64,000 nt of DNA, from assembly GCA_016218495.1 (NCBI GenBank), contig JACRDU010000155.1, forward strand, positions 1 to 64,000. The letters run 5' to 3'. A program made the position numbers and the translations under genes. The notes under the pieces are model-generated. The model had not been told where the DNA came from. It saw nothing but the letters and a program-made list of their open reading frames with translations, and did no database searches. This DNA comes from Elusimicrobiota bacterium (lineage in GTDB: Bacteria > Elusimicrobiota > Elusimicrobia > UBA1565). Shown here piece by piece: positions 1 to 64,000 of the stretch (the first letter of the stretch is position 1; each line of letters begins with the position of its first letter).

Positions 1-8
1 AGAAATCC

Positions 9-61
9 CCTCGCAGGCGCGTTCGCCTGCGAGGCCGTGAGGCCCTCCCCGCGGGAGGGCC
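9..61. terminator. Two tandem hairpins downstream of ftsH-like gene
   Basis: Two perfect inverted repeats sit side by side: a 10-bp stem (9-18 with 25-34) and a 9-bp stem (41-49 with 53-61, 3-nt loop). They lie about 90 bases past the stop of the FtsH-like gene read on the minus strand. Neither is followed by a T-run on either strand, so intrinsic termination is only a possibility; they may instead protect a 3' end. Confidence 0.4.
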
Positions 62-130
62 GAGCGATCCGTTGGAGGGGAACAACCACGCCCTTAAAAG
101 TGTGTGAACTTGGAGACCTAGGACGAACCC

Positions 131-144
131 GGGCCTAAAGGCCC
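131..144. repeat. GGGCC-TAAA-GGCCC palindrome
   Basis: A 14-bp palindrome with a TAAA centre immediately downstream of the FtsH-like gene. A near copy (GGGCC-GTAAA-GGCCC) lies at 39610-39624 upstream of the debranching-enzyme gene. It belongs to a set of GGCC-rich palindromes confined to intergenic DNA in this window. Function unknown. Confidence 0.4.
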
Positions 145-151
145 AGGAAGC

Positions 152-1882
152 TCAGGCGGGCTGGTCGGGCGGCGCGAACGGCGGACGCGAGGCCGGAGCC
201 TGCGCGGGCGGCAGCGATGCTCCGCCCGGCCCGGACGGCGGCAGGGCGGGCGGCGCCTCCCCCCCCAACGGACGGGGCGGATGCTTGCCGTGCTCTGCGA
301 AGACCCGGGCGATTTCATCGTAATCGAGCTCGTCCTTGCGCAGGAGCTCGGTGACGAAGCGCTCGACGATGGGCCACTCCGCCTTCAAGGTCTTCTCGAC
401 CTCGCCCAGCGCCATGCGCAGGATCTGCTGCGACTCGAGGTTGAGCTGTCCTTTCAGGCTCTCGGAGAGCTGGCTCTCCGGGATGGCCGTGAAGTCCCCG
501 ATCAGCCCGCTCGTGCCCATGCCGAAGCGCCACGCCATCGCATGGGCGTAGCGCGTGGCCGCCGCGAAGTCCGAGCTCACGCCGTCGGTGGTGACGCCGT
601 ACTTGAATTTCTCGGCGACGTAGCCGCCGAGGGCCACCTTGATGTGCGCGAATATGGTGTTGCGGTCGGAGCTGTAGAGCTCCTCGCGCGGGGTCGAGTG
701 GACCACGCCCAAGGTCCCGCCGCGCTGGATGATCGAGGCCTTGAACACGTCGCTGGTGGGATGGCTCAGGTAGAGCACGACCAGATGCCCGGCCTCGTGG
801 TAGGCGGTCATCTCCCGCTCATGCGGGGTCAAGGAGAGCCGGTGCGCCACGCCGAGCTGGATGCGCTCGATGGCCTCCGAAATCTCCTTATAGCCGACCG
901 CGGTCTTCTTGTTCCGGGTCGCGATCAGGGCCCCTTCCTTCAGGATGTTCTCGATCTCGGCGGGGGTGTGGTAGACGGACTTGCGCGCCAGGCGCGCATA
1001 GTCTATGCCGGGCTCCATCTTGATCTTGCGGGCGTAGTACTCGAAGATCTCCTCGCGCTCCTGGAGGTTGGGGCGGGTGATCTGCACCTTGCGGTCGAAC
1101 CGGCCGGGGCGCAGCAGGGCGGGGTCGAGGACGTCCTCGGCCGCGTTCATCGCGCCCATCACGATGACGTTAGCGTCGTTGTCGACGATGCCGTCCATCT
1201 CCACGAGCAGCTGGTTCAGGGTGGAGTTGCCCTCCGAGGACCCGCCGAACGCGTCGTAGAAGACGCGCTTCTTGCCCAGCACCTCGAGCTCGTCGATGAA
1301 GATGATGCAGCCGCCGTAGGCCTGGGCGTATTGCCGCGCCTGCTTGAAGAGCTTGCGCACGCGCGCCGCGCCCACGCCGACGAAGATCTCCACGAACTCC
1401 GAGCCGGCCACGGACAGGAACGGGATGCCGGCCTCCGTCGCGATGGCCTTCGCCAGCAGGGTCTTCCCGCAGCCGGGGGGGCCCATCAGCATCAGGCCCC
1501 GGATGATGCGCCCGCCGACCTGGGAGAGCCTCTGGCGGTCCTTGATGAGCTGCACGACCTCCCAGGCCTCCTTCTTGGCCTCGGTCTGGCCGATGACGTC
1601 GGAGAAGTGGACGTTGACGGCGGTGGCGTCGGTGCGCGCCTTCTTGAAGGTGGCGAAGCCTCCGCCGTACTGCAGCAGGTAGAGGAAGGCCACGAAGACC
1701 AGGGTCTGCAGGATGCCCCAGGGCAGCGAGGCCACGTTGATGCCGACGATATAGCGCCGGACGCTCTCCTCCATCCCCGACAGGTACCAGATGGGGAGCA
1801 GGATGCAGACGGCCAGCCCCACGATGATGGCGACGGGCAGCCAGAAGCGCTGCATGAAGAGTTTCAGTCTAGCCCAGAGCAT
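152..1882 (-). CDS. ftsH: FtsH-type ATP-dependent zinc metalloprotease
   Basis: Membrane-anchored AAA+ protease that extracts and degrades membrane and cytosolic proteins. Two N-terminal membrane segments (about 14-34 and 50-71), Walker A GPPGCGKT at 134-141, pore motif FVGVGA at 167-172, Walker B IIFIDE at 193-198, arginine-finger region LLRPGRFDR at 256-264, zinc site HEAGH at 362-366 and a third ligand Asp near 438. The family core is therefore complete. Unusual points: the loop between the two membrane segments is only about 15 residues, where ordinary FtsH has a periplasmic domain of roughly 70, and the tail ends in a Pro/Ala-rich stretch. It lies 71 bp downstream of the TadE-like gene on the same strand. 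It is likely one of several FtsH paralogues; the housekeeping copy may be elsewhere. Confidence 0.9.
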   Translation of the reverse strand: MLWARLKLFMQRFWLPVAIIVGLAVCILLPIWYLSGMEESVRRYIVGINVASLPWGILQTLVFVAFLYLLQYGGGFATFKKARTDATAVNVHFSDVIGQTEAKKEAWEVVQLIKDRQRLSQVGGRIIRGLMLMGPPGCGKTLLAKAIATEAGIPFLSVAGSEFVEIFVGVGAARVRKLFKQARQYAQAYGGCIIFIDELEVLGKKRVFYDAFGGSSEGNSTLNQLLVEMDGIVDNDANVIVMGAMNAAEDVLDPALLRPGRFDRKVQITRPNLQEREEIFEYYARKIKMEPGIDYARLARKSVYHTPAEIENILKEGALIATRNKKTAVGYKEISEAIERIQLGVAHRLSLTPHEREMTAYHEAGHLVVLYLSHPTSDVFKASIIQRGGTLGVVHSTPREELYSSDRNTIFAHIKVALGGYVAEKFKYGVTTDGVSSDFAAATRYAHAMAWRFGMGTSGLIGDFTAIPESQLSESLKGQLNLESQQILRMALGEVEKTLKAEWPIVERFVTELLRKDELDYDEIARVFAEHGKHPPRPLGGEAPPALPPSGPGGASLPPAQAPASRPPFAPPDQPA

Positions 1883-1953
1883 GTTTTTCTCTCACCATTC
1901 CCGAATGACACCGAAGGATAGCTGTTTGTTCCCCGCTCCGCTAGGCCGGGCAT

Positions 1954-2448
1954 CTAGGGCTGCAGGCCGGGCAGCACGAAGGCGATGGGGCGGTCGCGGT
2001 TCGGGACGTACTTCACCACCTCGAACTTGTAGCCCGGGATGTTGAGCTGGGGCAGGCCCTTGATGCCCATCGGGTTCGTCTGCACGGTCAGCGTCACCAC
2101 GTTCCAGACTTGGGTGCGGGTGACGGGGCAGATGCGGGCGCTCGAGAGCCCCAGGAAGCCGCGCGTCTTCTCGTCCTTGAAGCCCAGGTACTCCTTCACC
2201 CTGTCCTCGATGTCGGGGCAGAGCGTCGTATTGTCGAAGCTCTCGTACTGCACGTTGCGGTGGGATTCCAGCTGCCATCGGCGCGCGGCGTAGAAGGACG
2301 CCACCTCCATCTTCTGCACCAGGATGAGCAGGGCGAACACCTTGGAAAATGCGAACAGGAAGAACATGAAGAGCGGCAGCAGGAGCACGACCTCGGTCGT
2401 GGCCTGGCCCCCTTCGCGCAGGCGGCGCGGGACGCACAGTCGTATCAT
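1954..2448 (-). CDS. TadE-like minor pilin / Flp assembly protein
   Basis: 164 residues from the ATG at 2448, which overlaps the TGA of the upstream gene (ATGA). A short basic N-terminus is followed by a GGQATTEVVLLLPLF segment running into a hydrophobic helix. This is the usual start of TadE-type pseudopilins, in which a Glu sits a few residues into the helix. The remainder has two cysteines and no recognised domain. Family knowledge places such proteins in the tight-adherence (Flp) pilus or a related envelope machine. No other tad gene is visible, so the machine itself is not shown here. Longer in-frame starts exist but lie inside the upstream gene. Confidence 0.6.
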   Translation of the reverse strand: MIRLCVPRRLREGGQATTEVVLLLPLFMFFLFAFSKVFALLILVQKMEVASFYAARRWQLESHRNVQYESFDNTTLCPDIEDRVKEYLGFKDEKTRGFLGLSSARICPVTRTQVWNVVTLTVQTNPMGIKGLPQLNIPGYKFEVVKYVPNRDRPIAFVLPGLQP

Positions 2449-3578
2449 GGGTAGAGCCTCGTCTGGAACTTCGGCGTCGGATTGGGCCACAGGTGGCCGC
2501 CGGAAAGCGAGATGGTCGCATGCACGCAGGGGCCGGTCCCTCCGGTGGCCCCGGGGCAGTCGACTGTGTTCATGAAATTAACATTGAAGTAGTTCTTGTC
2601 GATGATGCCGCGCCCCCAATTCTGGAACACCGGCAGCCCGGGCAGGACCAGACCGAACCGTGAGCCGGGAGCGTGGGGGGTGGCCAGGTTGCTGAGCTGG
2701 GTCTGCGGGATGGCCTCCGCCTGGAAGAGGCCCGAGGTCGGCTGGCAGCCCGCTATGCTCGAGTCCATTGGGACCGGGTGCGACGGGCCCCATTGGACGT
2801 AGGGCTGGAAGGGGTTGTTCGTCGGCTTGTTGCCGACGATCATGATCTCCTGGATGCAGTAGGGCTTGGGCTCGAATTGATAGGAGGACGGCGGGAAATA
2901 GGACGCCCCCTGCTCGCCCGCGTCGATGGCGTCGTTGGTGTTCAGCCAGTACGACTTGCGGAAGAAGTTGTGGTCCGAAGTCAGACGCTTGAAGACGGAG
3001 AACTGCGCGTCCTCGACCGAGCCCAGCAGCAGGTAGATCTGCACATAGAGCTTGTAGATGTCCTCGGCGTCGTCCCAGGAGAGCCAGTAGTCGAGCGCAT
3101 CCTGCATCGTGATCAGGTCCAAGCGCCCGCTGCCCACGTCGGGCGGGTTGTTGTTCTTGCCGGAGCCGGCTCCGCCGAACTGGAGGAACCAATGGGGCTG
3201 CTCGTCGAGCGACTGGTCGGGCGCGGCCTGGTCGGTCCGCGGGAAGGCCCCGTTCTTGTAGAGGATGTTGTAGAGGCGGTCGCCCTGCGTGCCGCAGTCG
3301 CCCTGGGTGTTGTTCTTCTTCTCGATGCAGGTGTTGTAGAAGCCCTCGTAGAAGATGCGCTGCGGAAAGGCCCCGTTGACGTAAGCCGAACGGTTCAGGA
3401 AGTCGGAATAGTTCGTCATCTCGATGAAGGTCGCGGAGTCCACCGCGAACTGGTGGCGGATCTTCTCGCGGGAGAGCTTGGCCGTCTCGAAGATGAGGTA
3501 GACGAACAAGAAGAGCGAAGGGAGGACGAAGAGGGCCGGAATGGCGATCTGGCCGCGGCGTCCTCGCAGGAAGCGCAT
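2445..3578 (-). CDS. TadG-like membrane-anchored surface protein
   Basis: 377 residues. A basic N-terminus (MRFLRGRRGQIAIPALFVL) leads into a single transmembrane helix at about 11-33, then a long Asn/Tyr/Phe-rich extracytoplasmic part with several cysteines. The GQ-(S/I)A-hydrophobic start is typical of TadG/TadE-like and pseudopilin-like proteins, and the translationally coupled downstream gene is TadE-like. I infer a structural or accessory role in a Flp-type pilus. No enzymatic motif is visible. A promoter with TTGAAT and TATAAA 17 nt apart lies directly upstream. Confidence 0.5.
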   Translation of the reverse strand: MRFLRGRRGQIAIPALFVLPSLFLFVYLIFETAKLSREKIRHQFAVDSATFIEMTNYSDFLNRSAYVNGAFPQRIFYEGFYNTCIEKKNNTQGDCGTQGDRLYNILYKNGAFPRTDQAAPDQSLDEQPHWFLQFGGAGSGKNNNPPDVGSGRLDLITMQDALDYWLSWDDAEDIYKLYVQIYLLLGSVEDAQFSVFKRLTSDHNFFRKSYWLNTNDAIDAGEQGASYFPPSSYQFEPKPYCIQEIMIVGNKPTNNPFQPYVQWGPSHPVPMDSSIAGCQPTSGLFQAEAIPQTQLSNLATPHAPGSRFGLVLPGLPVFQNWGRGIIDKNYFNVNFMNTVDCPGATGGTGPCVHATISLSGGHLWPNPTPKFQTRLYP

Positions 3579-3583
3579 ACCCC

Positions 3584-3612
3584 TTTATAGCCGGACCGTG
3601 TTACGAATTCAA
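3584..3612 (-). promoter_or_regulatory. Sigma70-type promoter for the TadG/TadE-like genes
   Basis: On the minus strand TTGAAT (3612-3607) and TATAAA (3589-3584) are separated by 17 nt. The -10 box ends 5 nt before the ATG at 3578, so the transcript should begin at or within a base or two of the start codon. Confidence 0.6.
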
Positions 3613-3652
3613 GGGACCTTATTAAGGGAAAGTTAAGCGCCCGGAACGGGGG

Positions 3653-4393
3653 CTACTGCCCGTAGGAGAGGCGCAGCGCGAGGAATTCCGGCAGGCCGGC
3701 GGCGATGATCTTCTTCTGCACCGCCTCGATGTCGTATTTCACGCGGTGCAGCGTGAAGGTGCGTTTCTCGTCGTCGAGCAAGCCGCAGGAGGCCCGCGGC
3801 TCATGGTCCCGGGGCTGGCCGACCGACCCCGGGTTGATGACGATCTTGGTGTGGTGCGGGAGGTTGAGGACCTGCCCCGGCGCCATGGGCCCGTGGTCCA
3901 CATAGCTGACCGGCTCGGTCATCAGGAACGCCAGCGGCATATGGCTGTGGCCCACGAAGCACGGCGAGGCCTTGAAGTAGGTGCAGTTGTCGTGGAACTG
4001 CTGGACGGTGACCAGATACTCCTCGGCCGGGTTGCGCGGCGACCCGTGGACCACGGAGAAGGTGTCGGCGTCGACGCGGGGCGGCAGGTCCTTGAGCCAG
4101 GCCATGTTCTCCGGCGTGATGGTGCTCTGCGTGTACTCGACGGCGGCCCGGGCGGCCTCGTTGAACCAGGCGATGTCCATGCGGCCCAGCACGGCCAGGT
4201 CGTGGTTGCCGCGCACCGCGCGCAGGCCCTTCAGGCCGCGCAGGGTCTCGATGACCGGGTTCGGGTCGGCGCCGTAGCCGACGATGTCGCCGCAGCAGAT
4301 CCAGCCCTCGGCCCCCTGGCCCCTGAGGCGCTCGACGGAGGCCTCCAAGGCTTCGCGGTTGGAGTGGATGTCGCTGAGGACGCCCCAGAGCAT
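3653..4393 (-). CDS. Calcineurin-like metallophosphoesterase (YfcE/MJ0936-like)
   Basis: 246 residues carrying all five metallophosphoesterase motifs in order: SDIHSN near 7, GDIVGYG near 36, GNHD near 62, a VHGSP motif near 115 and GHSH near 148. These ligate the two-metal centre that hydrolyses phosphomono- or diesters. No signal peptide, so cytoplasmic. It starts 3 bp after the smc stop and is surely co-transcribed with smc. The substrate cannot be deduced; this small single-domain subgroup includes general phosphodiesterases. Confidence 0.85.
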   Translation of the reverse strand: MLWGVLSDIHSNREALEASVERLRGQGAEGWICCGDIVGYGADPNPVIETLRGLKGLRAVRGNHDLAVLGRMDIAWFNEAARAAVEYTQSTITPENMAWLKDLPPRVDADTFSVVHGSPRNPAEEYLVTVQQFHDNCTYFKASPCFVGHSHMPLAFLMTEPVSYVDHGPMAPGQVLNLPHHTKIVINPGSVGQPRDHEPRASCGLLDDEKRTFTLHRVKYDIEAVQKKIIAAGLPEFLALRLSYGQ

Positions 4394-4396
4394 GGC

Positions 4397-7300
4397 TTAG
4401 CCCGCCGCCGCCTCGGGAGCCTTCTCGAAGGGCCCGTCGGTGGCCGGCGCCGCCCCGAAGGCCGGCGCCTCGGCCCGGGCGCCCGCGTCGGGCGCGGACC
4501 CGGAAGCCTTGCGGAACTCGACCGACATCATCTGGGTGACGCCGGACTCCTCCATCGTCACGCCGTAGATGGCGTCGCAGGCCTCCATCGTCTTCTTGTT
4601 GTGGCTGACGAGCAGGAACTGGGTGCGCCCCCCGAACTCCCGCAGCATCGAGACGAAGCGGTCCACGTTCGCGTCGTCGAGGGCCGCGTCGGCCTCGTCG
4701 AGCATGCAGATCGGGGAGGGCTTCACCATGAAGAACGCGAAGAGCAGCGCGATGGCGGTGAGGGTCTTCTCGCCGCCCGAGAGCTGCGAGAGGTTCTGCA
4801 GCTTCTTGCCCGGCGGCTGTGCGACGATGTCGACGCCGGACTCGAGCAGGTTCTCCTGGTCGGTCAGTATGAGGTCGGCCTCGCCGCCCTCGAAGAGGAC
4901 CGCGTAGAGCTTGCGGAAGTGCTCGCGCACCTCGGAGAAGGTCTGCCGGAAGTTCTCGCGGGTGGTGGCGTTGATCTTCGCGATGACGTTGTGCAGGTCC
5001 TGCTTGGCCTGCCCGAGGTCGTCGACCTGCCCCTGCATGTGGTCGCGGCGCTTGGTCAGCTCCTCGTACTCCTCGGGGGCGGCCATATTGATGTTGCCCA
5101 GCGACGCGATGCGCCGACGCAGGAACTCGAGGCGTTCGGCGTCGACCTCGGCCTCGGCGAACTTCGCCTTCGCGTCCTCATAGCTGAGCTGCCACTCGTC
5201 CGTCAGCCGCTGGGTCAGGAAGCCCCGGCGGGACTCCGCCTGCGAGAGCGCCATCTCGCCCTGATGGATGTCGTTCTGCAGGGCGTCCGCCTCGTTCTTG
5301 CGGGCATGGACGGACTGGCCGAGCTCCTCGGCCTCGAGGCCGGTCTTCTGGCTCTTCTCGTGCAGCGCGCTCGCCTCGTTCTCCATGACGGCGAGCTCCG
5401 AGCGGAGCTCGTCGACGCGCGCCAGCGATTCCTGGCGCTGCCGGGCCAGCTCGTCGAGCCGCGCCTCCCAGCCGTCGTGGCGTTCCTTCCGCTCGGCGCT
5501 CTGGCCCTCGAGGGCCGTGCGGGAGCTTACGAGCTCGGAGAGCTGCCGCTCGGCGAAGCCGGCCTGCCCCTTGAGCCCTTCCACCGAGCTCTCGAGGTGC
5601 TCCTTCTCGGCCCGCCGCGCGGCCAGGCGCTCGCCGGCGGCCTGCATCACGGCCACGGCCTCGGCCTCCGCCCCGCGCCGGGAGGACTCCTCGGCCTGCG
5701 CGGCCTCATGGGCCGCCGCCGCCGCTGTGCGCTCGTCGGAGAGGGTCTGGAGGTCGCCGCGCAGGCGCTCTTCCTGGGCGGCCAGCGCGGAGAGCTCGTC
5801 CTGATAGGTCTGCGCCGTGCTGCGGGCATGGCGCAGCAGCTCCTCGAGCCGGTGCACCGAGTTGTCCGCGGCGCGCATCGAGGCCTGGGCGTCGCGCGTC
5901 GCCTGCTCGCGCCCCTTGCGTTCGCCCTCGAGCGAATTCCGGCGCTCGGTCACGGCGTCGAGGTCGGCCGCCAGCGACGCGGCCTTGGCCCGCAGGCCTC
6001 CGACGTCGGCCAGGCCGGCGGCCGGGGCCTCGGCCCCGGCGGCCCCGCCGAACAGCCACGCCCCGTCGCGCAGGCCCCCGTCCTCCAGGCTGGCGCCGCC
6101 GAGGAGGTGGCGGACCACGGCCTCATGGGCGGGATCGAAGCGCACGGAGGCCGCCAGCCCGCCGCCGTCCCCGTTCGGGGCCAGCGCGGAGGCGATCAGG
6201 AAGCGGGCGCGCCCGCGGCCGAGGCCCTTGAGGAGCTCGAGCCCGGTCCGGGCCGCGGCGCGGTCCGCGCAGACGACGGCGAAGAGCCGCTCGCCGAGGG
6301 CGTCCTCGACGGCCCGCCGCGCGGCCTCGTCGTATTCGATCATGGAGCGCACGGTCCCCAGCACGCCGGGGATGCCGGCGGCGGTGACCGCCTGCGCGCC
6401 GACCCAATAGGGGTCCCGCTCGCCCTGGGCCTCGAGGGCCTCCAGACGGGCCGTGACGCCGGCATTCTCCGAGTGGAGCTCCATCGCGCGCTGGTGCAGC
6501 GCCTCGATCTCGGCCCGGGCCGCCGCCGCCGAGGCCTCGGCCTCTTCCACGGCCGTCTTGGCCTTGGCCAGCTCGGCCTGGGCGGTCTCGAGCGCGCCCT
6601 GCGCCTGCCCGGCCTGGGCGAGGGCCGCCTGGTGGCGCCCGCCGAACTTCTCCGATTCCCGGCGCGTGCTCTCGAGGTCGTACTGACGCTTGCCGATGCG
6701 GCTGTCGGCGTCGGAGACCCGGCGCACGGCGGCGACCGACGCCTCCGCGGCCTCGGTCACGGCGCGGCGGGCGTCCTCGAGGGCGCGGACGGCGGCCTCG
6801 CGCTCGGCGTTCAAGGTCTCGAACTCCCGCGAGAAGCGCTCCAGGTCCTCCACGGCGCGCGCGGCGCGGGCCGCGGCCTCGTCGTAGGAGCTCCGGGCCT
6901 CGGCGATGACGGGCTCCATCTCCCCGAGGCGCCTGAGCTCCGCCGAGAGGTGTTCCGCGCCGTCCTTGAGCTGGGCGCGCAGCTCTTCGGTCAGGGCCTG
7001 CGCGTTCTGGGCGTGCCCGTCCTGCGTCGCAGCCTCGACCTTCGCGTCCGAGATGCGCTGGTTGACGGCGAGGATCTCGCCCTGCTGGGACGCCCGCTCG
7101 AGGTTGAGCGCGGCGAGGCGGGCCTCGTCGCCGCCCATCCTCGTGCGCAGGTCGGCGAGCTTCTCGGCCATCGGGGTGAGCCGGGCCCGCTCCTCGGCCA
7201 GGCGCCCGTCGAGGCCGCCGAGCTCCTTGAGGATGGAGCCCGCCTCCAAGGCCGCCAGCTCCTCCTTGTACTTCTTGTAGAGCTGGGCCTTGCGCGCGTC

Positions 7301-7921
7301 GGCGTCGAGCTTCTTGATCTGCTCGTTGATGAGGGAGACGGAGTCCTGCAGGCGCCCCAGGTCGATCTCGACCCGGTCGAGCTTGCGCAGGGCCTCGGTC
7401 CGCTTGGCCTTGTACTTGGCGACGCCGGCGGCCTCTTCGAACAGGCTGCGGCGCTCCTCGGGCTTGGACTTCACCATGAAGTCGACCTGGCCCTGGTCGA
7501 TGATGGCGTAGCCGTCGTTGCCGATGCCGGTGTCGAGGAAGAGCTCTCGGATGTCCTTGAGGCGGCACTGGGTCTTGTTGAGCCAGTACTCGGACTCGCC
7601 GGACCGGAACAGGCGGCGGGCGACCTGGACCTCGGAGTACTGGACGGGCAGGAGGCTCTGCGCGTTGTCGAAGGTGAGCGTGACCTCGCAGAGGTTCATC
7701 GGGTTGCGCCGCGCCGTGCCCGCGAAGATGACGCTGACCATGGACTCCGAGCGCAGGGACTTCCAGCTCATCTCGCCGATGCACCAGCGGATGGACTCCA
7801 TGATGTTGGACTTGCCGCAGCCGTTGGGGCCGATGACGCCGGTGATGCCCGGCTTGAGCTCGATGCGGGTTCGGTCCGCGAAGGACTTGAAGCCGACGAT
7901 CTCGATGCTCTTAAGGTACAT
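4397..7921 (-). CDS. smc: Chromosome segregation SMC ATPase
   Basis: 1174 residues, full length for bacterial SMC: N-terminal ATPase half with Walker A GPNGCGKS at 31-38, long coiled coil, hinge around 500-640, return coiled coil, and C-terminal half with signature LSGGEKTLTAIALL, Walker B (MLDEADAALDD) and the usual D-loop. It organises and resolves newly replicated origins with ScpA/ScpB, which are not in this window. The Q-loop reads GEMS where most SMC proteins have GEQS, so the conserved Gln is replaced by Met. The last 40 residues are a low-complexity Ala/Pro tail. A 7-bp inverted repeat lies just upstream of the start. Confidence 0.95.
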   Translation of the reverse strand: MYLKSIEIVGFKSFADRTRIELKPGITGVIGPNGCGKSNIMESIRWCIGEMSWKSLRSESMVSVIFAGTARRNPMNLCEVTLTFDNAQSLLPVQYSEVQVARRLFRSGESEYWLNKTQCRLKDIRELFLDTGIGNDGYAIIDQGQVDFMVKSKPEERRSLFEEAAGVAKYKAKRTEALRKLDRVEIDLGRLQDSVSLINEQIKKLDADARKAQLYKKYKEELAALEAGSILKELGGLDGRLAEERARLTPMAEKLADLRTRMGGDEARLAALNLERASQQGEILAVNQRISDAKVEAATQDGHAQNAQALTEELRAQLKDGAEHLSAELRRLGEMEPVIAEARSSYDEAAARAARAVEDLERFSREFETLNAEREAAVRALEDARRAVTEAAEASVAAVRRVSDADSRIGKRQYDLESTRRESEKFGGRHQAALAQAGQAQGALETAQAELAKAKTAVEEAEASAAAARAEIEALHQRAMELHSENAGVTARLEALEAQGERDPYWVGAQAVTAAGIPGVLGTVRSMIEYDEAARRAVEDALGERLFAVVCADRAAARTGLELLKGLGRGRARFLIASALAPNGDGGGLAASVRFDPAHEAVVRHLLGGASLEDGGLRDGAWLFGGAAGAEAPAAGLADVGGLRAKAASLAADLDAVTERRNSLEGERKGREQATRDAQASMRAADNSVHRLEELLRHARSTAQTYQDELSALAAQEERLRGDLQTLSDERTAAAAAHEAAQAEESSRRGAEAEAVAVMQAAGERLAARRAEKEHLESSVEGLKGQAGFAERQLSELVSSRTALEGQSAERKERHDGWEARLDELARQRQESLARVDELRSELAVMENEASALHEKSQKTGLEAEELGQSVHARKNEADALQNDIHQGEMALSQAESRRGFLTQRLTDEWQLSYEDAKAKFAEAEVDAERLEFLRRRIASLGNINMAAPEEYEELTKRRDHMQGQVDDLGQAKQDLHNVIAKINATTRENFRQTFSEVREHFRKLYAVLFEGGEADLILTDQENLLESGVDIVAQPPGKKLQNLSQLSGGEKTLTAIALLFAFFMVKPSPICMLDEADAALDDANVDRFVSMLREFGGRTQFLLVSHNKKTMEACDAIYGVTMEESGVTQMMSVEFRKASGSAPDAGARAEAPAFGAAPATDGPFEKAPEAAAG

Positions 7922-7932
7922 GCAACCTGCCT

Positions 7933-7952
7933 AAGATGGCTGTGTCCATCTT
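7933..7952. promoter_or_regulatory. Inverted repeat upstream of smc
   Basis: AAGATGG (7933-7939) and CCATCTT (7946-7952) form a 7-bp inverted repeat with a 6-nt spacer, 12-31 bp upstream of the smc start in the AT-rich leader. It could be an operator or a leader hairpin. No regulator is suggested by the sequence. Confidence 0.35.
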
Positions 7953-8016
7953 TTGCTATCTTTTATATATTCCGCGGCGTTCAACGGCCTTATTTTAGCA
8001 GGTCACGACGAGAAAA

Positions 8017-9597
8017 TCAAGGTTCTGCCGCGCTGACGGGGAGTTTACCGACGGGAGACAGCCCGCCCGCCAGAGCGTCGGCGGCGGCTTCCAGCATGGC
8101 CGCCGTGGGGCCGTAGACGGCCAGGACGACCTTGGCCCGCGGGAAGCCCGCGGCATCGTAGGGGTTCATCAGGCTGACCTGGGCCGTGGGCTTGTCGGCT
8201 TTCAGCAGCTCGGCGGCCAGCTCGACCTGCTCCCGGGGCGCCGCGCCTCCCCAGAGGTAGGTCCCCACCACCAGCGCTCCCGCCCCGGCCGCGGCCTCCC
8301 GGGCCTGCGCGGCCGCCTCCGGGGACGGTTTGGGGTCGAGGAATACGGTCCGGACGCCCGGCCAATGCCGGTCCAGGGCCTGGGCGAAGCCCTCGACTTC
8401 CTTTGATAGTGACCTGGAGCGGAAAGCGACCAGCACCACCGGCCCCTTGCCCGCCCTCAGCGGCAGTTCTCCGCGCACCAGGGTCAGCGCGGCCCGGGCG
8501 ACGGCGCGGGCGACGGCCGGCCCGCCGCTGGACGGGGGAAGCGGCGCCTTGGGGAGCCGGGACTTGAGCTCTCGGATGCGCGCGACGGACGCCTCGAGCC
8601 TTTCCATCGGCACCCGGCCGGAGCGGACCGCTTCCAGGAAATACGCGAAGGTCTTCCGGTAGTCGGTCTTCCCCGTCAACAGCAGGTCGCAGCCGGCCAG
8701 GAAGGCCAGCACCGAGCCCTCGGCCACGTCGGTGGACTTCGCCACCGCGCCCATGTCGAGGCTGTCGGAGACTATGACGCCCTTGAATCCGAGCTCCCCG
8801 CGCAGCACGCCTTCCAGCGCGGCGCGCGAAAAGGTCACCGGGACGCCGTCGGCCCCCAGGGCCGGCGCCAGCACGTGGGCCGGCATCACCATCGGCGTTC
8901 CGGCCGCGACGGCGGCCTTGAACGGAGGCAGTTCCACGGCGTCGAAGGCGGCGCGCCCGCGCTCGACGGACGGCAGGCCGACGTGGGAATCCACCTCCGT
9001 GTCGCCATGTCCGGGGAAATGCTTGACCACCGGCAGCAGGCCTCCGGCCAGGTAGCCGCGGACCTGGGCCGCGCCCAGGCGCGAGACCAGCCCAGGGTCC
9101 TCGCCGTAGGAGCGCACTCCGATGATGGGGTTGCGCGGGTTGCTGTTCACGTCGACGGCCGGGGCGAAGTCCGAGTGCACTCCGAGCGCGGCCAGCTCGG
9201 CCGCCGAGGCTTTCGCGGCCGACTCGGCCAGTTCCTCGGAACCGGCGGCGCCCAACGCCATGTTCCCGGGCATGATGGTGGCGCCGAAGGACTTCTGGGT
9301 GAACAGCGGCCCGCCCTCGTGGTCGGCGAACACCAGGAAGGGGAGTCCCTCGGGCGAACGCGCGCGCAGCCAGGCCGTGAAGGACGAGAGCTCCTCCGCC
9401 GTGAAGCGGTCCCAGCGCAGCAGGCCGCCCGAGACCAGCCCGCCCCGGACAAGGTCTTCGTCCCGCCTCGCCTGCTCGGTGTCCGTCACGACGACGAAGA
9501 GCTGTCCGACCTTCTGCTCCAGGCTCAAGGATGGCACCGGTTCCCTCCCAAAGGCCGTTGAAACGAGGAGAAACGACGCGAGGACGGCGGCTGACAT
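8017..9597 (-). CDS. nagZ: Exported GH3 beta-N-acetylglucosaminidase (NagZ-like)
   Basis: 526 residues from the ATG at 9597, chosen over the ATG at 9606 because the -10 box TATCAT ends exactly 7 nt before it. A signal peptide occupies about the first 18 residues. The GH3 barrel follows, with the NagZ signature KHFPGHGDT at 192-200 (the His-Asp acid/base region) and the nucleophile Asp in VIVSDS at 278. The C-terminal 180 residues form a second alpha/beta domain as in Bacillus NagZ, whereas the E. coli enzyme is single-domain and cytosolic. It would release GlcNAc from peptidoglycan fragments outside the cytoplasm. Divergent from mltA-namZ, which share the pathway. Confidence 0.85.
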   Translation of the reverse strand: MSAAVLASFLLVSTAFGREPVPSLSLEQKVGQLFVVVTDTEQARRDEDLVRGGLVSGGLLRWDRFTAEELSSFTAWLRARSPEGLPFLVFADHEGGPLFTQKSFGATIMPGNMALGAAGSEELAESAAKASAAELAALGVHSDFAPAVDVNSNPRNPIIGVRSYGEDPGLVSRLGAAQVRGYLAGGLLPVVKHFPGHGDTEVDSHVGLPSVERGRAAFDAVELPPFKAAVAAGTPMVMPAHVLAPALGADGVPVTFSRAALEGVLRGELGFKGVIVSDSLDMGAVAKSTDVAEGSVLAFLAGCDLLLTGKTDYRKTFAYFLEAVRSGRVPMERLEASVARIRELKSRLPKAPLPPSSGGPAVARAVARAALTLVRGELPLRAGKGPVVLVAFRSRSLSKEVEGFAQALDRHWPGVRTVFLDPKPSPEAAAQAREAAAGAGALVVGTYLWGGAAPREQVELAAELLKADKPTAQVSLMNPYDAAGFPRAKVVLAVYGPTAAMLEAAADALAGGLSPVGKLPVSAAEP

Positions 9598-9604
9598 GCG
9601 TCCC

Positions 9605-9610
9605 ATGATA
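9605..9610 (-). promoter_or_regulatory. Leaderless -10 element for nagZ
   Basis: TATCAT on the minus strand, with 7 nt (GGGACGC) to the ATG at 9597. No Shine-Dalgarno intervenes. Confidence 0.6.
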
Positions 9611-9626
9611 GCACGGTCACAATTGT

Positions 9627-9632
9627 TATACT
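9627..9632 (+). promoter_or_regulatory. Leaderless extended -10 element for mltA-namZ operon
   Basis: TATACT preceded by TGT (extended -10), ending 7 nt before the ATG at 9640. There is no ribosome-binding site in the gap. The nagZ -10 box lies 16 bp away on the other strand, so the two promoters face away from each other within about 30 bp. Confidence 0.65.
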
Positions 9633-9639
9633 CGGTCCC

Positions 9640-10878
9640 ATGAAATCGGCGTTCCGTGCGGTGCCTTTGCTCGTCTTAGCCGGCTGCCTGCCCCCCTCCC
9701 ACCCTGTTTCCCTGCCTCCGCCCCCCCCTCCCCCGCCGCCCGCGCTGGTCCCGTTCGAAGCGGTGGCGCCCGAGGACTGGCCCGAGCTCTCCGACGACCT
9801 CGACGCCGAGACCTTCGCCCGCGCGGCCGCGCGCAGCAAGGCTTATCTCGACGGCCAGGACGACAAGCTCTGGAGCATCGGGCCCGTGCAGGTCGGGACC
9901 CAGACCCTCATCGAGACCCTCGACGCCCTCGCGCAGGCGCGCAAGGACTCCGCCGGCCCGAAGGAATTCACGGACCGCCTCAAGGCCGGCTTCGAGCTCT
10001 ACCGCGTGCGCGGTTCGACGACGGGACCGGGCGCCCATTATTCCTCCTATTATCCGCCCACCCTGGCCGCCAGCCGTAAGCAGACCCCCGAGTTCAAATA
10101 CCCGCTTTTCGGCCGTCCGAAGGACCTCGTCGAGGTGGACCTCGGGTCCTTTGACCCCAAGTGGAAGGGCGAGAAGCTCTTCGGCCGCATCGCCTCCTCG
10201 GGCAGCTTCGTGCCGTATTTCGACCGGCGCGACTTCGACGTGCGCGGACAGCTGGCGGGGCGCGGCCTCGAGGCGGCCTGGCTGAAGGACCCTTTCGACC
10301 GGCTCAACATCCACATCCAGGGCTCGGGGCTGCTCTCCTTCCAGGACGGGACGATGGCGATGGCCCGCTTCGCCGCCACCAACGGCCGCCCGTACCAGAG
10401 CGTCGGCCTGGCCGTGGTGGGAGCGGGGGCGATGACACGGGACCAGATCACCGCGGCGACCCTCAAGCAGTATCTGGCCGAGCACCCGGAAGGAGAGGCC
10501 TGGCTGCTGGCGCGCAACCCCCGCTACACCTTCTTCGAGCTCGTCGACCTGCCCGCCGACGGAGAGCCTCCGGGCACCATCGGACAGGCCCTGGTCGCGG
10601 GCCGCTCCATCGCCGTCGACCCGTCGGTCGTCCCCCTCGGGGCCGCCTGCTGGGTCTCGGTCCCGGTCCCCCAGGCCGATGCGCAGGGCCGGCTGCTGGC
10701 GCGGGAGCCGATGCGGCGGCTCATGCTCGCCCAGGATACCGGGGGGGCGATCAAGGGTCCCGGCCGGGTGGACCTCTATATGGGCCACGGGCCCGAAGCG
10801 GAGACGGTCGCCCACCGGGTCTGGGACGCGGGCGAGCTCTTCGTCCTCGTCTTGAAGCGTCCCGCGAGGTCGCGTTGA
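9640..10878 (+). CDS. mltA: Membrane-bound lytic murein transglycosylase A
   Basis: 412 residues. Lipoprotein signal ending LVLAGC (lipidated Cys near 16), then a polyproline run of nine prolines, then the MltA catalytic domain (about 100-300) and the C-terminal 3D domain with the AQDTGGAIKGPGRVDLYMG stretch holding the catalytic Asp. MltA cleaves the MurNAc-GlcNAc bond to leave 1,6-anhydroMurNAc ends. The lipid anchor puts it in the outer membrane facing the periplasm. It is first in an operon with namZ (TTGA overlap). AnmK, which uses the anhydro product, is encoded at 54-55 kb. Confidence 0.9.
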   Translation: MKSAFRAVPLLVLAGCLPPSHPVSLPPPPPPPPPALVPFEAVAPEDWPELSDDLDAETFARAAARSKAYLDGQDDKLWSIGPVQVGTQTLIETLDALAQARKDSAGPKEFTDRLKAGFELYRVRGSTTGPGAHYSSYYPPTLAASRKQTPEFKYPLFGRPKDLVEVDLGSFDPKWKGEKLFGRIASSGSFVPYFDRRDFDVRGQLAGRGLEAAWLKDPFDRLNIHIQGSGLLSFQDGTMAMARFAATNGRPYQSVGLAVVGAGAMTRDQITAATLKQYLAEHPEGEAWLLARNPRYTFFELVDLPADGEPPGTIGQALVAGRSIAVDPSVVPLGAACWVSVPVPQADAQGRLLAREPMRRLMLAQDTGGAIKGPGRVDLYMGHGPEAETVAHRVWDAGELFVLVLKRPARSR

Positions 10879-12086
10879 ACGGCGCGGCCGCGGCCCTGCT
10901 CGGGCTGCTCGCGCTGGCCGGACCCGCGCGGGCCGAAGGGCCCGCCGTGCTCTCAGGCCTCGACGTCCTCGCGGACAAGGGCTTCGCGGACTTCAAGGGC
11001 AAGCGCGTGGGCCTCATCACGAACCAGACCGGCCGCGACCGGTCGGGCAGGACCACGGTCCAGGTCCTCGCCAACGCGACGGACGTGACCCTCTCGGCGA
11101 TGTTCTCGCCCGAGCATGGATTCACCGGCGTCGTCGAGGACACCGCCGTCGTCTCCGGGACCTTCGCCCTCCCCGACGGCCGCACCATCCCCCTCTACAG
11201 CCTCTACGGCGCGACCCGGGCCCCGACGGCGGCCATGCTCAAGGACCTCGACGTCCTGGTCTTCGACATCCAGGACATCGGCGCCCGCTTCTACACCTAC
11301 TCGACGACGATGGCGATGGCGATGGAGGCGGCGGCCGCCGCCGGCATCGACTTCGTCGTGCTCGACCGCCCGAATCCCATCAACGGGGAGACGGTCGAAG
11401 GCCCCGTCCTGTCCACGGGCATCCGCTCCTTCATCGCATATCTCCCGGTCCCGGTGCGCCACGGCATGACGATGGGGGAGCTCGCCCGTCTGCACAACAT
11501 CACCTCCAGCCTCGGCGCCAAGCTCACCGTCGTGCCGCTCAAGGGCTGGCGGCGCGCGATGTGGTACGACCAGACCGGCCTGCCCTGGACCCGGCCCTCG
11601 CCCAACATGCCGGACCTGGCCTCCGCCGCCCTCTATCCCGGCATCGCCTGCTTCGAGGCCTCCAGCCTGTCGGTCGGCCGGGGGACCGAAGCCCCGTTCC
11701 AATGGGTCGGCGCGCCGGGGCTGAAGGCCGAGGCGGTCGTCGCCAAGCTCAACGCCGCCCGCCTGCCTGGCATCGAGTTCCGGGCTGAACAGGCGAGTCC
11801 GTCCAAACCCCCCTTCGCGGGAGAGAAGGTCCCCGGGGTCCGCATGCGGGTGAACGACCGCGACGCCGTGCGCCCTCTGGCCGTCTTCGCCCACCTGGCC
11901 GCCGCCCTGCGCGACCAGGGGGGACCGGCCTTCTCCTTCGACATGGAGCGCCTGCTCCTCTTCGTCGGCATGCCGCGCTTCGCCGAACTCTATCTTTCGG
12001 GAGCCGCCGCCCCCGAGCTGGAAAAATCCCTCCAAGAGGGAGCCGCAGCCTTCAAGACGGGGCGGGCTGTGTTCCTCCTCTATTGA
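10875..12086 (+). CDS. namZ: Exo-beta-N-acetylmuramidase NamZ (DUF1343, GH171)
   Basis: 403 residues. Starts at the TTG at 10875, whose last two bases begin the mltA stop (TTGA), with GAGG upstream; the frame is open further upstream but only inside mltA. A signal peptide (about 1-18) is followed by a full DUF1343 domain with the family's typical stretches GKRVGLITNQTG, SPEHGF, YSLYG, DIQDIGARFYTY and LDRPNPI. The Bacillus subtilis member removes MurNAc from non-reducing ends of peptidoglycan and works with NagZ, which is encoded divergently 1.3 kb away. The pairing makes the assignment firm at family level; activity is inferred. Confidence 0.85.
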   Translation: MNGAAAALLGLLALAGPARAEGPAVLSGLDVLADKGFADFKGKRVGLITNQTGRDRSGRTTVQVLANATDVTLSAMFSPEHGFTGVVEDTAVVSGTFALPDGRTIPLYSLYGATRAPTAAMLKDLDVLVFDIQDIGARFYTYSTTMAMAMEAAAAAGIDFVVLDRPNPINGETVEGPVLSTGIRSFIAYLPVPVRHGMTMGELARLHNITSSLGAKLTVVPLKGWRRAMWYDQTGLPWTRPSPNMPDLASAALYPGIACFEASSLSVGRGTEAPFQWVGAPGLKAEAVVAKLNAARLPGIEFRAEQASPSKPPFAGEKVPGVRMRVNDRDAVRPLAVFAHLAAALRDQGGPAFSFDMERLLLFVGMPRFAELYLSGAAAPELEKSLQEGAAAFKTGRAVFLLY

Positions 12087-14869
12087 CCCTGCTCCTCTCG
12101 TCGACGTTCCTGGCCGGGGCCGCCGCCCTGGTCTACGAGGTCCTGTGGGTCCGCCTCGTCACCATCTCGCTCGGCCACACGGCTCCGGCGGTCGCCTCGG
12201 TCCTGACCGCCTTCATGGGCGGCCTGGCCGCCGGAGGCTGGCTGGGGGGCCGCGCCGCCGACCGCCGCTCCGCCGCCGGGGCCCTGCGTCTGTACGCCGT
12301 CCTCGAACTGTGCGCCGGCGCCGCGGCCCTGGCCTCACGGCCCCTGCTGGCCGCCGCCGGCGCTTGGGCGGTCTCGGTCGGGGCGGCCGGGCTGGAGCCG
12401 AAGAGCCAGGCCGCCTGCGCCTTCGCCATCGCCGTCGCCATCCTCTTCGTCCCGTCCGCCTTGCTCGGAGCCAGCCTGCCTCTGCTGGTCCGGGCCGCCA
12501 AGGCCGACGGCAAGCCCGACGCCCCGCTGGGCCGCATCTACGGCTTCAACACGCTGGGAGCGGTCGCCGGCTGCCTGGCGGGCGGGCTGTGGCTGCTGCC
12601 CGCCTTGGGGCTCAAGGCCGCCCTGGCCTGGGCCGCCGGAGCCGACGCGCTGGCCGCCGCCCTGGCTTGGCGCGCCGCCCGGGGTTGCGACGGCTCCGCG
12701 CCCCTCCCTTCTCCGGCCCGCGGCACCATCCCCCCGGGCCCCGCCGCCCTGCTCTTGGCCACGGGCGCGGCCGCCATGGCCTGCGAGACGGCCTGGACGC
12801 GCGCATTGGCGCTCCTGGTCGGCTCCACGACCTACGCCTTCTCCGCCGTGCTCTCGGTCATCCTCGTCGGGCTGGCGCTGGGCAGCCTCGCCTACGGACG
12901 TTGGCGCGACGAAGGCTCCTCCGGGTTGGCGCGCCTGCTGCTTCTGCTCTCCCTGCTCGTCGTCGCGGGCCTGGCCGCCTACGACAGGCTCCCGTGGCTG
13001 CTCGTCACCGCCACGGGCGGCAGGCATCCGGTCCTCTCCGCCTTCGCTTTCTCCGCCCTGCTCGCCGGGCCTCCGGCGCTGCTGATGGGGGCCCTCCTTC
13101 CTTGGTCGGTCGCTCTGGCGGCGCCCGCGCGCGAACGCATCGGCCGCGCGGTCGGGGCGCTCTACGCCGCGAACACGGCGGGGGCCATCTTCGGCTCCGC
13201 CGCCGCCGGGCTGGTCCTGCTCCCCGCGCTGGGCTGGCGCGGCACGCTGTGCTGCGCGGCCCTCGCCTACGCCGCCGCCGCGGCCGCCCAGCTGAGAGGA
13301 CGCTCCCGCGCGCTGGCCCTCGCCCCCGCCGCCCTGGCCCTCCTCTGCCTGCGCGGGAACCCGCGGCTCGAGGCCAGCGGGATGTTCCTCTACGCCCCCT
13401 ATTACGCCTCCGGCTCCGGATTCGCGGAATTCACCGAGGACCTGTCGCGGGACAAGGTCATCTTCCACGAGACCGGCCGCAACGCGACGGCGACCGTCCT
13501 CGAATCGCCCCACGGCGAGCGCTTCCTGCGCGTCAACGGGAAGACCGACGCCTCCGAGGGCGGCGACATGGCCACCCAGCTCCTGCTGGGTTATCTCCCG
13601 CGGCTTTGGGGCCCCGAGGCTCCGAGGTCGGCGCTCGTCGTGGGGCTTGGCGCCGGCTTGACCGCGGCCGCCTTGGCCGACGACGCGGGGCTGGAGCGGC
13701 TCGACGTCGTGGAGATCGAGCCCGCCGTGGCCCGCGCCGCCCGCCTGTTCTCCCGCTCCAACCGCGCCGTGCTCGACGACCCGCGCCTGCGCCTGGTCCT
13801 CGCCGACGCCCGGCAGCTCCTCGCCGCCCCCGGGCCGCGCTACGACCTCATCGTCTCGGAGCCGTCGAACCCCTGGATCGCCGGGGTCGCCTACCTCTTC
13901 ACCCGGGAGGCCTTCGCCCTCTCGCGCGACCGGCTCGCGCCCGGAGGCGTGGCAACCCAATGGTTCCACAGCTATCACATGCGCGTCGAGGATTTCCAGC
14001 TCGTGGTCCGGACCTTCGTCTCCGTCTTCCCCCATGCCGTGCTGCTCTCCAACGGGGAGGCCGACTATTTCCTGCTCGGGTCCCAAGAGCCCCTCGCGCC
14101 GGACTTCCGGCGCTTCGAGGCCGTCTTCGGCGACGGGGAGCGGGCGGGGCGCGACCTGTCCCGGATGGCCCGCGGCCTCGACACCCCTTTCACCCTCCTG
14201 ACCGGCACCTTCGTCCTCGGCGACGCCGACCTCCGGCGCTGGGCCGGCGCGGGACCCCTCCACGAGGACGACCGCCCGACCCTCGAGACCGATGCGCCGC
14301 TGAGCTTCCACCGCGCCAGCGCCGGCGCGGCCCTGGCCTCGCTCAACGCGGCCAAGACCTCGTGGCTGCCGCCCGGGACCAAGAACATCCTCGTGCGCAA
14401 CCGGGACCTCGCCCAGCTCTTCGCCAAGGCCGCCGAGGCGGCCCTCGACGTGGAGAAAGCCCCCTCCGCCGCCGAGCCTATCTCCCGGGCCATGAAGCTC
14501 GACCCGCGCTCGTCCCGGGCCTGGACCGCCTACGGCCGATTCCTCGACGCGACCGGACGCGACGACGAGGCCGAGGCGGCCCTGCGCAACGGGGTGCTCT
14601 TCGGCCCCGCTTCCCCCGACGCCCACGCGCGGCTGGGCATCTTCCTGTACGCCGCCGGGGACCCCGCGCGGGGCTGGCCCGAGCTCGAAGCCGCGCGCCG
14701 GCTCATGCCCGGGCACCCGCTGGCCTGCCTGGGCCTGGGCTGGATGGCGCTGGAGTCCGGCGACAAGGCCGGCGCGCGCGCCGTGCTCTCCGAGGCCCTG
14801 GCCCAGCCCGTGCCCGAGGTGCGCCTGCGCGCGGACCTGGCCAATGCGCTCAGGATTGCTTCGGACTAG
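12083..14869 (+). CDS. Polytopic membrane protein fused to spermidine-synthase-like domain and TPR tail
   Basis: 928 residues, TTG start overlapping the namZ stop (TTGA). Residues 1-430 are an MFS-like membrane region with many hydrophobic helices. Residues 440-760 form a Rossmann aminopropyltransferase-like domain, with the glycine-rich VVGLGAGLTAAAL and acidic VVEIEP for nucleotide binding and LIVSEPSNPW in the catalytic area. Residues 780-928 look like tetratricopeptide helices. Such SpeE-membrane fusions are widespread but the substrate is unknown, and true spermidine synthesis is not implied. Position in the mltA-namZ operon hints at an envelope role. Confidence 0.75.
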   Translation: MTLLLSSTFLAGAAALVYEVLWVRLVTISLGHTAPAVASVLTAFMGGLAAGGWLGGRAADRRSAAGALRLYAVLELCAGAAALASRPLLAAAGAWAVSVGAAGLEPKSQAACAFAIAVAILFVPSALLGASLPLLVRAAKADGKPDAPLGRIYGFNTLGAVAGCLAGGLWLLPALGLKAALAWAAGADALAAALAWRAARGCDGSAPLPSPARGTIPPGPAALLLATGAAAMACETAWTRALALLVGSTTYAFSAVLSVILVGLALGSLAYGRWRDEGSSGLARLLLLLSLLVVAGLAAYDRLPWLLVTATGGRHPVLSAFAFSALLAGPPALLMGALLPWSVALAAPARERIGRAVGALYAANTAGAIFGSAAAGLVLLPALGWRGTLCCAALAYAAAAAAQLRGRSRALALAPAALALLCLRGNPRLEASGMFLYAPYYASGSGFAEFTEDLSRDKVIFHETGRNATATVLESPHGERFLRVNGKTDASEGGDMATQLLLGYLPRLWGPEAPRSALVVGLGAGLTAAALADDAGLERLDVVEIEPAVARAARLFSRSNRAVLDDPRLRLVLADARQLLAAPGPRYDLIVSEPSNPWIAGVAYLFTREAFALSRDRLAPGGVATQWFHSYHMRVEDFQLVVRTFVSVFPHAVLLSNGEADYFLLGSQEPLAPDFRRFEAVFGDGERAGRDLSRMARGLDTPFTLLTGTFVLGDADLRRWAGAGPLHEDDRPTLETDAPLSFHRASAGAALASLNAAKTSWLPPGTKNILVRNRDLAQLFAKAAEAALDVEKAPSAAEPISRAMKLDPRSSRAWTAYGRFLDATGRDDEAEAALRNGVLFGPASPDAHARLGIFLYAAGDPARGWPELEAARRLMPGHPLACLGLGWMALESGDKAGARAVLSEALAQPVPEVRLRADLANALRIASD

Positions 14870-14900
14870 GTCCGGCAATTCCGTTGCTATTGAGAGAAGC

Positions 14901-15806
14901 ATGCGCCGCCTTTGCTCGGCCTTGGCTGCAGCCGTGCTGGCCTCCGGCTGCGGCGGACGCCCTCCGGAAATATCGCTCAGCGACCCCGCCCCCGAGCTCA
15001 AGGAGCAGCGGCCTCGACGCGGCCTGCGCATCGCCATCTCGGCGATGGAATCCCCGGAATTGAGCTTCGCCCGTTACACCGAGCTCTTCAACCACATCGG
15101 AGGCGTCATCGGAGAGCCCGTCGAACTCCTGCACCGCCCCACCTACTCCGAGGTGCTCGCTTTGGTCCAGCATCGGCGGGTGGATGCCGCCCTCGTCTGC
15201 AGCGGCCCGTACGTCCAGGCCAGGGCCGACTACGGGGCCGAAAGCCTCGCCGTGCCGCGCCTCTCCGGGTCGACGTCCTATCGCGCGCTCATCATCGTGC
15301 GGCGCGACAGCCCGTTCAAATCGCTGGCCGACCTGAAGGGGCGGTCGTTCGCGCTGACCGACCCCCTCTCCAGCTCGGGGATGATGTTCCCGGCCTTCCT
15401 CCTGCGCAGGCAGGGTTCGACCACGGAGACCTTCTTCGGGAAGCTGATCTTCACGAAGGGGCACGACAACTCCATGACGGCCGTGGCCGACGGGCTCGTC
15501 GACGGGGCCTCGGTCTCGGGCCTGGTCTACGATGAGGTCGCCCGTGCCCGCCCCCAGCTCGTGAAGAAGCTCCGCGTGGTCGGGAAGTCCCCCCCCTTCG
15601 GCAACCCTCCCGTCATCGTCCATCCGGAGACCGACCCCAGCCTCAAGCGGCGGCTCCGGATGGCCCTGCTCCATCTGCACGAGACGGAGGAGGGCCGCCG
15701 CATCCTCAAGGCCATGAGGATCGACGCCTTCGTGCCCGGCGACCCCAAGGCCTACGAGGAGGTCGAGCACATGAGGACGGTCGTGCTGGCCAAACCAAGG
15801 CGATGA
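14901..15806 (+). CDS. PhnD-like periplasmic binding lipoprotein
   Basis: 301 residues from the ATG at 14901 with GAGAGAA upstream. Lipoprotein signal MRRLCSALAAAVLASGC. The body matches the PhnD/TauA-type periplasmic binding fold of phosphate/phosphonate importers (RRVDAALVCSGPYV, SLADLKGRSFALTDPLSSSG). No ABC permease or ATPase follows. Instead its stop overlaps the start of a sensor kinase (ATGA), so I infer a receptor that presents a ligand to that kinase. The ligand is unknown; anionic ligands are usual for the fold. Confidence 0.75.
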   Translation: MRRLCSALAAAVLASGCGGRPPEISLSDPAPELKEQRPRRGLRIAISAMESPELSFARYTELFNHIGGVIGEPVELLHRPTYSEVLALVQHRRVDAALVCSGPYVQARADYGAESLAVPRLSGSTSYRALIIVRRDSPFKSLADLKGRSFALTDPLSSSGMMFPAFLLRRQGSTTETFFGKLIFTKGHDNSMTAVADGLVDGASVSGLVYDEVARARPQLVKKLRVVGKSPPFGNPPVIVHPETDPSLKRRLRMALLHLHETEEGRRILKAMRIDAFVPGDPKAYEEVEHMRTVVLAKPRR

Positions 15807-17242
15807 GCCCGCTGCGCTGGCCGCTAGGCCGTTCGGTCAAAGGCGACATAATGACCGGGGCCACTGTCCTGGTGGTCGCCATGGGTTTGATGGCCATGGG
15901 GCACATCCACCACGGCCTGGCCGTACTGCTGCGCGGCGAGCTGACCAGCCGGGGCGCGGCCGTCGCCGAGATGGTGTCGGAGGCCGGCTCCCGGCTGACC
16001 CTCGAAGGGGACGAATTCGGCCTGCACAGGCTGCTGCAGGAGACCGTGCACAAGAACCAGGACGTCTCCTACGCCTATGTGCTCGACGCGTCCGGGGCTC
16101 CCCGCGCCCACTCATTTCCCGGCGGCTTCCCGAGGGGCCTGGCCGACATGCACGACCGCTCCCTCGCGCGCGGGATGCGTCTCATCGACACCCCCGAGGA
16201 GGGGCGCATACAGGACGTCTTCGTCCCCTTCACCCATTTCGGCCTCGGCACCGTGCACATCGGCATGCGCGAGGGCAGGGTGCGCGGACGGATCGCCGCC
16301 CTCGTCATCGCGTGGGGCACCGGGGCGCTGCTGCTGTTCGCGGCGGGCCTGGGCGCCGCCTACTGGCTGACGGGACAGTTCACCGAGAGGATAGCGCGCC
16401 TCATCGCGGCGACCCACCGGGTCGGGGCCGGCGACCTATCCGCGACGGCCGCCGACGGGTCGCGCGACGAAATCGGCCGTCTGGCGGAAGCCTTCGACCG
16501 CATGACCGCCGACCTGCGCCTCTCCCAGGAAGAGCTGCTGCGCGCCGGGAAGCTCGCGGCCGTGGGAGAGCTGGCCAGCGGAGTCGCCCACGAGATCAAC
16601 AACCCGCTCAACATCATCGGCGTCTGCTGCCGCTCCCTGCTCGAGCGCGCGCGCGGTCCGGCCGCATTGTCGAAGGCCGACCTCGCGGAATTCCCGGAGT
16701 ACCTGAGCGCCATCGAAGAGGAGATCCGGCGCTGCAAGAAGATCACCTCGTCGCTGCTCGACTTCGCCCGCAAGCGCGACCCGGTCCTGGGCGAGGTCGA
16801 CCTCAACGCGCTCGTGCTCGAAACCCTGCCGCTGGCCGAGCTCCGTCGGGGCGGGGCGGCGTTCGAGCCGCGCTTGGCCAAGGCCCCCGCCCGCGTCACC
16901 GGCGACGGGGACCAGTTGCGCCAGGTCTTGATGAACCTCCTGCTCAATGCCGTCGACCAGTGCCCCTCCGGAGGTTCCGTCCGCGTGACGACCGCCCGCA
17001 GCAACGGCTCCGTGACCCTGTCGGTCTCCGACGAGGGCCCCGGTATCCCCGCCGCCCTGCGCGCGCGCCTCTTCGAGCCGTTCTTCTCCACCAAGCCCCC
17101 GGGCCAAGGCACCGGCCTCGGGCTGGCCATCTGCCGGCGCATCGTCGACTCGCACGGCGGGAGCATCGCCGCGGAGAACCTCCCGGGCCGCGGTGCCGTG
17201 TTCACCGTGACCCTGCCCGCCGCGGGAGGGCGCGATGCCTGA
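15803..17242 (+). CDS. Sensor histidine kinase (NtrB/ZraS-like)
   Basis: 479 residues. TM1 about 18-38, an extracytoplasmic sensor of about 120 residues, TM2 about 165-190, HAMP about 195-245, H-box VAHEINNPLN with phospho-His near 263, N-box MNLLLNAVDQ, then the G1, F and G2 boxes (DEGPGIP, FEPFFSTK, GTGLGLAI). All kinase boxes are intact. Its start overlaps the PhnD-like gene by 4 nt and its end overlaps the regulator by 8 nt, making a three-gene signalling unit. Confidence 0.9.
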   Translation: MSPLRWPLGRSVKGDIMTGATVLVVAMGLMAMGHIHHGLAVLLRGELTSRGAAVAEMVSEAGSRLTLEGDEFGLHRLLQETVHKNQDVSYAYVLDASGAPRAHSFPGGFPRGLADMHDRSLARGMRLIDTPEEGRIQDVFVPFTHFGLGTVHIGMREGRVRGRIAALVIAWGTGALLLFAAGLGAAYWLTGQFTERIARLIAATHRVGAGDLSATAADGSRDEIGRLAEAFDRMTADLRLSQEELLRAGKLAAVGELASGVAHEINNPLNIIGVCCRSLLERARGPAALSKADLAEFPEYLSAIEEEIRRCKKITSSLLDFARKRDPVLGEVDLNALVLETLPLAELRRGGAAFEPRLAKAPARVTGDGDQLRQVLMNLLLNAVDQCPSGGSVRVTTARSNGSVTLSVSDEGPGIPAALRARLFEPFFSTKPPGQGTGLGLAICRRIVDSHGGSIAAENLPGRGAVFTVTLPAAGGRDA

Positions 17243-18542
17243 GCGGCGGCCCACCGTCCTCATCGTCGACGACGAGGAGAAGCTCCGGCGCTTCCTGCGC
17301 CGTGAGTTCGAGCGCAAAGGCTACCCCGTCCGCGCGGCCGGGGACCGCGCCGCCGCCCTGGCCGCCCTGGCCGACGGGCAGGTCGACGTGGTCCTGCTCG
17401 ACATCGTGATGCCCGGCGCCGACGGCATGGCGCTGCTCGAGGAGGTCCGGCGCGAGCACCCCGACGCCGCCGTCATCATGCTCACCGGGAACGCCTCGGT
17501 GGAGACCGCGGTGCGCGCGCTCAAGCTCGGCGCCCGGGACTACCTCTCCAAGCCCTACGACATGGCCGAACTCGAGCTGGCCGTGATGCGGGCCTATGCC
17601 GAGTCCTGCCTGCGCCAGGAGAACGAGGCGCTCAGGCTCGAGCACGCCGTCCCCGCCGACGGGCCCGAGCTGACCGGAGCCAGCGCGGCCATCGCGGCCG
17701 TGCGGCGGCAGCTCGCCCTGTTGGCCGGCTCCGACGGGCCGGTGCTCTTCGAAGGCGAGGGCGGCAGCGGCAAGGAGCGGGCCGCCCGGGTCCTGCACGC
17801 CCTGGGCCCGGGTCCGCGCGCCCCCTTCCTGGTCCTGGACTGCGCGCTCCTGGGACCCTCCGAGGCCGAAGCACGCCTCTTCGGACAAGGGCCGGGGAAG
17901 GGCCTGCTCGAGCTGGCCGCTCGCGGCACGGTCTTCTTCGACGACATCGGCAAGCTGCCCCTCCCCGCCCAGGGCCGGGTCCTGCGCCTGCTGGAGAACG
18001 GCGAGTTCAGGCGCGACGGGGAGGCCTCTCCCAAGCGCCTGCGCTGCCGGCTGACGGGCGCCGCCTGCGAGGACCTGGAGGCGGCCGTGCGGCAGCGGCG
18101 CTTCAGCCGCGACCTGCTTTCGCGCCTGAGCCCGCGAACGGTCCGCGTCCCTCCTCTGCGCGAGCGCCCCGAGGACATCCCGGTCCTGGCGGAGCGCTAC
18201 CTCTCCTCCTTCGCAGGGTCCCCCGGGCGTACTCTGGCCCCGGAGGCCGCGGCCCTGCTGATGCGCTACCCTTGGCCGGGCAACGTGCGCCAGTTGCAAA
18301 GCGTCCTGGAGCGCGCCCGCCTGAAGTCCGAGGGCCCCCGAATCGACGCGGGACACCTGTTCCTGCCCCGGACCGGCGACGGCCCCGCCGAGGCGCCGGA
18401 ATCCCTGTCCGCCGTCGAACGCTCCCACATCCTCAAGGTCCTGGCCGATTGCGATGGGAACCGCACCCGCGCGGCCGGCGTCCTCGGCGTCGACCCAAAG
18501 ACGCTCTACAACAAGCTCAAGGAATACCGCTCCCGGCCGTAA
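17235..18542 (+). CDS. NtrC-family response regulator with degenerate AAA+ domain
   Basis: 435 residues: receiver (about 7-120, VVLLDIVMP holding the phospho-Asp), AAA+ (about 140-360) and Fis-type helix-turn-helix (about 395-432, NRTRAAGVLGVDPKTLYNKL). The AAA+ domain is eroded: the GAFTGA loop that touches sigma54 is missing with its surroundings (text runs ARLFGQGPGKGLLELAARG), Walker A is GEGGSGKE, Walker B ends DD instead of DE, and the sensor-I Asn segment reads TGAACEDL. It probably binds DNA without driving sigma54 open-complex formation, though a repressor or sigma70 role is inference. Partner of the kinase just upstream. Confidence 0.85.
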   Translation: MPERRPTVLIVDDEEKLRRFLRREFERKGYPVRAAGDRAAALAALADGQVDVVLLDIVMPGADGMALLEEVRREHPDAAVIMLTGNASVETAVRALKLGARDYLSKPYDMAELELAVMRAYAESCLRQENEALRLEHAVPADGPELTGASAAIAAVRRQLALLAGSDGPVLFEGEGGSGKERAARVLHALGPGPRAPFLVLDCALLGPSEAEARLFGQGPGKGLLELAARGTVFFDDIGKLPLPAQGRVLRLLENGEFRRDGEASPKRLRCRLTGAACEDLEAAVRQRRFSRDLLSRLSPRTVRVPPLRERPEDIPVLAERYLSSFAGSPGRTLAPEAAALLMRYPWPGNVRQLQSVLERARLKSEGPRIDAGHLFLPRTGDGPAEAPESLSAVERSHILKVLADCDGNRTRAAGVLGVDPKTLYNKLKEYRSRP

Positions 18543-18547
18543 ATGAG

Positions 18548-18584
18548 GGAGCCCCCCGGGGGAGATGCGGACCCGGGGGGCTCC
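18548..18584. terminator. Bidirectional hairpin between convergent genes
   Basis: A perfect 13-bp GC-rich stem (18548-18560 with 18572-18584) with an 11-nt loop lies between the NtrC-like stop and the MtrB-like stop. It has no clear T-run, but its size and position suit a shared terminator. Confidence 0.6.
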
Positions 18585-18612
18585 GTACAGAGGGAGGGCT
18601 GCTGGGGCCCCC

Positions 18613-21057
18613 CTAGAACCTCATCGCCACCCGCGCCCCGACGATGTGCGCCGTGTAATCGTACTTGTCCGCCCCGTTGAGCACGAACCGGGTGCTGTTC
18701 TCGTTGACGTTGCTCCCCGCCACGTACTCGCCGACGTTGGCGAAGTCGTTGAGCATGTACTTGGCGAAGGCGTAGTCCAGCCCGAAGCTGACGTCCTTGG
18801 TCAGCTTGTAGGCCCCGCCCAGGCGCAACTCGTGCAGACGGCTCGTCACCGACGGCAGCGACCCCGGCGCCGCGTTGTCGAGCTTCACGCCCGAGACGTA
18901 GCCGGCCGCCACCCCGGCCGCCGCATTCGGGTTGGTTGTAATCTGGCTGACCCGGCCGTAGGAGAACGAGTAGCCGGTGGTGAACTCCCAGGCGTCCGCG
19001 GGCCGGTAGGCGGCCTCCAGGGCCACGGTGTCGGTCTTGTCGACCAGCTCCGTGTTCCAGTAGTTGAGCGGGTTGAAGGCGTTGTTCGCCCAGGTGTCGT
19101 CGATGGAGGTGGCCGTGTTGTTGAAGCCGTTGTCCTTGGCCGCGTTGGCGACCTCGGAGCGCCGGACCTCCTTGCCCAGGCTGAGCGAGACCTCGAAGGC
19201 CTCGCTGGGCGACGCCGCCACCTCCAAGTCCACTCCCAGCGTCTCCTGCCCCTTGAGCCCGAAACGCTGGGCGCCCAGGGTGTCGTCGACGTAGCGCCCG
19301 TCCAGCCCGATGTTCAGGCCGTCGGTGGGCTCCAACGACAGTCCGGCCTGCAGGGAGTGCCTTTTGCGGTCGGACCAGTTGAAGTTCTCCAGCCCCACCG
19401 CCTCCGGGTTGACCGCCGTGGCGCCGAGCTTGTAGCCCTGCACCGCGCGGCGCGAGTAGCGGTATTTCCCGTGGGCGTGCAGGCCGTGCCCCAGGCGGTA
19501 CTTGAGGCTGCCGCCGGCCCCCAGCTCCGAGGTGTTGTCGACGCGGTTATTCTTGTAGGCCCATTTGTCCCAGAAGGCCTCCACCCCGGCCGTCAGGGAA
19601 TCCAGCAGGTCGTAGTCGGCCCCCAGCTCGGCCGTCTGCCTGTTGTAGGAGACGAGCTCGTTGGTGATTCCCGAACCCTGCGCCGCGCTGTCGTTGCGTC
19701 GCGTTCGCCAGTGCGACTCGCTGTAGGCCGCGTACCCAGGGAAGCGGATGGTCGGCGACTGGTTGTCGTAGGTGTAGCTGCGGTATTTGGCCCGCGTGGC
19801 CAGCCCGTCGGCGGGCTTGAGCGTCACCAGCAGGCTCTGGGTCAGCGTTCGCGCCTTCCCATTGAAGCGCTGGGTGGGCAGGGCCGCCGTGGTCGTGACG
19901 CCGGCAGGAGCCCCGATGGCCGCCGTGATGTCCGTGTTGGTGGTATAGGGCAGCAGCTCGGTGTCCTGGGACACCGTGCCGAACCCCAGCGCCGCCGTGG
20001 CCCGGCCGTTGAGCGGCAGCTCCACCGAGCCCGACGCCGCCACGTCGTGGGAACGGCTGGTGGGCGGAAGGGCCATCCGGCCCGTAGCCCCGCGGAAGCG
20101 GCCGTGGGCGCTGCCGGGGACCCCGGCGCTGTCCAAGGCGTCGGCGTCTCCCGTCGTCGTCGCAGACAGGTCCACGGCCCGGAACGGGTTGTGCCAGGTC
20201 AAGGACTTGAGCTCGTCGACGAACTCCGTGAAGGTGTACTCCAGGTCGCCCGACCACCTCTTGTCGTAGTAGCCGGCCCCGACGTTGACCGAGTTGATGC
20301 GGTAGTCGATGGGCTCGGCCACCTGCTGCCCTTCCACGAGGAAGGTGTCGCTGCGGTGCCCGCCGTCCGTGCCGACGGCCGTGCCGTTCTGGGCGAAGCG
20401 CTCGTAGCTCCCCATCCCCATCTGCCGGAAGCCCTTGCGGCGCTCTTCCGAGGCCTTCACCCAGGTCTTGGCCCGCTCGCTCAGGGAATACTCGAACGCC
20501 AACGCGCTCTTGCGGCGCTCCAGCCCGAAGGAGGTCGGGCTGGTGTTCGAGATTAGGTCCCGGATGATGTTCTGCTGGCCTAGGTCCTTGTTGGTGGGGT
20601 CATTGTTCGGCGACCCGCCGCGCACGCCGCGCGTCTCCTCGGTGGCCTGCAGCGCGTTCTGTATGGCCGACGAGATGCCCAGCACGTCCGAACCCGCACC
20701 GTTGAGCACGAACCGGCCCGTGGCGAAGCGGTGCGGCATGCGGTCGAAGGACGCCGCGGCCTTGAACTTGCCGTAGCGGCCGCCCTCCAGCTTATAGGAC
20801 TCGTCCTTGCGCCCGCCGTTGAGCGCCGTCAGCTCGGCATAGTAGGCCTCGCCGCCCACGCCCAGCTCGAGCTCGTCGACGAAGAGCCCGTCGCGCAGGT
20901 CCCGGTACTCGTTGAACTTGTCCGCCGAGCCCGTCAGGACGAGCTTGCGTCCGCCCAGGTCGACGGCGCCCTCTAGGGCGAACGCCGCCTGGCTGCCGGG
21001 CAGCAACAGCGCCATGAGCGCCGCCAGAACCGCCTTGAAGTTTTTCGTGTTGGTCAT
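18613..21057 (-). CDS. MtrB/PioB-family outer-membrane porin of an electron conduit
   Basis: 814 residues. Signal peptide (about 1-28, ending SQAAFA), then alternating amphipathic strands with aromatic residues throughout, ending VGARVAMRF with the C-terminal Phe typical of outer-membrane beta-barrels. Length and the LEGAVDLGG...DKFNEYRDL start fit the MtrB/PioB family, which forms a barrel around a decaheme cytochrome. The decaheme gene is 22 bp upstream on the same strand with GGAG before this start. The N-terminal CXXC of Shewanella MtrB is absent. No outer-surface cytochrome (MtrC) is encoded in the window. Confidence 0.85.
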   Translation of the reverse strand: MTNTKNFKAVLAALMALLLPGSQAAFALEGAVDLGGRKLVLTGSADKFNEYRDLRDGLFVDELELGVGGEAYYAELTALNGGRKDESYKLEGGRYGKFKAAASFDRMPHRFATGRFVLNGAGSDVLGISSAIQNALQATEETRGVRGGSPNNDPTNKDLGQQNIIRDLISNTSPTSFGLERRKSALAFEYSLSERAKTWVKASEERRKGFRQMGMGSYERFAQNGTAVGTDGGHRSDTFLVEGQQVAEPIDYRINSVNVGAGYYDKRWSGDLEYTFTEFVDELKSLTWHNPFRAVDLSATTTGDADALDSAGVPGSAHGRFRGATGRMALPPTSRSHDVAASGSVELPLNGRATAALGFGTVSQDTELLPYTTNTDITAAIGAPAGVTTTAALPTQRFNGKARTLTQSLLVTLKPADGLATRAKYRSYTYDNQSPTIRFPGYAAYSESHWRTRRNDSAAQGSGITNELVSYNRQTAELGADYDLLDSLTAGVEAFWDKWAYKNNRVDNTSELGAGGSLKYRLGHGLHAHGKYRYSRRAVQGYKLGATAVNPEAVGLENFNWSDRKRHSLQAGLSLEPTDGLNIGLDGRYVDDTLGAQRFGLKGQETLGVDLEVAASPSEAFEVSLSLGKEVRRSEVANAAKDNGFNNTATSIDDTWANNAFNPLNYWNTELVDKTDTVALEAAYRPADAWEFTTGYSFSYGRVSQITTNPNAAAGVAAGYVSGVKLDNAAPGSLPSVTSRLHELRLGGAYKLTKDVSFGLDYAFAKYMLNDFANVGEYVAGSNVNENSTRFVLNGADKYDYTAHIVGARVAMRF

Positions 21058-21079
21058 AGGGTCTCCTTCGCCTCTCGGC

Positions 21080-21970
21080 TTACCTCTGCAGGACCGGCCC
21101 GGACGGATGGTTCGAGCCGTGGACCATCGGGTGGCAGTTCAGGCAGGCCTTGCCCACCGCGTAGACCGAGTTCGCCCCCAGCGTGCCGCTCTGGTGGCGT
21201 CCCTGCATGTGGCAGGATTGGCACAGGCGCGGCGGCCGCATCACCAGCAGCTTGTCGTTCGAGGAGCCGTGCGGCGTATGGCAGGTGAGGCAGTCCTCCT
21301 TGACCGGCCCGTGCTCCCAGAGCATCGGCGACTTCTTCTCGTTGTGGCAGGAGTAGCAGGTGTCGTTGACGGACTTGCCGGCCATCAGCTTCTCGGCCTG
21401 CGAGCCGTGCGGGTTATGGCAGTCGGTGCAGGCCATCTTGCCCTGCCCGCCGTGCCTGGACGAGTCGCGCAATGGATGCTTGGAGCGCTTGAGCAGGGAG
21501 GACTTCACGTCTCCGTGGCAGGAGGCGCAGGTCTCTAGCTGGGACTCCTTGGCCAGCAGCTTCTTGCCTCCTTTATGGACCGAGTGGCAGGAAGCGCAGC
21601 CCTGTCCCTCGTGGGCGCTCCCGGACCAGAACATCCGGGCCTTGTCCCCGGCGTGGCAGGACTTGCAGGCTTCGTCGCCCTTGGCCTTCGCCGGGTTGAC
21701 GATGCTGGCGAAGCCGGGGTCGTTCTTGTCGCCGCCGGCGGCGGCGTGCTTGGCGCCGGCGCCGTGGCAGGTCTCGCAGCTCTTCTCGAACGCAACGCCC
21801 TTCGCCGCGGCCATGCTTTTGGCATGCGGCGCGGTCTTGAACGCCTGCTGCTGCGCGTGGCAGCCGAGACAGGTCTCGGCCCCCACGAACCCGTCGTCGG
21901 CCGCCGACGCTCCGGTCGCGAACGCGACGAGGACTGCCAGGGCCATCAGTGCAATTGGAGCGGTTCGCAT
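21080..21970 (-). CDS. DmsE/MtrA-type decaheme c-type cytochrome
   Basis: 296 residues from the ATG at 21970, chosen for the strong GAGGAGG 8 nt upstream; an in-frame ATG at 22012 has none. Signal peptide ending ASA, then ten CXXCH heme sites: CLGCH, CETCH, CKSCH, CASCH twice, CTDCH, CYSCH, CLTCH, CQSCH, CLNCH. Ten sites in this length match the MtrA/DmsE/PioA periplasmic cytochromes that fill an MtrB-type barrel and pass electrons across the outer membrane. Operon with the barrel gene. Cytochrome maturation and inner-membrane partners are not in the window. Confidence 0.9.
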   Translation of the reverse strand: MRTAPIALMALAVLVAFATGASAADDGFVGAETCLGCHAQQQAFKTAPHAKSMAAAKGVAFEKSCETCHGAGAKHAAAGGDKNDPGFASIVNPAKAKGDEACKSCHAGDKARMFWSGSAHEGQGCASCHSVHKGGKKLLAKESQLETCASCHGDVKSSLLKRSKHPLRDSSRHGGQGKMACTDCHNPHGSQAEKLMAGKSVNDTCYSCHNEKKSPMLWEHGPVKEDCLTCHTPHGSSNDKLLVMRPPRLCQSCHMQGRHQSGTLGANSVYAVGKACLNCHPMVHGSNHPSGPVLQR

Positions 21971-22045
21971 CTTGGTCGCCTCCTCACAAATCATCAACCG
22001 ACGGATGCGCAACGCTTCCGCCGAATTTCCCGTCGGAGGCCGGTC

Positions 22046-22087
22046 GGGAATTATTTCCGGCGCGCCCGGGAAGAATTTCCGGCGCGC
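22046..22087. repeat. Tandem 20-bp direct repeat upstream of the cytochrome operon
   Basis: GGGAATTATTTCCGGCGCGC at 22046-22065 and a copy with two mismatches at 22068-22087, a 22-bp period. They lie 75-120 bp upstream of the decaheme gene, in the 290-bp region shared with the plus-strand cyclase-domain gene. Two helical turns apart, they look like paired binding sites. Confidence 0.5.
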
Positions 22088-22247
22088 GGAGATTGGACGC
22101 CCTCAGGCCCGCGGCCGCGCGCCGCCGCGCCCGGGCGGCGCCGCGCGCGCCGCCCCCGGCAACGGCCCGCGGTGTTCCATGCGTGAACAGGCCCAGGGCC
22201 CAGACGGCCTTCCCTAAAGTCCGGCACCAAATCGCGGCGTTTCGGGT

Positions 22248-22253
22248 TATAAT
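22248..22253 (+). promoter_or_regulatory. TATAAT -10 element for the cyclase-domain gene
   Basis: Consensus TATAAT, ending 8 nt before the ATG at 22262 that opens an 18-codon mini-ORF. No good -35 is visible. Transcription should start at or next to that ATG. Confidence 0.65.
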
Positions 22254-22261
22254 CAGGGCCT

Positions 22262-22318
22262 ATGACCAAGCATAGCGCAGGGAATGGTCGACCGTTCGGC
22301 CGTAGGGAGCGACTATGA
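22262..22318 (+). CDS. Leaderless 18-codon upstream ORF
   Basis: Encodes MTKHSAGNGRPFGRRERL. It begins where transcription should start and its TGA (22316-22318) overlaps the ATG of the cyclase-domain gene (ATGA at 22315). The main start also has AGGGAG upstream, inside the mini-ORF. The arrangement suggests translational coupling or attenuation. Whether the peptide is made is unknown. Confidence 0.45.
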   Translation: MTKHSAGNGRPFGRRERL

Positions 22319-23616
22319 AAACGATCAAGCGCGTCGTCCTCGGTCTTTTCTCCGCCGCCACGCGGCTGACGGCATTGGCCCTGACGGGCACGATGGGCAT
22401 CTTCCTTGGAGCGATGGTGCTCGAAGGCTGGAAGGAGGCGCTCGATTTCCCCGGCGTGCCCCAGGCCCTGGCCCTTTATAAGGAAGCCCAAGGGCCGCTC
22501 ATCGACGCGCTGCGCGCCAAGCTCCCCCCGGTTTTCGGCGGCTTCGACGCCGCTCCCTGGATCTTCTTCGCGGGCCTGCTCGCCATGTGGGCCGTGCTGC
22601 TGGCCCAGAACGCCCGCATCAACTACCACGTCTTCCTGATGGCCCAGGAGAAGCGCAACGAGCAGCGCGCCCGGGAGCTGGAGGCGGAACGCCTCGAGCG
22701 CCAGAGGGAATATAAGGAAAGCGTGGCCCGGATGGAGCGCGAGGCGAAGGAGCGCGCCGACCGCGAGGCCGTGGAGCGGGCGCGCCGGATGGCCGAGCTC
22801 GAGATGCAGCATAAGAGCGTGGAGGCCCTGAAGGCCCGCGAGGCCCAGCGCCGCGCCGACGAGGCCCGGATCGCCCACGAAGCCCAGCTGCGCGAGATCG
22901 AGGAGGAGCGGCTCGCCCTCGAGGCACGGCGCCAGGCCGAGGCCGAGGCCGCGCAGAAGGCCGCCGCCGAGCAGGCCATGCACGCGCCCCAGCCGCCCGC
23001 CCGCGCCCCGGAGCCCGTCACGCTCTCCGGCGGGGTCAACAAGCCGCGCTCCCGCGAGGAGCTCCTCGAGCTGATGGCGCACGCCAAGAAGCAGCTCGAG
23101 CTGCAGAAGCGCGCCCTCTCCTTCCTCTCCATCGACGTGGTCGACTCCACGGGGATGAAGGTCGGCGAGGACCCCTCCATCGCCACCCGCGACTTCAAGC
23201 ACTACCGCAAGCTGGTCGAGAAGGCCATCGCCGACCACAAGGGCCTGAAGGCGGCCTGGACGCCGGACGGCGTGATGATCTGCTTCCCCACCGCCGAGAC
23301 CGCGGTCGGCGCCGCCAAGCAGGTCATCCGGGACCTCGAGGACTTCAACAAGAACGTCAAGGCGATGCGCCGGGACTTCAAGGTCCGCTGCGGCGTCAAC
23401 TCCGGCACGGTGCTCTTCGACGACACCGTCCCGATGGAGGAGATGAGCGACCGCTCGATCGACATCGCCGGCCACATGCAGAAATACGCCGAGGCGAACG
23501 CCATCTTCCTGGGCAAGCACGTGGTCGCGGAGATGCGGGCCGCCGACGAGTTCGTGCCGGCGTCCCGCGAAGTGGACGGCTGCGAAGTCTACGCCTGGCG
23601 TTCCCAGAACAACTAG
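22315..23616 (+). CDS. Membrane-anchored coiled-coil protein with class III nucleotidyl cyclase domain
   Basis: 433 residues. Two hydrophobic segments (about 14-36 and 82-98), then a highly charged Arg/Glu/Ala coiled coil (about 105-225), a Pro-rich hinge and a class III adenylate/guanylate cyclase homology domain (about 260-425). Metal-binding Asp residues are present in LSIDVVDSTG and in TPDGVMICF, and RCGVNSGTV matches the later conserved strand. Cyclase activity is plausible, but substrate-determining residues cannot be read with confidence. Translation is coupled to an 18-codon mini-ORF. Confidence 0.7.
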   Translation: MKTIKRVVLGLFSAATRLTALALTGTMGIFLGAMVLEGWKEALDFPGVPQALALYKEAQGPLIDALRAKLPPVFGGFDAAPWIFFAGLLAMWAVLLAQNARINYHVFLMAQEKRNEQRARELEAERLERQREYKESVARMEREAKERADREAVERARRMAELEMQHKSVEALKAREAQRRADEARIAHEAQLREIEEERLALEARRQAEAEAAQKAAAEQAMHAPQPPARAPEPVTLSGGVNKPRSREELLELMAHAKKQLELQKRALSFLSIDVVDSTGMKVGEDPSIATRDFKHYRKLVEKAIADHKGLKAAWTPDGVMICFPTAETAVGAAKQVIRDLEDFNKNVKAMRRDFKVRCGVNSGTVLFDDTVPMEEMSDRSIDIAGHMQKYAEANAIFLGKHVVAEMRAADEFVPASREVDGCEVYAWRSQNN

Positions 23617-23723
23617 CAAAGGGCCCAGGAAGAATATTGACCGCCGTCATAGGGCGTGGCGGCGTCGTGCGGTATCGTATAATGGTGCCGGCCACCCAAG
23701 AAGCCCGTCCGGGAGCCCTGACC

Positions 23724-25166
23724 ATGGACCCCCACACCCGAGCCGTCCTCGATTTGGCCGTCACCGTCGGCGGCATGGGCGCCGAGATCTCCAGCGTCGA
23801 GCTCGTCACCGCGGTGGCCAACCACCCCAGCAAGCGCATGTCGGGGAACCTCTCGTCGGTGGCTTTGGCCGACGTGTACGCCAGGCGCCTGCAGCTCGGC
23901 GACGCCGACGGAGCCATCAAGAAGGCTTTCACCGCCTTTGCCCAGAAGGTGCCGTCCCTGCGTGCTGATGTGGAGCGCCTCTATGCCGCCTACCACATCC
24001 CCGGCGGGAAGGCCCCCGACGCCGATTTTAAAGCCGTGCCGCTCGGCGGCATGCAGCCGCCGCGCGACGTCCAGATCCTGACCATCGTCGCCACCTTCGC
24101 CCATGTCTGGCGCGCCAAGCAGGGCGCTCCGGGGCGGCCCATAGGCATCAACTTCCTGCGCAAGATCGAGCACGGCCTCATCTTCGGCCTTTATGGCGCC
24201 GTCCTTGCCGAGGTGGATTGGGTCGTGATGGGCGCCGGTGACCCGTCGGCCATTCCGGCCCTTCTGACCAAGCTCGCGCGCCACGAGCCGGTGGAGCTCC
24301 CGATCCATGTCGCCACCGTCCCGCTGGGGCAATACAAGGTTGCGCTCACCCCCCGCGACCTGGCGGGCAGCGACCTGCCCCCCATGCGGCGCCCCCTCTT
24401 CTTCGCCATCCTGAGCTCGCACCTGCAGGCCCAGGGACTGGCCGCCAACCCCGTCACGAGGCCGGACGGCTTCGTCATGGAAGCCCCCATCGCGGGCGGG
24501 CACAACGCTCCGCCGCAGAAGAAGGTCAAAGACGAGCGCGGATATTACATCTACGGCCCGGAAGACGAAGCGGACATCGACGCGGTGGCCGCCCTGGGTC
24601 TGCCCTTCTGGGTCGCGGGCGGACGCGGGAAGCCCGCCAAGCTCGAGACGAGCGACGGCCCGCTTCGCGGCCGGCAGATCGGCACCCTTTTCGCGTTGAG
24701 CGCCGAGTCGGGGATGGCCCCTGAAATCCGCAAGAAGGTCCTCACCCTCATCTGGCAGCAGAAGCTCGATGTCGTCAACGACGGGGCCGCCTCGCCCAGC
24801 TCCTATCCTTTCAAGGTCGCCCTGATGCCCGGCACGGTGGCCGACCCCGCCGTCTACGGCGAGCGCGAGCGCATCTGCAACATCGGCCACCTGCGCGGCT
24901 GGCGCCCCAAGAACGGCGTCGTCATCGGCGCCTGCCCGGCCGACGACGAGGACCGCTACACCGGCTCCGGCGGGGCCGCCTGGCGGATGAAGGGCGCTAT
25001 GTGCCTGTGCAACGGCCTGCTGGCCACCTGCGGGCTGGGCCAGCCCGGGGAAGCCCCCCTCGTGACGCTCGGCGACATCGCCCCGGTCCGCGAGCTGCAG
25101 CGCCACCTGCGCCGCATCGAATACACGGCGGCGGAAGCCGCCGCCTGGCTCATCGGCGAGCTTTAA
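23724..25166 (+). CDS. Nitronate monooxygenase-like FMN enzyme
   Basis: 480 residues from the ATG at 23724. The pattern LAVTVGGMGAEISSVELVTAVAN matches the N-terminus of 2-nitropropane dioxygenase/nitronate monooxygenase barrels (usually IIQGGMGVGIS). LYGAVLAEVDWVVMGAGDPSAIP matches their later phosphate-binding region. The C-terminal third holds a Cys cluster (GAMCLCNGLLATCGLG) and resembles longer family members often annotated only as nitronate monooxygenase. Substrate unknown. Overlapping -10-like boxes (TATCGT 23673-23678, TATAAT 23678-23683) lie upstream, and an in-frame ATG/GTG at 23682-23687 could be an earlier start. Its 3' end overlaps the convergent gene by 17 bp. Confidence 0.6.
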   Translation: MDPHTRAVLDLAVTVGGMGAEISSVELVTAVANHPSKRMSGNLSSVALADVYARRLQLGDADGAIKKAFTAFAQKVPSLRADVERLYAAYHIPGGKAPDADFKAVPLGGMQPPRDVQILTIVATFAHVWRAKQGAPGRPIGINFLRKIEHGLIFGLYGAVLAEVDWVVMGAGDPSAIPALLTKLARHEPVELPIHVATVPLGQYKVALTPRDLAGSDLPPMRRPLFFAILSSHLQAQGLAANPVTRPDGFVMEAPIAGGHNAPPQKKVKDERGYYIYGPEDEADIDAVAALGLPFWVAGGRGKPAKLETSDGPLRGRQIGTLFALSAESGMAPEIRKKVLTLIWQQKLDVVNDGAASPSSYPFKVALMPGTVADPAVYGERERICNIGHLRGWRPKNGVVIGACPADDEDRYTGSGGAAWRMKGAMCLCNGLLATCGLGQPGEAPLVTLGDIAPVRELQRHLRRIEYTAAEAAAWLIGEL

Positions 25167-26046
25167 GGACGCAGACCCCTCGGGTCTCGCCCGCTCCCAG
25201 CCGCTTCACGAACGCGTTGTAGCGCGCCTTCACGACGCAGGGCCCCGTCCCGGACTGGTCCGTCAACCGCATCGCGAATGCCTCGGCGATGGGGAACATC
25301 GTGATGAGGCGCGGCCGCCCGGCCGCGGATTCCGAGGCCGAGTAGACGAGGAGGTGGGTGTCCGGCACGGCGGGATGCGGGAAACGGACGACGTCGGTGC
25401 GCAGCGCCGCCCCGGCCGCCCGTTCCTCCAGCCGCGTGACCTCGAGCGTGCCGTAATCGTAGTCGGCGAGGGCCTTGGCCGTCGCGCCTCCCGCCTCCTT
25501 CAGCGCCGCCAGGCTCGGCTCGTCGTCGCGCAGCGCGATGCGCCCGGCCAACATCGTGGCGTTGGCAAAGAGCGTGCCCTCCTTGGGCGCGGGCCCGAGC
25601 GTCCCCTCCGGAAGGCCGAGGCCCCGCTCCAATTCCCCCGACACCCAGCGCGCGCGCTTGAACCCATAGGGCGTCTTGAGCGTGCTCAGCACGTAGCCGT
25701 AGGTATGCTCGAGCCCGGCGTGGGCCCGGCCTCCGCTCGACGGCGCGCCGAAGGCGCCTTCAAGGACGGCCAGCACCCCTTCCGGAACGATGGTCGATTT
25801 CGCCAGCTCGTCGAAGTTGATGCTCTCGCCCCACAGGGCCTTGAGGCCTTCCCGCGCCCGGTCGGCCCTCAGCTGCCTTGCCACGCCCGGGAGCAGCTCT
25901 TCGAGCAGCGGAGCCAGGGCGCGCCCCTCCTCCTGCGCGCGCGCGAGCTCGCGCGCCGCACCGGCATAGGGGCAGTCCAGCGGGGTCTCCCCGGAGGGGA
26001 CATCAGGACAGACGGCGACCGAGGCGGCGAGCAGGAGGGCGAACAT
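25150..26046 (-). CDS. Secreted protein of unknown function
   Basis: 298 residues. N-terminal signal MFALLLAASVAVCPDVPSG, four scattered cysteines, a mostly helical first half and a strand-rich C-terminal half. I recognise no family and no catalytic motif. It starts at an ATG 6 nt from a TACGAT -10 box and is followed by no co-directional gene; the next gene on that side converges and overlaps by 17 bp. It is a single-gene unit as far as can be seen. Confidence 0.65.
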   Translation of the reverse strand: MFALLLAASVAVCPDVPSGETPLDCPYAGAARELARAQEEGRALAPLLEELLPGVARQLRADRAREGLKALWGESINFDELAKSTIVPEGVLAVLEGAFGAPSSGGRAHAGLEHTYGYVLSTLKTPYGFKRARWVSGELERGLGLPEGTLGPAPKEGTLFANATMLAGRIALRDDEPSLAALKEAGGATAKALADYDYGTLEVTRLEERAAGAALRTDVVRFPHPAVPDTHLLVYSASESAAGRPRLITMFPIAEAFAMRLTDQSGTGPCVVKARYNAFVKRLGAGETRGVCVLKARR

Positions 26047-26052
26047 GCCCCT

Positions 26053-26058
26053 ATCGTA
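26053..26058 (-). promoter_or_regulatory. Leaderless -10 element
   Basis: TACGAT on the minus strand (extended by an upstream TGA), ending 6 nt before the ATG at 26046; no Shine-Dalgarno. Confidence 0.55.
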
Positions 26059-26075
26059 TCACGCCGGGCGGAGCG

Positions 26076-27206
26076 TCAGCGGGCGGCGAGGAGGGCCGTC
26101 TGATGGGATTCGAGCGCGGCCACCATCTCGTCGGTGCCGCCGACGCGGCCCACGCCGCGGCCGAGGAAGGTGTAGCGTACGCCGTTGGAGACGCCGCCCG
26201 AGACGCCGCTGGGGTTGATGCCCAGCTGCCTGGCCAGCGCCATGGAGCCTTCGCCGAAACGGTGGGCCGGCCCCTTGTCGCCGACGACGGCCAGCACGGA
26301 ACGGCCGCCGTATTCGACGACGACGAGGTCGCCGAGCTTGGCCATGTTGCTCTTGAGCGGCACGACGACATAGGGGACCCGGGTCGGGTCCAGCGAGCGT
26401 CCGTTGGCGTAGCGCATCGAGGTGCCTGATTGGCGGTAGGGGTCGCGGCGCGCCATGCGCGCCAGCTCCGGGTCCGCGTCGGAGAGGGCGCCGTCGGTGT
26501 CGATGGTCATCCCGGCGGTGCGGGTGACGACGCTCCCGCCCTGGTAGGCTCGCGCGGCGGCTCCGAGCAGGTTCGCGGAGCCGGAGGCGGCGGGCAGCGG
26601 CGGTTCGGTGGCGGGACGGGTGAAGGAAGGAGGCATGGAGGCTCGGGGACGAGGGTCGGCGCGAGGTGTGGGGACGGCGCCCGACGCCAGCCCGGCCGCC
26701 GACGGGGCCTCGGCACCGGGGTCGCGGTCCTTAGAGGAGTCGAAAAAGCGGCCCTGGAGCCCCGCGTCCGAAGGGGCTTTGCGGACAGCGTCGGGGACCG
26801 CCTCGACGGCCTTCTTGCCTTCCTTCGCCAGGCGGCTCTCCCCTTCCTTCTCAAGGGCGACCCTGTCGCCGAACTTCTTGAAAATCTTCTCGAGGCGGCG
26901 CCGGCAGTCCGCGACGCCCTTGGAGCCCTTCCCCCTCTTCCATGTGATGGCGGCGGACCCGTCCTCCTTCTCGTCCACCTCCGCCCGGCCCTGGAGGAGG
27001 CTGTCCGCGCGGGCCGCGTCCGAGGACTCCCCGCGCTCCTCGCGCACGGCCCTCTCCTCGGCCGAGAGCGGGGCGAGCTCGAGGTCCACGGTCGGGCTGA
27101 TGCAGGCCCTCGCTATGGCCTGCGCGTCGAAACCCTGCGCCGCGGCGGCCGAAGCGGCGACGCTCAGGATGAGTGCTACCGCGGGAAGGAGGTTGGTGAC
27201 GCTCAT
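26076..27206 (-). CDS. Secreted protein with C-terminal GH75 chitosanase-like domain
   Basis: 376 residues. Signal peptide ending ASAAAAQG; a charged helical region (about 30-120); a Pro/Ser/Ala-rich linker (about 130-210); then about 150 residues resembling glycoside hydrolase family 75. That part carries QSGTSMRYANGRSLDPTRVP, LGDLVVVEYGGRSVLAVVGD and GEGSMALARQLG. The family's Asp and Glu (VVGD and GEGS, about 308-320) are both kept. GH75 members hydrolyse chitosan; here the target could equally be de-acetylated wall glycan. Single-gene unit behind a leaderless promoter. Confidence 0.55.
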   Translation of the reverse strand: MSVTNLLPAVALILSVAASAAAAQGFDAQAIARACISPTVDLELAPLSAEERAVREERGESSDAARADSLLQGRAEVDEKEDGSAAITWKRGKGSKGVADCRRRLEKIFKKFGDRVALEKEGESRLAKEGKKAVEAVPDAVRKAPSDAGLQGRFFDSSKDRDPGAEAPSAAGLASGAVPTPRADPRPRASMPPSFTRPATEPPLPAASGSANLLGAAARAYQGGSVVTRTAGMTIDTDGALSDADPELARMARRDPYRQSGTSMRYANGRSLDPTRVPYVVVPLKSNMAKLGDLVVVEYGGRSVLAVVGDKGPAHRFGEGSMALARQLGINPSGVSGGVSNGVRYTFLGRGVGRVGGTDEMVAALESHQTALLAAR

Positions 27207-27212
27207 GCCCTG

Positions 27213-27218
27213 GTTATA
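27213..27218 (-). promoter_or_regulatory. Leaderless -10 element for the GH75-like gene
   Basis: TATAAC on the minus strand, ending 6 nt before the ATG at 27206. Confidence 0.6.
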
Positions 27219-27249
27219 GGTCCCGAAAGGCCCGGGGGCCAGAACCTAT

Positions 27250-27271
27250 GGGCCTAGGCCTTTCTAGGCCC
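27250..27271. repeat. GGGCCTAG / CTAGGCCC inverted repeat between divergent genes
   Basis: Perfect 8-bp arms (27250-27257 and 27264-27271) with a 6-nt GCCTTT spacer. It sits in the 108-bp gap between the divergent GH75-like and metallopeptidase-like genes, upstream of both promoters. Candidate operator; also resembles the CCTAGG-centred site used by the insertion at 40.8 kb. Confidence 0.45.
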
Positions 27272-27302
27272 TTTGGACCTGCCGCCGTTCGGAACGCCTG
27301 GG

Positions 27303-27308
27303 CATCCT
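27303..27308 (+). promoter_or_regulatory. Weak leaderless -10-like element
   Basis: CATCCT ends 6 nt before the ATG at 27315, and no Shine-Dalgarno is present. The hexamer is a poor match, so this is listed on the strength of its spacing. Confidence 0.35.
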
Positions 27309-27314
27309 TGACCT

Positions 27315-29072
27315 ATGAAGCGCTTCGCCTGGGCCCTGCTCCTGGTCAGCCTGGCCTCCGGCGCCGGCCGCTGCGAAGAAGCCAAGAAGCCGCCGCAGAA
27401 CGAGCCCGGGAAGGCTTTCAACACCCGCCTCGAACCCAAGCTGACCAAGGACGAGCTGGCCTATATCATGTCGGAGGCCTCGGGAGGGGTCTACCGCCTC
27501 TCCGACGACGGCGGAAGCATCGCGAACTTCACCCCGGATTCCGAGTACGGCCCGGTGCTGAAGTTCGAGGACGTCGCCACGCTCATCCAGGCCCACGCGG
27601 AAAAGGCCGCGGCCCTGGCCCGCGAGCGCCTGGCCGAAGCGAAGAGGACGGGACGCCCCCCGGTCTTTTCGGAGGCCGAGAAACGCCTGGCCCAGGACGT
27701 CCGGCGCAACCGCCACATGTTCCTCTCCGCCGAGGAGATGGCCGTCCTCGACGAGGCCTTCGGCTATCGCTACGGCAGGATCCCGGCCGCCGCCCCTTCC
27801 GCCGATTTCGACCGCGCCCCCGGAGCCCCCGGCGCTACCCTGCCCCCGGCGGCCGTGCGGGCGGCCCCCGGCAGGGCCGAGCGGGCCTCCGACCCGGCCC
27901 CGTCCGACCCCGAGGCCCGGAAGCTCTACGAGAAAGTCGTGGAGAACGTCTCCTTCTCAGGAACCCCCGAAGAACAGGCCGCGCTGAAGGCCATGCTGGG
28001 CAAGGTGCTCGAGACCGATTCCGGGCGCCGGTTCGCCGCGGATTTCCTCAACGGGAGCAACCCCGGCGAGGCTCTCATCGAATTCGAGGACATCCCCAAG
28101 TCCAAGGTCATCGACTGGAACGGCAAGAAGATCTTCACCGGCTCGGGCGGACACGCCCACACCTCCGACACGCCCATCCGCATCCACCTCAACCGGAACT
28201 ACCTGGCCATCGACGACGGCACCCGCGACGGGGCCTCCACCCTCGCCCACGAATTCCTCGGACACTCGCGCCAGGCTCTCAAGGCCCGCCGCGCCGGCGT
28301 GGACGGCGCCCTCCACCTCTGGGACCAGGACGAACCCAACGCCGGTGCCGTCGGCTGGACCGCCGGCATGGAGATGGGCCTGCCCGCCACCGAAGGCTGG
28401 ATGTGGACCTGGATCGGCGACCCGGCCGGCTACCCCGCCGCCCTCAAGACCAACCAGGCGTATTACGCCGGGACCTTCAGCCTCGACGAGATGCGCCGCC
28501 GCCGCACGGACGGGACTTCGGCCGTCCCCGGCATCCTCGAGACCCGCCTCCAGAACGCCTGGAAGGAGCTCCAGCAGCAAGACGAGAACGAGCGCTCCTG
28601 GAAGCGCTGGGAGCGCGCCTACTCCTTCTTCTCCTCGCAGCCCGAGTACAAGGGCAACCCCGAACGGCTCGAGGGAATCCGCCGCCGCATCGACGGCCAA
28701 CTGACCGGCTATATTCCGTCCCGGCGGGGCAACCTCGAGGGCATCGTGAGCTACCTGGGCGGGCAGGCGACGCTGGACGCCCTGCGCGGCGGAAAGGATC
28801 CGGACACCCGCGGCGGGCTCATCGCCCATTACTCCTCCGCCCAAGGCCAGAAGACCCTGGAGGCCACCGCCACTGCGGCGGATTCCCCCCTATTCAGGAC
28901 CATCGAGGCGGAGAATACCTGGATGCACGGCCGCCTCACCAAGCTCACCGCGGGCCGCGACCCTTCCTCCGAGGCCCCCAAGCCCCCCGCCGAATGGGTC
29001 ACCTGGGAGGAATTCGCGCAGATGGTCCGGAAGCAGAAGGCCAAGGACCCGAAGTTCATGGACGGTCCGTGA
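27315..29072 (+). CDS. Secreted putative zinc metallopeptidase (HEFLGH), module protein A1
   Basis: 585 residues. Signal peptide (about 1-20), a helical region containing LTKDELAYIM and FEDVATLIQ, an Ala/Pro linker (about 155-195), then a domain with HEFLGH at 312-317 preceded by GASTLA. The HEXXH pattern and its hydrophobic surroundings suggest a zincin; the third ligand may be a Glu in the GWTAGMEMG segment about 35 residues on. No named peptidase family is recognised. The next gene starts in its stop codon (GTGA). The pair resembles the pair at 51088-53609, whose large member has lost the HEXXH. Confidence 0.55.
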   Translation: MKRFAWALLLVSLASGAGRCEEAKKPPQNEPGKAFNTRLEPKLTKDELAYIMSEASGGVYRLSDDGGSIANFTPDSEYGPVLKFEDVATLIQAHAEKAAALARERLAEAKRTGRPPVFSEAEKRLAQDVRRNRHMFLSAEEMAVLDEAFGYRYGRIPAAAPSADFDRAPGAPGATLPPAAVRAAPGRAERASDPAPSDPEARKLYEKVVENVSFSGTPEEQAALKAMLGKVLETDSGRRFAADFLNGSNPGEALIEFEDIPKSKVIDWNGKKIFTGSGGHAHTSDTPIRIHLNRNYLAIDDGTRDGASTLAHEFLGHSRQALKARRAGVDGALHLWDQDEPNAGAVGWTAGMEMGLPATEGWMWTWIGDPAGYPAALKTNQAYYAGTFSLDEMRRRRTDGTSAVPGILETRLQNAWKELQQQDENERSWKRWERAYSFFSSQPEYKGNPERLEGIRRRIDGQLTGYIPSRRGNLEGIVSYLGGQATLDALRGGKDPDTRGGLIAHYSSAQGQKTLEATATAADSPLFRTIEAENTWMHGRLTKLTAGRDPSSEAPKPPAEWVTWEEFAQMVRKQKAKDPKFMDGP

Positions 29073-29605
29073 AAGCCGCGCCCGCCCTCTTCGGCCTGCT
29101 GCTCCTGGGAACCCCCGTCCAATCGGCCCAGAAGACCATGAACGCCAGCGACCCCGTCTCAGCTGCGGCCCGCTTCCAAAGCCCCGCCGGCTGGCAGCGC
29201 GACACCGGCTCCTTCGGCGTCGACCATTTCGTCACCTTCTCCAAAGGCTCGCTGCGCCTGCGCGTCCAGCTGCTCGGAGAGAAGGGCTCCCGCTACGCCG
29301 CGCCCACCGCCTTCCTGGCCGGACCGGAGGCGAAAGGGAAAGACGGGAAGCCGCCTGCCGGCAGCCTCATCAAGGCGGGCAAGCGGACGTTCCGAGTCTA
29401 CACCCGCTCCAGCGAGGCGGAAATCGGCCCGCAGGGGATGGGCGCGCCGGGGATGCTCCGTATCGTCGACGAAGCCTTCGCCGTCATCCCCGTCGGCAAA
29501 CGCTTCTTCGTCCTTTCCCTCACAAGGACCCTCGAAGTCCCCCCCGAATCCCCCCTAGACCAAGCCCCTTTCCTTGCCCTCCTCTCCTCCTTCCACCCGA
29601 AGTAA
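29069..29605 (+). CDS. Small secreted protein, module protein B1
   Basis: 178 residues. GTG start inside the upstream stop (GTGA). Signal peptide (about 1-19), then a compact strand-rich domain with an F-x-x-P-x-GW motif (RFQSPAGWQRDTG) as in PsbP/DUF1795-like folds. A related protein with the same size, signal and FxxPxGW start follows the paralogous large gene at 53067. Function unknown; the repeated coupling suggests A and B act together. Confidence 0.6.
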   Translation: MKAAPALFGLLLLGTPVQSAQKTMNASDPVSAAARFQSPAGWQRDTGSFGVDHFVTFSKGSLRLRVQLLGEKGSRYAAPTAFLAGPEAKGKDGKPPAGSLIKAGKRTFRVYTRSSEAEIGPQGMGAPGMLRIVDEAFAVIPVGKRFFVLSLTRTLEVPPESPLDQAPFLALLSSFHPK

Positions 29606-29608
29606 ACC

Positions 29609-29670
29609 GGTGTCAGACATTCGGAAATTACGAAAGCGCGAGCTTTCGAAATTTCCGAATGTCTGACACC
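29609..29670. repeat. 62-bp near-perfect palindrome (REP-like)
   Basis: Arms 29609-29637 and 29642-29670 are 29 bp each with one mismatch (29630/29649) and a 4-nt loop. The outer arm is GGTGTCAGACATTCGG. It begins 4 bp after the stop of module protein B1 and is AT-richer than its surroundings. The GTGTCAGAC-type outer arm resembles extragenic palindromes mobilised by Y1/RAYT transposases; no such transposase is in the window. It could also end transcription. Confidence 0.7.
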
Positions 29671-29747
29671 ATGGGCCCAGGCAAAGCGGGACCTTTATCC
29701 GGCGTAGGCTAGGCCCGCCGCTCCTCGACGGAGCGGCCCGCCCCCGG

Positions 29748-29753
29748 TATCCT
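29748..29753 (+). promoter_or_regulatory. Leaderless -10 element for the EEP-transporter fusion
   Basis: TATCCT, ending 6 nt before the GTG at 29760. A GCCGCTCC/GGAGCGGC hairpin (29717-29737) lies upstream. Confidence 0.55.
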
Positions 29754-29759
29754 AGCAGC

Positions 29760-32450
29760 GTGATACTAAGGAAGGGCGTTGCGGCCCTGCTGGCCTTGCT
29801 GCTGGCGGCGCCGCCGGCCTCTGCCCAGCGCATCGCCGCCCCCATCCTCGCCCCCGTCTTGCCGGGCGCCTCCATAGTCCTTCCGGCGCCGGTGCTGACC
29901 ACTCCATTGGGCGCGGCTGCGACCCTGCCGACGCTGTCCGCCCCGTCCCTGTCCGCACCCCGAGGGGTCGTCGGACCGACGGCCGTCGCCGCTCCCGCCG
30001 CCGTGGCCGCCCCGGCGCTAGCGCGGGCCGCAGCCCTGCCCGCGCGGGCCGGGCTACAGGCGCTGGGCGACGGCCTGGCCCGCGCCCAGGCCTCCGGTCG
30101 CTCCGCGGCGCCCGTCCTGGCTCAGGTCTTCGACGCCTCGGCCCCGCGCTCGGGCTCCCCGGCCTCGGCCGTCGTCGCCGCCTCCATCGGCGGCCGCACC
30201 CTGTCCGGCCTCCCGCGCTCGTTGGCCGCGCTCAAGGAGCTGCGCCTGGGCTCCTACAACGTCCTCAACCTCTTCGAAAAGGTCGGCAAGCACGTGCCGG
30301 ACCCCGACCATCCCGGGCAAATGAAGCAGGTCTCCGGCCGCACGGCAAAGGAGGAATGGCAGCTGCGCGAACAGGCCCGCGCCATCCTGGAGAGCGGACT
30401 CGACGTCGTCGCCCTGCAGGAGGTCGAGAACATCGCGGCGCTCGACGACTTCAACGCGCGCTACCTGGGCGGGGCCTACAAGACCCTGCTCAGCGAGGGC
30501 AACGACCCGCGCGGCATCGACGTGGCCTTCCTGGTTAAGCGCGACTTGCCGCTGACGTTGGAGCAGCGCAGCCACAAGGACGAGGAGTGGGAGGACCCCA
30601 CCCAGGGCGGCGCGCGCGCCAAGCTCTTCTCGCGCGACCTGACGGCGCTGGTCGTCCGGGCCGAGGGCTCGGCGCAGCCGCTCTTCATCCTGCTTGGCAC
30701 GCACATGAAGTCCAAGCGCGACCGCCCCGGCGACCCGGAGTCGGCCGTCCAGCGCCGCGCCCAGGCCCGCCGCACCGCCGAGGTCGTGCAGCGCTACCGG
30801 GCCGAGTTCGGCGCCGACGCCCGCCTGATGCTGGCCGGGGACTTCAACGGCGACCTCAACGCCGAGGACACCTTCGCCCCGCTCTGGGAGGCCGGGCTCA
30901 CCAACAGCCTGGACCTGGGCGAGCGCCCGGTGCCGCTCGAAGAGCGCGTCACCCACACCTACCACCCTAAGGATGGGCCGCGCCACGCCGCCCAGATGGA
31001 CGGCATTTTGGTCTCGGACAGCCTGAAGGGCCTGGTCGCCGGCGCTGAGGTCTACCGCTACAAGGACGAGGGCGGGACGCCCAAGCCCATTCCCCAGACC
31101 TACGATGAGCGCAGCCGCAACCCTTCCGACCATTTCCCGCTGGTGATGACGCTGCGGGTCGCCCCGCTGCTCAAGGCCGCGCCGGCCCCGCCCGCTCCGG
31201 CCGTCCCGGCCCCGGCCGGCGAGCGCCGCCTGGCCGCGCTGGGCCTGGCATGGAGCTTCCTCGCCATCGCGTCGATGTACATCGTCCTGCCGGTGCGCAG
31301 CGCCTTCCTGCTCACCCAGTTCGGGCCCTCCGTCATGCCCTGGGTCTTCATGGCCAGCGCCGCCTTCACCGGCGCCGCGGCCTGGGCCTACGCGCGCTTC
31401 GCCGGCCTGCCGCGCGCCAAGCTCATCGGCGGCACCTTGGCCGTGCTGGCCGCCAGCCTGACCGGCTGGTGGGCCCTGGCCCCGCTGGCGATGGCCTCGG
31501 GCCCGCTGTCCTTCGCCTTCTCGATGTGGGCCGATGCCTTCTCCATCATGTCGGTGACCCTGTTCTGGACCTACGCGAACGACCGCTTCAAAGGCGAGGC
31601 CGCGAAGCGCTGGTTCGGCCCTTTCGCCGCGGCCGGAGCGCTGGGCGGGATGGCCGGTTCGGCCGCCACCAAGGCGCTCGTGACCACCCTCGGCACGACG
31701 CCGCTGCTCCTCATCGGCGCGGCGGTCTTCGCCGCCATCGGCGGCGTCTTCGCCCTGATGGAGCGCCAGACGCTGCCGGAGGCCTCCGAGCCGGCCCCCG
31801 CCCTCCAGGCGCCGGCCAAGCCGGACTCCAGCCCGTGGGCCGTGGCCAAGGCCGTGCTGGCCTCGCCGTTCCTGCTCGCGCTGACCGCCGTGGTCTTCTT
31901 CGAGCGCCTGGTCCCGGACTTCTCGTACTACCTCTTCTCCGTCAGCGCCCAGGCCGCCTATCCGACCCGTGAGGCGATGGCGGCCTTCCTGGCCTCCTTC
32001 GGCTTCTGGCAGAGCCTGGCCTCCCTCGTCACCAGCGCGGCCCTGACCGGCTGGGTTCTCAAGAAGCTGGGCGTAGGCAAGACCCTGCTCGGCGCGCCGC
32101 TGGCCAACCTGCTGGGCTTCGTCGGCTTCGCCCTGTCGCCGACCTTGGGCGCTGCGGTGGCTGCCAACGGCGTGGAGGGCTGGCAGCGATACGGCTGGTT
32201 CAAGGCCGCCAAGGAGACCACTTACTCGGCGGCCGACAAGGGCCTGCTCTACCAGGTGAAGGCCTACGTCGAGATGTTCGTCTACCGCTTCGCGCGCGGC
32301 GTGGCCGGCCTCATCCTGCTGCTGCTGACCGGCAGCTCGTTTATGGGCTGGAGCCCCTCCGCCGTAGCCTGGGCGGCCGTCCCGCTGGGTCTGGCCTGGG
32401 TCTACGCCGCCTGGAAACTCGGCGCCGAGTACAAGAAGCGCGCCGGTTAG
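29760..32450 (+). CDS. Exported EEP phosphodiesterase fused to NTT-like nucleotide transporter domain
   Basis: 896 residues, GTG start. Signal peptide ending PASA (about 23), an Ala/Pro/Val linker to about 135 closing with LAQVFDASA, then an endonuclease/exonuclease/phosphatase domain (about 160-465). That domain has SYNVLNLF, a metal-binding Glu in ALQEVEN, the catalytic-centre motif GDFNGDLN near 360 and SDHFPLV near 457, so its catalytic set looks complete. Residues 485-890 form about 11-12 membrane helices with NDRFKGEAAKRWFGPFAAAG, typical of the ATP/ADP-translocase (NTT/Npt1) branch of MFS. The signal peptide puts the EEP domain outside the cytoplasm. I infer cleavage of an extracellular nucleic acid or phosphoester coupled to uptake. 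It is monocistronic. Confidence 0.75.
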   Translation: MILRKGVAALLALLLAAPPASAQRIAAPILAPVLPGASIVLPAPVLTTPLGAAATLPTLSAPSLSAPRGVVGPTAVAAPAAVAAPALARAAALPARAGLQALGDGLARAQASGRSAAPVLAQVFDASAPRSGSPASAVVAASIGGRTLSGLPRSLAALKELRLGSYNVLNLFEKVGKHVPDPDHPGQMKQVSGRTAKEEWQLREQARAILESGLDVVALQEVENIAALDDFNARYLGGAYKTLLSEGNDPRGIDVAFLVKRDLPLTLEQRSHKDEEWEDPTQGGARAKLFSRDLTALVVRAEGSAQPLFILLGTHMKSKRDRPGDPESAVQRRAQARRTAEVVQRYRAEFGADARLMLAGDFNGDLNAEDTFAPLWEAGLTNSLDLGERPVPLEERVTHTYHPKDGPRHAAQMDGILVSDSLKGLVAGAEVYRYKDEGGTPKPIPQTYDERSRNPSDHFPLVMTLRVAPLLKAAPAPPAPAVPAPAGERRLAALGLAWSFLAIASMYIVLPVRSAFLLTQFGPSVMPWVFMASAAFTGAAAWAYARFAGLPRAKLIGGTLAVLAASLTGWWALAPLAMASGPLSFAFSMWADAFSIMSVTLFWTYANDRFKGEAAKRWFGPFAAAGALGGMAGSAATKALVTTLGTTPLLLIGAAVFAAIGGVFALMERQTLPEASEPAPALQAPAKPDSSPWAVAKAVLASPFLLALTAVVFFERLVPDFSYYLFSVSAQAAYPTREAMAAFLASFGFWQSLASLVTSAALTGWVLKKLGVGKTLLGAPLANLLGFVGFALSPTLGAAVAANGVEGWQRYGWFKAAKETTYSAADKGLLYQVKAYVEMFVYRFARGVAGLILLLLTGSSFMGWSPSAVAWAAVPLGLAWVYAAWKLGAEYKKRAG

Positions 32451-33481
32451 AGCCGTTCCCCGGTGTCGGCGTCGAAGCGGTGCAGCTTCTCGGCGGGGAG
32501 CCTGAAGAAGACCTCTTCGCGCGAGCCGGGGAAGGTGCCCGGCCAGCAGGCGCGGAATTTGAAGCCCGAGGACTCGATGCTCAACACGGTCTGCGCTCCG
32601 GTGGGTTCGGCCAGGAGGACCTTGCCGACCAAGAAGCCGTCCTTCAGCTCCAGGGAAAGCTGGACATCCTCCGGCCTCAGGCCTCCCAGCACCGTCCCGG
32701 AGGCTGCGCCGTCCTCGACTGCCCTGGCCTTGTGCGCCTCTTCGAGCGGGAAGACGTTCATCGGCGGCGCCCCCAGGAAGGTGGCGACGAAGGTATTGGC
32801 CGGGTGGTGGTAGATGTCGGCGGGCGTGCCCACCTGCTGGATGCGGCCCTTGTCGAGCACGACGACGCGGTCGGAGAGGGTCATGGCTTCGATCTGGTCG
32901 TGGGTAACATAGACGGCCGTCCCTTTGAGGCGTTTGAAGAGGAGCTTGAGCTCGCCGCGCGTGCGCTCGCGCAGCACGGCGTCCAGGTTCGAGAGCGGCT
33001 CGTCGAGCAAGGTGGCCTTCGGATGGCGCACCAGGGCCCGGCCCAGCGCCACGCGCTGGCGCTGTCCGCCGGAGAGGGCCGCCGGCTTGCGCTCGAGCAG
33101 CTCCTCCAAAGACAGCATCCGGGCCGCCTCCTGGATGCGCTCCTCGATGAGGGCGGGTTCGGCTCCCCGCAGCTTGAGGCCCATCGCTATGTTCTCGCGC
33201 ACCAGCAGGTGCGGATACAGCGCGTAGTTCTGGAAGACGAAGGCGATGTCGCGGTCCTTGGGCGGGGTGTCGGTGACGTCGGCCCCGCCGATGCTGATGG
33301 CGCCGGAATCGGCCAGCTCCAGCCCGGCGATGATGCGCAGCAAGGTCGTCTTGCCGCAGCCTGAGGGCCCCAGCAGGCAGACGAACTCGCCGTCCTTGAC
33401 GGTGAAGGAGATGTCGTCCAAGACCGGGCGCTTGCCCCCCTTGAACTGCTTGCGGATGTTCTTGACTGCCACTTCGGCCAT
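32447..33481 (-). CDS. Sugar ABC transporter ATP-binding protein (MalK/UgpC/MsmX family)
   Basis: 344 residues. Walker A GPSGCGKT near 39-46, Q-loop FVFQNYALYPH, signature LSGGQRQRVALGRALVR, Walker B LLDEPLSNLD, switch His in THDQIEAM, and the C-terminal OB-fold regulatory region of the MalK group (about 240-344). Powers the importer made of the next three genes upstream. It begins 4 bp after the permease stop. Its 3' end overlaps the convergent EEP fusion gene by 4 bp. Substrate inferred as malto-oligosaccharide from the flanking glucan enzymes. Confidence 0.9.
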   Translation of the reverse strand: MAEVAVKNIRKQFKGGKRPVLDDISFTVKDGEFVCLLGPSGCGKTTLLRIIAGLELADSGAISIGGADVTDTPPKDRDIAFVFQNYALYPHLLVRENIAMGLKLRGAEPALIEERIQEAARMLSLEELLERKPAALSGGQRQRVALGRALVRHPKATLLDEPLSNLDAVLRERTRGELKLLFKRLKGTAVYVTHDQIEAMTLSDRVVVLDKGRIQQVGTPADIYHHPANTFVATFLGAPPMNVFPLEEAHKARAVEDGAASGTVLGGLRPEDVQLSLELKDGFLVGKVLLAEPTGAQTVLSIESSGFKFRACWPGTFPGSREEVFFRLPAEKLHRFDADTGERL

Positions 33482-33485
33482 GGGC

Positions 33486-34316
33486 TTATCCTTTGACGGC
33501 TCCCGCCGTAAGACCTTCCACGATGCGCTTCTGGAACGCCAGCACCAATGCGACGACGGGCAGAGTGGTCAGCACCACCGCCGCCGAAATCTGGTCCCAG
33601 GGGACCTCGTACATGGTAACGCCCGAGAGCATGGCGATGCCCACCGGCACCGTACGCGCGGCGTCCTGCGACATGAATATGAGGGCCAGCAGGAACTCGT
33701 TCCACGAGAAGATGAATACCAGGATGGCCGTCGTCGCCACCGCTGGGGCGGCCAGCGGGAAGACCACCTTCCAAAGGGTCTGCCAGCGCGAGAGCCCGTC
33801 GATGGCCGCGGCCTCCTCCAGGTCGCGCGGTATGGCCTTGAAGAAGGTCATCAGCACCCATATCGAGAAGGGGAGGTTCAAGGCGGTATAGGGCAAGATG
33901 AGCCCCAGCGGGTTGTTGAGCAGGTGCAGCGCCTGCACCAGCTTGTAGAGCGGCACCACCAGGATGGTGGGCGGGAAGAGGGCCACGAACAAGATGGAGC
34001 GCACCGCCCACTCCCCGCCCGGCAGCGGCAGGCGCGAGAACGCGTAGGCCGCCAGGGTACCGACCACGGAGCACAGCGCCGTCGTGGCCAGCGCGACGAC
34101 GACGCTGTTGAGGATGTAGGTGCCGAACGGGCGCGTCGAGAAGATTTTCACGTAGCTGGCCAAGGTCGGGTGGCTGGGCCAGTAGGTCGGCGGGACCTTC
34201 ACCACCTCCGCCGTGGGTTTCAGGCTGGTGACGACCTGCCACAGGAACGGCCCCAGGCTCCACAGGACCACGGCCGCCACGGCGAGGACGAAGAGGGCGT
34301 TGCCGAGCCGCTTCAT
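33486..34316 (-). CDS. Sugar ABC transporter permease (MalG-like)
   Basis: 276 residues, six predicted membrane helices, and the EAA loop EAAAIDGLSRWQTLWKVVFP that docks onto the ATPase. The start overlaps the stop of the MalF-like gene (ATGA). Second permease of a CUT1-type importer located in the inner membrane. Confidence 0.88.
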   Translation of the reverse strand: MKRLGNALFVLAVAAVVLWSLGPFLWQVVTSLKPTAEVVKVPPTYWPSHPTLASYVKIFSTRPFGTYILNSVVVALATTALCSVVGTLAAYAFSRLPLPGGEWAVRSILFVALFPPTILVVPLYKLVQALHLLNNPLGLILPYTALNLPFSIWVLMTFFKAIPRDLEEAAAIDGLSRWQTLWKVVFPLAAPAVATTAILVFIFSWNEFLLALIFMSQDAARTVPVGIAMLSGVTMYEVPWDQISAAVVLTTLPVVALVLAFQKRIVEGLTAGAVKG

Positions 34317-35170
34317 GCCTGCTCCTTCTGGCGCGTGAAGTAGAGGATGCCGGCCGACATGACGAGCAGGCAGGCCGCCATCACCAACGTCAGGGTGCAG
34401 GCGTAGCCGAGTTCCAGGTAGCGGAAGACGTTGTCATAGACGTAGAGGGCGATCATGCGCGTCGAGCCGCCCGGTCCGCCGCCGGTCAGCACCCAGACCA
34501 GGTCGAAGACGCCGAAGGACTGGATGGCGCGAAAGACCATCGCCAGCGCCAGCGTGGGCTTGAGCAGGGGCAGGGTTATCAGGAAGAAACGCCGAACCGG
34601 GCCGGCGCCGTCTATGCCGGCGGCTTCATAGAGCTCGTCGGGGATGTTGGCCAACCCGCTCATGAAGAGCAGGGTCATGAACGGCGTGGTCTTCCAGACG
34701 TCGGCCAGCACGCAGGCCGCCATCGCGGAGCCTGGCGAGGCCAGCCAGGCCACGCGCGGGGAGGAGACCAGCCCGAATTTGAAGAGGAGATCGCCCAGGA
34801 TGCCGTATTCCGGGTTGTAGATCCACTGCCAGGCCATCGCCATGATGGCGGTGGGCAGCGCCCAGGGCACCAGCACGGCCGCGCGCACCAGGCCGCGGCC
34901 CTTGAACGGGCGGGTCAGCAGCAAAGCGATGGCCAGCCCCAGCACGGTCTCGATGGAGACGGCATAGGCCGTGAACCTGACCGTATTCCACAAGGAGGCG
35001 AACATCCGCCCGTCGGCGGATAGTCTGTGGAACCCCGACGCGTAGCGGAATGCGGCGACGACGGGGAGCAGGTTGACCAGCGCCATCAGGAGCAGCGCCG
35101 GCACGGCGAAGCTCCAGTTGACGGCGGCTTCCCTAGGGCCGAAGCCGGCGTGAGCCCGGTCGCGGGACAT
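34313..35170 (-). CDS. Sugar ABC transporter permease (MalF-like)
   Basis: 285 residues from the ATG at 35170, which overlaps the binding-protein stop (ATGA); the open frame upstream lies in that gene. Six membrane helices and the EAA loop EAAGIDGAGPVRRFFLITLP. It lacks the large extra periplasmic domain of E. coli MalF and so matches the shorter CUT1 permeases. Confidence 0.88.
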   Translation of the reverse strand: MSRDRAHAGFGPREAAVNWSFAVPALLLMALVNLLPVVAAFRYASGFHRLSADGRMFASLWNTVRFTAYAVSIETVLGLAIALLLTRPFKGRGLVRAAVLVPWALPTAIMAMAWQWIYNPEYGILGDLLFKFGLVSSPRVAWLASPGSAMAACVLADVWKTTPFMTLLFMSGLANIPDELYEAAGIDGAGPVRRFFLITLPLLKPTLALAMVFRAIQSFGVFDLVWVLTGGGPGGSTRMIALYVYDNVFRYLELGYACTLTLVMAACLLVMSAGILYFTRQKEQA

Positions 35171-36417
35171 CAGCGCGCCATTGCCGGCCGGATCTCGTCG
35201 GCGGCGGCCTTCAGGGCGGCCTCGGGCGTCTTCTGGCCCGACAGAGCGGCGCTCAGATGGACCTGCAGGATGTCCGAGACCCGCGCCCATTGCGGATGCA
35301 CGGGCCGCGGCTTGGCGGTCTCGAGCACTTCGCGCAGTTCCTTATAATGGGGGCTCTTGGAGACGATGTCGGGGTCGTCGAATAGCGCCTTGCGGGTGGG
35401 GATGATGCCGCTCTTCATGTAGGCGACCTTCTGGGCCTCGCGGCTGGAGGCGAACTCGATGAAGGTCCAGGCCGCCTCGGGGTTCTTGGAGAAGCTGGAG
35501 ATGCCGTAGCCCCAGCCCCCCAGGGTGGCCGCAGGGGAGCGGCCGGAGCCGTGGACCATGGGGCGGATTCCGACCTTCCCCTTTACGGGAGAGCCGTCCT
35601 GCTGGGCCAGGTTCCAGGCATAGGGCCAGTTGCGCATGAAGACGGCGCGCCCCTCCTGGAACATGTGGCGCGCCTCCTCCTCTTGGAAGGTCAGCACGCC
35701 GTCGGGGGAGATCTTGTCCTTGCGCACGGCGTCGACCAGCCAGGTCAGGGCCTCCACGGCGGCGGGGTCGTCCACATGGACGCCGCCGTGCTCGTCGATG
35801 AGGGTCCCGCCGTTGCCCCAGACCAGTTCCAGGAAGTCGCAGACCAGGCCCTCGTACTGCTTGCCCTGGAAGACGAAGCCCCACACCTCGGGCGGGTTCT
35901 GCAGCTTCTTCGCCGCCGCCGCCAGCTCCGCCCAGGTGTTCGGAGGCGCGATGCCGGCCGCCTCGAGCAGGTCCTTGCGGTAGTAGAGCAGGCCGCCGTC
36001 GGACTGGACCGGCACGCGGTAGGTCTTCCCCTCATAGCGCGAACCGGCGATGTCGCCCGGCAGGAACTGCGCCTGCATCTCCGGCGTGAACTTGTCGTCG
36101 AGCGGCCGCAGCCAGCCCTGGTGGGCGAACTTGGGCATCCAGACCACGTCCATATAGACGATGTCGTAGGTGCTCTCCCCCCCCATGAACGAGGTGGAGT
36201 ACATGTCCTCGCGCGTGCCGGTCCCCGCCGGGCCTTCCACCATCTCGATGAGGAGCTCCGGATGGAGCTGGTGGAACTCGGCGATGACCTCCTTGGCGCC
36301 CCCACCCACGTCGGGGCCGGCGAGGAAGCGGACCACGGTCTTTCCGGAGGAGGGGGCGTCGGACTTGGCGCAGGCGGCGAGCAGGAAAGGCAGGAGAACG
36401 GCGGGGCGCCACCTCAT
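35170..36417 (-). CDS. Family 1 extracellular solute-binding lipoprotein (MalE/UgpB-like)
   Basis: 415 residues. Lipoprotein signal MRWRPAVLLPFLLAAC, then the two-lobed family 1 fold, with VVRFLAGPDVGGGAKEVIAEF, YDIVYMDVVWMPKFA and PAATLGGWGYGISSFSKNPEAAW. These are typical of carbohydrate-binding CUT1 receptors. First gene of the importer operon, with its own leaderless-type promoter overlapping the tail of the debranching-enzyme gene. Specificity is inferred from the neighbours only. Confidence 0.88.
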   Translation of the reverse strand: MRWRPAVLLPFLLAACAKSDAPSSGKTVVRFLAGPDVGGGAKEVIAEFHQLHPELLIEMVEGPAGTGTREDMYSTSFMGGESTYDIVYMDVVWMPKFAHQGWLRPLDDKFTPEMQAQFLPGDIAGSRYEGKTYRVPVQSDGGLLYYRKDLLEAAGIAPPNTWAELAAAAKKLQNPPEVWGFVFQGKQYEGLVCDFLELVWGNGGTLIDEHGGVHVDDPAAVEALTWLVDAVRKDKISPDGVLTFQEEEARHMFQEGRAVFMRNWPYAWNLAQQDGSPVKGKVGIRPMVHGSGRSPAATLGGWGYGISSFSKNPEAAWTFIEFASSREAQKVAYMKSGIIPTRKALFDDPDIVSKSPHYKELREVLETAKPRPVHPQWARVSDILQVHLSAALSGQKTPEAALKAAADEIRPAMAR

Positions 36418-36423
36418 GGGGCG

Positions 36424-36429
36424 ATTGTA
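36424..36429 (-). promoter_or_regulatory. Leaderless -10 element for the sugar ABC operon
   Basis: TACAAT on the minus strand, ending 6 nt before the ATG at 36417. Located in the 19-bp gap after the debranching-enzyme gene. Confidence 0.55.
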
Positions 36430-36436
36430 CTACAGG

Positions 36437-39400
36437 TCAGCGGCCGAAGAGGCCGTAGTCCGTCATGACGCGCAGCACCTCGGCCACGCTCCAGGCCTGA
36501 GAGCGGGTGCCGCCGCGGTTCTGCGCGCGCGCCGCGCGGGCCATCGCCGGGCCGAGGCCGGCCCGGTCCTCGAGGGAGAACTCCCTGAACAGCGCCTCGG
36601 AGGACCCGCCGTCGAAGACTTCGGGCAGAGAGCCCTCCGTGGAGGCGGCCAGGAACTCGGCCAGCGGGGTCAGCACGCCGCGCAGCTCGGCGCTGATTCG
36701 CTCGGAGGACCAGCCCTGGGCGCGGCGCACCTTGACCAGGGCATCGAGGTAGGGGCCCATCAGCCAGGGCCAGACCGTGCCCTGGTGGTAGGCCTGGTCC
36801 TTCTCCAGCGGGGGCTTCGCGGTATCGTAACGCCCCTGGTAGCGCGGGTCGCGGTAGGAGAGGGTGCGCATCCCGTAGGGCGTCAGCAGGTCGCGCGTGG
36901 CGGCCAGCACGACGGCCGCCTGCCGCTCGGGGCTCAGGAGGTCGAGGCCGTGGCTGACGGCCACGAGCATGTTCGGGCGCACCGCTTCGCCGTGCGGGTC
37001 GCCCTCGACCACGTCGCGCAGCGCTCCGCCCGTACCGCCCCAGGCCCGCCGGTTCTCCTCGTTGGCGAACCAGAACTTCTTGTTGAAGGACTGTTTGACC
37101 CGCTCGGCCCGGGCGTCGGCCTCGGAGGCGGCCGCGGCGTCCCCGGCCTCGCGCTCCAGCTCGGCGAGGTAGCGCAGATTCGCGTACCAGAGGGCGTTGA
37201 TCTCCACCGCCTTGCCGTGGCGCGGGGTCACCGGGCGGTCGCGGCCTTCGGGGTCGGCGTCCATCCAGGTGGACTGGGCGGGGCTGACGATGAGCCCATC
37301 GGAGTCCATGTAGATGCGGTTATAGCGGCCGTAGCGCTGGTAGCCGGTGCCCTCGGCGTAGGCGCGCATCACCTTGCGCAGCACCGGCAGCATCTCGGCG
37401 GCGAAGGCCGGGTCGCCGGCCTTCTTGACCGCCTGGACGAACCACATCGAGCCGTCCACGGTGTTGTATTCCGCCGCCGCCCCGCCTCCCGGCAGGCGGT
37501 TCGGGATGAGGCCGTCAGCCTCGTGGCGCGCGAAGCCGCGGATGTTCTCGCGCGCCTCGCCGCGGCGCCCGGTGGAGAGCAGGAGGCCGGGCAGGGAGAT
37601 GAAGGTGTCGCGGCCCCACTCCTCGAGGAACCAGTCCAGGCTGGCCGCCCAGATCTGGACCCCGCCGCCGGCGTGCTTCACGAACGAATCCCCCGCCTTG
37701 AGGAAGGCGCCCTTCAGCGCGGCCCCCGCGCTCCAGACCTTGCCCGCCAGCACGGCCATCCAGGCCCCCAGTTGGGCGCGCACGTCCCAGCGCGCACGGC
37801 TGCCGTAGTCCGGGTCGGAGGGCAGCGGGATGCGCCAGCGCCAATGCGAGGTGCCGCCCGCCATCTCCTTGACCGGGAACGGGTCGCCCCATTCGTCGCC
37901 CAAGGTGTAGCCGGTGAAGCGCGCGTTGCGCCCCGAACCGGGCTTGCGGCTCTCGGCCAGGAAGCGCCCGATGAAGCCGTCGGAGCGCGGGTCGTCGTGG
38001 CTGGAGACCTTCTTCCAGTCCCCGTACACCGTCACGAAACCGAAGCGCTCGGCCGCCTCGGCCTTCCCCTCGAAGGCCTCGGCCAGCGGGAAGGCGCCGC
38101 GCTCTGAGAACACCTGCGCCAGGGCCTTCACATAGTCGTCGCCCGGCTCGTCGCCCGACACCATCTGCCCGTTGCCGAAGTCGTAGGCGAAGTGCAGCGC
38201 GTCCACGCGCGCCCCGTCGAAGCCCAGGTCCAGCCAGTGGCGATAGGGCGCCAGCATCGCCGCGTAGCCCTCGGATTTCGCGCGCCCCCAGTTCCACAGG
38301 CCCAGGTCCTTCCAGTCCTCGTTTATCCACTGGTTCTTGATGCCGGGGTTTCGGGTGCGCAGGTCGGTGAAGACCTCGGGGCGCTTCCAGGCATCCACCG
38401 AGTCCTTGCCGCGGAACATCGGTATGTCGAAGAGCACGCGGCCGCCGACGTCGTGGACGGTCGCCAGGGCCTCCTGGAGCTGGCCATAGGCCAGCCACTG
38501 CGCGAACTCGTGCGTCTCCACCGTCTCGCTGAAATCGGCCCGCCCCCGTGCCCCGGCCAGGTCAGCCGGCGTCCACTGCAGCACCGGCTTGCCCACGGCC
38601 TTCGACAGCGCCATGAACTCGGCGTACTCGCCCAGCCAAGCCGCGCTCTCCGCCTTGAAGTCCTCGAAGGCCCGGCCGCGCTGGGAAGTCCGGTCGAAGG
38701 CGCGGTAGGCCGCGCGGGCGACCTCCGCCTCCCGCGCGCGCAAGGCCTCGTAGTCCACGGCCTGCTTCTGGGACAGGGTCTTGGCCTCGAGCTTGGCGGC
38801 CAGCGCCGGGTCGGCCTTCACCTCCGGCACGACCGCCCAGTCCAGGTGGTCCTCGTTGACGGCGAAGAGGCTGACGGGGGCGTAGGGGCTCTCCCCGCGT
38901 ACGGCGAAGTGCGGCAGCAGATGGACGACCTTAGCGCCCTGCTTGGCCAGCACGTCGCGGTAGTAGGCGGCGAAATCGGTGAACTTGCCCACCCCGGGGT
39001 CGCCTTTCTCGCGCCGCAGCGAGTAGAGCGGCACGGTGACGCCGGCGTGGGCGGCGGCCGGGTCGCGCCACCAGGCGGAGCGGGCCAGGCCCGTGCGCGA
39101 CAGCCCGCCGGAGCGGCCGTCCACGACGCCGGAGCGCCCGGAGACCTGGCGCCCGCCGTCGAACAGGGCTCTGAGCGCCGGGGCCGGCGCTTTGGCTACG
39201 GCCGGCGCGGCCTCCTTGAGCGAGGCCAGCGGCGTCTCGGCCCGCCCCTGCGCCGGCGCCGACGGGCCGGCGACGGCCTTGGGGGCGGCGACGGCTGAGG
39301 CGGCCGCGGCCCGCGCCGAAGCGGCGGCGGGCACGGCGACGGCAGGGAGGGCGGAAACCGCGACGGTCGGGGCGGCCAGCGCCGCGCCGGGCGAAAGGGT

Positions 39401-39574
39401 CAGCGTCGGCTTGGGCCGGGAGACCGGCGCCAAGCCTCCGACGGAGACAGGCGCGACGGGGACGGTGACGGGGGCGGAGACGACCTGCGCGAGGACGGGA
39501 GAGACGGGCTGGAGGAGCAGGCACAGCGACAGGAGGGCCGCGCCGATTCGGCCCAACAGGATTTCTCGCCTCAC
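36437..39574 (-). CDS. Exported two-domain glycogen debranching enzyme: GH77-like + GH133
   Basis: 1045 residues, GTG start. Signal peptide ending VLA (about 29), Ala/Pro/Val linker to about 133 closing with LRALFDG at 134-140. An alpha-glucanotransferase-like barrel follows (about 178-600): it opens GVTVPLYSLRREKGDPGVGKFTDF as in GH77 and keeps a possible triad in GARVDAL near 455, LAEAFEG and SSHDD. The C-terminal part (about 630-1045) is an amylo-1,6-glucosidase domain with EEWGRDTFISLPGLLL, AEYNTVDGSMWF and KDQAYHQGTVWPWL. One chain thus unites transferase and glucosidase, the logic of the eukaryotic debrancher, but it appears exported. Confidence 0.8.
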   Translation of the reverse strand: MRREILLGRIGAALLSLCLLLQPVSPVLAQVVSAPVTVPVAPVSVGGLAPVSRPKPTLTLSPGAALAAPTVAVSALPAVAVPAAASARAAAASAVAAPKAVAGPSAPAQGRAETPLASLKEAAPAVAKAPAPALRALFDGGRQVSGRSGVVDGRSGGLSRTGLARSAWWRDPAAAHAGVTVPLYSLRREKGDPGVGKFTDFAAYYRDVLAKQGAKVVHLLPHFAVRGESPYAPVSLFAVNEDHLDWAVVPEVKADPALAAKLEAKTLSQKQAVDYEALRAREAEVARAAYRAFDRTSQRGRAFEDFKAESAAWLGEYAEFMALSKAVGKPVLQWTPADLAGARGRADFSETVETHEFAQWLAYGQLQEALATVHDVGGRVLFDIPMFRGKDSVDAWKRPEVFTDLRTRNPGIKNQWINEDWKDLGLWNWGRAKSEGYAAMLAPYRHWLDLGFDGARVDALHFAYDFGNGQMVSGDEPGDDYVKALAQVFSERGAFPLAEAFEGKAEAAERFGFVTVYGDWKKVSSHDDPRSDGFIGRFLAESRKPGSGRNARFTGYTLGDEWGDPFPVKEMAGGTSHWRWRIPLPSDPDYGSRARWDVRAQLGAWMAVLAGKVWSAGAALKGAFLKAGDSFVKHAGGGVQIWAASLDWFLEEWGRDTFISLPGLLLSTGRRGEARENIRGFARHEADGLIPNRLPGGGAAAEYNTVDGSMWFVQAVKKAGDPAFAAEMLPVLRKVMRAYAEGTGYQRYGRYNRIYMDSDGLIVSPAQSTWMDADPEGRDRPVTPRHGKAVEINALWYANLRYLAELEREAGDAAAASEADARAERVKQSFNKKFWFANEENRRAWGGTGGALRDVVEGDPHGEAVRPNMLVAVSHGLDLLSPERQAAVVLAATRDLLTPYGMRTLSYRDPRYQGRYDTAKPPLEKDQAYHQGTVWPWLMGPYLDALVKVRRAQGWSSERISAELRGVLTPLAEFLAASTEGSLPEVFDGGSSEALFREFSLEDRAGLGPAMARAARAQNRGGTRSQAWSVAEVLRVMTDYGLFGR

Positions 39575-39580
39575 GCCCAG

Positions 39581-39586
39581 AGTGTA
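39581..39586 (-). promoter_or_regulatory. Leaderless -10 element for the debranching enzyme
   Basis: TACACT on the minus strand, ending 6 nt before the GTG at 39574. The 16 bases from the -10 box through the start codon closely match those at 49481-49466, suggesting co-regulation of the two glucan loci. Confidence 0.65.
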
Positions 39587-39609
39587 ACGACCGGCCTATA
39601 AGGAAGCTT

Positions 39610-39624
39610 GGGCCGTAAAGGCCC
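39610..39624. repeat. GGGCC-GTAAA-GGCCC palindrome
   Basis: A 5-bp inverted repeat with a GTAAA centre, 25 bp upstream of the -10 box of the debranching-enzyme gene. It matches the palindrome at 131-144. Further GGGCCC and GGTCCC words follow to 39660. Candidate activator site. Confidence 0.4.
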
Positions 39625-39758
39625 GATTCTCAAATCATAGGGCCCAAGCGCCCCTGGGACCAAAGGTTGAGTGACATCCGTCATCACAAGGCACCGCCCC
39701 CCCGCGGCGACCGCCGCGCGGGTGAACACGGTGGGCAACCCCCCTTGATACCAGGGCG

Positions 39759-40019
39759 TCAGATCAGCGGGAAGACCCGCCTTCGGATGCTCACCGGTTT
39801 GAACGCCCTCACATCGACCGCCGGCACGCGCCTTCCGTGCTTGCGGCCGCCCGGACGCTGCCCGAGCTTGTCCGAACGGCGCCAGGCCCAATCCCAGGCC
39901 TTGACGACGCCGTAGCCGGCCAAACCCACGGTCCACAGCAACGCCCCGGCCGCCACGGCGCAGACCGCCCACATGGCGACGATGTAGAGGCCCATTGCGA
40001 TGATCTCCATGTAAGTCAT
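39759..40019 (-). CDS. Small membrane protein of unknown function
   Basis: 86 residues from the ATG at 40019, supported by GGAGGGGG 4-5 nt upstream. One long hydrophobic stretch (about 3-40, probably one or two helices) and a basic Arg/Lys-rich tail that should face the cytoplasm. No family recognised. It stands alone between the debranching-enzyme gene and the next secreted protein. Listed because of the strong ribosome-binding site. Confidence 0.45.
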   Translation of the reverse strand: MTYMEIIAMGLYIVAMWAVCAVAAGALLWTVGLAGYGVVKAWDWAWRRSDKLGQRPGGRKHGRRVPAVDVRAFKPVSIRRRVFPLI

Positions 40020-40139
40020 CGCACCCCCTCCTACCCGCATCATACACCCGCCCGGGCGGCAGGCAATGACGGATGATCGAGCCCTGACAATCATCCGACC
40101 GAGGCGAAGTCGCGTCGAGGGCCAGGCCCTCTTGTTGCG

Positions 40140-40691
40140 TTAAAGGCGCCTGTAGTCGAAGTGGACGGCGCGGGCGTAGCCGGGGCAGAGGGAAATGCCG
40201 TCCATCAAGAAGGCGCGCACGAGGACGGGCCCGTCCACGAGCACTCCCTCCAGCGTGGACTTCACATAGACGCTGGCATGGGCGCTGTTGAGCTTGCCGC
40301 AGACCTGTTCGGTCGAGCGCACCGACAGCCACGAGCCCACCAGCTCCCAGCCTCCGGCCTCGCGAGCGCCGCCGGCGATGTGCATCCGCGGAGCGGCGGG
40401 GTCGCCCGTCGCCGACATGTAGGCGTCATAGGAGAACGGAGAGCTGTCCTGCTCGCGCATCACGAGCGATAGGGTGCCGAGGCAGAGCCGCTTGGGCAGG
40501 CCCAAACGGTCGGCCTCGGCGTTCTCCGTGCGCTCGTAGCAGGCGTCGACCCGGACGCTGCTCGACTTCGTGGCCAGGCGCCCGACGGCCTCGCGGACCA
40601 TGCCCTTCGCGGCGACGGCCGCCGTGCCTAGGCTCGGCGCGCCGGCTTGAGCCGGCCATGCCGTCAACAAAATGATGATCAATGCCTTCAT
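40140..40691 (-). CDS. Secreted protein of unknown function
   Basis: 183 residues from the ATG at 40691, with GAGGGA upstream. Signal peptide (about 1-17, ending WPAQAGA), then a beta-rich domain with four cysteines (near 52, 69, 131 and 168) that could form disulfides. No recognised family. A TACGCT -10 box extended by TGA lies at 40729-40724, giving a leader of about 25 nt; this gene is therefore not leaderless. Confidence 0.6.
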   Translation of the reverse strand: MKALIIILLTAWPAQAGAPSLGTAAVAAKGMVREAVGRLATKSSSVRVDACYERTENAEADRLGLPKRLCLGTLSLVMREQDSSPFSYDAYMSATGDPAAPRMHIAGGAREAGGWELVGSWLSVRSTEQVCGKLNSAHASVYVKSTLEGVLVDGPVLVRAFLMDGISLCPGYARAVHFDYRRL

Positions 40692-40723
40692 CGGTCCCTC
40701 TCGAAGCAAACTCGGACATCGAG

Positions 40724-40729
40724 AGCGTA
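40724..40729 (-). promoter_or_regulatory. Extended -10 element for the 40140-40691 gene
   Basis: TACGCT preceded by TGA on the minus strand; the expected start of transcription is near 40717, upstream of a GAGGGA ribosome-binding site. Confidence 0.4.
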
Positions 40730-40815
40730 TCACGGAAAACGGCGCCGGGCCCCGTCCAACCGGGCAGGATGGGGCGGACAAAAGGCCTAGGCCCGCCTGG
40801 GCAGGAGGACCGTCC

Positions 40816-41305
40816 GCCTAGGCGCAATGCCGGTTGGGGATGCCGCGTCAGAGCCCTCAGCGCGGCTGAAACCGAGCCCAAAACATGAAAGTTTCCGAAA
40901 AATTCCCTAGCCGTTTTCAGGGCAATTCGCCGTCGCTGGCGACTGTAATTTACCCTTACAAATACAGGGCTATTTTAATAAATCGTATGGGTCCTGAGGC
41001 TGGGATTGCCTGCGCATCCTGCGCAATCGTCTAGAGTTCGCCTGCTGATGCGGCTCTTTGGCCGCGTCACGATTTGAAAAAATCTTCCGCCTACTGCAAT
41101 CTAAATCAGCATCGCGCGCGCGATGTTGAGGAGTGACCGCTACATCGGCGTCGTGTCGCGAGCCGCCGAGTTCCAACTCCCGTTTTAAGGAGAGGAGGTT
41201 CGAAAATCGCACCGTTCGCGATTCTCGAACCCACGCGCCCGCAGCGCGTAAATGGCGCCGTTCATGCGGGAAGATGTTCTTAACTAACAGGCATTGCGCC
41301 TAGGC
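40816..41305. mobile_element. 474-bp low-GC insertion with inverted ends and palindromic flanking duplication
   Basis: GCCTAGGC occurs at 40816-40823 and 41298-41305. Inside it, the left end reads GCAATGCCGGTTGG and the right end, reversed, GCAATGCCTGTTAG, so the ends are inverted repeats with two mismatches in 14. The interior is visibly AT-richer than the flanks, with runs such as TTTTAATAAATCG. It fits an IS-derived or MITE-like element that duplicated an 8-bp target, or a 10-bp one if CGCCTAGGCG is counted. Because the target is itself a palindrome, the boundary between duplication and terminal repeat is ambiguous. The insertion sits at the stop codon of the 41300-41962 gene without damaging it. 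Confidence 0.65.
40970..41212 (-). other. Open frame inside the insertion, possible gene fragment
   Basis: 80 codons from a GTG at 41212, and the frame stays open upstream to the right end of the element. Predicted residues are Arg/Asp/Gln-rich (SRRLRRMRRQSQPQDPYDLL near the end) and differ in composition from the neighbours. I recognise no transposase motif. It may be a decayed fragment of the element's former cargo or chance. Confidence 0.25.
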
Positions 41306-41962
41306 GCCGAGCAGGGCCGCATAGAGCCCCTGCAGGTCCCATTGGAAGTCGCGCAGCCCTTCGGGCTTGGCGCGCAAACCGCTCTTGAAGGCGATGAGCC
41401 AGTCGCCCTTGGCCTGCACCGTCCAGCCCCCCCGGGAGGCCAGGAAGCGCCGCGGCGCGGCGCCGAAGAACCCGCGGATGCGCTCCTCGTCCGTGCCGCG
41501 CAGCCGGTAGCCCTTCGAGAATTCCGGGTCTTCGCCGAAGTCGATGTCTTGGCCGCCGAACCAGGAGGCCAGCTTGTCCGAGAACTGCTCGGGCGCGGCG
41601 GTGAAGACCGGCAGCCCCCGCCCCGGGAGGTGGAACGCGCCGACGCTCTGGGTCCAGGTCGCCTGGTTCTTCCCGCTGCCGACGGTATAGCGATACTCGA
41701 ATATGACGTACTCGCGGCGCTCGCTCCAGAACACGTTCTCCGCGCGCCGGCTGTGCCCCGCCGTGAAGAGCGAGAGCTCGCGCAGTTCCCCAGGCAGGCG
41801 GTCGAGGTCGTCGTCGCTAGGGCTGAGGCCCAGGGCGACGGCGGCCGCGCGCAGGCGCTCGACGCGCCGCTTCTCCAGATGCCGGTGGATGCCCCAGACG
41901 GCCAGGCAGGCCGGGACCAGGAGCAGGTACGGGTTCTGGAGGGCGAACGCCGCGGCGTCCAT
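41300..41962 (-). CDS. Single-pass membrane protein of unknown function
   Basis: 220 residues from the ATG at 41962, chosen over 41965 because TATACT ends 7 nt before it. One N-terminal helix (about 8-27), a short charged linker, then a soluble cytoplasmic-looking domain with an antiparallel-strand pattern (REYVIFEYRYTVGSGKNQATWTQSV). No signal for enzymatic function. The stop codon TAG is part of the GCCTAGGC duplication of the adjacent insertion, but the reading frame is intact. Confidence 0.65.
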   Translation of the reverse strand: MDAAAFALQNPYLLLVPACLAVWGIHRHLEKRRVERLRAAAVALGLSPSDDDLDRLPGELRELSLFTAGHSRRAENVFWSERREYVIFEYRYTVGSGKNQATWTQSVGAFHLPGRGLPVFTAAPEQFSDKLASWFGGQDIDFGEDPEFSKGYRLRGTDEERIRGFFGAAPRRFLASRGGWTVQAKGDWLIAFKSGLRAKPEGLRDFQWDLQGLYAALLGA

Positions 41963-41969
41963 CATCGGG

Positions 41970-41975
41970 AGTATA
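41970..41975 (-). promoter_or_regulatory. Leaderless -10 element
   Basis: TATACT on the minus strand, ending 7 nt before the ATG at 41962. Confidence 0.6.
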
Positions 41976-42051
41976 CAACCTCCGTCGTGCCAGGGAACTT
42001 TTCGGGGGGTCTGCGCGTACTAGCATCGAGCCCCAGGGCTCGGGAGGCCTC

Positions 42052-42423
42052 ATGCAGCTGACACTCGACGGGAAGCGGATCTCCTCTGACGCCAGGCCGG
42101 AGGACGCGCGCGGCGTGCTGGAGAGGCTGCAGCGCGCGCGGCGCGGGGAGCTCGAACTCAAGGACGGGGCGCGGACCATGAGCCTCCAGCTCGCAGCCGG
42201 CGTCTGGTTCCTCGAGGCCGGCGAGGGCTCCACCCTGCGCTATGGGATGCTGGTGACGCCGCTGCAGGCCGTCGGAGCGCTCAACGCCTTCCTCAAAGGA
42301 GGCCTGCCGATGCCGGACGGCTGGGGCGCGGGGGCGGCCGCCGCCGAGGGGTTCGAATCGGTCGTCGTCGGAGACGCCGCCCACCCCGACTGCCCGCTGT
42401 GCCGTATGATGGGCGTTCAGTGA
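42052..42423 (+). CDS. Small protein of unknown function with C-terminal CPLC
   Basis: 123 residues. ATG preceded by GGGAGG with a 5-nt gap, so normally led. No signal peptide or membrane helix. The body is mixed alpha/beta and ends HPDCPLCRMMGVQ; the Cys pair might bind metal or act in redox. Family not recognised. Its 3' end overlaps the convergent membrane-protein gene by 7 bp. Confidence 0.6.
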   Translation: MQLTLDGKRISSDARPEDARGVLERLQRARRGELELKDGARTMSLQLAAGVWFLEAGEGSTLRYGMLVTPLQAVGALNAFLKGGLPMPDGWGAGAAAAEGFESVVVGDAAHPDCPLCRMMGVQ

Positions 42424-43460
42424 GCGGGCGCCGCCTCGGGGGAGATTGCGCCGAACTCGGGGTCCTTGAAGAAGCTCGTGAAGTAGACATAGCTGCCCCA
42501 CGACAGCACGAGGACGCTGCCGGTCAGAATCGCGTAGAACTTCTGGTAGCCGAAGGCGGCGAACAGGCCGAACTGCATCGTCAGGCTGGTGACCTGGTAG
42601 AGGTGCATCATCGTGGGATGGCTGATGACCCCGGCGCGGCGCATCTGGTTGACCGCGGGGACGAGCGGGCCGCCGGAGATCATGCCCTGCAGGATGTTGA
42701 TGAAGACCAGCGCCAGCCCTTTGGGCGTCATCACCAGCGGGTTCTCGCCGAGGGGGCCCAGCACCAGGCGGTTGAGGAACTCGAAGCCGCAGAGCTGGAA
42801 GTAGACGAACACCATGTCGCCGACCGGCGCCTTGAAGACCCTGACCATCCCGGTCATCCGGCCCAGGAACTTCATATAGGTCTGCCCGAAGACGGTGAAT
42901 ACCGCGTCCTGGACCTGGTACCAAGAGGTCGAGATGACGGCCCTCACCACCGGCAGCTCTCCCGCGTTGACGGCCTTCATCACGAAGAAGAGCCGGATGG
43001 CCAGGTTGAAGGTGAAGGTCTTGGTCGCCAGCCAGGTGTAATCCTGACGATTGGGCCTCGTCATCGACTCCACGAAGAGCGCCTTCATGTTCTTGAGGTA
43101 GGAAGAATCGAAGGCGAACCTCGGTGCCGGGCCGGCGTTCTCCTCTGCGGACTTAGTTGAGCTCCCCACCTTGAAGAACAGCATCTCGCCGCCGTGCTGC
43201 TTCTTCGCCGCTCGGAACATCGCCCGGTCCTCGGGAGACACCTCGGCCGGCGCGGAGCTGCCCATCCCCTCGGAATAGGTCTTGGTCGGCCAGACATAGA
43301 CCAGCGCGCGGCCGCCGGAGCCCGTCACCGGGAACTCCGCGCCCGGGGCCCACTCCTTGAAAGGGGCGCCGCCCTTGCCCGCCTTATAGACGCGGCGCGG
43401 CCCCGACGGGGACTCCTCGTCCACGGCCACGATGACCAGCGAGTTCGCGTCGGGCTTCAT
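42417..43460 (-). CDS. Polytopic membrane protein at the end of the amylase operon
   Basis: 347 residues. A soluble N-terminal region (about 1-120) is followed by five or six hydrophobic segments (about 150-330). The ATG follows directly after the TAG of the upstream amylase gene, so it is the fourth gene of an operon. The membrane part resembles by eye that of the operon's first gene (47851-49452): a G-x-N/V-x-x-x-x-x-G-x-I-S-x-x-T turn (QMRRAGVISHPTMMHLYQ here, YDKGRISRRTRSYIQQ there) followed by a Phe/Leu-rich helix. Function unknown; a role in handling amylase products is inference from position. Confidence 0.6.
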   Translation of the reverse strand: MKPDANSLVIVAVDEESPSGPRRVYKAGKGGAPFKEWAPGAEFPVTGSGGRALVYVWPTKTYSEGMGSSAPAEVSPEDRAMFRAAKKQHGGEMLFFKVGSSTKSAEENAGPAPRFAFDSSYLKNMKALFVESMTRPNRQDYTWLATKTFTFNLAIRLFFVMKAVNAGELPVVRAVISTSWYQVQDAVFTVFGQTYMKFLGRMTGMVRVFKAPVGDMVFVYFQLCGFEFLNRLVLGPLGENPLVMTPKGLALVFINILQGMISGGPLVPAVNQMRRAGVISHPTMMHLYQVTSLTMQFGLFAAFGYQKFYAILTGSVLVLSWGSYVYFTSFFKDPEFGAISPEAAPAH

Positions 43461-45839
43461 CTATAGCTCCAGGAGGACATGGTCGTAGATCCGCGGGATC
43501 TTCGTCCCCGCGCCCTCCAGCGTGTAAAAGCTCCACTCTTCCTTCTTGGCCGCCACCGCGCGCAGCTCCCCGAGGTAGCCGTCCCAGGTCGACACGAAGG
43601 CGCGCGTGCCGGAAAAATCCGCCACCGAGGCGAAATAGGAGGCCGAGAAGGTGAACTCCACCATGTTCTTGTCCTTGTCGGCGCGGGCGGCGATGTCCCC
43701 GACCAACGGCTTGCCGTAGGATTCCGGCCCCGAATCGGCCGCCCCGAAGGAGCGCATGTCCCAGCCGTAGAGCAGGAAGCCGGCGTTGAACTCGAAGTCG
43801 GAGCGGGCGTAGCCGAGCTTCGGGAAGAAGCGCTTGCCCGGGACGCCCGGGAAATCGAAGTAGACCGAGAAATAGACGTGGTCGAAGCCATGCGGCGGAT
43901 TCCATTCGTCCGTCACATCGGTCATCTTGAAGCGCAGCTTCAGGTCCCGTCCCGAGGTCAGCGCGTCCACGCGTTCCATCGAGAGCTGGCCGCGATAGCT
44001 GGGGTCAGCCGGAGGGCGCACGGTGCCGTCGAGGCCGCCCTTCTGGGCCTGCGGGACCTTGGAACGCACCAGCAGCTTGTAAGGGTTCTTCACCGTCAGC
44101 GTCACCGGCGCCGACAGCGCCAGCCCGGCCTTGCTCTTGGCCAGCAGGGTCAGGTCGTGGCGGCCGTTGCCCAGGCGCGTCGTGTCGAGCTCCACGCAGC
44201 CCGCGGAAGGGTCGGACAGCGGCACGCGCCGCCCATAGTCGCCGTTGTCGAGGAGGACGAGCTCGCAGGCCCGGTCCTCGAGCCTGTAGTCCAGCGGGAC
44301 GGTGCCCTTGACCAGGCGCCTGGCCGGGGCGACCAAGGCCAGGCCGTGCGCGTCCGCCGGGACAAAGGCGCCCTCCAGCACGAGGAATTCGCCCGGCTCG
44401 AGCAGGAAGACCCCGGGGACGTCCTTGCGCCCGTGGGAGGACAGCGCCACGGACAGGCCCTCCCCCCCCAGGTCGCAGGCCACGGGGTTGGGCGCGGTGT
44501 TGAAGACGGACACCAGGCGGACGTCCTTGTGCGTGCTCGACCAGGCCAGGAGGCCGGGGCCGTGGCTGGTGCGCTCGACGGCCAGCTTGCCGCGGGTCAG
44601 CGCGGGGTGGGCCTTGCGGAAAACGACCAGGGAGCGGATGAAGACGGCCAGCGGGCTCTCCAGGTCGAAGGCTTCGTCCCGGAACATGTCCTCGCGGGCG
44701 CGGGTCAGGGCGGCCTCGGTGCCGTAGTAGACGCAGGGCAGGCCGGGCAGGGTGAAGAGGGCGGCCAGCGACTGCTTTACCGTGGGCAGGTCGGCCCGAG
44801 CGCACATGCGCTCGATGTCGTGGTTGTCGAGGAAGTTGACCCACAGCGGCCGGTTCGCGCGCGGGGCCTTGAGGACCTTGCGCAGGCGTTCGGTGGGCGC
44901 CTTGCGGAAGAAGACCTGGGTCAGCGCCTCGTTGAGCGGCAGGTCCACCGCCCCGTCGAGGCGCGGCCGGCCCGGCCCCTTAATGTAGTCGTTGATGGCC
45001 TTCGTGTCGTATGACCAGACCTCGCCGAAGACGAAGAAGTCGCGCTTGCCCTTCTTGGCGGCGTGCGGCTTCACTCCGTCGGCGTCGTACAGGAAGCGCT
45101 CGTAGAACTCCTCGGGGGTGTAGTAGACCGTGTCGACCCGGAATCCGTCGATGCCGGCCTCGTCCATCCAGAACTTGTAGACCTCCTTGAAGCGCTGCAC
45201 GGCCAGGGGGCTCTTCAAATTGATGTCGTCGAGGTCCCCCATCGACCAGGTCAGGGTCTGCTCGCGCGACTTGAAGTCGGAGATGTTCGGCGTGAAGTTG
45301 TAGACGGCCGCGCGCTTGTGCTCGGGGTTGTTGGGGTCGTTGAGCGAGAACACCGGGTCCTTGGGCGCCATCAGCGCCCCGTCGGCCAGCTTCCAGTTGA
45401 GCTCCGGGCGGGCCGGGTCGAAGCCCTGGCCCTCCACGGTGAAGAAGTTGCCCGTGTGGTTGACCACGATGTCCTGGATGACCTTGAGCCCCAGAGCGTG
45501 GGCCCGCGCGACGAACGTCTTGTAGTCCGCCAGCGTGCCGAAGTGGGGGTCCACAGCCGTGAAGTCGTAGGCCCAGTAGCCGTGGAAGCCCCGGGTCTTG
45601 ATGTAGGGATTGACCCACTGGTTGTGCACCGGCGGGGTGATCCACACCGCGTCGTAGCCCATCCCCTTTATGAAAGGGAGGCGTTCGGTCAGGCCCTTGA
45701 GGTCCCCGCCGTGGAAGGCGTCGTCATCGTCCGGGTCGTACTCGCCCTTGCCGAAGTCGTCGTTGGAGCGGTCGCCGTTGGCGAAGCGGTCGATGAGGAC
45801 CAGATAGACGACCTTGTCGCGCCAAGCGTCGGGCTTCAC
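43461..45839 (-). CDS. GH13 alpha-amylase with C-terminal glucodextranase-type domain
   Basis: 792 residues, GTG start overlapping the upstream amylase stop (GTGA). GH13 barrel at about 1-440: FHGGDLKGL, DIVVNHTGN, catalytic Asp in IDGFRVD near 233, Glu in VFGEVWSYD and Asp in FLDNHD. A beta-sandwich region follows. The last 200 residues (about 590-792) match the glucodextranase C-terminal domain (RFKMTDVTDEWNPPHGFDHVYFSVYFD, AFVSTWDGYLG). No signal peptide is visible at this start, unlike the neighbouring amylase; either it is cytoplasmic or it leaves by another route. Confidence 0.85.
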   Translation of the reverse strand: MKPDAWRDKVVYLVLIDRFANGDRSNDDFGKGEYDPDDDDAFHGGDLKGLTERLPFIKGMGYDAVWITPPVHNQWVNPYIKTRGFHGYWAYDFTAVDPHFGTLADYKTFVARAHALGLKVIQDIVVNHTGNFFTVEGQGFDPARPELNWKLADGALMAPKDPVFSLNDPNNPEHKRAAVYNFTPNISDFKSREQTLTWSMGDLDDINLKSPLAVQRFKEVYKFWMDEAGIDGFRVDTVYYTPEEFYERFLYDADGVKPHAAKKGKRDFFVFGEVWSYDTKAINDYIKGPGRPRLDGAVDLPLNEALTQVFFRKAPTERLRKVLKAPRANRPLWVNFLDNHDIERMCARADLPTVKQSLAALFTLPGLPCVYYGTEAALTRAREDMFRDEAFDLESPLAVFIRSLVVFRKAHPALTRGKLAVERTSHGPGLLAWSSTHKDVRLVSVFNTAPNPVACDLGGEGLSVALSSHGRKDVPGVFLLEPGEFLVLEGAFVPADAHGLALVAPARRLVKGTVPLDYRLEDRACELVLLDNGDYGRRVPLSDPSAGCVELDTTRLGNGRHDLTLLAKSKAGLALSAPVTLTVKNPYKLLVRSKVPQAQKGGLDGTVRPPADPSYRGQLSMERVDALTSGRDLKLRFKMTDVTDEWNPPHGFDHVYFSVYFDFPGVPGKRFFPKLGYARSDFEFNAGFLLYGWDMRSFGAADSGPESYGKPLVGDIAARADKDKNMVEFTFSASYFASVADFSGTRAFVSTWDGYLGELRAVAAKKEEWSFYTLEGAGTKIPRIYDHVLLEL

Positions 45840-47854
45840 TTACGGACCAGCACGCGTACGCCGCGGGCGGGGACCCGCACCGTGACCTTGGAGCCGCCCT
45901 CGGCGCCGGGATGGGTGGCGACGCCGTAGCCGGCGTCGAGCGCGTCGGACAGCGCGGTGCCGGCCGGGGTCAGGCCGTTGTCGACGAACATCTCCGCCTC
46001 GCGGGCCTCGTCGGCCGTGTTCATCACGACGACGACCTCTTGCCCCTGGTAGATGCGGCTGAAGGCGTAGATGCCGGAGTTGTATGGGTCGGACCAGCGT
46101 ACATGCTGCTCTCCGCGGCGCAGCGCCGGCAGGTCCCGGCGCACCTTCATCAACTGCTGGAGCAGCTTGAAGCTGGCCGCGCCGGTATCGAACTTGTCGC
46201 CCTTGGAGCTCTCGGTCTTGTACTGCCCCTCGGCGAACATGTCCTCGCGGTTCTGAGGGTCGGCCGGGCGGTCTCCGCCCTCGGGGGTCAGGCGTCCTTC
46301 GAGCTGGCGGAAGGCCTGCTCGGCGCCGTAGTAGACTAGGGGGATGCCGGTGGAGAAGAGCAGGAAGGCGAAGGCGGCCTTGAGCACGCCGTCGGACTCG
46401 CCGTCGCGCAGGAAACGGTAGGTGTCGTGGTTGTCGATGAAGCGGATGATGCGCCCGAGGGCCGCGCCGAGCGCGTCGCGGGCCCGCACGAAGCTCTCCT
46501 CGAGCTGGCGGGTCGGGGCCTTGCCGTGCAGCGCGAACTGCTGGCGCCGGAACTCCGGGTAGTTGTAGCCGGAGTCCGTGCCCAGCCCCAGGTCGCCGAC
46601 GATGTCGGAGTCGACCCCGGTGGAGTTCTCGCCCAGGACCAGGAAGTTCTTCTTGCCCAGGCCCCCCGCGTACTCCTTGACCTCCCGGGAGAAGCGCCGC
46701 ACGAAGTCGGGGTCCATGTGGCGGATGGCGTCGAGCCGCATCCCGTCCACGTCGGTCTCCTTCAGCCACCACTGCGTGACCTTGATGAGCTTCGAGCGCG
46801 TCGCGTCGCGCTCGGTGTCCCAGTGCCGGTAGTTGGGCGGGAAATCGCCGTGCGTGGCTTGGTCGTGGTTGTTCCAATCGTCGATGACGCCGCGCCGGGT
46901 GAAGTCCTCGCCGGTCATGTCCTCGGGGCCGAGCAGCTCGGTCCACTCCCCGATCTCCTTGCGGCCCGCGCCCTGGTACTTGGAGCCGTCCTTGTACTCG
47001 AAGACCGGTCCGGTGTGGTTGGCCACCACGTCCAGGATGACCTTGATGCCGCGCGCGTGGGCCTCGCGAACCATCTCCTTGTAGTCATCCATCGTGCCCA
47101 GATGCGGGTCCACGGCCAGGAGCTGGGTCGGCGCGTAGCCGTGGTAGGCCTCCGGGATGCCCATCGTCACCGGCGAGAGGATGATGGCGCTGACGCCCAG
47201 GGTCTTGAGGTAGTCGAGCCGCGCGGTCACGCCCTTGATGTCGCCGCCGTGGCGCGAAACCCCGCTCTTGGGGTCGCCCAGAGGGATGGCGCGCTTGGAG
47301 CGCGAGAAGCGGTCGGTCATCACCGAGTAGACGACCTCGTCGCGCCAGTCCTCGGGAGAGGCGAAGTACTTGCGCCCGGACTCCGGGGTCAGGCTCAGCT
47401 CGGCGACGGTGCGCGGGGTGCCGGCCGGCGGCTCCAGCCGGCGCATGGCCTCCGGGGTCGGGGTGGTCCGGGCCTGGACGGCGGAGAGCTGCTGGGTGGG
47501 GCCGAGGTCGGGGACGGCCTTGGCCTTCCCCTCGGCCGCCGCGCGCCCCTGCTCCTCCTTCGCCGCGACGGCCTTGGCCGGGGTCGGAGCGGCCAGAGCG
47601 GCCTGGGCCGCCTGCGCCTGCGCCCGCGCCCGCGGCTGGACGGCGGGCGTCGGCAAGGCGAGGCTGGGAGCGCCGAGGCTGGGCGCCGCCAGGGACGGGG
47701 CGGACAAGGTCGGCCCCAGCGACGGCTTGACCAGGCCCGCGCCGACAGGGCCGACGGCGGGGGCGGCCTCGACGACGGGCGCGACGGTCTTGACCTGGGC
47801 CGCCGAGGGCGACGCCAGCGCGAGAGAGAGGAGGATGGATAGAAGCCGCGTCAT
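45836..47854 (-). CDS. Exported GH13 alpha-amylase with Ala/Pro linker
   Basis: 672 residues from the ATG at 47854, overlapping the upstream stop (ATGA); the longer open frame lies in that gene. Signal peptide MTRLLSILLSLALASPSAA, an Ala/Pro/Leu linker with APSL repeats to about 140, then a GH13 barrel and C-terminal beta domain. Conserved regions present: DVVANHTG, DGMRLDAIRH with the nucleophile Asp near 373, VLGENS with the acid/base Glu, and FIDNHD. Should hydrolyse extracytoplasmic alpha-1,4-glucan. Second gene of the operon. Confidence 0.85.
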   Translation of the reverse strand: MTRLLSILLSLALASPSAAQVKTVAPVVEAAPAVGPVGAGLVKPSLGPTLSAPSLAAPSLGAPSLALPTPAVQPRARAQAQAAQAALAAPTPAKAVAAKEEQGRAAAEGKAKAVPDLGPTQQLSAVQARTTPTPEAMRRLEPPAGTPRTVAELSLTPESGRKYFASPEDWRDEVVYSVMTDRFSRSKRAIPLGDPKSGVSRHGGDIKGVTARLDYLKTLGVSAIILSPVTMGIPEAYHGYAPTQLLAVDPHLGTMDDYKEMVREAHARGIKVILDVVANHTGPVFEYKDGSKYQGAGRKEIGEWTELLGPEDMTGEDFTRRGVIDDWNNHDQATHGDFPPNYRHWDTERDATRSKLIKVTQWWLKETDVDGMRLDAIRHMDPDFVRRFSREVKEYAGGLGKKNFLVLGENSTGVDSDIVGDLGLGTDSGYNYPEFRRQQFALHGKAPTRQLEESFVRARDALGAALGRIIRFIDNHDTYRFLRDGESDGVLKAAFAFLLFSTGIPLVYYGAEQAFRQLEGRLTPEGGDRPADPQNREDMFAEGQYKTESSKGDKFDTGAASFKLLQQLMKVRRDLPALRRGEQHVRWSDPYNSGIYAFSRIYQGQEVVVVMNTADEAREAEMFVDNGLTPAGTALSDALDAGYGVATHPGAEGGSKVTVRVPARGVRVLVRK

Positions 47855-49452
47855 TTCTTCTTCCGGATCCCGAAGATGCCCAGCACCGCGTCCAGCGCCT
47901 GCCGCAGGGCCGACGGCCGCGGCGCGGCGTCCGTCATCGAATACACCGACTTGAAATCGCCCGTCTCGGCCACGGCGGCGTCGACGGCCACGGCGATGGG
48001 CCGGGCCTTCGCGCGCTGTCCGAGTATATACAACGAAATGTCCACGCTCTGCTGGATGACGAAGAGGGTCCAGAACACCGTCATCGAGCCCGAGGCGAAG
48101 AAGGTCCCGGCCAGCAGGAAGAAGAGGTCGCGGCCCTGCTGGATGTAGGAGCGGGTGCGCCGCGAGATGCGGCCCTTGTCGTAGAGGCCGTTCACCCCGG
48201 CGTAGCCGAGCGTGCCGAAGAAGGTTCCCAACACGGTGGCGATGCCCATGTCGCGCCAATAGGCCAGCGCCCAGGGCGGGACCGTGCCGGCGATGACGGC
48301 GTAGGAGATCAGCCGGAAGAGCGCCGAGGTCGACTGCATGTAGATGAAGTTGAAGACGGTCTGGTAGCCCAGCCCGCGCTGGCGGCTGATGAGGTTCTGG
48401 AAGTTCTGCCAGGTGTTGATCCAGACCCCGTGGAAGGCCTGCAGGGCCAGCGAGAAGCCCAGCGCCGCGGCGAAGGCGACCGGGTGGAGGGGCAGGAAGA
48501 GCTTCGCCCACCACATCGCCGAGAGGACGAAGGCCGGGCCCTTGGAGAGTACGCCGCCCCAGAACTCGGCCTGGGTCGGCTTCGTATACGCGGCCTTGAA
48601 GGTGCGGGCCAGGAACGCGGCCTCGCGGAAGGGGGCGGTGAGGAAGCGCAGGAAGCGGTTGCTGGGGGCCGACTTCATGTCCCCGGCCTTAGACTCCTGC
48701 TTGGCCGCCGTCAGCGCGATGCGCTCGATGGCCACCGGCGCGGTGATTCCGGCCTCGGCCAGGGCCTCCTTGACGGCCTCGGCGCCGGCTTCGGACAGGG
48801 CGCCTCCCGCCACGATGCGTACCTGGCCCGAGGCGTTCAAAGCCTTCGCGTAAGCCGGGTCGGCGGCGAGGCGGGCCCGCAGAGAAGGGAGGGTGACCGC
48901 GGCGGGCTCGGACCCGTGCTGGGTCAGGAATACCTTGACCGTCGAGCCGTCGAAGGCCTGGTTGAGGGCGGCGGTCTGAGCGGCGCCCCTCATCGCCCGG
49001 CCCAGCACCTGCAGCCGGGAGGCCGCCGTCGCCGGGGCCGCGGACTCGGGAGAATCCATGGCGCGGGCGGCCGCCGCGATGGCGGCGGCGGCCGCCTTCG
49101 GAGCGGCCAGGGCCGCGGGCAGGGCCGACGGCGCAGAAATATTAGCCGCCGCCGCGAGAGGAATCGCGGCGGCGGCAGGGACGGCCTGACCGGGGACCGT
49201 GGTGTGGACCGTGGGCAAGGCCAAAGATGGGGCGACGGACAGGCTGGGGGCGCTCAGCGGCGCGTTCAGGCTGACGCTTTGGGGCAGGACCGTGGGCGCC
49301 GCGACGGCGGGGGTGCCCGGCGCGCCGGCCTTGACCGGGGCGGTGCGCAGCTGCGCCCAGGCCTCGGAAACAAGAAGTCCCTGCTCGTTGAGCAGGGACA
49401 TGGTCAGGAGGGCCGCCGCGAGCTTGCGTCCGCGGTTTCCGAGGAGTTTCAC
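47851..49452 (-). CDS. Exported/membrane protein with Ala/Pro linker, first gene of the amylase operon
   Basis: 533 residues from the GTG at 49452; a GTG at 49461 in the same frame is possible. I prefer 49452 because the stop of a leaderless 6-codon ORF overlaps it (GTGA). N-terminal signal (about 1-33), Ala/Pro/Leu linker with SAPSL words, a segment LNQAFDG that matches the linker end of two other exported proteins, a small alpha/beta domain (about 160-250), then about six membrane helices (about 290-490). The membrane part resembles that of the operon's last gene. No known transporter family is recognised. Confidence 0.6.
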   Translation of the reverse strand: MKLLGNRGRKLAAALLTMSLLNEQGLLVSEAWAQLRTAPVKAGAPGTPAVAAPTVLPQSVSLNAPLSAPSLSVAPSLALPTVHTTVPGQAVPAAAAIPLAAAANISAPSALPAALAAPKAAAAAIAAAARAMDSPESAAPATAASRLQVLGRAMRGAAQTAALNQAFDGSTVKVFLTQHGSEPAAVTLPSLRARLAADPAYAKALNASGQVRIVAGGALSEAGAEAVKEALAEAGITAPVAIERIALTAAKQESKAGDMKSAPSNRFLRFLTAPFREAAFLARTFKAAYTKPTQAEFWGGVLSKGPAFVLSAMWWAKLFLPLHPVAFAAALGFSLALQAFHGVWINTWQNFQNLISRQRGLGYQTVFNFIYMQSTSALFRLISYAVIAGTVPPWALAYWRDMGIATVLGTFFGTLGYAGVNGLYDKGRISRRTRSYIQQGRDLFFLLAGTFFASGSMTVFWTLFVIQQSVDISLYILGQRAKARPIAVAVDAAVAETGDFKSVYSMTDAAPRPSALRQALDAVLGIFGIRKKK

Positions 49453-49469
49453 CGCCGCCACCCCTTCAT
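49449..49469 (-). CDS. Leaderless 6-codon upstream ORF
   Basis: ATG at 49469 to TGA at 49449, encoding MKGWRR. It begins 6 nt after a TACACT box and its stop overlaps the GTG at 49452 of the operon's first gene. AAGGGG inside it may serve as ribosome-binding site for that GTG. Confidence 0.4.
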   Translation of the reverse strand: MKGWRR

Positions 49470-49475
49470 GCTCAG

Positions 49476-49481
49476 AGTGTA
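49476..49481 (-). promoter_or_regulatory. Leaderless -10 element for the amylase operon
   Basis: TACACT on the minus strand, ending 6 nt before the ATG at 49469. The following bases CTGAGCATGA nearly equal the CTGGGCGTGA that follows the same hexamer at 39586-39571. Confidence 0.6.
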
Positions 49482-49556
49482 GTCCCGCTCATATATGGAG
49501 GCATGGGCCGGGAAGTCCTACCCCGCCCGGACAGAGGGCCTATCCCCCCCTGGGCC

Positions 49557-50981
49557 CTATGACGCGGGGATGACGGCATCGTCCCCGAAGCGGTGGGCCC
49601 AGGACAGCGTCACCCCGGCGCCGACCAGCGGCATCCAGTGCCAGCCGAAAGGCAGGAGGCCGATGCCCTCCAGCACCATCGCCGCCGCGCAGACCGCCGT
49701 CCCCAGCGCGAGACCGGACAGCGCCGAGCGCGAGGCGGAGCGCGGGCCGAAGACGCCGTACAAGACGAGGCCGAGGACGGGCCCGTAGGCGGGGGTGCCC
49801 AGACGCGCCGCCCAAGGCGCGGCCCAGGGCAGGGCCCCGAAAGTCCAGGCGGCGAGAGCGCAGGCCGCAGCGGCCGCGCAGACCGTCCAACGCGCGCCGG
49901 CCAGACGGACGCGGCCCGGGCGGAGGTCGGCGAGGAAGGCCGCCGCGGACCCGACCAGCGGCAGGTCGACCACGGCCGCGAACAGCGCGGCCACGAGCAG
50001 CGCGCGCCACCCCAACGACATGTTTTGCACGGCGAAATGCGGGAGGATGGACTCGGCCCGGTCGGGCAAGGCCATCGCCGTATGCTGTTCGTAGAACGCA
50101 TAGAGCGCGGCGCCGAGGCCCAAAAGGGCGACCAGCAAGGCGAACGAAGCGAAGACCGAACCCAGCAGACCCCGGCGCCCGTCGCCTTCGCGCGCGTTGA
50201 GCGCGGCCTGCATCATCTCCTGGTCGGCGGCGAAGGCGGCCAGGGAGCCGAGGAAGCCTCCGGCCAGGGCGGCCGGACCCCAGGAACGGTCGAACGCGAT
50301 GCCCAGCAGGAACGGGCCGTCCGGCATCCAGCGCCATACGTCGAGGCGGTGCCCCGCGTCGGCAAGACGCAGCGCCTCCAGGACTCCCCCGTCGACCCCG
50401 GCCGCGGCGTACAGAGCGAACGCCGTCCCCGCCGCGATCAGGAACAGGGCCTGGGCCGCGCCCGCGAAGACGACGGCCCGCAGGCCGCCCCACGCGGCCA
50501 TCCCCGCCGCCGAGACTGCGACCAGGCCAATCCAGCCCGCGCGCGTGCCGCCGGCCAGGGCCGCCAAAGTGGCGCAGGCCGCCATGAGGCGCACGCCGGT
50601 GACGCCCAGGCGCGCGGCCAGGAAGGCGCCCGCCGCCCAACGCCGCGCCCCCGGCCCGTAGCGCTTCTCGAGCCAACCGTAGGCGGTGGCGCCCGCATCC
50701 GCCCGAATCGCCGGCAGCAAGACGACGGCCAGGAAGGCCCGAGCCGCCGCCGAGCCGGCGAAGAACTGCAGGTACCGCCAGTCCTCGCGGAAAGCCGAGG
50801 CGCTGACCCCGAGCAAGGTCATCGCGCTGGCCTCCGCCGCGGCGAACCACAGCGCGGCGGCCCAGGGCGGGAGGTCTCCGCCCGCCGTGAAGAAATCCCG
50901 CTCGTCCTTGGCGGGGCCCAGGACCCAGAGCAGGGACGCCAGGACGGCGAGGACGAGGAAGACGGCGAACATCCCCATCAT
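49557..50981 (-). CDS. Sodium/solute symporter (SSS family)
   Basis: 474 residues with about 12-13 membrane helices. The early signature DFFTAGGDLPPWAAALWFAAAEASAMTLLG and YGWLEKRYGP fit the SSS family (PutP, SGLT, PanF). Substrate unknown; glucose or another sugar would suit the neighbouring amylases but residues cannot prove it. GGGG lies 4-7 nt before the ATG. It is 88 bp upstream of the amylase operon promoter and may not be in that operon. Confidence 0.8.
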   Translation of the reverse strand: MMGMFAVFLVLAVLASLLWVLGPAKDERDFFTAGGDLPPWAAALWFAAAEASAMTLLGVSASAFREDWRYLQFFAGSAAARAFLAVVLLPAIRADAGATAYGWLEKRYGPGARRWAAGAFLAARLGVTGVRLMAACATLAALAGGTRAGWIGLVAVSAAGMAAWGGLRAVVFAGAAQALFLIAAGTAFALYAAAGVDGGVLEALRLADAGHRLDVWRWMPDGPFLLGIAFDRSWGPAALAGGFLGSLAAFAADQEMMQAALNAREGDGRRGLLGSVFASFALLVALLGLGAALYAFYEQHTAMALPDRAESILPHFAVQNMSLGWRALLVAALFAAVVDLPLVGSAAAFLADLRPGRVRLAGARWTVCAAAAACALAAWTFGALPWAAPWAARLGTPAYGPVLGLVLYGVFGPRSASRSALSGLALGTAVCAAAMVLEGIGLLPFGWHWMPLVGAGVTLSWAHRFGDDAVIPAS

Positions 50982-51074
50982 TTACCCCAGGAGCTCCCCC
51001 GCCGCAAGAGGGCCAGCGCCGGCGAATGTCGGGATGCCCCCCCGCAAGATATTTACGCAACAAGAACAGCGCAC

Positions 51075-51080
51075 TATAAT
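51075..51080 (+). promoter_or_regulatory. Consensus TATAAT, leaderless start for the second secreted module
   Basis: TATAAT, ending 7 nt before the ATG at 51088. GGAGG lies in the gap but only 2 nt from the ATG, too close to serve as a normal ribosome-binding site. Confidence 0.6.
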
Positions 51081-51087
51081 GGAGGCG

Positions 51088-53070
51088 ATGCTAGGCCTAG
51101 CCCTGCTTCTGAGCCTGCTGGCCGCCCCCGCGGGCGCGACCGGCGCGGACGCGCCGTTCGACCGAGACGAGGTCCCGCTCGACGACTCCGATTCCAGGCT
51201 GCTGGCGGAGAAGGGCTACGGCTTCGACGCCGAGGGGCTGCTCCGGCCCCCGAAGGGCGGCGACCCTCTGAGCAAGGAGGACGTCGCCTACCTGCTCGAA
51301 GACCTGCGCAGCCGCCGCCGCCTGGCCGACCTCCTGGAAATCAAGCTGATTCAGGACCGCGTGCAGGCCCAGGGCGTCATGACCGCCGAGGACCGCAAGG
51401 CCCTGCGCGCCATCGGCGAGCGCGACTGGCCCATCCTGTCCAAGAGCTCCAAGGCGGATTTGAAGGCCCTCTTCTCGGACCGCGAGCTGGCGGCCATGGA
51501 CGCCGCGGCGCCGAAGGCTCCGCTGCCGGAGGCCTCCGTCATCGACCGGCCGTCGGTTCGGCCCAGCCAGGCGCCCGACCAGATTCCGCTCGGCGACCCC
51601 CTCAAGACCTTCTCGGGGACCTTGCTGCCGCTGGGCGCCGCCGCCGCTCCCTCGGCCCCCGCTTCGGCTCCCTTGCCCGCTCCGGCTCCGGTTCCCGCTC
51701 CTGTCCCGCTTCCGCCCCCCTCTCCCGCTCCCGCAGCGCCGCCCCCTGCGCCGCCTCCCGCCCCGGTCCCCGCTCCTGCCGCCCTCGAAGCCGTTCCTGA
51801 CGACATCCAGGCTTTGCCCGCGCCTTGGGCCAACGAGGCCCCGGCCGCGGCGCAGCCCGTCGTCCCCGCTCCCGCTCCGATTCCCGCGGCTCCCGAGCCC
51901 CCTCCGCCGCAGCCTGCTCCTGCGCCCGCCCCGCCGGCCGCGGCGCCGGACAACCCTCCCCCGCTTCCCGAGGAGTCCGAACTGGAGAAGGGAGACCCGT
52001 CGGCCTCCCCTGCCGCCGTCCCCGCGGCGGCCGCGCCGGCTCCCGTGCCTGCGGCCGCGCCGTCCATCCCCCCCGCCCCCCCTCCCCCGGTACCCGCCGC
52101 GGCTTTCAAGGCCGAGGCCGCCGTCGACCCCGCCTCGCGGGAGGCCCCGGCCCTCCCCGGCGCCCCCGCCCCGGCGGCTCCCGCCCCCGCTCCCGCTGTC
52201 CCCGCCCATCCCGCCTTCTCGCAGCGGGCATTCGAGGCCTTTCTCGCCACGGTCCCGTACGGGAAGGACGAGAAGGCGCTGCTGTCCCTTTTGGCGGCGG
52301 ACCTCCCCGAGCCGGAACGCACGGCGGCCTTCGGGACCGTCATGTCCGGGATGCCCCACATCGTCCTCGACTCGCGGCGCGCCGGAGCGGGACGGCTGGC
52401 GGTCGGAACCATGCCCGCCGCCGACGGACCCCGCCGCGGCCTCATCGCCGTCAACGACGGCCCCGTGATGGCCTCGCGCGAGGCTTTCTTCGGGGCGGAC
52501 GAGGCCCGCTTCCTGCCCGACGACCCCGCCCTCTTCGCCGCCTGGGCGCTCCCCGCGCCCTCGCAGCAGGCCTTCTCGCGCGAGAACGGCGCCGCCGGCG
52601 AGACGGTGACACGCTGGGGGCGCGCCCGCGTCTTCTCGGACGGCTCCAAGCGCCTGGTCGTCTCCGAAGCCGAGCGCGCCGGCGCGCTCGCGCACGCCCT
52701 GCTCATCCTCGACGCCGCCGAAGGCCTGCCCCAAGACCCGTATGGCGCCGAGCTGCGGGCCTGGGCGGGCGAGTTCCGCTTCTATCAGGCGCTGGAGAGG
52801 GCCTCGCGCAAGGAGCCGGAGCTCTCGGGAGGCCTGCTGGCGCTCTACCGCGAATGGCGCGAACGCCCGCTCGACTTCGTCGACACGGTGATGCACGCGC
52901 GCATGACCGGCTCCTCCGCGGACGCCCGCATCCTCGACGAGGCCGGCTTCCCCGGCGCGAAGATCCTCCCCTCCGCCCCCAAGGCCCTGCCCGCCGCGGG
53001 CTCGGAGGCCGAGCGCGCCTGGCTCGAGGCGGAAACGGCCTCCCGCGGCGGCGGGAAGGAGGACGAATGA
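51088..53070 (+). CDS. Secreted Pro/Ala-rich protein, module protein A2 (degenerate paralogue of A1)
   Basis: 660 residues. Signal peptide (about 1-17), a helical part with LSKEDVAYLLEDL, then about 200 residues that are mostly Pro and Ala (about 170-375), then a C-terminal domain (about 375-640). Layout follows the protein at 27315: LSKEDVAYLL corresponds to LTKDELAYIM and FEDVATLI there, and LAHALLIL at 534-541 falls where that protein has LAHEFLGH. Here the zinc Glu and second His are gone, so this copy should be catalytically inactive. The alignment is by eye. Next gene starts within its stop (ATGA). Confidence 0.6.
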   Translation: MLGLALLLSLLAAPAGATGADAPFDRDEVPLDDSDSRLLAEKGYGFDAEGLLRPPKGGDPLSKEDVAYLLEDLRSRRRLADLLEIKLIQDRVQAQGVMTAEDRKALRAIGERDWPILSKSSKADLKALFSDRELAAMDAAAPKAPLPEASVIDRPSVRPSQAPDQIPLGDPLKTFSGTLLPLGAAAAPSAPASAPLPAPAPVPAPVPLPPPSPAPAAPPPAPPPAPVPAPAALEAVPDDIQALPAPWANEAPAAAQPVVPAPAPIPAAPEPPPPQPAPAPAPPAAAPDNPPPLPEESELEKGDPSASPAAVPAAAAPAPVPAAAPSIPPAPPPPVPAAAFKAEAAVDPASREAPALPGAPAPAAPAPAPAVPAHPAFSQRAFEAFLATVPYGKDEKALLSLLAADLPEPERTAAFGTVMSGMPHIVLDSRRAGAGRLAVGTMPAADGPRRGLIAVNDGPVMASREAFFGADEARFLPDDPALFAAWALPAPSQQAFSRENGAAGETVTRWGRARVFSDGSKRLVVSEAERAGALAHALLILDAAEGLPQDPYGAELRAWAGEFRFYQALERASRKEPELSGGLLALYREWRERPLDFVDTVMHARMTGSSADARILDEAGFPGAKILPSAPKALPAAGSEAERAWLEAETASRGGGKEDE

Positions 53071-53609
53071 GGCTCCTGCTGGCCATGGCCTTCCTCGCCC
53101 TTCCGGCGCGCGCCGCCGACGACCTCGTCCCCTATTCGCCGCCCAGCCGCAGCTTCTCCTGCACCCTGCCAGTGGGCTGGACGGCCTTCGAGCAGGCGAC
53201 CCCGGTCGGCACCGTCGCGCACGTGGTCGGCCCCGAGGTGACGGCGGGCTGGCGGCCGGCCTACCACGTCCACTCGGTGGAGAAGGGCAAGCCGGGCTGG
53301 CGCACGCCCCGGCAGATGCTCAAGGCCCTGCGCCGCTCCGACGACTCCGCCAAACGCTCCTCCAGCGGCTTGGTCTCCTGGCGCGTGGGCCGCAAGTCGT
53401 CGCGCATCTTCGAGGTCAGCGAGCGGCGGGTGGTCCCGGCCGGCCGCCTTCCCTCGGAGCTGCTCGGCCTGCACCATTTCTACGCCTACATCCCCGGCGT
53501 CGGGGACGACTATCTCATCGTGAAGCTGACCACGCGCGAGGCCGACTTCCTCGAATACCGCCGGGAGTTCTACCGCTTCCTGGACTCCTTGCGCTTCCTG
53601 GGGGGCTGA
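53067..53609 (+). CDS. Small secreted protein, module protein B2
   Basis: 180 residues, start overlapping the upstream stop (ATGA). Signal peptide MRLLLAMAFLALPARAA, then a strand-rich domain beginning FSCTLPVGWTAFEQ, the same FxxPxGW opening as the 178-residue protein at 29069. Like that gene it follows a roughly 600-residue secreted partner. No catalytic motif. Followed directly by a zinc-ribbon gene (TGATG). Confidence 0.6.
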   Translation: MRLLLAMAFLALPARAADDLVPYSPPSRSFSCTLPVGWTAFEQATPVGTVAHVVGPEVTAGWRPAYHVHSVEKGKPGWRTPRQMLKALRRSDDSAKRSSSGLVSWRVGRKSSRIFEVSERRVVPAGRLPSELLGLHHFYAYIPGVGDDYLIVKLTTREADFLEYRREFYRFLDSLRFLGG

Positions 53610-53977
53610 TGGCGGCGACGAAGTTCCGCTGCCCGCGCTGCCGGACCCTGCTCGAGAAGGGCGCCGGAGCCTTCGTGATGGGCTGGGCGGGCTACAAGCC
53701 CCGGCACGACGACCCCCTGCCCCCTTCGGTGACCTGTCCCCGCTGCGCCTGCGCCATCCCCACGGCGCCTATGGTGGCCGGGGAATTCGACGAGAAGCCC
53801 GACTGGTTCACGCCGCTGGCCCTGGCGCTGTCCGGAGCGGCGGGGTTCGCGTGGCGCTACGGCTGCGGCCGCGGGGCCGGCGAGTCCTGGGGCGTGGCAT
53901 TCGCCAGCCTGTGCGCGCTGGTCGGGGCGGCGACGGTCTTCGACCGGGCCCGGGCCGCCCTCAAGAAGCGGGGATGA
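53609..53977 (+). CDS. Zinc-ribbon membrane protein
   Basis: 122 residues. Two CPRC knuckles about 34 residues apart (near 8-11 and 45-48) form a likely zinc ribbon at the N-terminus. Two hydrophobic segments (about 70-84 and 94-108) follow, then a short basic tail. Start shares one base with the upstream stop (TGATG). Function unknown. Its 3' end overlaps the convergent anmK by 17 bp. Confidence 0.6.
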   Translation: MAATKFRCPRCRTLLEKGAGAFVMGWAGYKPRHDDPLPPSVTCPRCACAIPTAPMVAGEFDEKPDWFTPLALALSGAAGFAWRYGCGRGAGESWGVAFASLCALVGAATVFDRARAALKKRG

Positions 53978-55067
53978 CCTTGCCCAGGACGCGCCGTCCG
54001 CGCGCGCCGGTCGCTCCCGGACAGCCGTTCGGCCGCCCCTTCACCGCGTAGAGCCCCAGCACCGCCATCAGCGTCGGCTCTTTGGCCAGCGGGGGCAGGC
54101 CGTGCGCCGCGCTCGAGACCACCGGCAGCGGGAGGAGGCGGGCAAGGTCGCGCATCAGGACCGGGTTGAGCGCCCCTCCCCCGCTGACCACCATCTCGCG
54201 CACCTTCGCGCGGGGCAGGAGGAAGCGCTTGGCCTGGTCGGCGATGGAGGCGGCCGTGAACAAGGTGGCCGTCGCCAGGGCGTCTTCGTGGCGGTAGCGC
54301 TTCGTCGGCAGCCAGCGCTCGAGGAAGCCCTCGGCGAAGGCGCCCCGGTCGAGGCTCTTGGGGGGGCGGCGCGAGAAGAACGGCAGCCCGAGCAGCCTCC
54401 CCACCAGCCGGGCGTCGGCCCAGCCGCGCGCCGCCAGGCGTCCGCCGCGGTCGAAGTCGAAGCGCCCCTTGCTGGCGCGGCGGGCGGCGGCGTCCATCAC
54501 CGCGTTGCCGGGCCCCGTGTCGAAGGCGACGACCGGGACCCCGCGGCCTACCAAGGCCGCGTTGGCCACCCCGCCGATGTTCTGGAGGATGCGCGCCGGG
54601 CCGGCGCCGAAGAGGAGTTCGTCCAGGAACGGCACCAGCGGCGCTCCCTGTCCTCCCGCCGCCATGTCGCGGGGGCGGAAGTCGCAGGCCACCGGCACGC
54701 CCAGGGCCTCGGCCAGGAAGGAGGCCTCGCCGACCTGCAGGGTCGAAGGGTCCCGGGCGTCGGGCCGGTGGATGACGGTCTGGCCGTGGGTCCCGACCGC
54801 CGCCAGGCGGCGCGGAGCCGTCCGCGCGTCCTTGAGGAACCGGACGGCGGCCTTGGCGAAGGCCCGGCCCAGCTCGAAGTCGAGGGCAGAGAGCTCGGCC
54901 GCCCGCATCGTCGGCGCGGCCAGGATCCGCGCCCTCAGGCCCGGCGGATAGGGGAAGGTGGCATCGCTCAGGACGCGGACCCCGGAAGCCGACACGCCGA
55001 CCAGGGCGAGCGAGACCCCGTCGGCCGAGGTGCCGGACATCAGGCCCAGGCAGAGCTCAGCGCGCAC
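53961..55067 (-). CDS. anmK: Anhydro-N-acetylmuramic acid kinase
   Basis: 368 residues, the usual length. GLMSGTSADGV at 8-18 (nucleotide-binding start of the family), GTHGQTVIH, DFRPRDMAAGGQGAPLVP, QNIGGVAN, and the phosphate-binding FDTGPGNAVMDA. Converts 1,6-anhydroMurNAc to MurNAc-6-phosphate in the cytoplasm. Its start lies in the end of the esterase gene (11-bp overlap), and murQ, the next enzyme of the pathway, is two genes upstream in the same operon. Confidence 0.93.
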   Translation of the reverse strand: MRAELCLGLMSGTSADGVSLALVGVSASGVRVLSDATFPYPPGLRARILAAPTMRAAELSALDFELGRAFAKAAVRFLKDARTAPRRLAAVGTHGQTVIHRPDARDPSTLQVGEASFLAEALGVPVACDFRPRDMAAGGQGAPLVPFLDELLFGAGPARILQNIGGVANAALVGRGVPVVAFDTGPGNAVMDAAARRASKGRFDFDRGGRLAARGWADARLVGRLLGLPFFSRRPPKSLDRGAFAEGFLERWLPTKRYRHEDALATATLFTAASIADQAKRFLLPRAKVREMVVSGGGALNPVLMRDLARLLPLPVVSSAAHGLPPLAKEPTLMAVLGLYAVKGRPNGCPGATGARGRRVLGKVIPAS

Positions 55068-56070
55068 GCTCGAACCCCGTCTTCAGCCGCGCGAAGCCCA
55101 CGTCGTAGCGGTGCGGGATGTTCATGTGCCCGCCCTCGTGCTCCTCGTGGACGAAGGGCACCTTCAGGCGCTTGAGCTCGCGCGCCAGGGCGCGCGCGCC
55201 CATATGGAGGTGGAACTCGTCCTTGACCCCGCAGTCGAAGTAGAGGGTCTTGAGGGACTTGAGCGCCTTCGCATGCTTGGCGGCCAGCCGCACCGGGTCG
55301 TGCTCGAGCCAGCGCGCGAAGACCTCTTCGACCGTCTGGCCGGTCAGGGGGTCGAAGGGCAGGTCGAATCCCAGCGGGCTCTTGGGGTTGGGCGAGTAGG
55401 TGGAGGCCATCCCCGCCATGTTGAGCAGCGAGTGGTCCAGGCGGTCCTTGTCGCGCGCCGCCGCGAAAGCCTCGAGGAACTTCTTGAAGTCGCCGCCGTA
55501 GGCCGCCAGCGCGTTCACGCAGTTGGGGAAGTCGGCCGCGCAGGAGACCTCGAAGAGGGAGTCCCCCGAATGGCTGACGCAGTGCCCGAAGACGTCGGGG
55601 TGGCGCATCGACAGGACGAGCGCCGCGTACCCGCCGCTGGACTTCCCCATCAGGGCGCGCCCGGCGGGGACGGCCCGGGTCCGGTACTTCGAATCGATGT
55701 AGCCCACCAGCTCGCAGACGAGGTGGTCCTCGTAGCGGCCGGTCCCCTCCGAGTTGATGTACTGCCCGCCGCCGTAGCGCGTGAAGCCGTCGGGCATCAC
55801 CAGGACGGCCTCGGGAGCGCGCCCCTCGCCGATGAGGCGGTCGAAGCGCTCGATGGGGTTCTCGCGCCAGGGGTGGCTCAGCGCCGTCCACTTGGCCAGG
55901 CCCGTGAACCCCTGGAGGAAGTAGACGGCCGGATAGCGGCGTTCGGTGCCCTCGAAATAGGACGGAGGGAGGTAGACCGGGACCTCGCGCAGGCGCGGGT
56001 CTCCGAGCGGATTCCCCTTCAAGACGACGCTCCCGACCGTCTCCATCAGCAGCTTGCCGGCAAGAGCCAT
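55057..56070 (-). CDS. Putative esterase (esterase D/PF00756 fold)
   Basis: 337 residues from the ATG at 56070, which shares its A with the murQ stop (TGATG) and has GGGGAGG upstream. Alpha/beta hydrolase of the putative-esterase group: nucleophile motif GKSSGG (usually GxSxGG) near 142, oxyanion region FLQGFTG, acidic residue in DCGVKDEF and a late His in HEGGHMN. Its place between murQ and anmK suggests removal of an acyl group from a cell-wall sugar or peptide before recycling, but this is inference. Confidence 0.75.
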   Translation of the reverse strand: MALAGKLLMETVGSVVLKGNPLGDPRLREVPVYLPPSYFEGTERRYPAVYFLQGFTGLAKWTALSHPWRENPIERFDRLIGEGRAPEAVLVMPDGFTRYGGGQYINSEGTGRYEDHLVCELVGYIDSKYRTRAVPAGRALMGKSSGGYAALVLSMRHPDVFGHCVSHSGDSLFEVSCAADFPNCVNALAAYGGDFKKFLEAFAAARDKDRLDHSLLNMAGMASTYSPNPKSPLGFDLPFDPLTGQTVEEVFARWLEHDPVRLAAKHAKALKSLKTLYFDCGVKDEFHLHMGARALARELKRLKVPFVHEEHEGGHMNIPHRYDVGFARLKTGFERAR

Positions 56071-56975
56071 CACGCCTCCCCGAGCGCCACCCGCAGCGAG
56101 CCCTGATGGCGCGCCAGCAGGCGGCGCGCCTCGGCGCGCCCCAGGCCGAGGCGCGCCATGACCGCGGCGGTCTTCACGTGCTTCCCCGACTCCCTGAAGA
56201 GCCGCTCCGCGCGGCGCGGGCCCACGCCGCCCACGCGCGAGATGACCCGGACCGCGCGGAACACCAGCTTGCGGTTCGTGGGCCGCAGGTCCACCATCCA
56301 GTTGTCGTAGACCTTGTGCAGTCGGACCATCGCGGCCGTGGACATGGCGTTCAATACCAGCTTCGCGGCCGTGCCGCACTTGAGGCGGGTCGAGCCGGAC
56401 AGCACCTCGGGGCCCGTGCAGGGCGCGATGACGACTTCGGCCTCCGGCAGGGGCACGCGCGCGTTGGAGGTCACGAATACGGTCCGGCAGCCCCGGCGCT
56501 TCGCCTCGCGCAGGGCCCCGCGCACGAAAGGAGTCACCCCGCTGGCCGCGACCCCGACGACGAGGTCGCCTTTGCGGGCCCGGCGTCGGACCTCTCGCGC
56601 GGCGGCGGAGGCGTCGTCCTCGGCGCCCTCCTTGGACCTGAAGACCGCCCCGCGCCCCCCCGCCATCACGGCGACCACGCGCCCGGGCGGCGTGCCGAAG
56701 GTGGGAGGCAGCTCGGCGGCCTCGAGGACGCAGAGGCGGCCGCTCGTGCCGGCGCCGAACAGGAAGACCCGCCCGCCGCCGGCCAGGGCCGCGGCGAAGA
56801 ACTCCGCGGCCTTGGCGATGCGGGAGGCCTCCGCGGCCACCGCGCGCGGGACGACCGCGTCCTCGCGGCACATCATGGAGACGACGGCGGACAGCGCCCG
56901 CCTATCGAGGCCGCGGGAGGCGGGGTTGGGCTGCTCGGTCGGGAGCAGGCGGTAGCGCGCCGCCAAGCCGGCCAT
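56070..56975 (-). CDS. murQ: N-acetylmuramic acid 6-phosphate etherase
   Basis: 301 residues. LLPTEQPNPASRGLD near the start, a SIS sugar-isomerase fold with GAGTSGRLCVLEAAELPPTFG, MAGGRGAVF, GVAASGVTPFV, and a C-terminal UBA-like helical segment. Cleaves the lactyl ether of MurNAc-6-phosphate to GlcNAc-6-phosphate. First of murQ-esterase-anmK. Its start directly abuts the stop of the exported hydrolase gene, so the operon may extend further upstream. Confidence 0.93.
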   Translation of the reverse strand: MAGLAARYRLLPTEQPNPASRGLDRRALSAVVSMMCREDAVVPRAVAAEASRIAKAAEFFAAALAGGGRVFLFGAGTSGRLCVLEAAELPPTFGTPPGRVVAVMAGGRGAVFRSKEGAEDDASAAAREVRRRARKGDLVVGVAASGVTPFVRGALREAKRRGCRTVFVTSNARVPLPEAEVVIAPCTGPEVLSGSTRLKCGTAAKLVLNAMSTAAMVRLHKVYDNWMVDLRPTNRKLVFRAVRVISRVGGVGPRRAERLFRESGKHVKTAAVMARLGLGRAEARRLLARHQGSLRVALGEA

Positions 56976-57877
56976 CAGTCGGCCAGCGAAGGGTCGGGCT
57001 CGTCGGACCCGGAAGGGGTCCCGGTCGACGGGACGGCGGACGGGTCCGAGCCCTCGATCCCCCCGAGGGTGTCGGTCGAGACGGAGAGGTCCGGGGCCTT
57101 CACCGGGCTGTCGATCCAGTCCAGGACCTGGTCCATCACGCCCTTGTTGTAATAGAGGATGCGCGTCCCGTGCCCCTTGGGCGCCTGCAGGAGGGCGGCG
57201 TTCTGCTCGCCGACCGCCTGCTTGGCGAACTGGTAGAGGATGGCCGTCTCAGCCACGGCCTTGCGGTCGTCCTCCCCGATGACGAACAGGATGGGCCTGT
57301 CCTTGTAGGCGCGCACCGCGTTGACGGTCGGGATGTCGCGGTAGCTCATGCCCGCGGAGAGGACGAACACCATCGCGATCTCCGGATGGAGCGCGGCGTA
57401 CTTCAGGCCGATGCTCGCCCCGAGGTCCGCCCCGCCGATGGCCACGGCCTCGGCCGGGACGCCTTTCTCCTCGAGGAACTTGGCTGCCGCGGCGATGTCC
57501 TCGCGGATGTCTTCGTACGGGTTGTCGCGCTTGGTGACGATGAACTCGCGCCAGGACGCGGGCTTCCCCGGCGGGGCCTTGATGCTGGCCCCGTGTCCCC
57601 GCATGTCGATGGCGAGATAGCCCACCCCGCGCGCCGCGAGCTTGCGGGCGAAGTGGTACCAGTTCTGCAGCCGGCCCCGGCCGTCATGGAGCAGGATGAA
57701 GGTCAGCTGGTCCTCTTCCTTGGACGCCGAATAGCGGCCTACGATGGTCCAGCCGTCCGAGGTCTGGAACTCGACGGCCTCCCCCGGGAGCTCCCGCGAG
57801 GCCGGCTTCTTGGCCGTCTCCGCCGAGAATGCGGGACAGACGGCCAGGGCCAGCGCGGCGGCGGTCAGCCGATTCAC
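56975..57877 (-). CDS. Exported alpha/beta hydrolase with Asp at the nucleophile position
   Basis: 300 residues. Signal peptide (about 1-19), alpha/beta-hydrolase core with LLHDGRGRLQNWYHFARKLA and IDMRGHGAS, ending in a Ser/Thr/Asp/Pro-rich tail. The nucleophile elbow reads GGADLGASIG. Alignment with dienelactone-hydrolase-like relatives (VGASIGAN) places Asp where Ser is usual; a GASIG follows four residues later and could be the true elbow. His in KGHGTRIL. Substrate unknown. Sits between ndk and murQ on the same strand, with tight spacing on both sides. Confidence 0.75.
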   Translation of the reverse strand: MNRLTAAALALAVCPAFSAETAKKPASRELPGEAVEFQTSDGWTIVGRYSASKEEDQLTFILLHDGRGRLQNWYHFARKLAARGVGYLAIDMRGHGASIKAPPGKPASWREFIVTKRDNPYEDIREDIAAAAKFLEEKGVPAEAVAIGGADLGASIGLKYAALHPEIAMVFVLSAGMSYRDIPTVNAVRAYKDRPILFVIGEDDRKAVAETAILYQFAKQAVGEQNAALLQAPKGHGTRILYYNKGVMDQVLDWIDSPVKAPDLSVSTDTLGGIEGSDPSAVPSTGTPSGSDEPDPSLAD

Positions 57878-58347
57878 GCCTTGGCGAGGGAGCCGCTGAC
57901 GATCTCGTCGGCGGTGAACCAGAGCTTGACCTCGCGGACGGCGTCGCCCGCGTTCCCGGAGGCGTGGATGACGTTCTCGAACTGCCCCTGCGTGGTCACG
58001 CGCCCGAAGGTACCCCGGATGGTGCCGGGGTCCGCCTGCTCCGGATTGGTCGCGCCGGCGATGGCGCGCACGCGCTTGATGGCGTCATCGCCCTCATAGA
58101 CCAGCGCCAGGATGCGGTTCTCGGGGATGGCGTGGAACTCTCCCTGTATGTAGCGGATGAGGTTGGGGAAGAAGGGCTTGTCGGAAAGCTCCTTATAGTG
58201 CTCCTTCGCCAGCGTCTCCGTGACCCGCACGACCTTGGCGGCCACCAACTGCAGGCCGGACGCGTCGAGCCGGTCGATCGCCAGTCCGGTGAGGCGGCGC
58301 TTGGCGCCGTCGGGCTTGATGAGGATGAGCGTTTGTTCGATTGCCAT
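57874..58347 (-). CDS. ndk: Nucleoside diphosphate kinase
   Basis: 157 residues from the ATG at 58347. Begins EQTLILIKPDGAKRR, as in the family. The phospho-His is in NVIHASG (usually NxxHGSD), and the flanking RGTFGR is present. Balances NTP pools by transferring gamma-phosphate. Slightly longer than the 140-150 residues typical of the family. Start overlaps nothing; its promoter is back to back with that of the response-regulator genes. Confidence 0.93.
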   Translation of the reverse strand: MAIEQTLILIKPDGAKRRLTGLAIDRLDASGLQLVAAKVVRVTETLAKEHYKELSDKPFFPNLIRYIQGEFHAIPENRILALVYEGDDAIKRVRAIAGATNPEQADPGTIRGTFGRVTTQGQFENVIHASGNAGDAVREVKLWFTADEIVSGSLAKA

Positions 58348-58355
58348 GATGGCCG

Positions 58356-58384
58356 ATGCTACAAAATTGACTCCCCACCGGCAA
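58356..58384 (-). promoter_or_regulatory. Promoter of ndk
   Basis: TTGCCG (58384-58379) and TAGCAT (58361-58356) on the minus strand with a 17-nt spacer; the -10 box ends 8 nt before the ndk ATG. It overlaps the oppositely directed regulator promoter. Confidence 0.6.
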
Positions 58385-58395
58385 TCTGTTACACT
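58367..58395 (+). promoter_or_regulatory. Promoter of the twin response-regulator/lysS operon
   Basis: TTGACT (58367-58372), 17-nt spacer, TACACT (58390-58395) with an extended TGT, then 7 nt to the GTG at 58403. This is the best full promoter in the window and supports a leaderless start. Confidence 0.75.
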
Positions 58396-58402
58396 CCGCG
58401 AC

Positions 58403-58783
58403 GTGGCCCGCATCCTCGTAGTTGACGACGAGCGGGACGTCGTCACCCTGGTGAAGTTCATGCTCCAGCGCGACGCCCACGAGGTTTCGGAGGCGTATCA
58501 CGGAGGCGAAGCCTTGGCCGCGCTCGGGCTCGAGCCCGCCTCCGATTCCGTACTGCCGGACCTGGTCATCATGGACGTCATGATGCCCGTGGCGGACGGG
58601 TACACGGTCGCCAAGAGGGCGTCGGAAGGAGACCGGACCCGGAAGGTGCCGATCGTGATGCTGACGGCGAAGGGGCAGACGCGCGAGCTCCTCGAGGCCC
58701 TGCCCAACGTGGCGGCCGTCCTCGAGAAGCCTTTCGAGCCCAACCGCCTCAGGGAGCTGGTTTTGAGCCTCTTGAAGGCCTGA
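58403..58783 (+). CDS. Stand-alone response regulator receiver protein
   Basis: 126 residues from the GTG at 58403, 7 nt after the -10 box. Single receiver domain: acidic pair VVDDE at the N-terminus, phospho-Asp in LVIMDVMMP, Thr in MLTAKGQ and Lys in LEKPFEP. No output domain, as in CheY/DivK-type signal carriers. The next gene is a close relative in tandem. No kinase is adjacent. Confidence 0.85.
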   Translation: MARILVVDDERDVVTLVKFMLQRDAHEVSEAYHGGEALAALGLEPASDSVLPDLVIMDVMMPVADGYTVAKRASEGDRTRKVPIVMLTAKGQTRELLEALPNVAAVLEKPFEPNRLRELVLSLLKA

Positions 58784-58785
58784 TC

Positions 58786-59190
58786 ATGGGAACCATCCTT
58801 GTCGTCGACGACGAGCCCGAGATCGTGACCCTCCTCAAGTTCATCCTTGAGAAGGACGGGCACAGGATCATGGAAGCCTCCAACGGCGTCGTGGCCCTGG
58901 AGCGCCTGGGCGTCGAGCCGCCCAAGCCGGACGCGTCGCGGCCGGACCTCATCATCCTCGACATCATGATGCCCGTGATGGACGGCTACACCCTCAACAA
59001 CCGGCTCCAGAAGGAGCCTAAGACCAAGTCGATCCCGATCCTCGTCCTGACGGCCAAGGGCCAGAAGATGCGCGACCTCTTCGAGATGGCCCCCAACGTG
59101 GCCGCCTATGTCCAGAAGCCGTTCGACCCCAAGATGCTCCGCGAGCTCATCGCGAGCATCCTCGATGGACGAAAGAACGCCGCCGTCTGA
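58786..59190 (+). CDS. Second stand-alone response regulator, tandem paralogue
   Basis: 134 residues, starting 2 bp after the previous stop. Receiver domain with VVDDEPE, phospho-Asp in LIILDIMMP, Thr in VLTAKGQ and Lys in VQKPFDP. Very similar in layout to its upstream neighbour, including the longer loop before the phospho-Asp (LGVEPPKPDASRPD here). The lysS start lies 26 bp inside its 3' end. Confidence 0.85.
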   Translation: MGTILVVDDEPEIVTLLKFILEKDGHRIMEASNGVVALERLGVEPPKPDASRPDLIILDIMMPVMDGYTLNNRLQKEPKTKSIPILVLTAKGQKMRDLFEMAPNVAAYVQKPFDPKMLRELIASILDGRKNAAV

Positions 59191-60694
59191 GCCCGGCGAC
59201 CCGCGCGCCGACCGTCTCGCGAAGCTCCAGGACCTCCAGTCCCGGGGTATCGACTGCTTCCCCCACCGCTTCCGCCCGACCCACGCCGCCGCGGCGGTCT
59301 TCCCGCTCGGCGAAGGCCTCGTGGCCGAGCAGAAGACCGAGCACACGGTCACGGTCGCCGGCCGCGTGGTGCAGCTCCGGGTGATGGGCAAAGCCGCCTT
59401 CTGCCATATCCTCGACCAGGGGACGAAGCTCCAGCTCTACTTCAAGCAGGACAACCTGGGGGACTCCTACCAGATCGTCAAGAAGAGCCTCCACCTGGGC
59501 GACTTCGTCGGGGTCACCGGCATCGTCTTCAAGACCAAGACCGGGGAGACCACGGTGGAGGCCCATTCCTTCACCCTGCTCGCCAAGGCCTTGCTGCCCC
59601 TCCCCGACAAGTGGGACGGGCTGAAGAACACGGATACGCGCTACCGCCAGCGCCATCTCGACCTCATCGCCAACGAGGAGGTGCGCCGCCGCTTCGTGGC
59701 GCGCTCGAAGGTCGTGGCCGCCGTGCGCCGCGTGATGGACTCGGAGGGCTTCCTCGAGGTCGAGACCCCGGTGCTCCTGCACCAGGCCGGAGGGGCGACG
59801 GCCACCCCGTTCGAGACCCATTTCAACGCCCTCGACGCCGAGATGGTCATGCGCATCGCGCTCGAGCTGCCGCTCAAGAAGCTCATCATCGGAGGCTTGC
59901 CGCGCGTCTACGAGATCGGCCGGGTCTTCCGGAACGAGGGAGTCGACACCAAGCACAACCCCGAGTTCACCATGCTCGAGGCCTACCAGGCCTACGGCGA
60001 CTACAACGAGATGGCGCTGCTCTTCGAGAAGGTCCTGACCGGGGTGGCCGGGGCCCTGGGCGTCCTCGGCAAGACCATCCGCTTCGCCGACCGCGACGTC
60101 CGGCTCGAGCCCGACCCCCAGACGGGCCTGCTCAAGTTCCGCCGCGCCTACCTCCCCGAGCTCTGGAAGGAGCACCTGGGCGAGGACATCCATCTCAGCC
60201 TCAAGGGCAAGGGCTTCGACTCCGAAGGCCTGCGCGCCCTGGCCCGGCGCAAGGAGGTGGCCTGCGGCCCCGAGGTCCCCGACGCCAAGGTCTTCGACGC
60301 CCTCTTCGAGCGCTTCATCGAATGCCGCATGCCCGAGCCCACCTTCGTCTTCGACCACCCCACCGCCATCACGCCGCTGGCCAAATGCAAGGCCGGCGAC
60401 GAGTCCCTGGTCGAGCGCTTCGAGCTCTTCTTCGCCGGCATGGAGTTCGCCAACGCCTACACCGAGCTCAACGACCCCGTCGACCAGAAAGGGCGCTTCG
60501 AGGAGCAGGCCAAGCAGAAGGCCGGAGGCCACGCCGAGGCGGAACTGCTCGATGAGGACTTCGTCGAGGCGATGGAGCACGGCATGCCCCCCACCGGCGG
60601 CATCGGCTTCGGCATCGACCGCCTGACGATGCTCTTCACCGACACCACCACGATCCGGGAAGTCATCCTGTTCCCGACGCTCAAGCCGGAGTAG
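59165..60694 (+). CDS. lysS: Lysyl-tRNA synthetase, class II
   Basis: 509 residues from the ATG at 59165, within the end of the regulator gene. N-terminal OB-fold anticodon-binding domain (about 35-140), then the class II core: motif 1 FLEVETPVL, motif 2 VFRNEGVDTKHNPEFTMLE, motif 3 GIGFGIDRLTM near the C-terminus. Complete and of normal length. Charges tRNA-Lys. Overlap with the regulator gene implies co-transcription. Confidence 0.95.
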   Translation: MDERTPPSEPGDPRADRLAKLQDLQSRGIDCFPHRFRPTHAAAAVFPLGEGLVAEQKTEHTVTVAGRVVQLRVMGKAAFCHILDQGTKLQLYFKQDNLGDSYQIVKKSLHLGDFVGVTGIVFKTKTGETTVEAHSFTLLAKALLPLPDKWDGLKNTDTRYRQRHLDLIANEEVRRRFVARSKVVAAVRRVMDSEGFLEVETPVLLHQAGGATATPFETHFNALDAEMVMRIALELPLKKLIIGGLPRVYEIGRVFRNEGVDTKHNPEFTMLEAYQAYGDYNEMALLFEKVLTGVAGALGVLGKTIRFADRDVRLEPDPQTGLLKFRRAYLPELWKEHLGEDIHLSLKGKGFDSEGLRALARRKEVACGPEVPDAKVFDALFERFIECRMPEPTFVFDHPTAITPLAKCKAGDESLVERFELFFAGMEFANAYTELNDPVDQKGRFEEQAKQKAGGHAEAELLDEDFVEAMEHGMPPTGGIGFGIDRLTMLFTDTTTIREVILFPTLKPE

Positions 60695-60701
60695 GGCCGC
60701 C

Positions 60702-61916
60702 TTGTTCGAGTTCTTCGTCGCGCGGCGCTACCTAAAGGCCCAGCGCAAGGGCCTCTTCACCCTGGTCACTACCCTGATCGGGGTCAGCGGCGTCGCCATC
60801 GGCGTCGCCGCCCTGCTGACGACCCTCTCCGTCATGAACGGCTTCCAGGCCGACATCCGCCGCAAGATCGTCGGCGCGCAGGCGCACGTGACCGTGGCCG
60901 CCCACATGGACGCCGCGCGCAAGAAGCAGGCCGAGGACGCCCTCGACTCCCGCAAGGCCGTCGTCGCCCGCTCTCCCTTCGTCCTCGGGCAGGCCATCCT
61001 CACCTTCAAAGGCCGCTCCTCCGGCATCGTCGCCAAGGGCATCGACCCGGACTCCGAGTTCAAGGTCAACGACCTGGCGAGGTCGCTGACCGAAGGCGAT
61101 TGGGCGGGGCTGGCGCATAAGCCCGTGCCCGGGGTGGTGCTGGGCGTCGAGCTGGCCCAGAACATCGGGGCCTGGGTCGGCGACGAGGTCGTCCTGATAT
61201 CCCCCCAGGGCCTGGATTCCCCCCTCGGGCTCATCCCCGCCATGAAGAGGTTCAGGGTCGTCGGCGTCCTCAAGACGGGCTACTACGAGTACGACGCCTC
61301 GACGGCCTATTGCGCCTTGGCCGAGGCCGCCGGCTTCTTCAAGACGCCCGGCGGCCTCTCCGGCTACCAGGTCCGCCTCTCCGACCTCAGCCTGGCCGAA
61401 TCGGAGGCCGCCGCCCTGCAGCGGGAGCTGGGATGGGATTTCGCCGTGCGATCCTTCAACGACATGAACCGCACCCTCTTCGCCGCGCTCAAGCTCGAGA
61501 AGTACGTGATGTTCCTCATCCTGGCGCTCATCATCCTCGTCGCCTCCTTCAACATCGCCTCGAACCTGATCCTGCTCGGCACGGAGAAGCTGCGCGACAT
61601 AGGCATCCTGCGCGCGATGGGGGCCACCCCGAAGATGATCCGCCGCATCTTCCTCTGGGAGGGCCTGCTCATCGGCGGCTCCGGGACCCTGTTCGGAGTC
61701 GGGCTCGGCCTGCTGCTCTCCTGGGTCATCTGGCGCTACCCCATCGTGGAGCTGCCCGGCGACATCTACTACCTCTCCCGCGTCCCGGTCCAGGTCGAGC
61801 CATGGGACGTCGCCGTCGTCACGCTCTGCGGCTTGGCCCTCTCCGTGCTGGCCACCGTCTATCCCGCCTACCGCGCCTCGCGCGTCGACCCCATCGAGGC
61901 CATCCACTATGGCTGA
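60702..61916 (+). CDS. Lipoprotein-releasing ABC permease (LolC/LolE family)
   Basis: 404 residues, TTG start 7 bp after the lysS stop. TM1 at about 20-45, a large periplasmic MacB-like domain (about 46-250), then three C-terminal helices (FtsX-like, about 265-390) with LRDIGILRAMGATPKMIRRIF. Typical LolC/E architecture; extracts outer-membrane lipoproteins from the inner membrane. A single permease gene here suggests a LolF-type homodimer or a second permease elsewhere. Its stop overlaps lolD by 8 bp. Confidence 0.9.
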   Translation: MFEFFVARRYLKAQRKGLFTLVTTLIGVSGVAIGVAALLTTLSVMNGFQADIRRKIVGAQAHVTVAAHMDAARKKQAEDALDSRKAVVARSPFVLGQAILTFKGRSSGIVAKGIDPDSEFKVNDLARSLTEGDWAGLAHKPVPGVVLGVELAQNIGAWVGDEVVLISPQGLDSPLGLIPAMKRFRVVGVLKTGYYEYDASTAYCALAEAAGFFKTPGGLSGYQVRLSDLSLAESEAAALQRELGWDFAVRSFNDMNRTLFAALKLEKYVMFLILALIILVASFNIASNLILLGTEKLRDIGILRAMGATPKMIRRIFLWEGLLIGGSGTLFGVGLGLLLSWVIWRYPIVELPGDIYYLSRVPVQVEPWDVAVVTLCGLALSVLATVYPAYRASRVDPIEAIHYG

Positions 61917-62628
61917 ACCCGTCGTCGAGGCCCGCGGGCTGTGCCGGAGCTACCCGCAAGGGACGGCCCAGGTCCATGTCCTCAGCGCGGTCGACCTCTC
62001 GGTCCGCCCCGGCGAGTTCGTTGCAGTATTAGGTCCGAGCGGCTCCGGGAAGTCGACCCTGCTCAACCTTTTGGGGCTCATGGACCACCCGACGTCGGGA
62101 GAGGTCCTGCTCGGGGGGTCTGCGACCGGCCGTACCTCGGAAGAAGAGAGGGCTGGGCTCCGTAACCGTCATGTGGGGTTCGTCTTCCAATTCGACGCCT
62201 TGATGCCCGAGTTCACCATCCTCGAGAACGTCCTGATGCCCGCCCGCATCGCGCTGGCGGCCGGCAGGGAATTGGCCGTATCCGGGGGGAAGGGTTGGCC
62301 CGGGCTGGAGTCCCGCGCCCTGGAGCTCCTCAAGGCCCTCGACATCGAACGGCACGCCCATCGCCCCCCGCGCGAACTCTCCGGAGGCGAACGGCAGCGC
62401 GCCGCGGTGGCGCGCGCCCTCCTGCCCGGCCCGGGCGTCATCCTGGCCGACGAGCCCACCGGCAACCTGGACAGGCCGAACGCGGAATTGGTATTTTCCA
62501 AATTAAGGCAGCTCGCCGACGCCTCGGGCGTGGCCGTCGTGATGGTGACCCATAACGAATCGTCCGTGGGCTACGCCACCCGATCGGTCCACCTCTTGGA
62601 CGGCAGGCTCGCCGCAAGCGCCGCATAG
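61909..62628 (+). CDS. lolD: Lipoprotein-releasing ABC ATPase LolD
   Basis: 239 residues. Walker A GPSGSGKS near 43-50, Q-loop FVFQFDALMPEFTILENVLMP, signature LSGGERQRAAVARALL, Walker B ILADEPTGNLD, switch His in VTHNES. The LMPEFTILENVLMP stretch is characteristic of the LolD group. Supplies ATP to the adjacent LolC/E protein. Overlaps its gene by 8 bp. Confidence 0.9.
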   Translation: MAEPVVEARGLCRSYPQGTAQVHVLSAVDLSVRPGEFVAVLGPSGSGKSTLLNLLGLMDHPTSGEVLLGGSATGRTSEEERAGLRNRHVGFVFQFDALMPEFTILENVLMPARIALAAGRELAVSGGKGWPGLESRALELLKALDIERHAHRPPRELSGGERQRAAVARALLPGPGVILADEPTGNLDRPNAELVFSKLRQLADASGVAVVMVTHNESSVGYATRSVHLLDGRLAASAA

Positions 62629-62636
62629 GGGGCAGC

Positions 62637-63530
62637 ATGAAGATCTGGATCGACGGCCACTTCTACGACAAAGCCGACGCAAAGGTCTCGGTCTTCGACC
62701 ACGGCCTCCTCTACGGGGACGGCGTCTTCGAGGGCATCCGCGCCTACAACGGCAGGGTCTTCCAGCTCAAGGAGCACATCGACCGGCTCTACGCCTCGGC
62801 CAAGGCCGTCCTGCTGAACATCCCGATGCCCCCCGCCGAGATGACCCGCCTCGTCTGCGACGCGGTCCGCGTGAACGACCTCAAGGACGCCTACATCCGC
62901 GTGGTCGTCAGCCGCGGCGTGGGCGACCTGGGGCTGGACATGCGCAAGTGCAAGGTCCCGACGGTCATCATCATCGCCGACAAGATCCAGCTCTACCCCG
63001 AGGAGGCCTACAAGCGCGGCCTCAAGGTCATCGTCTCCCACCTGCGGCGCATCGCGCCGGACACGCTGAGCCCGTCGATCAAGTCCCTCAACTACCTCAA
63101 CAACATCCTGGCCCGCGCCGAGGCGTCGCGCGCGGACTGCGACGAGGCCATCCTCCTCAACCGCGAGGGCTACGTCGCGGAGTGCTCCGGCGACAACATC
63201 TTCTTCATCCGCGACGGGAAGGTCTACACCCCGCCGGTCCATGTCGGCATCCTCGAAGGGGTGACCCGCAACGTGGCGATGAAGCTGGCCAAGGAGAAGC
63301 TCGGGCTCGAGGTCCATGAGCTCATCTTCACCGTCCCCGAGCTCTACCGCGCCGACGAGGTGTTCGTCACCGGCACCGGCGCCGAAATCATCGGCGTCGT
63401 GCTGATCAACGGCCGCGTGGTCGCCGACGGCAAGCCCGGGCCCCTGACGGCGAAGCTGATCCGGGCCTTCCGCGAGTACGCGAAGTCCGCCGAGTCCGGC
63501 GCCCCGGTCTACGAGCCCGTGAAGGTCTAG
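62637..63530 (+). CDS. ilvE: Branched-chain amino acid aminotransferase (class IV)
   Basis: 297 residues. GLLYGDGVFEGIRAYNGRVFQLKEHIDRLY at the N-terminus, PLP-binding Lys in SIKSLNYLNNILAR near 150, and ECSGDNIFFI and PELYRADEVFVTGTGAEI later: the full class IV signature. Interconverts Leu/Ile/Val with their keto acids; the D-amino-acid transaminase branch is less likely given the EGIRAY motif. GGGGG lies upstream of the ATG, 8 bp after lolD. Confidence 0.9.
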   Translation: MKIWIDGHFYDKADAKVSVFDHGLLYGDGVFEGIRAYNGRVFQLKEHIDRLYASAKAVLLNIPMPPAEMTRLVCDAVRVNDLKDAYIRVVVSRGVGDLGLDMRKCKVPTVIIIADKIQLYPEEAYKRGLKVIVSHLRRIAPDTLSPSIKSLNYLNNILARAEASRADCDEAILLNREGYVAECSGDNIFFIRDGKVYTPPVHVGILEGVTRNVAMKLAKEKLGLEVHELIFTVPELYRADEVFVTGTGAEIIGVVLINGRVVADGKPGPLTAKLIRAFREYAKSAESGAPVYEPVKV

Positions 63531-63543
63531 CGCCCGGGGCGTC

Positions 63544-63996
63544 ATGCTCTGCGCCCGCTGCAAGAAGAAGCCGGCCCAGTTCCTGATCAAGAACATCGTC
63601 GACAACCAGGTGAGCGAGGCCCACCTGTGCCTGGACTGCGCCCATGGGGCGGCCCAGGAATCCGTGGCCCCCGCCTTGGCGGGCCTGCTGTCTTTGCTCG
63701 GCGGCGCGGCCCCGGCCCCGCGCGAGAAGGCTCCGGCTAAGTGCGCGTCCTGCGGCCTGCGCTGGACGGATTTCCGCAAGACGGGTTTCCTGGGCTGTCC
63801 GGCCTGCTACGACTGCTTCGCGGTCCCTCTGAAGGGCGTGCTGCAGGAGATGCAGGGCGCGGTGCGGCATTCCGGCAAGCGCCCGGCACGCTCCTCGGCC
63901 GACCTGCGCGGCCGCCTGGACGCGGCCCTGAAGTCGGAGAACTACGAGGAGGCGGCCCGCCTGCGCGACCTCATCCGCAAGGGCCGGGCCGCATGA
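63544..63996 (+). CDS. McsA-like zinc-finger protein with UVR motif
   Basis: 150 residues. Paired CxxC knuckles (CARC near 3-6, CLDC near 29-32; CASC near 62, CPAC/CYDC near 77-83) and a C-terminal UvrB/UvrC motif (LRGRLDAALKSENYEEAARLRDLI). This is the McsA layout; McsA activates the arginine kinase McsB. The next ATG overlaps its stop, so mcsB may follow beyond the window, which cannot be confirmed here. Confidence 0.8.
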   Translation: MLCARCKKKPAQFLIKNIVDNQVSEAHLCLDCAHGAAQESVAPALAGLLSLLGGAAPAPREKAPAKCASCGLRWTDFRKTGFLGCPACYDCFAVPLKGVLQEMQGAVRHSGKRPARSSADLRGRLDAALKSENYEEAARLRDLIRKGRAA

Positions 63997-64000
63997 TCCT
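63993..64000 (+). CDS. Start of a further gene, truncated by the window
   Basis: ATG at 63993 overlaps the TGA of the McsA-like gene (ATGA), the coupling used throughout the window. Only two codons are visible (Met-Ile). By gene-order precedent it could be mcsB. Confidence 0.4.

Follow-up and report, generated by a model that had tools for sequence, protein, structure and literature searches.

Does a single gene of an Elusimicrobiota bacterium join a phosphodiesterase of the EEP type to a membrane carrier related to the nucleotide transporters (NTTs), and, if it does, what might such a protein do for the cell? Intracellular parasites and plastids are the main known sources of NTT carriers, most of whose bacterial relatives have no known cargo. 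The gene that raises the question lies in the middle of a contig from a 4.15 Mb assembly, and was analyzed within a 64,000-nt stretch of that contig, referred to below as the window. The original prediction was of an EEP hydrolase facing the outside and fused to an NTT-like domain, which would take up the nucleotides or other phosphoesters released.

One reading frame with both domains in three species

Positions 29760-32450 on the forward strand of the window form a single stop-free frame encoding 896 aa from a predicted GTG start. From the N- to the C-terminus, the protein consists of a signal-peptide-like segment (residues 1-22, 29760-29825), an Ala/Pro-rich linker (residues 23-157, 29826-30230), an EEP phosphodiesterase domain (residues 158-468, 30231-31163), a short Ala/Pro-rich linker without a transmembrane (TM) helix (residues 469-485, 31164-31214) and an NTT-like membrane domain of 12 helices (residues 486-895, 31215-32444), all on the forward strand. 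The fusion was found in all three species of the genus that were examined, the window's included. Full-length homologues in genomes G001 and G002 share 67% identity with the window protein over residues 6-895 and 66% over residues 3-888, respectively. A scan of GTDB contigs returned the G002 fusion again, as SCTT01000227, the other eight of its nine relatives being Elusimicrobia or Elusimicrobiota records.

Between the three species, amino acid identity is 70-75% in the EEP domain and 60-71% in the TM domain, as against 37-47% in the linkers. Per-region dN/dS was below 1 for the EEP and for the membrane domain, which is weak evidence at this high GC content. Since the same fusion occurs mid-contig and without stops in the assemblies of three species, and since its halves are conserved while the linkers have diverged, the chance that it merely reflects a faulty assembly, a frameshift or two proteins taken for one is negligible, and an artefact is excluded for practical purposes. 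The two domains thus do stand in one chain, and the frameshift or assembly join named beforehand as one finding that would refute the original prediction was not found.

A scan for promoters and terminators yielded no promoter-like site, and terminators occurred near chance level. A long hairpin (GGTGTCAGACATTCGGAAATT and its complement) at 29609-29670 precedes the gene by about 90 bp; its half-site has 29 matches in the genome with up to 2 mismatches, mostly as inverted pairs, in the manner of a REP-like palindromic repeat. The gene neighborhood is uninformative, the window copy being near sugar ABC genes and a debranching enzyme, the G001 copy among unrelated genes, and the G002 copy again near a debranching enzyme.

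The two domains and their relatives

The EEP domain was matched by the Pfam profiles PF03372 (residues 205-374, 31.4 bits, cut-off 24.5) and PF19580 (residues 164-375, 30.3 bits, cut-off 27). The catalytic pattern sought (Asn, Glu, His, Asp-x-Asn, Asp, Asp-His) is complete, as N167, E221, H315, D361, N363, D414, D457 and H458, and these residues occupy columns invariant over 11 relatives, so that the predicted complete active site is borne out at the level of sequence. The closest named sequence family is ExeM/NucH (NF033681), a group of extracellular nucleases, which aligns across residues 159-433 with 47 bits, below its curated cut-off of 300. An AlphaFold model built from the window protein and 25 relatives (mean pLDDT 77, pTM 0.55, with the mutual placement of the domains not fixed) showed an ordered EEP sandwich, to which TDP2, CNOT6L, nocturnin and 3mpr were nearest when compared with the PDB by Foldseek. 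In the same model the long linker was of low confidence except for helices at residues 87-125, which end in an FDA motif, and twelve long TM helices spanned residues 486-895 with pLDDT mostly above 85.

For the membrane domain, PF03219 (TLC) matched residues 595-788 with 23.9 bits in the whole protein and 27.3 bits for the domain alone (threshold 21), and MFS_1 gave a sub-threshold match in the second half. All 18 members of the membrane family matched PF03219 at E≤0.01, and 17 of them matched TIGR00769, the NTP/NDP exchange transporter model. When a profile of the 18 members was compared with all PDB chains (E up to 1), only Chlamydia NTT1 (2.3e-15) and AtNTT1 (2.8e-12) were found. By Foldseek, the top five PDB matches were NTT structures (E 5e-11 to 1e-9), and the best other MFS structure followed at 5e-7. 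An ordinary non-NTT MFS protein is thereby ruled out as the best match, and the predicted NTT-like fold came through both the structure prediction and the fold search. Since the PDB profile matches were NTTs only and the window member scored 30.9 bits against a TIGR00769 cut-off of 387.2, the membrane half is a distant relative of the NTTs that lies outside the NTP/NDP exchangers as filed.

Charged residues invariant in the carrier family are R552, D592, D608, E668, E715, R716, D720, R810, K815, K818, E819, K834, E838, R843 and R846. The four essential charged residues of AtNTT1 are K155, E245, E385 and K527; a chain offset of 84 yields Glu at 245, Glu at 385 and Lys at 527. Like the NTT/TLC family (PF03219; AtNTT1 and Chlamydia NTT1), the window carrier has the 12-helix fold, an acid at the E245 position (the invariant D592) and a base at the K527 position (the invariant R846). 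It differs in having Tyr at the E385 position (Y723), with the invariant D720 about one turn earlier, and F530 at the K155 position, which is Phe or Tyr in all members (placed by the PW/PF motif only), as well as in its N-terminal EEP domain and in a score far under the exchanger cut-off. The four-charge set of the NTP/NDP exchangers is therefore incomplete, and the cargo, judged from these residues, may be something other than ATP/ADP. The nucleotide cargo of the original prediction fared correspondingly worse than the fold, given the TIGR00769 score, the Phe/Tyr at the Lys155 position, and stand-alone copies of the carrier at the head of an arsenic resistance cluster in a sister genus (see below).

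In g10 and g8, sister genera within the order, separate genes at different loci encode the EEP and the carrier. A search of the phylum found an EEP of this type in 12 of 336 genomes, 11 of which, counting the three fusions, also have a close carrier; the three fusing species had no separate EEP gene in this search. In g10, a carrier is present in all seven genomes with an EEP, and none of the six carrier-less genomes has an EEP (hypergeometric p ∼0.03, computed by hand and ignoring relatedness). PF03219 relatives with scores above the cut-off are present in 29 of 57 related genomes.

Several variants of these genes were also observed. A paralogue in G001 (L046:9238-11031) has the N-terminal cassette of the fusions and the carrier but no EEP; it clusters with the G002 fusion within the fusion clade (support 99/98), and on this placement is probably a secondary loss of the EEP after duplication. 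In L063:8402-9765 (G044), a frameshift divides the EEP gene into two overlapping frames. Other NTT-like matches in frames of 743-1127 aa (G030:C75, G063:C13, G064:C1 and G003:C117) are possible further NTT fusions. In G024 and G052 (L055:6885-9722 and L052:5248-7293) the same EEP runs into a LOG-like Rossmann domain, which was above the cut-off for PF03641 and below it for the NCBIfam models TIGR00730/CtkRMPhLog. Since characterized LOG enzymes hydrolyze nucleoside 5′-monophosphates, this fusion points, weakly, to nucleotides. L055 has a further region with no assigned function, and the EEP of L049 has a long C-terminal extension with no LOG match.

Location of the EEP and candidate functions

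The reading we prefer, tentatively and at rather less than an even chance, is that of a one-chain phosphodiester scavenger for nucleotides or other phosphoesters. The precedent is GlpQ and GlpT, in which a periplasmic phosphodiesterase feeds an MFS organophosphate antiporter; these are two separate proteins, and GlpQ is not an EEP enzyme. The window protein would follow the same phosphodiesterase-to-carrier scheme in one chain, with other families. The EEP would cut phosphodiesters, nucleic acid or nucleotide derivatives being the likeliest, into phosphomonoesters. The phosphorylated product would then pass through the inner membrane into the cell by way of the NTT-like carrier, probably by antiport with phosphate or a smaller nucleotide. 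Of this scheme we infer the substrate and the transport direction and, least firmly, the extracytoplasmic position of the EEP.

Scavenging is supported by the retention of the fusion in three species with conserved domains and diverged linkers, by the invariant EEP catalytic columns and the nuclease-type families and folds nearest to this domain, by the NTT-first PDB matches with D592 and R846 at the E245 and K527 positions, by the co-occurrence of the separate genes in sister genera together with the lack of a separate EEP in the fusing genus, and, weakly, by the EEP-LOG fusion. It is weakened by the charge pattern of the carrier, by the missing Lys155 equivalent, the replacement of E385 by Y723 and the low TIGR00769 score, and by the arsenic-linked carriers, the uninformative context of the fusions, and the presence of PurH and carbamoyltransferase-family genes in the window's genome. 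Since the latter genes have been kept, nucleotide auxotrophy is not indicated, and obtaining phosphate, nitrogen or carbon is a likelier purpose of scavenging than meeting a nucleotide requirement.

Whether the EEP faces outward depends on two signals that oppose each other. The N-terminal segment (VILRKGVAALLALLLAAPPASA|QR) has an AxA-Q site and an ordinary n/h/c signal-peptide pattern, the same in homologues, as judged by eye and simple rules rather than a trained predictor; AlphaFold placed a short helix at residues 2-16. The charge pattern of the 12 helices is instead that of an N-in/C-in carrier, which puts the junction between EEP and carrier inside the cell: with the N-terminus in, 17-25 Lys/Arg are cytoplasmic and 2-7 outside in all 18 family members. 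No convincing additional TM helix was found between the signal peptide and TM1 using an approximate Hessa-type scale written for the purpose. Because there are 12 helices with N-in charges and no added helix, an exported EEP conflicts with a normally oriented carrier, and signal-peptide export and an N-in carrier cannot both hold in one ordinary chain. The same conflict arises in carriers that bear the N-terminal cassette and no EEP, while cassette-free carriers (such as G168 and L066) begin just ahead of TM1 in the usual N-in way. For the outside-facing EEP of the original prediction, then, the signal-peptide pattern stands and the membrane topology does not agree with it; on balance we consider an EEP outside the cytoplasm somewhat probable.

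The strongest rival follows from these observations. In it the EEP is cytoplasmic, the carrier is N-in, and the cassette does not function in export in this protein, so that cleavage would either trap incoming cargo or precede export. Cleavage on arrival would give one-way transport, a group translocation, of which we know of no case among NTT or other MFS carriers. The positive-inside pattern of all 18 members, the 12-helix model and the N-in start of the cassette-less carriers favor this alternative, which we nevertheless regard as rather unlikely, given the ordinary signal-peptide pattern with its AxA-Q site, the resemblance of EEP-only relatives to plain secreted proteins and the extracellular nature of the closest EEP sequence family, ExeM/NucH.

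The cassette itself was surveyed over about 397 kb. It consists of a signal-peptide-like helix and a stretch of 60-130 residues rich in Ala, Pro, Val and Ser, often with an FDG, FDA or FSG motif, and precedes unrelated domains at 29760-29990, 36437-39574 and 45836-47854 of the window and at L065:2758-4122, L065:9143-10708, L092:2526-6605, L057:5689-8328 and L051:1-2204. The second of the window sites is a GH77-like 4-alpha-glucanotransferase and amylo-1,6-glucosidase (debranching) protein with sugar ABC transporter genes nearby. Some cassette-bearing proteins (PLD, amylase, subtilase) are plausibly exported, and others belong to families that are usually cytoplasmic or ATP-dependent (an acyl ligase with acyltransferase, a class III cyclase and an RNase R-like protein); a plain export role is therefore open to question, and the second group is a further point for a cytoplasmic EEP. 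The proposal that a single-chain hydrolase-carrier couples phosphodiester cleavage directly to NTT-fold transport of the phosphorylated product is best called doubtful.

A different cargo is suggested by the separate carriers of g10. In eight genomes of this genus (L048, L050, L053, L056, L058, L062, L067 and L068) the stand-alone, cassette-bearing carrier gene lies immediately 5′ of arsenic genes, with gaps of mostly 20-60 bp and a 4-bp overlap in G048 (L050); it is followed by arsR and arsC and then by acr3, acr3-arsM (once) or an aquaporin gene. Profile searches of representative loci identified the regulator and reductase families as well as ArsP, ACR3 and ArsM; ACR3 and ArsM were above curated cut-offs, ArsP was found in one locus, and the reductase was below the arsC equivalog cut-offs. 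The carrier might accordingly move phosphate or arsenate oxyanions, or an organophosphate (organoarsenical), with the EEP supplying organic phosphate, for example as a bypass of arsenate-permeable phosphate uptake, and the transport of phosphate along with ADP is known for NTTs. However, the eight loci are orthologous and thus close to a single observation, arsenic genes are absent next to the carriers of G016, G048 (second copy), G015, G011, G168 and G023 and next to all three fusions, and no arsenic transporter family in NCBIfam, ArsJ-like MFS proteins included, was matched. We therefore consider an oxyanion or organoarsenical carrier improbable. An acr3 gene is present elsewhere in the window's genome.

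Much less probable still is an action of the EEP on membrane lipids, in the manner of sphingomyelinase or Cwh43, with the MFS domain flipping the lipid product. EEP domains do include lipid phosphodiesterases, Cwh43 provides a precedent for an EEP joined to a different membrane domain, and in g10 the genes that encode an EEP alone are divergently arranged with a PlsC plus acyl-ligase gene (110-160 bp in G025 and G048); yet the membrane half ranks NTTs first by profile and by fold, nuclease-type families are nearest to the EEP, and the LOG-like fusion suggests nucleotides.

Known systems and significance

Among characterized proteins, the ExeM/NucH family shares the EEP domain and lacks a transporter. 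Cwh43-type proteins, which are eukaryotic and act in lipid remodeling, likewise join an EEP to a multi-helix membrane domain, but theirs is at the C-terminus of an unrelated membrane domain, whereas the window EEP is N-terminal to an NTT-like one. A survey of NTTs described five multidomain architectures, none with an EEP and including NTT-HEAT, NTT-HEAT-cNBD, NTT-SAM MTase and 2OG-Fe(II) Oxy-NTT fusions of unknown function, and reported no NTT in Elusimicrobia (Major et al. 2017, PMC5381601). The window protein resembles these in joining an NTT module to a soluble domain and is alone in carrying an EEP hydrolase. A viral fold library gave named matches, mostly from large viruses, to the EEP or the MFS half and none to the fusion. 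No description of an EEP-NTT fusion was found in the open-access literature, a scope that makes the absence a weak one, in agreement with the earlier statement that no system of this form had been described.

Taken together, the fusion, its separate-gene versions, the EEP-LOG fusion and the link between carrier and arsenic genes provide testable leads to the cargo of NTT-like carriers in free-living bacteria, which in the case of the fusion may perhaps serve the scavenging of nucleotides or phosphate.
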